A stretch of 7,247 bases of DNA from NCBI GenBank assembly GCA_021129445.1, contig JAJOLG010000030.1, positions 1-7,247 of the forward strand, given 5' to 3'. The DNA comes from Candidatus Altimarinota bacterium (GTDB lineage: Bacteria > Patescibacteriota > Gracilibacteria > GCA-2401425 > JAJOLG01). Numbering within the stretch: the first letter of the stretch is position 1; each line of letters starts with the position of its first letter. The notes under the pieces were generated by a model. It worked only from the letters and a program-made list of their open reading frames with translations. It made no database searches and was not told the origin of the DNA. The position numbers and the translations under genes are program-made. This document shows, one piece after another, positions 1 through 7,247 of this stretch.

Positions 1-2918
1 AATGAAATCATGTTTATGTTTTAGCAACTGATACTTTAAAAAACTTTGAAAAAGAACTTAAATGATATGAATTATTGCACACAAGACTTTGAAAACAACT
101 TGTTCAAGCATGATTAACTTATGATCCAATTTTTAATTATTTTGAAAATGAGAAAGAAAATTGAGCTTTTAAATTGGTTTTAGCAGATTTTGTGACAACT
201 GACTCGTGAACTTGAATTGTTCATATTGCACCTGCATTTTGAGAAGACGATATGATGCTTTGAAAAAAAGAAAATTTGCCATTTATTCAGCATGTTTGAA
301 TGGATTGAAAATTTATTGAAAAAATTCAAAAAGATTTTTGAGATGAGTCCGTAAAAGATGCGAAAGATAATATGAAAATGGACAGAAAAATTGTTGAATT
401 CTTAGAAAAACAAAACAAAATTTTTAACAAAAAAAATCTAAGACATAGCTATCCAACTTGTTGGAGATGCGACACTCCTCTTTTGAATTATGCGACAAAA
501 ACTTGGTTTATCGCAGTTGAAAAAGTAAAAGATAAACTTTTAAAAAATAACAAAAAAATCAACTGGACACCAAAACATTTACAAGAATGAAGATTTTGAA
601 GATGGCTTGAATGAGCAAGAGATTGGGCAGTTTCGAGAAATAGATACTGGTGAACGCCTCTTCCAATTTGGAAAGATGAAGAATGACAAAATTTTGAATG
701 TATTTGAAATATTGAGGAATTATATCAATTAAATAAAGATTTTTGAGACATTACAAAAATAGTTTTTATCAGACATTGAAGAACTGATTTTAATGAAAAA
801 TGATTGATGGATTACCAAGATAAGGCAAAATTAAATGAAGATTGAAAAAAACAAGCAAAAAAAATTGCAGAAATATTTTGAAATGAAAAAATTGAAAAAA
901 TTTTTTCTTCACCACTTTCAAGATGTGTGGAAACAATTTCTCCACTTGCAGAAAAAATTTGAGTTGAAATTGAAAAAATTGAAGAATTTTCTGAAATAAA
1001 ATCTCCTGAATTGCAATGAAAAAAATTTTCTTGCAAAAATTATAAATGGGAAAATTGATATTGATGATGAGAAAAAATTTCTGAAAAATCTGAAAAAATT
1101 TCAAAGGAATTTAAAAAAATTTTAGATGAAAATAAATGAAAAACTATTGTAATTTGTTCACATTGAGACCCTCTTGTTTTGATGAGAAAATATTTAAAAG
1201 ATTTTGATTATGATAAAGAAAAATATACTTGTTGAAAATATTTAGAAAATAATCCAAAATATCCAATTGAAAAAATGTTTGCAGTTGATTATGCATTATC
1301 AGAAACTTGAAAAGAAATCGATTTGCACAAACATTTCATGGATAAAATTAAAATCAAAAAAGATTGAAAAACTTTAACAAAAGTGGAAGAGGTTTTTGAC
1401 TGCTGGTTTGAAAGTTGAGCAATGCCATATGCACAAAAACATTTTTTACACAATAAAGAACCAGATTTTAAATTTCCAGCAGATTTTATCGCTGAATGAC
1501 TTGACCAAACAAGGTGATGGTTTTACACACTTCATGTAATTTCAACAATTTTATTCGACAAACCTGCATTTAAAAATGTAATTGTAAGCTGAATTGTTTT
1601 GGCAGAAGATTGAAAAAAAATGTCAAAAAGTCTTCAAAATTACCCAGATCCAAATTTGATGTTTGATAAATATTGAGCAGATGTAATCAGATTTTATTTG
1701 ATGAATTCGCCAGTTGTTTATTGAGAAAATTTTAGATTTTCAGAAAAATGACTTGATGAAGTTATGAAATCTGTAATGCTACCACTTTGGAATTCTTATA
1801 GTTTTTTCACAATGTATGCGAATATCGATTGACTTGAAATTTGAAAAATTAATGAAAATAATTTAACAAACCTTGACAAATGGATTTTGTCAGAACTTGA
1901 ACTTGCTCAAAAAAACATCACTGAAAACATGGATAATTACAGTCTTTCATGAGCAACAAAAATATTTTCAAAATTTTTCGATAATATCACAAATTGGTAC
2001 ATCAGAAGATCAAGAAAAAGATTTTGGTCAAAAGCATGATGACAAAATCAAGCTGATAAACAAATTGCATACGACACACTGCATTATGTTTTAGTTGAAA
2101 CTTCAAAAATGCTTGCGCCATTTTGCCCATTTATTTCTGAAGAAATTTATAAAAACCTAACTGAAAATAATTGATCTTGAAAAAAATCTGTTCATTCAGA
2201 AGACTGGACAAAAATTTCAGAAAAATTTCTTGATGAAAAATTATCAGAAAAAATTGCAACAACTCAAAAAATTATTCAACTTTGACTTTGATTAAGAAAA
2301 AAATTAAAAATAAAAGTTAGACAACCTCTGCAAAAAATCAGAATTGCAATGCCAAAAATTGATATTTCTGATCAATTTAAAACAATTAAAGAAGAATTAA
2401 ATGTTAAAGAATTAGAATTTTTGGAAGATACTTCGGAAATTGCAGAAATTGCAGTTTTACCAAATGCAAAAATTCTTTGACCAAGATTTTGAAAAAAAGT
2501 CCAAGAAATCATAAAAAATGCAAAATCTTGAAACTACAAAAAATTAGAAAATTGAAATGTTGAAGTTTGTTGAGAAAAGCTTTCTTCTGAAGAAATAGCG
2601 ATTAGATATCAATGAAAAGATTGAAAAGAAGTTAGTGCAGAATGAGAAATTATTGTAAATTTTGACACTGAAATTTCAGAAGAATTAAAACTTGAATGAC
2701 TCGCGAGAGATATTATTAGACAAGTTGCTGAGATGAGAAAAGAGGCAAATTACAATATTACAGACAGAATTATTTTGGAAATTTCTGATGAAAAAGTGAA
2801 GGAGAAATTTTGAGAAATTATCAACCAGGAAACACTTTCTGAATTTTGAAAAATTGAAAATACGGATTTAGAATGAGAAATTGAGGGGGTTAAATTGAAA
2901 ATTTTTAAACAAAAATAA
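1..2918 (+). CDS. ileS: Isoleucyl-tRNA synthetase, type 2, with an inserted histidine phosphatase domain (5' end cut off by the window)
   Basis: This enzyme charges tRNA-Ile with isoleucine in the cytoplasm. The visible part is 971 residues in frame 3 with TGA read as Gly, ending at TAA 2916-2918; the N-terminal half of the catalytic fold with the HIGH motif lies outside. Numbering from base 3, the CP1 editing domain has [15 protein letters not shown] (69-83). A zinc-type knuckle CWRC is at 153-156, SRNRYWG at 211-217, a histidine phosphatase insert at about 250-436, DLHK at 440, FDCWFESGAMPYAQ from 465, and KMSKS at 539-543 followed by LQNYPDP. The anticodon-binding region and a C-terminal part with [11 protein letters not shown] (about 898-908) follow. 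NYPDP, FDCWFESG and the absence of a C-terminal zinc finger fit the eukaryote-like type 2 class rather than the E. coli type. About 63 of 64 Gly codons are TGA, with one GGG near the end. A hairpin terminator follows. Identity is certain; the role of the insert is unknown. Confidence 0.97.
750..1316 (+). other. Histidine phosphatase (phosphoglycerate mutase-like) domain inserted inside IleRS
   Basis: This domain of about 190 residues sits in frame between the synthetase's IEEL segment and its DLHK segment, which in ordinary type 2 enzymes lie close together. It has the full clade-1 histidine phosphatase signature. The strand KIVFIRHGRTDFN (from 756) holds the catalytic His at codon 774 and the phosphate-binding Arg. 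[14 protein letters not shown] matches the usual LTxxGxxQA helix. SSPLSR (906-923) supplies the second Arg, FSEI (987-998) the acidic residue, a GGGE run (1062-1073) matches the family's GGES-like loop, and ICSHGD (1152-1169) supplies the second catalytic His. Family members move or remove phosphoryl groups through a phospho-His intermediate, so the domain looks active. Its substrate cannot be read from the sequence. It uses TGA for Gly throughout, like the rest of the gene, so it is unlikely to be a recent insertion or an assembly join. Confidence 0.9.
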
Positions 2919-2925
2919 AAATTAT

Positions 2926-2948
2926 CCCCGTGAAAATCGGGGGGTTTT
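2926..2948 (+). terminator. Rho-independent terminator of ileS
   Basis: CCCCG (2926-2930) pairs with CGGGG (2938-2942) around a seven-base loop, and a T-rich stretch starts at 2945. It begins 8 bases after the ileS stop codon and stands out as a GC-rich block in an AT-rich region. The stem is only 5 bp, so it may be moderately efficient, and the second hairpin just downstream may back it up. Confidence 0.7.
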
Positions 2949-2973
2949 CTTTATTTAAGTTTTATAAAATAAT

Positions 2974-3006
2974 AAAAAAACAGAACAAAAAATTGTTCTG
3001 TTTTTT
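2974..3006. terminator. Bidirectional terminator between ileS and the HIT gene
   Basis: CAGAACAA (2981-2988) and TTGTTCTG (2993-3000) form a perfect 8-bp stem with a four-base loop. A run of A on the left and a run of T on the right flank it and could extend the stem. On each strand the hairpin is followed by a U-run, so it can stop transcription of ileS from the left and of the HIT gene from the right (its stop codon begins 6 bases away). This is a typical arrangement between convergent genes. Confidence 0.8.
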
Positions 3007-3012
3007 AAAATC

Positions 3013-3327
3013 CTACTTAAAATTCCCCAAAACATGCAAATGAATATGCATCACCTCCTGCCCTCATTTCTCTCACACATTAAAATTCATTTTACATCAC
3101 TCCAAACCTAAATCCTTCGCAACTTTCGCTCAAACAAAGTGTAAATGCCCAACCAATTTTTCATCATCTTCCGACATATCAAAAATAGTCTTAATTTCTT
3201 TTTTTGGAATTACCAAAAAATGCACTTCATCTTGCGGATTTATATCTTTTATTGCAATACATAAATCGTCTTCGTAATATTTTTCAGCAGGAATTTCACC
3301 ATCGATAATTTTTTTAAAAATTGTCAT
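3013..3327 (-). CDS. HIT family (HinT-like) purine nucleotide phosphoramidase
   Basis: This 104-residue protein begins with ATG at 3327 and ends with TAG at 3013. HinT-type proteins hydrolyse purine nucleoside phosphoramidates and related adenylylated molecules such as aminoacyl-adenylates in the cytoplasm, usually as dimers. [18 protein letters not shown] (28-45) is the family's core strand region. [14 protein letters not shown] (88-101) holds the HIT triad His94, His96 and His98. The usual N-terminal CxxC is absent, as in several HinT proteins, and the chain stops three residues after VLG, so it lacks the longer C-terminal tail of many homologues. In the standard code it would stop after residue 65. 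Only 4 of its 9 Gly codons are TGA, the rest being GGT or GGG, unlike its neighbours. It lies 15 bases after the SLH gene and is probably co-transcribed with it; no Shine-Dalgarno is visible. Family assignment is firm, exact substrate unknown. Confidence 0.95.
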
Positions 3328-3342
3328 AAATGAAAAAATTAT

Positions 3343-3999
3343 TTAATACTCAGATAAACTCAAAGCTCTTGAAAACCAAGTTGCCATTTCTCATCTTGTC
3401 ACTTTTTTTTGTGGTAAAAAAATTCATTGAGGAAGTCAATTTTTTCAAATTTCTCATTCAAAAATTCAATATTCAAAGGCAGTATTTGCATATTTTGTAA
3501 ACCATTCATCGGCTGAAAAATCCCTAAAATGTCAAGATTCAAAATTTAAATCCAATCAAGTTGCCCTTAAAATAATTTTCATTGCTTCGGCACGATTTAT
3601 GTCATTTCAAGGCTTAAAAGTTCAATCTGGATATCATTTTACAAAATGATAATATCTCGCACTTTGCACATACGGATAAAACCAATCATTTTCAAAAACA
3701 TCGGAAAATGAATTATATCAAGCAATTTTATCATAAGCTACTCATAAAGTTCAAAGTGTAATAATTTTCGTCAATTCAGCACGAGTCAAAAAATCATCAG
3801 GATAAAAATTCTCCTTCACATCAATTATTCACTTTTTTCTCAAATCCTGAATGTAATCGTAATCATCTCTCGTATTTGGTACATCAATGTAAGATTGAGA
3901 AAAATTTAGTGCAAAAGTATTTTCTGAAAAACTAAAAATTCAGAAAAAAAATATTCAGAATGCCAAAAAAATTTTTAAAAACTGGAAAAAAATTTTCAT
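3343..3999 (-). CDS. Exported protein consisting of three SLH (S-layer homology) modules
   Basis: This 218-residue protein starts with ATG at 3999 and ends with TAA at 3343; no earlier start is needed because the chain opens with a good signal peptide. Residues 1-30 are MKIFF followed by a hydrophobic stretch and end in a likely cleavage site after NTFA. The rest is three SLH modules at about 36-90, 95-150 and 157-215. Landmarks are YIDVP and TRAE (72-75) in the first, FSDV, GYPDGTFKPGNDINRAEA (122-139) in the second, and TRGE (201-204) in the third. SLH triplets bind cell-wall polymers, typically pyruvylated secondary polysaccharides, and anchor proteins to the surface. No other domain is attached, so this is an anchor without a recognisable cargo. 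All 17 Gly codons are TGA. The gene follows secA, whose product would export it, and precedes the HIT gene by 15 bases. Confidence 0.93.
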
Positions 4000-4020
4000 A
4001 AAAAGAAATTATTTTTTTCT

Positions 4021-4076
4021 AATTATGAAAATTTTTTTTTAATTATGCAAAATTTTTTTTAATATATAATTTTTTT
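4021..4076. repeat. Tandem A/T-tract direct repeats in the secA-SLH gap
   Basis: Two copies of a 20-base unit, AATTATG then A-run then T-run, stand head to tail at 4021-4040 and 4041-4060, differing mainly by one extra C and the tract lengths. A looser third copy, an AATATATAAT followed by a T-run, fills 4061-4076. The repeat covers most of the 75-base space between secA and the SLH gene and contains the proposed promoter. It could be a regulator-binding or DNA-bending element, or simple slippage-driven expansion. Confidence 0.5.
4022..4050 (-). promoter_or_regulatory. Possible sigma-70-type promoter for the SLH-HIT genes
   Basis: On the minus strand TTGCAT (4050-4045) resembles a -35 box and CATAAT (4027-4022) a -10 box, with a spacer of exactly 17 bases. 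Transcription would start near 4015, about 16 bases before the SLH ATG at 3999. The flanking A-tracts could act like UP elements or simply bend the DNA. In DNA this AT-rich such matches arise easily by chance, so confidence is limited, but it lies in the only long gap between the minus-strand genes. Confidence 0.4.
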
Positions 4077-6801
4077 ATCTTCAACAACACTTCTTAAATT
4101 TCTTTCAAGACCCGCAAGGACACTTATCATTCCTTCAAACTCACTTAAATTTTTCATCTTGAACAGAAGTTTTTTCGTACGCATTAATAATTTTTCATCA
4201 TTTTGGAATTTTTTCGTAATCAACTCAAATTATTTCAACTCATCAAATATTTTTTTGAGAAGAATTTTCTTTTCTCTGTTGAGCAAAAAAATTATTTAAT
4301 TCTGCAAAATCTTCTCAATAATTTAAATTTTTCTGAATATCTGAAACATTTAAATTTATTGGTTGAACTGGTAAATCTTTCTCGCTTGGAAATTGTCAAA
4401 ATTCTGATTTGAAAAATGTGGAAAGCATATTTCTTCAAATATTTCAAATTAAATTTTTGAAAGATTTAAATGCTTCTTTTTTGTATTCCAAAAGCGGATC
4501 TCTTTGTCAATATCAAGCCAAAGAAGTCTGCTCTCTTAATCTCGACATATTGTCAAGATGCTCCATCCACAAAGAATCAATTGTTTGCAAGTAAATCTCT
4601 CTTTGAGCAGTTTTAAAAATTTCAACATTTCATTCAACTGTGTAAAATTCTTTTTTACTTTCATAATTTTTTAACAAGAAATCAAAAATAATTTCAATCA
4701 TTTTTTCTTTTGTTTTTCAATGTTCTTGTAAATATTCAAGTGAAAAAATTCAAAAATTATGAATTCATGCAACATCATCCCAAATTATTTTGTAATCCCA
4801 TTCTGAAATATTTAAATCCAAAGTATGTGCATCAACAATTCTTTCTGCAAATAATTTTATTTGCTCTCTAATTAAATCTGAAATATCATCTCAAAATAAA
4901 ATTGCTTTTCTTCTTTCGTAAATAATTTGCCTGTGTTTATTTAAAACATCATCATATTTTACAATATGCTTTCTTGAATCAAAATGATGAGTTTCAACTT
5001 TTTGCTGAGCTCACTCAACAGACTTTGTAATCATTCAGTTTTCAATTGGCATATCATCAGGTACTCACATCGCATGCATCATATTTTTCATTTTTTCAGA
5101 TCCAAAAATCCTCATCAAATCATCATCCATTGAAATGTAAAATTGCGATTCTCATGGGTCTCATTGACGACCTCATCTTCATCTTAATTGATTATCAATT
5201 CTTCTTGATTCATGCCTTTCTGATCACAAAATAAATAAACCTCAAAGCTCCTTTACTCATTCTCAAAGTTTAATATCTGTTCATCTTCAAGCCATATTTG
5301 TCGCAATTGTCACAGCTCATTTTTGCCCTGCTTGTGAAATAATTTCTGCTTCTTTTTCGTGATATTTTGCATTTAAAACACTGTGTGGAATTCATTCTCT
5401 GTTAAAAACGCTTGATAAAATTTCTGATTTCTCAACAGAAACCGTTCAAATTAAAACGGGCTGTCATTTTTCTCTTAACTCTTTTACTTTTCTTGCAATT
5501 GCTAAATATTTTCAATTTGCAGATTTAAAAATCGCATCTGGTCTGTCCATCCTTACAATTGGTCTATTTGTCGGAACAACAATAGTATCAAGTCAATAAA
5601 TTGTTCAAAATTCTTCCGCTTCTGTTTCAGCAGTTCAGGTCATTCAAGCAAGTTTTTCATAAAGTCTAAAAAAGTTTTGAAATGTAATTGACGCCAAAGT
5701 TTTCGACTCTTTTTGCACTTTTACTCACTCTTTTGCCTCAATTGCTTGATGTAATCATTGTCAAAATCTTCTTCATTTCATCAACCTTCAAGTAAATTCG
5801 TCAACAATTAAAATTTCTCAATCAGGAGAAACCATGTAATCTTTATCTTTTTTGAAAATATAAGTTGCTTTTAAAGCTTGTTCGATATGATGAACTTCTT
5901 GAAATCATTTTTCTGTATAAATATTCTCAACTCACATCAATTTTTCCATGTGGGAAACTCATTCTTCTGTCAAAGTCGCCGTCTTCATTTTTTCATCAAT
6001 TTTAAAATCCTCTTCCGGAATTAAATTTTTCACCAAAATCGCATATTCAACATACTTATCAGTAGATTCATCAGCTGGTGCAGAAATAATTAAAGGGGTC
6101 CTCGCTTCATCAATCAAAATTGAATCAACCTCATCAACAATTGCAAAATGTAAATCTCTCATCACAATTTGAGAAACATTTGGAACCATATTATCTCTCA
6201 AATAATCAAATCAATAATTATTGTTTGTTCAGTAAGTTATATCAGAATTATAAGCCTCTTTTTTTGCTTCAACATCCTGCTCCTGCGAAATTACTCACAC
6301 GGAAAGTCAAAGTAAATTAAACAAAATTCACATTTCCTTCGCATCTCTTTCCGCCAAATATTGATTTACCGTCACCAAATGAGCTCATTTTCAATCCAAA
6401 GCATTCAAATAAAGTGCCAAAGCAGCCACAAGAGTCTTTCATTCTCATGTTTTCATCTCCGCAATCTTTCACTCATTCAAAATCATTGCTCAAATCAATT
6501 GAACATCATACGGCACCATTTGCCAAATCTCTGTCGATTCTCACTTTTTATATTCAAATTTTTTGTTCGTCAAAAACCTACATCAAACCTTTGCCAAAGC
6601 CAAAGCTTCAACCAAAATATCATCAAGTTTTTTTCAATTTTTTAATTCCTCCTTAAAAAAATTTGTTTTCTCAACAAAATTTTCTTCTGTAAAATTTAAA
6701 AATTTTTCTTCTGTTTTGTTTATTTTTTCTACAATTTGTCTGTACCTTAAAATTTCTTTATCGTTGTATGATGGGAAAAGTTTTTTTAGTAGTTGTTTCA
6801 T
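4075..6801 (-). CDS. secA: Preprotein translocase ATPase SecA
   Basis: SecA drives unfolded preproteins through the SecYEG membrane channel using ATP. This copy is 908 residues, near the 901 of E. coli, from ATG 6801 to TAA 4075. The opening [17 protein letters not shown] resembles other SecA N-termini and supports the start. Nucleotide-binding domain 1 has Walker A MKTGEGKT (116-123) and Walker B DEVD (223-226). The preprotein-crosslinking region follows, then MTGTAETE (387-394). Domain 2 has TNMAGRGTD (501-509) and QLRGRGGRQGDPG (538-550), which holds the arginine-finger region. The helical scaffold keeps IDSLWMEHL and [13 protein letters not shown]. The C-terminus CPCGSGKKFKKCCG (894-907) is the zinc-binding tail for SecB or ribosome contact. 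Most Gly codons are TGA, with a few GGT, GGG and GGA. The ATG lies 5 bases after the toxin gene stop and has no Shine-Dalgarno, so it is probably in the same transcript. Confidence 0.98.
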
Positions 6802-6806
6802 TTTTT

Positions 6807-7049
6807 TTAATAATTATGTTTATCAAAGTGAAATATTTTTATTTCATTATTTTTATATGTACACCACAATCTGTATTGTTTATTTATTTTAAAATAATAA
6901 ATATTATCAGATTTTGGATTTCTTAATCTAAAATCAACATTTTTCATTTTTCATTCTTTCAAAAATTTTTCAACTTTTTCATACTGTTTCAATAATCACC
7001 TTTTTGAAATCTCATCCAAAATCTTTTCTCAAATAAAAATTTTATTCAT
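6807..7049 (-). CDS. RelE/ParE-superfamily toxin of a type II toxin-antitoxin pair (putative)
   Basis: This small basic protein has 80 residues, from ATG 7049 to TAA 6807, with three TGA Gly codons. Residues 1-32 begin with MNKIFIGEKI and then form a Lys/Glu-rich helical stretch. They are followed by FRLRNPKSDNIYYFKINKQ (40-58), then YRLWCTY (59-65) and a last strand ending FHFDKHNY (73-80). This helix-then-strands pattern, with a basic FKINKQYR core strand and a histidine near the C-terminus, is typical of RelE/ParE/HigB-like toxins. RelE types cut mRNA on the ribosome and ParE types attack gyrase; the sequence does not tell which. The preceding gene stops 2 bases before this ATG, the usual antitoxin-first arrangement. 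No Shine-Dalgarno is seen, so translation may be coupled. It is directly followed by secA. Family assignment rests on recognition by eye. Confidence 0.68.
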
Positions 7050-7051
7050 AT

Positions 7052-7247
7052 TTAACGCTCAATAAAATTTATTTTATCAATATTTTTATAAGATTTCAAA
7101 ACATCATCAGGTGCATCATCAACAGACACCTTAAAAAAATCAATATTATCACTATTCAATTCTCTTTTTAAAAAATCAACAAACTTAATTTTGATTTCAT
7201 ATTGCGAATAATTTTCCGTTAAAAATACATCATTAATTGTGATAGTC
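7052..7247 (-). CDS. Small protein of unknown family, possible antitoxin partner (5' end cut off by the window)
   Basis: The last 64 or so residues of this gene are visible, read from the window edge to TAA at 7052-7054. I do not recognise the family. The visible chain starts TITINDVFLTEN, continues through a Lys-rich helical-looking part (KIKFVDFLKRELN) and an acidic part (VSVDDAPDDVLKSY), and ends DKINFIER. It has no glycine, so no in-frame TGA, and no clear DNA-binding motif in the visible part; such a domain could lie upstream. Its short length, acidic tail half and position 2 bases before a RelE/ParE-like toxin gene suggest an antitoxin. That role is inferred from context only. The reading frame is open throughout, and the alternative frames contain many stops. 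Confidence 0.6.
   Translation of the reverse strand, partial: TITINDVFLTENYSQYEIKIKFVDFLKRELNSDNIDFFKVSVDDAPDDVLKSYKNIDKINFIER

Follow-up and report, generated by a model that had tools for sequence, protein, structure and literature searches.

The window, ie the whole stretch of 7,247 nucleotides analysed here, opens within ileS, a gene for a type 2 isoleucyl-tRNA synthetase (IleRS) that carries a nested histidine phosphatase (HP) domain. Read with genetic code 25, in which TGA is glycine, the gene forms a single open frame on the plus strand at positions 3-2918, giving 971 residues and using 63 TGA codons. The contig start cuts off the 5' end of ileS, and approximately 250 N-terminal residues are absent, including the HIGH motif (HYGH in relatives of this IleRS). 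The frame matches TIGR00392 with E=1.4e-178; the score of 595.8 bits, against an equivalog cut-off of 621.4, is that of a protein which lacks those N-terminal residues and whose match is split by the insert. In Pfam, tRNA-synt_1 appears in two halves with PF00300 between them, at the insertion point designated A1 below. The synthetase motifs on either side are intact, as an earlier sequence-only reading had reported. They comprise SRNRYWG upstream of the insert (positions 633-653, residues 211-217), DCWFESG downstream (1398-1418, residues 466-472) and the KMSKS signature loop (1617-1631, residues 539-543). The 15-residue motif of the CP1 editing domain (207-251, located from the translation and the invariant columns in A1) is likewise intact, and is followed beyond the insert by the anticodon-binding domain PF08264 (1875-2336, E=2.7e-34) and the C-terminal domain PF19302 (DUF5915; 2382-2864, E=5.7e-34). 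KMSKS, the CP1 motif and the anticodon domain are the features that mark the protein as a type 2 IleRS. An AlphaFold model of the frame (mean pLDDT 83.1, pTM 0.62, insert mostly above 85) aligned over its whole length with type 2 enzymes, 8c8u, yeast 8z1p and 8wnd, and 1ile being at the top by Z, and type 1 structures gave lower Z values.

The remainder of the window is coded on the minus strand. A HIT-family protein, an SLH-domain protein and SecA, all in code 25, occupy 3013-6801. At 6807-7246 a RelE/HigB-like frame (PF05015, E=0.0012, under the cut-off) follows an open-ended frame of 64 residues, possibly as a toxin-antitoxin pair.

By profile, residues and predicted fold the insert is a complete clade-1 histidine phosphatase, for which activity is predicted. 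The core match to PF00300 (His_Phos_1) lies in frame at positions 759-1214 (residues 253-404), with E=1.2e-28 and a score of 100.5 bits against the Pfam cut-off of 21.7. The whole fold, delimited by comparing the model with the phosphoserine phosphatase 4ij5, covers 750-1322 (residues 250-440), and the limits of 750-1316 proposed earlier from the letters agree with it. The HP fold anticipated in that reading was found, residues 250-440 superposing on 4ij5 with Z 20.7 at 2.3 Å over 177 residues, and all four of the motifs it had listed are present. They supply the full clade-1 catalytic set: R257 and the nucleophile H258 in R257-H258-G259 (771-779), R307 of SPLSR (921-923), the candidate proton donor E331 of FSEI (993-995) and the second catalytic histidine, H387 of SHGD (1161-1163). 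It follows from the HP family that His258 would accept the phosphoryl group and Glu331 protonate the leaving group, with hydrolysis completing the reaction, while Arg257, Arg307 and His387 would hold the phosphate. Two more specific identities were rejected, namely 2,3-diphosphoglycerate-dependent phosphoglycerate mutase (NF038349, 67.7 bits against an equivalog cut-off of 225) and alpha-ribazole phosphatase (TIGR03162, 66.8 bits against 162.9).

The SRNRYWG and DCWFESG motifs are 248 residues apart in the window protein, compared with 57-71 residues in type 2 IleRSs without an insert among the matches listed, which are mostly from other phyla; the short linker previously ascribed to ordinary IleRS is thus confirmed. 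Its placing in roughly CP2 needs correction. In yeast IleRS numbering CP2 comprises residues 420-458 and CP3 residues 459-526 (PMC7955072), and on this scale the window's site belongs to CP3, as judged from the adjacent A2 insert, which maps to yeast residues 514/516. The polypeptide would be two enzymes in one, a type 2 IleRS joined to a complete clade-1 HP that is predicted to form a domain of its own, projecting from a surface loop of the synthetase.

The window genome (G000) consists of 673 kb in 77 contigs and is 94.8% complete. The copy embedded in IleRS is the only PF00300 domain in it, and the window IleRS is the only IleRS detected. Other matches to TIGR00392 were read as LeuRS, MetRS and the N-terminus of ValRS, the last at the end of contig C32, and a second, plain IleRS was therefore rejected. 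As this is the only IleRS found, tRNA-Ile is presumably charged by the two-domain enzyme with the insert present, barring a second gene in the missing 5%.

The architecture is not peculiar to one assembly. We surveyed 59 genomes drawn evenly from the window's class, each with a completeness of at least 90%, counting an HP as embedded when its host exceeded about 850 residues or was a code-25 IleRS; the count was made by hand from open-frame lengths and positions. An HP inside a large host protein was present in at least 38 of the 59, 19 had none and two were undecided. Fused HP-IleRSs are also found in numerous other families of the phylum and in named metagenome-assembled genomes (MAGs) of Peregrinibacteria and Yanofskybacteria. 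Many candidate phyla radiation bacteria have one to three complete HP domains in the loops of their IleRS. The distribution is wider than was first thought, and extends to several sites, several hosts, other inserted enzymes and movement of the domain. Since catalytically complete HP-IleRSs recur in many independent genomes, standard-code genomes included, an assembly artefact is ruled out. Among at least 80 loci listed, long IleRS insertions came from Patescibacteria, from bacteria with no taxon label and from one MAG labelled Spirochaetia. The fused IleRS of this 0.4-Mb MAG (G377, locus L150) groups with those of Patescibacteria, and the MAG is probably misnamed or mixed.

Insertion sites were mapped on an IleRS free of inserts (L095). 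HPs occupy four points in IleRS, with at most three in a single protein, a number reached in L057 and L073. Site A1, that of the window, lies near residues 484-490, before DLHK, and A2 near residues 503-509; site B is in the HYPFEN loop near residues 536-544, and site C lies between the catalytic and anticodon domains near residues 665-688. A genome from the same order as the window's (G001) has its HP at B instead of A1. There are four host proteins. ValRS carries one to three embedded copies, and IleRS and ValRS, often both within one genome, far outnumber the other hosts seen; the counts come partly from queries with IleRS flanks, which favour IleRS, and partly from PF00300 searches free of that bias. 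The other two hosts, both identified by NCBIfam, are a class II AlaRS (L130, G024:C95), with the HP at residues 398-566 of 1062, and UvrB (L133, G009:C69), with the HP at residues 469-642 of 1125.

Throughout these settings the catalytic residues are maintained. In an alignment of 80 embedded copies the nucleophile histidine is present in all 80, the arginine that precedes it (R257 in the window) in 79, the SPLSR arginine in 80 and the second histidine in 78, whereas in the median column the most frequent residue accounts for only 33%. The acidic residue is kept in 73 (70 Glu, 3 Asp); the losses are mostly in ValRS and AlaRS copies, and alignment error may explain some of them. The earlier reading allowed that the domain may be only a structural insert. 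It would then be a spacer or tRNA-binding surface in which catalysis is no longer important; in favour of this, inserted domains in synthetases are often structural, and one copy (L138) has lost one arginine and the second histidine. Near-invariance of the catalytic residues against so variable a background would, however, be difficult to account for unless the reaction is under selection, and we regard the structural explanation as improbable. Conservation is concentrated at positions that are general to HPs.

The interpretation we favour, at roughly even confidence, is that the insert is a working small-molecule phosphatase, a permissive, exchangeable module that IleRS carries, with standard HP chemistry and work independent of aminoacylation. 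The substrate would most likely be a small phosphorylated metabolite, handled without the synthetase, which would serve mainly as a carrier: a protein that is always made and has several loops tolerating whole domains. Four considerations lead us to favour this: the sites vary, some of the hosts are unrelated to the rest, the conservation is of general HP positions, and other HPs are more often missing where a copy is embedded. On the last point, 20 of the 38 genomes with an embedded HP have no other PF00300 domain, against 4 of the 19 without one (Fisher p=0.027, computed without correction for kinship), so that the nested HP may stand in for a free one in genomes lacking another. Weighing against this interpretation, four genomes (G014, G023, G052 and G244) yielded no HP in the PF00300 search of the genome set, and the HP reaction is therefore not universally needed.

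The loops of IleRS also accept enzyme domains unrelated to HP, which supports the synthetase as a carrier. NUDIX domains with the Nudix box kept are found inside the IleRSs of L058, L071, L087 and L134, and a serine-hydrolase domain in L058 and L087 and, by eye, in L057. A GNAT acetyltransferase domain lies at site B of L075 (G007), occupying a loop where relatives have an HP. In two members of family f9, L236 (G008) and L242 (G029), an IS200-like Y1 transposase domain (PF01797) interrupts the CP1 region in frame, at residues about 354-469, with the HUH motif HIHLVV or HVHLVV.

The main argument against the synthetase as a pure carrier is the preference for IleRS and ValRS, for which that model gives no explanation. 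Because this preference is strong, coupling of the HP to the synthetase stays a serious rival, although a distinctly less probable one than an independent phosphatase. The HP would then act on a compound made or met at the synthetase, as the sequence-only reading had proposed, or regulate charging; candidates are pyrophosphate, aminoacyl-adenylate, diadenosine polyphosphates, a phosphorylated tRNA end and a phosphorylated or phosphoramidate inhibitor. Both preferred hosts, often fused in the same genome, are editing class Ia enzymes, and sites A and B lie in or adjoin the catalytic half (PMC7955072). The same enzymes receive NUDIX domains as well. NUDIX domains often hydrolyse nucleotides. Against coupling, there are four insertion points, and class II AlaRS and UvrB are hosts along with ValRS; as both sites and hosts differ, no single geometry to one active site is needed. 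The inserted enzymes are moreover unrelated to one another, and the conservation at general HP positions points away from action near the synthetase site. Replacement of editing is not indicated, since the CP1 editing motif is intact. Nor is the need for an extra pyrophosphatase obvious: the window genome encodes a DHHA2-type (family II) candidate, its searches for PF00719 and PF03030 pyrophosphatase domains being negative, and we rejected that role for the HP.

In the HP tree the copies cluster mainly by insertion site and host, from which we take most embedded HPs to be inherited, and most site groups are inherited across genera. Against this background some copies have a history apart from that of the synthetase core. 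The window HP is sister to the IleRS HP of a genome from another family (G058; support 100/98), the two being 65% identical in the HP and 47% in the IleRS core, the largest such excess among 561 pairs. Forcing the two IleRS cores together was rejected (AU p=1e-6), as was forcing together the HPs of G058 and G042, both of family f15 (AU p=0.013); these p-values are optimistic, the groups having been noticed before the tests were run. Since the HPs of the window and G058 are sisters and their cores are not so related, the domain has moved separately from the core. Movement between hosts is suggested by two placements: the UvrB HP of G009 pairs as sister with that genome's own IleRS HP (99/91), and the AlaRS HP is nested among ValRS HPs (100/92).

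Such a pattern could also mean that the HP stretch is a mobile in-frame cassette, spread by recombination and tolerated as its ends are close together, with use to the host secondary. The discordant window and G058 trees, the UvrB and AlaRS copies, and the Y1 transposase domain of the f9 IleRSs, which is missing at the corresponding position of a close relative (L238), all fit this. The window junctions, however, have no terminal repeats or target duplications, only chance A-T-rich repeats, and classical transposon ends were rejected there. Same-site exchanges would need no more than recombination between conserved flanks, which would leave the same lateral signal with no mobile element involved. 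With most site groups inherited, and a catalytic conservation that implies benefit, we consider a cassette of this kind unlikely. More tentatively than for the independent phosphatase itself, we suggest that IleRS and ValRS of candidate-phyla bacteria may be landing platforms for whole enzyme domains. HPs would be exchangeable cassettes, passing in frame from lineage to lineage and from one essential gene to another unrelated to it (IleRS to UvrB, ValRS to AlaRS) with catalysis kept, and nested insertion would build multi-enzyme proteins.

Several known systems resemble the window protein in part. The clade-1 HPs 4ij5, PhoE (1h2e) and the riboflavin-pathway phosphatase 9mmh have the fold and catalytic set in common with it (Z about 19-21 over about 177 residues), but they are free-standing whereas the window HP is nested whole in IleRS, and because identity is only 20-25% their substrates are not transferable to it. 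An RNase H/acid phosphatase (NF005567) and the MutT1 Nudix-HP protein (NF052459) likewise join an HP to another enzyme, and the insert matches their HP parts; both are tandem, end-to-end fusions, unlike an HP nested in an essential synthetase. NCBIfam NF040702 describes an IleRS with an N-acetyltransferase, likewise an IleRS with an extra enzyme domain and comparable to the GNAT at site B of L075. The enzyme is a different one: Pfam finds no GNAT domain in the window protein, whose 223 bits (cut-off 1999) come from the IleRS part that the two have in common. The CP1 editing domain of IleRS, ValRS and LeuRS is hydrolytic as well and lies within the catalytic domain, but CP1 is general in class Ia enzymes and sits in one place, whereas the HP is patchy, occupies four places and occurs in UvrB too. 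LeuRS editing domains have been described as insertion-only modules in synthetase hosts (PMC13114784).

Domain insertion into synthetases is thus already known in kind, from CP1 and from IleRS with GNAT, and the new part is the repeated, multi-site, multi-host pattern of HP insertion. In the open full-text literature we found no description of an HP in IleRS, ValRS, AlaRS or UvrB, though domain databases may record such proteins without comment. Few enzymes are as strongly conserved as synthetases, whose catalytic half normally contains only a small number of old inserts. This bacterial class as a whole has placed intact enzymes inside IleRS and ValRS again and again, and maintains their active-site residues. 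It thereby becomes possible to test how 190 extra residues are accommodated by an essential enzyme, whether its two activities show crosstalk, and whether domains travel between genes as units. It also bears on annotation, as in many such genomes the sole HP is hidden in a synthetase gene such as ileS.
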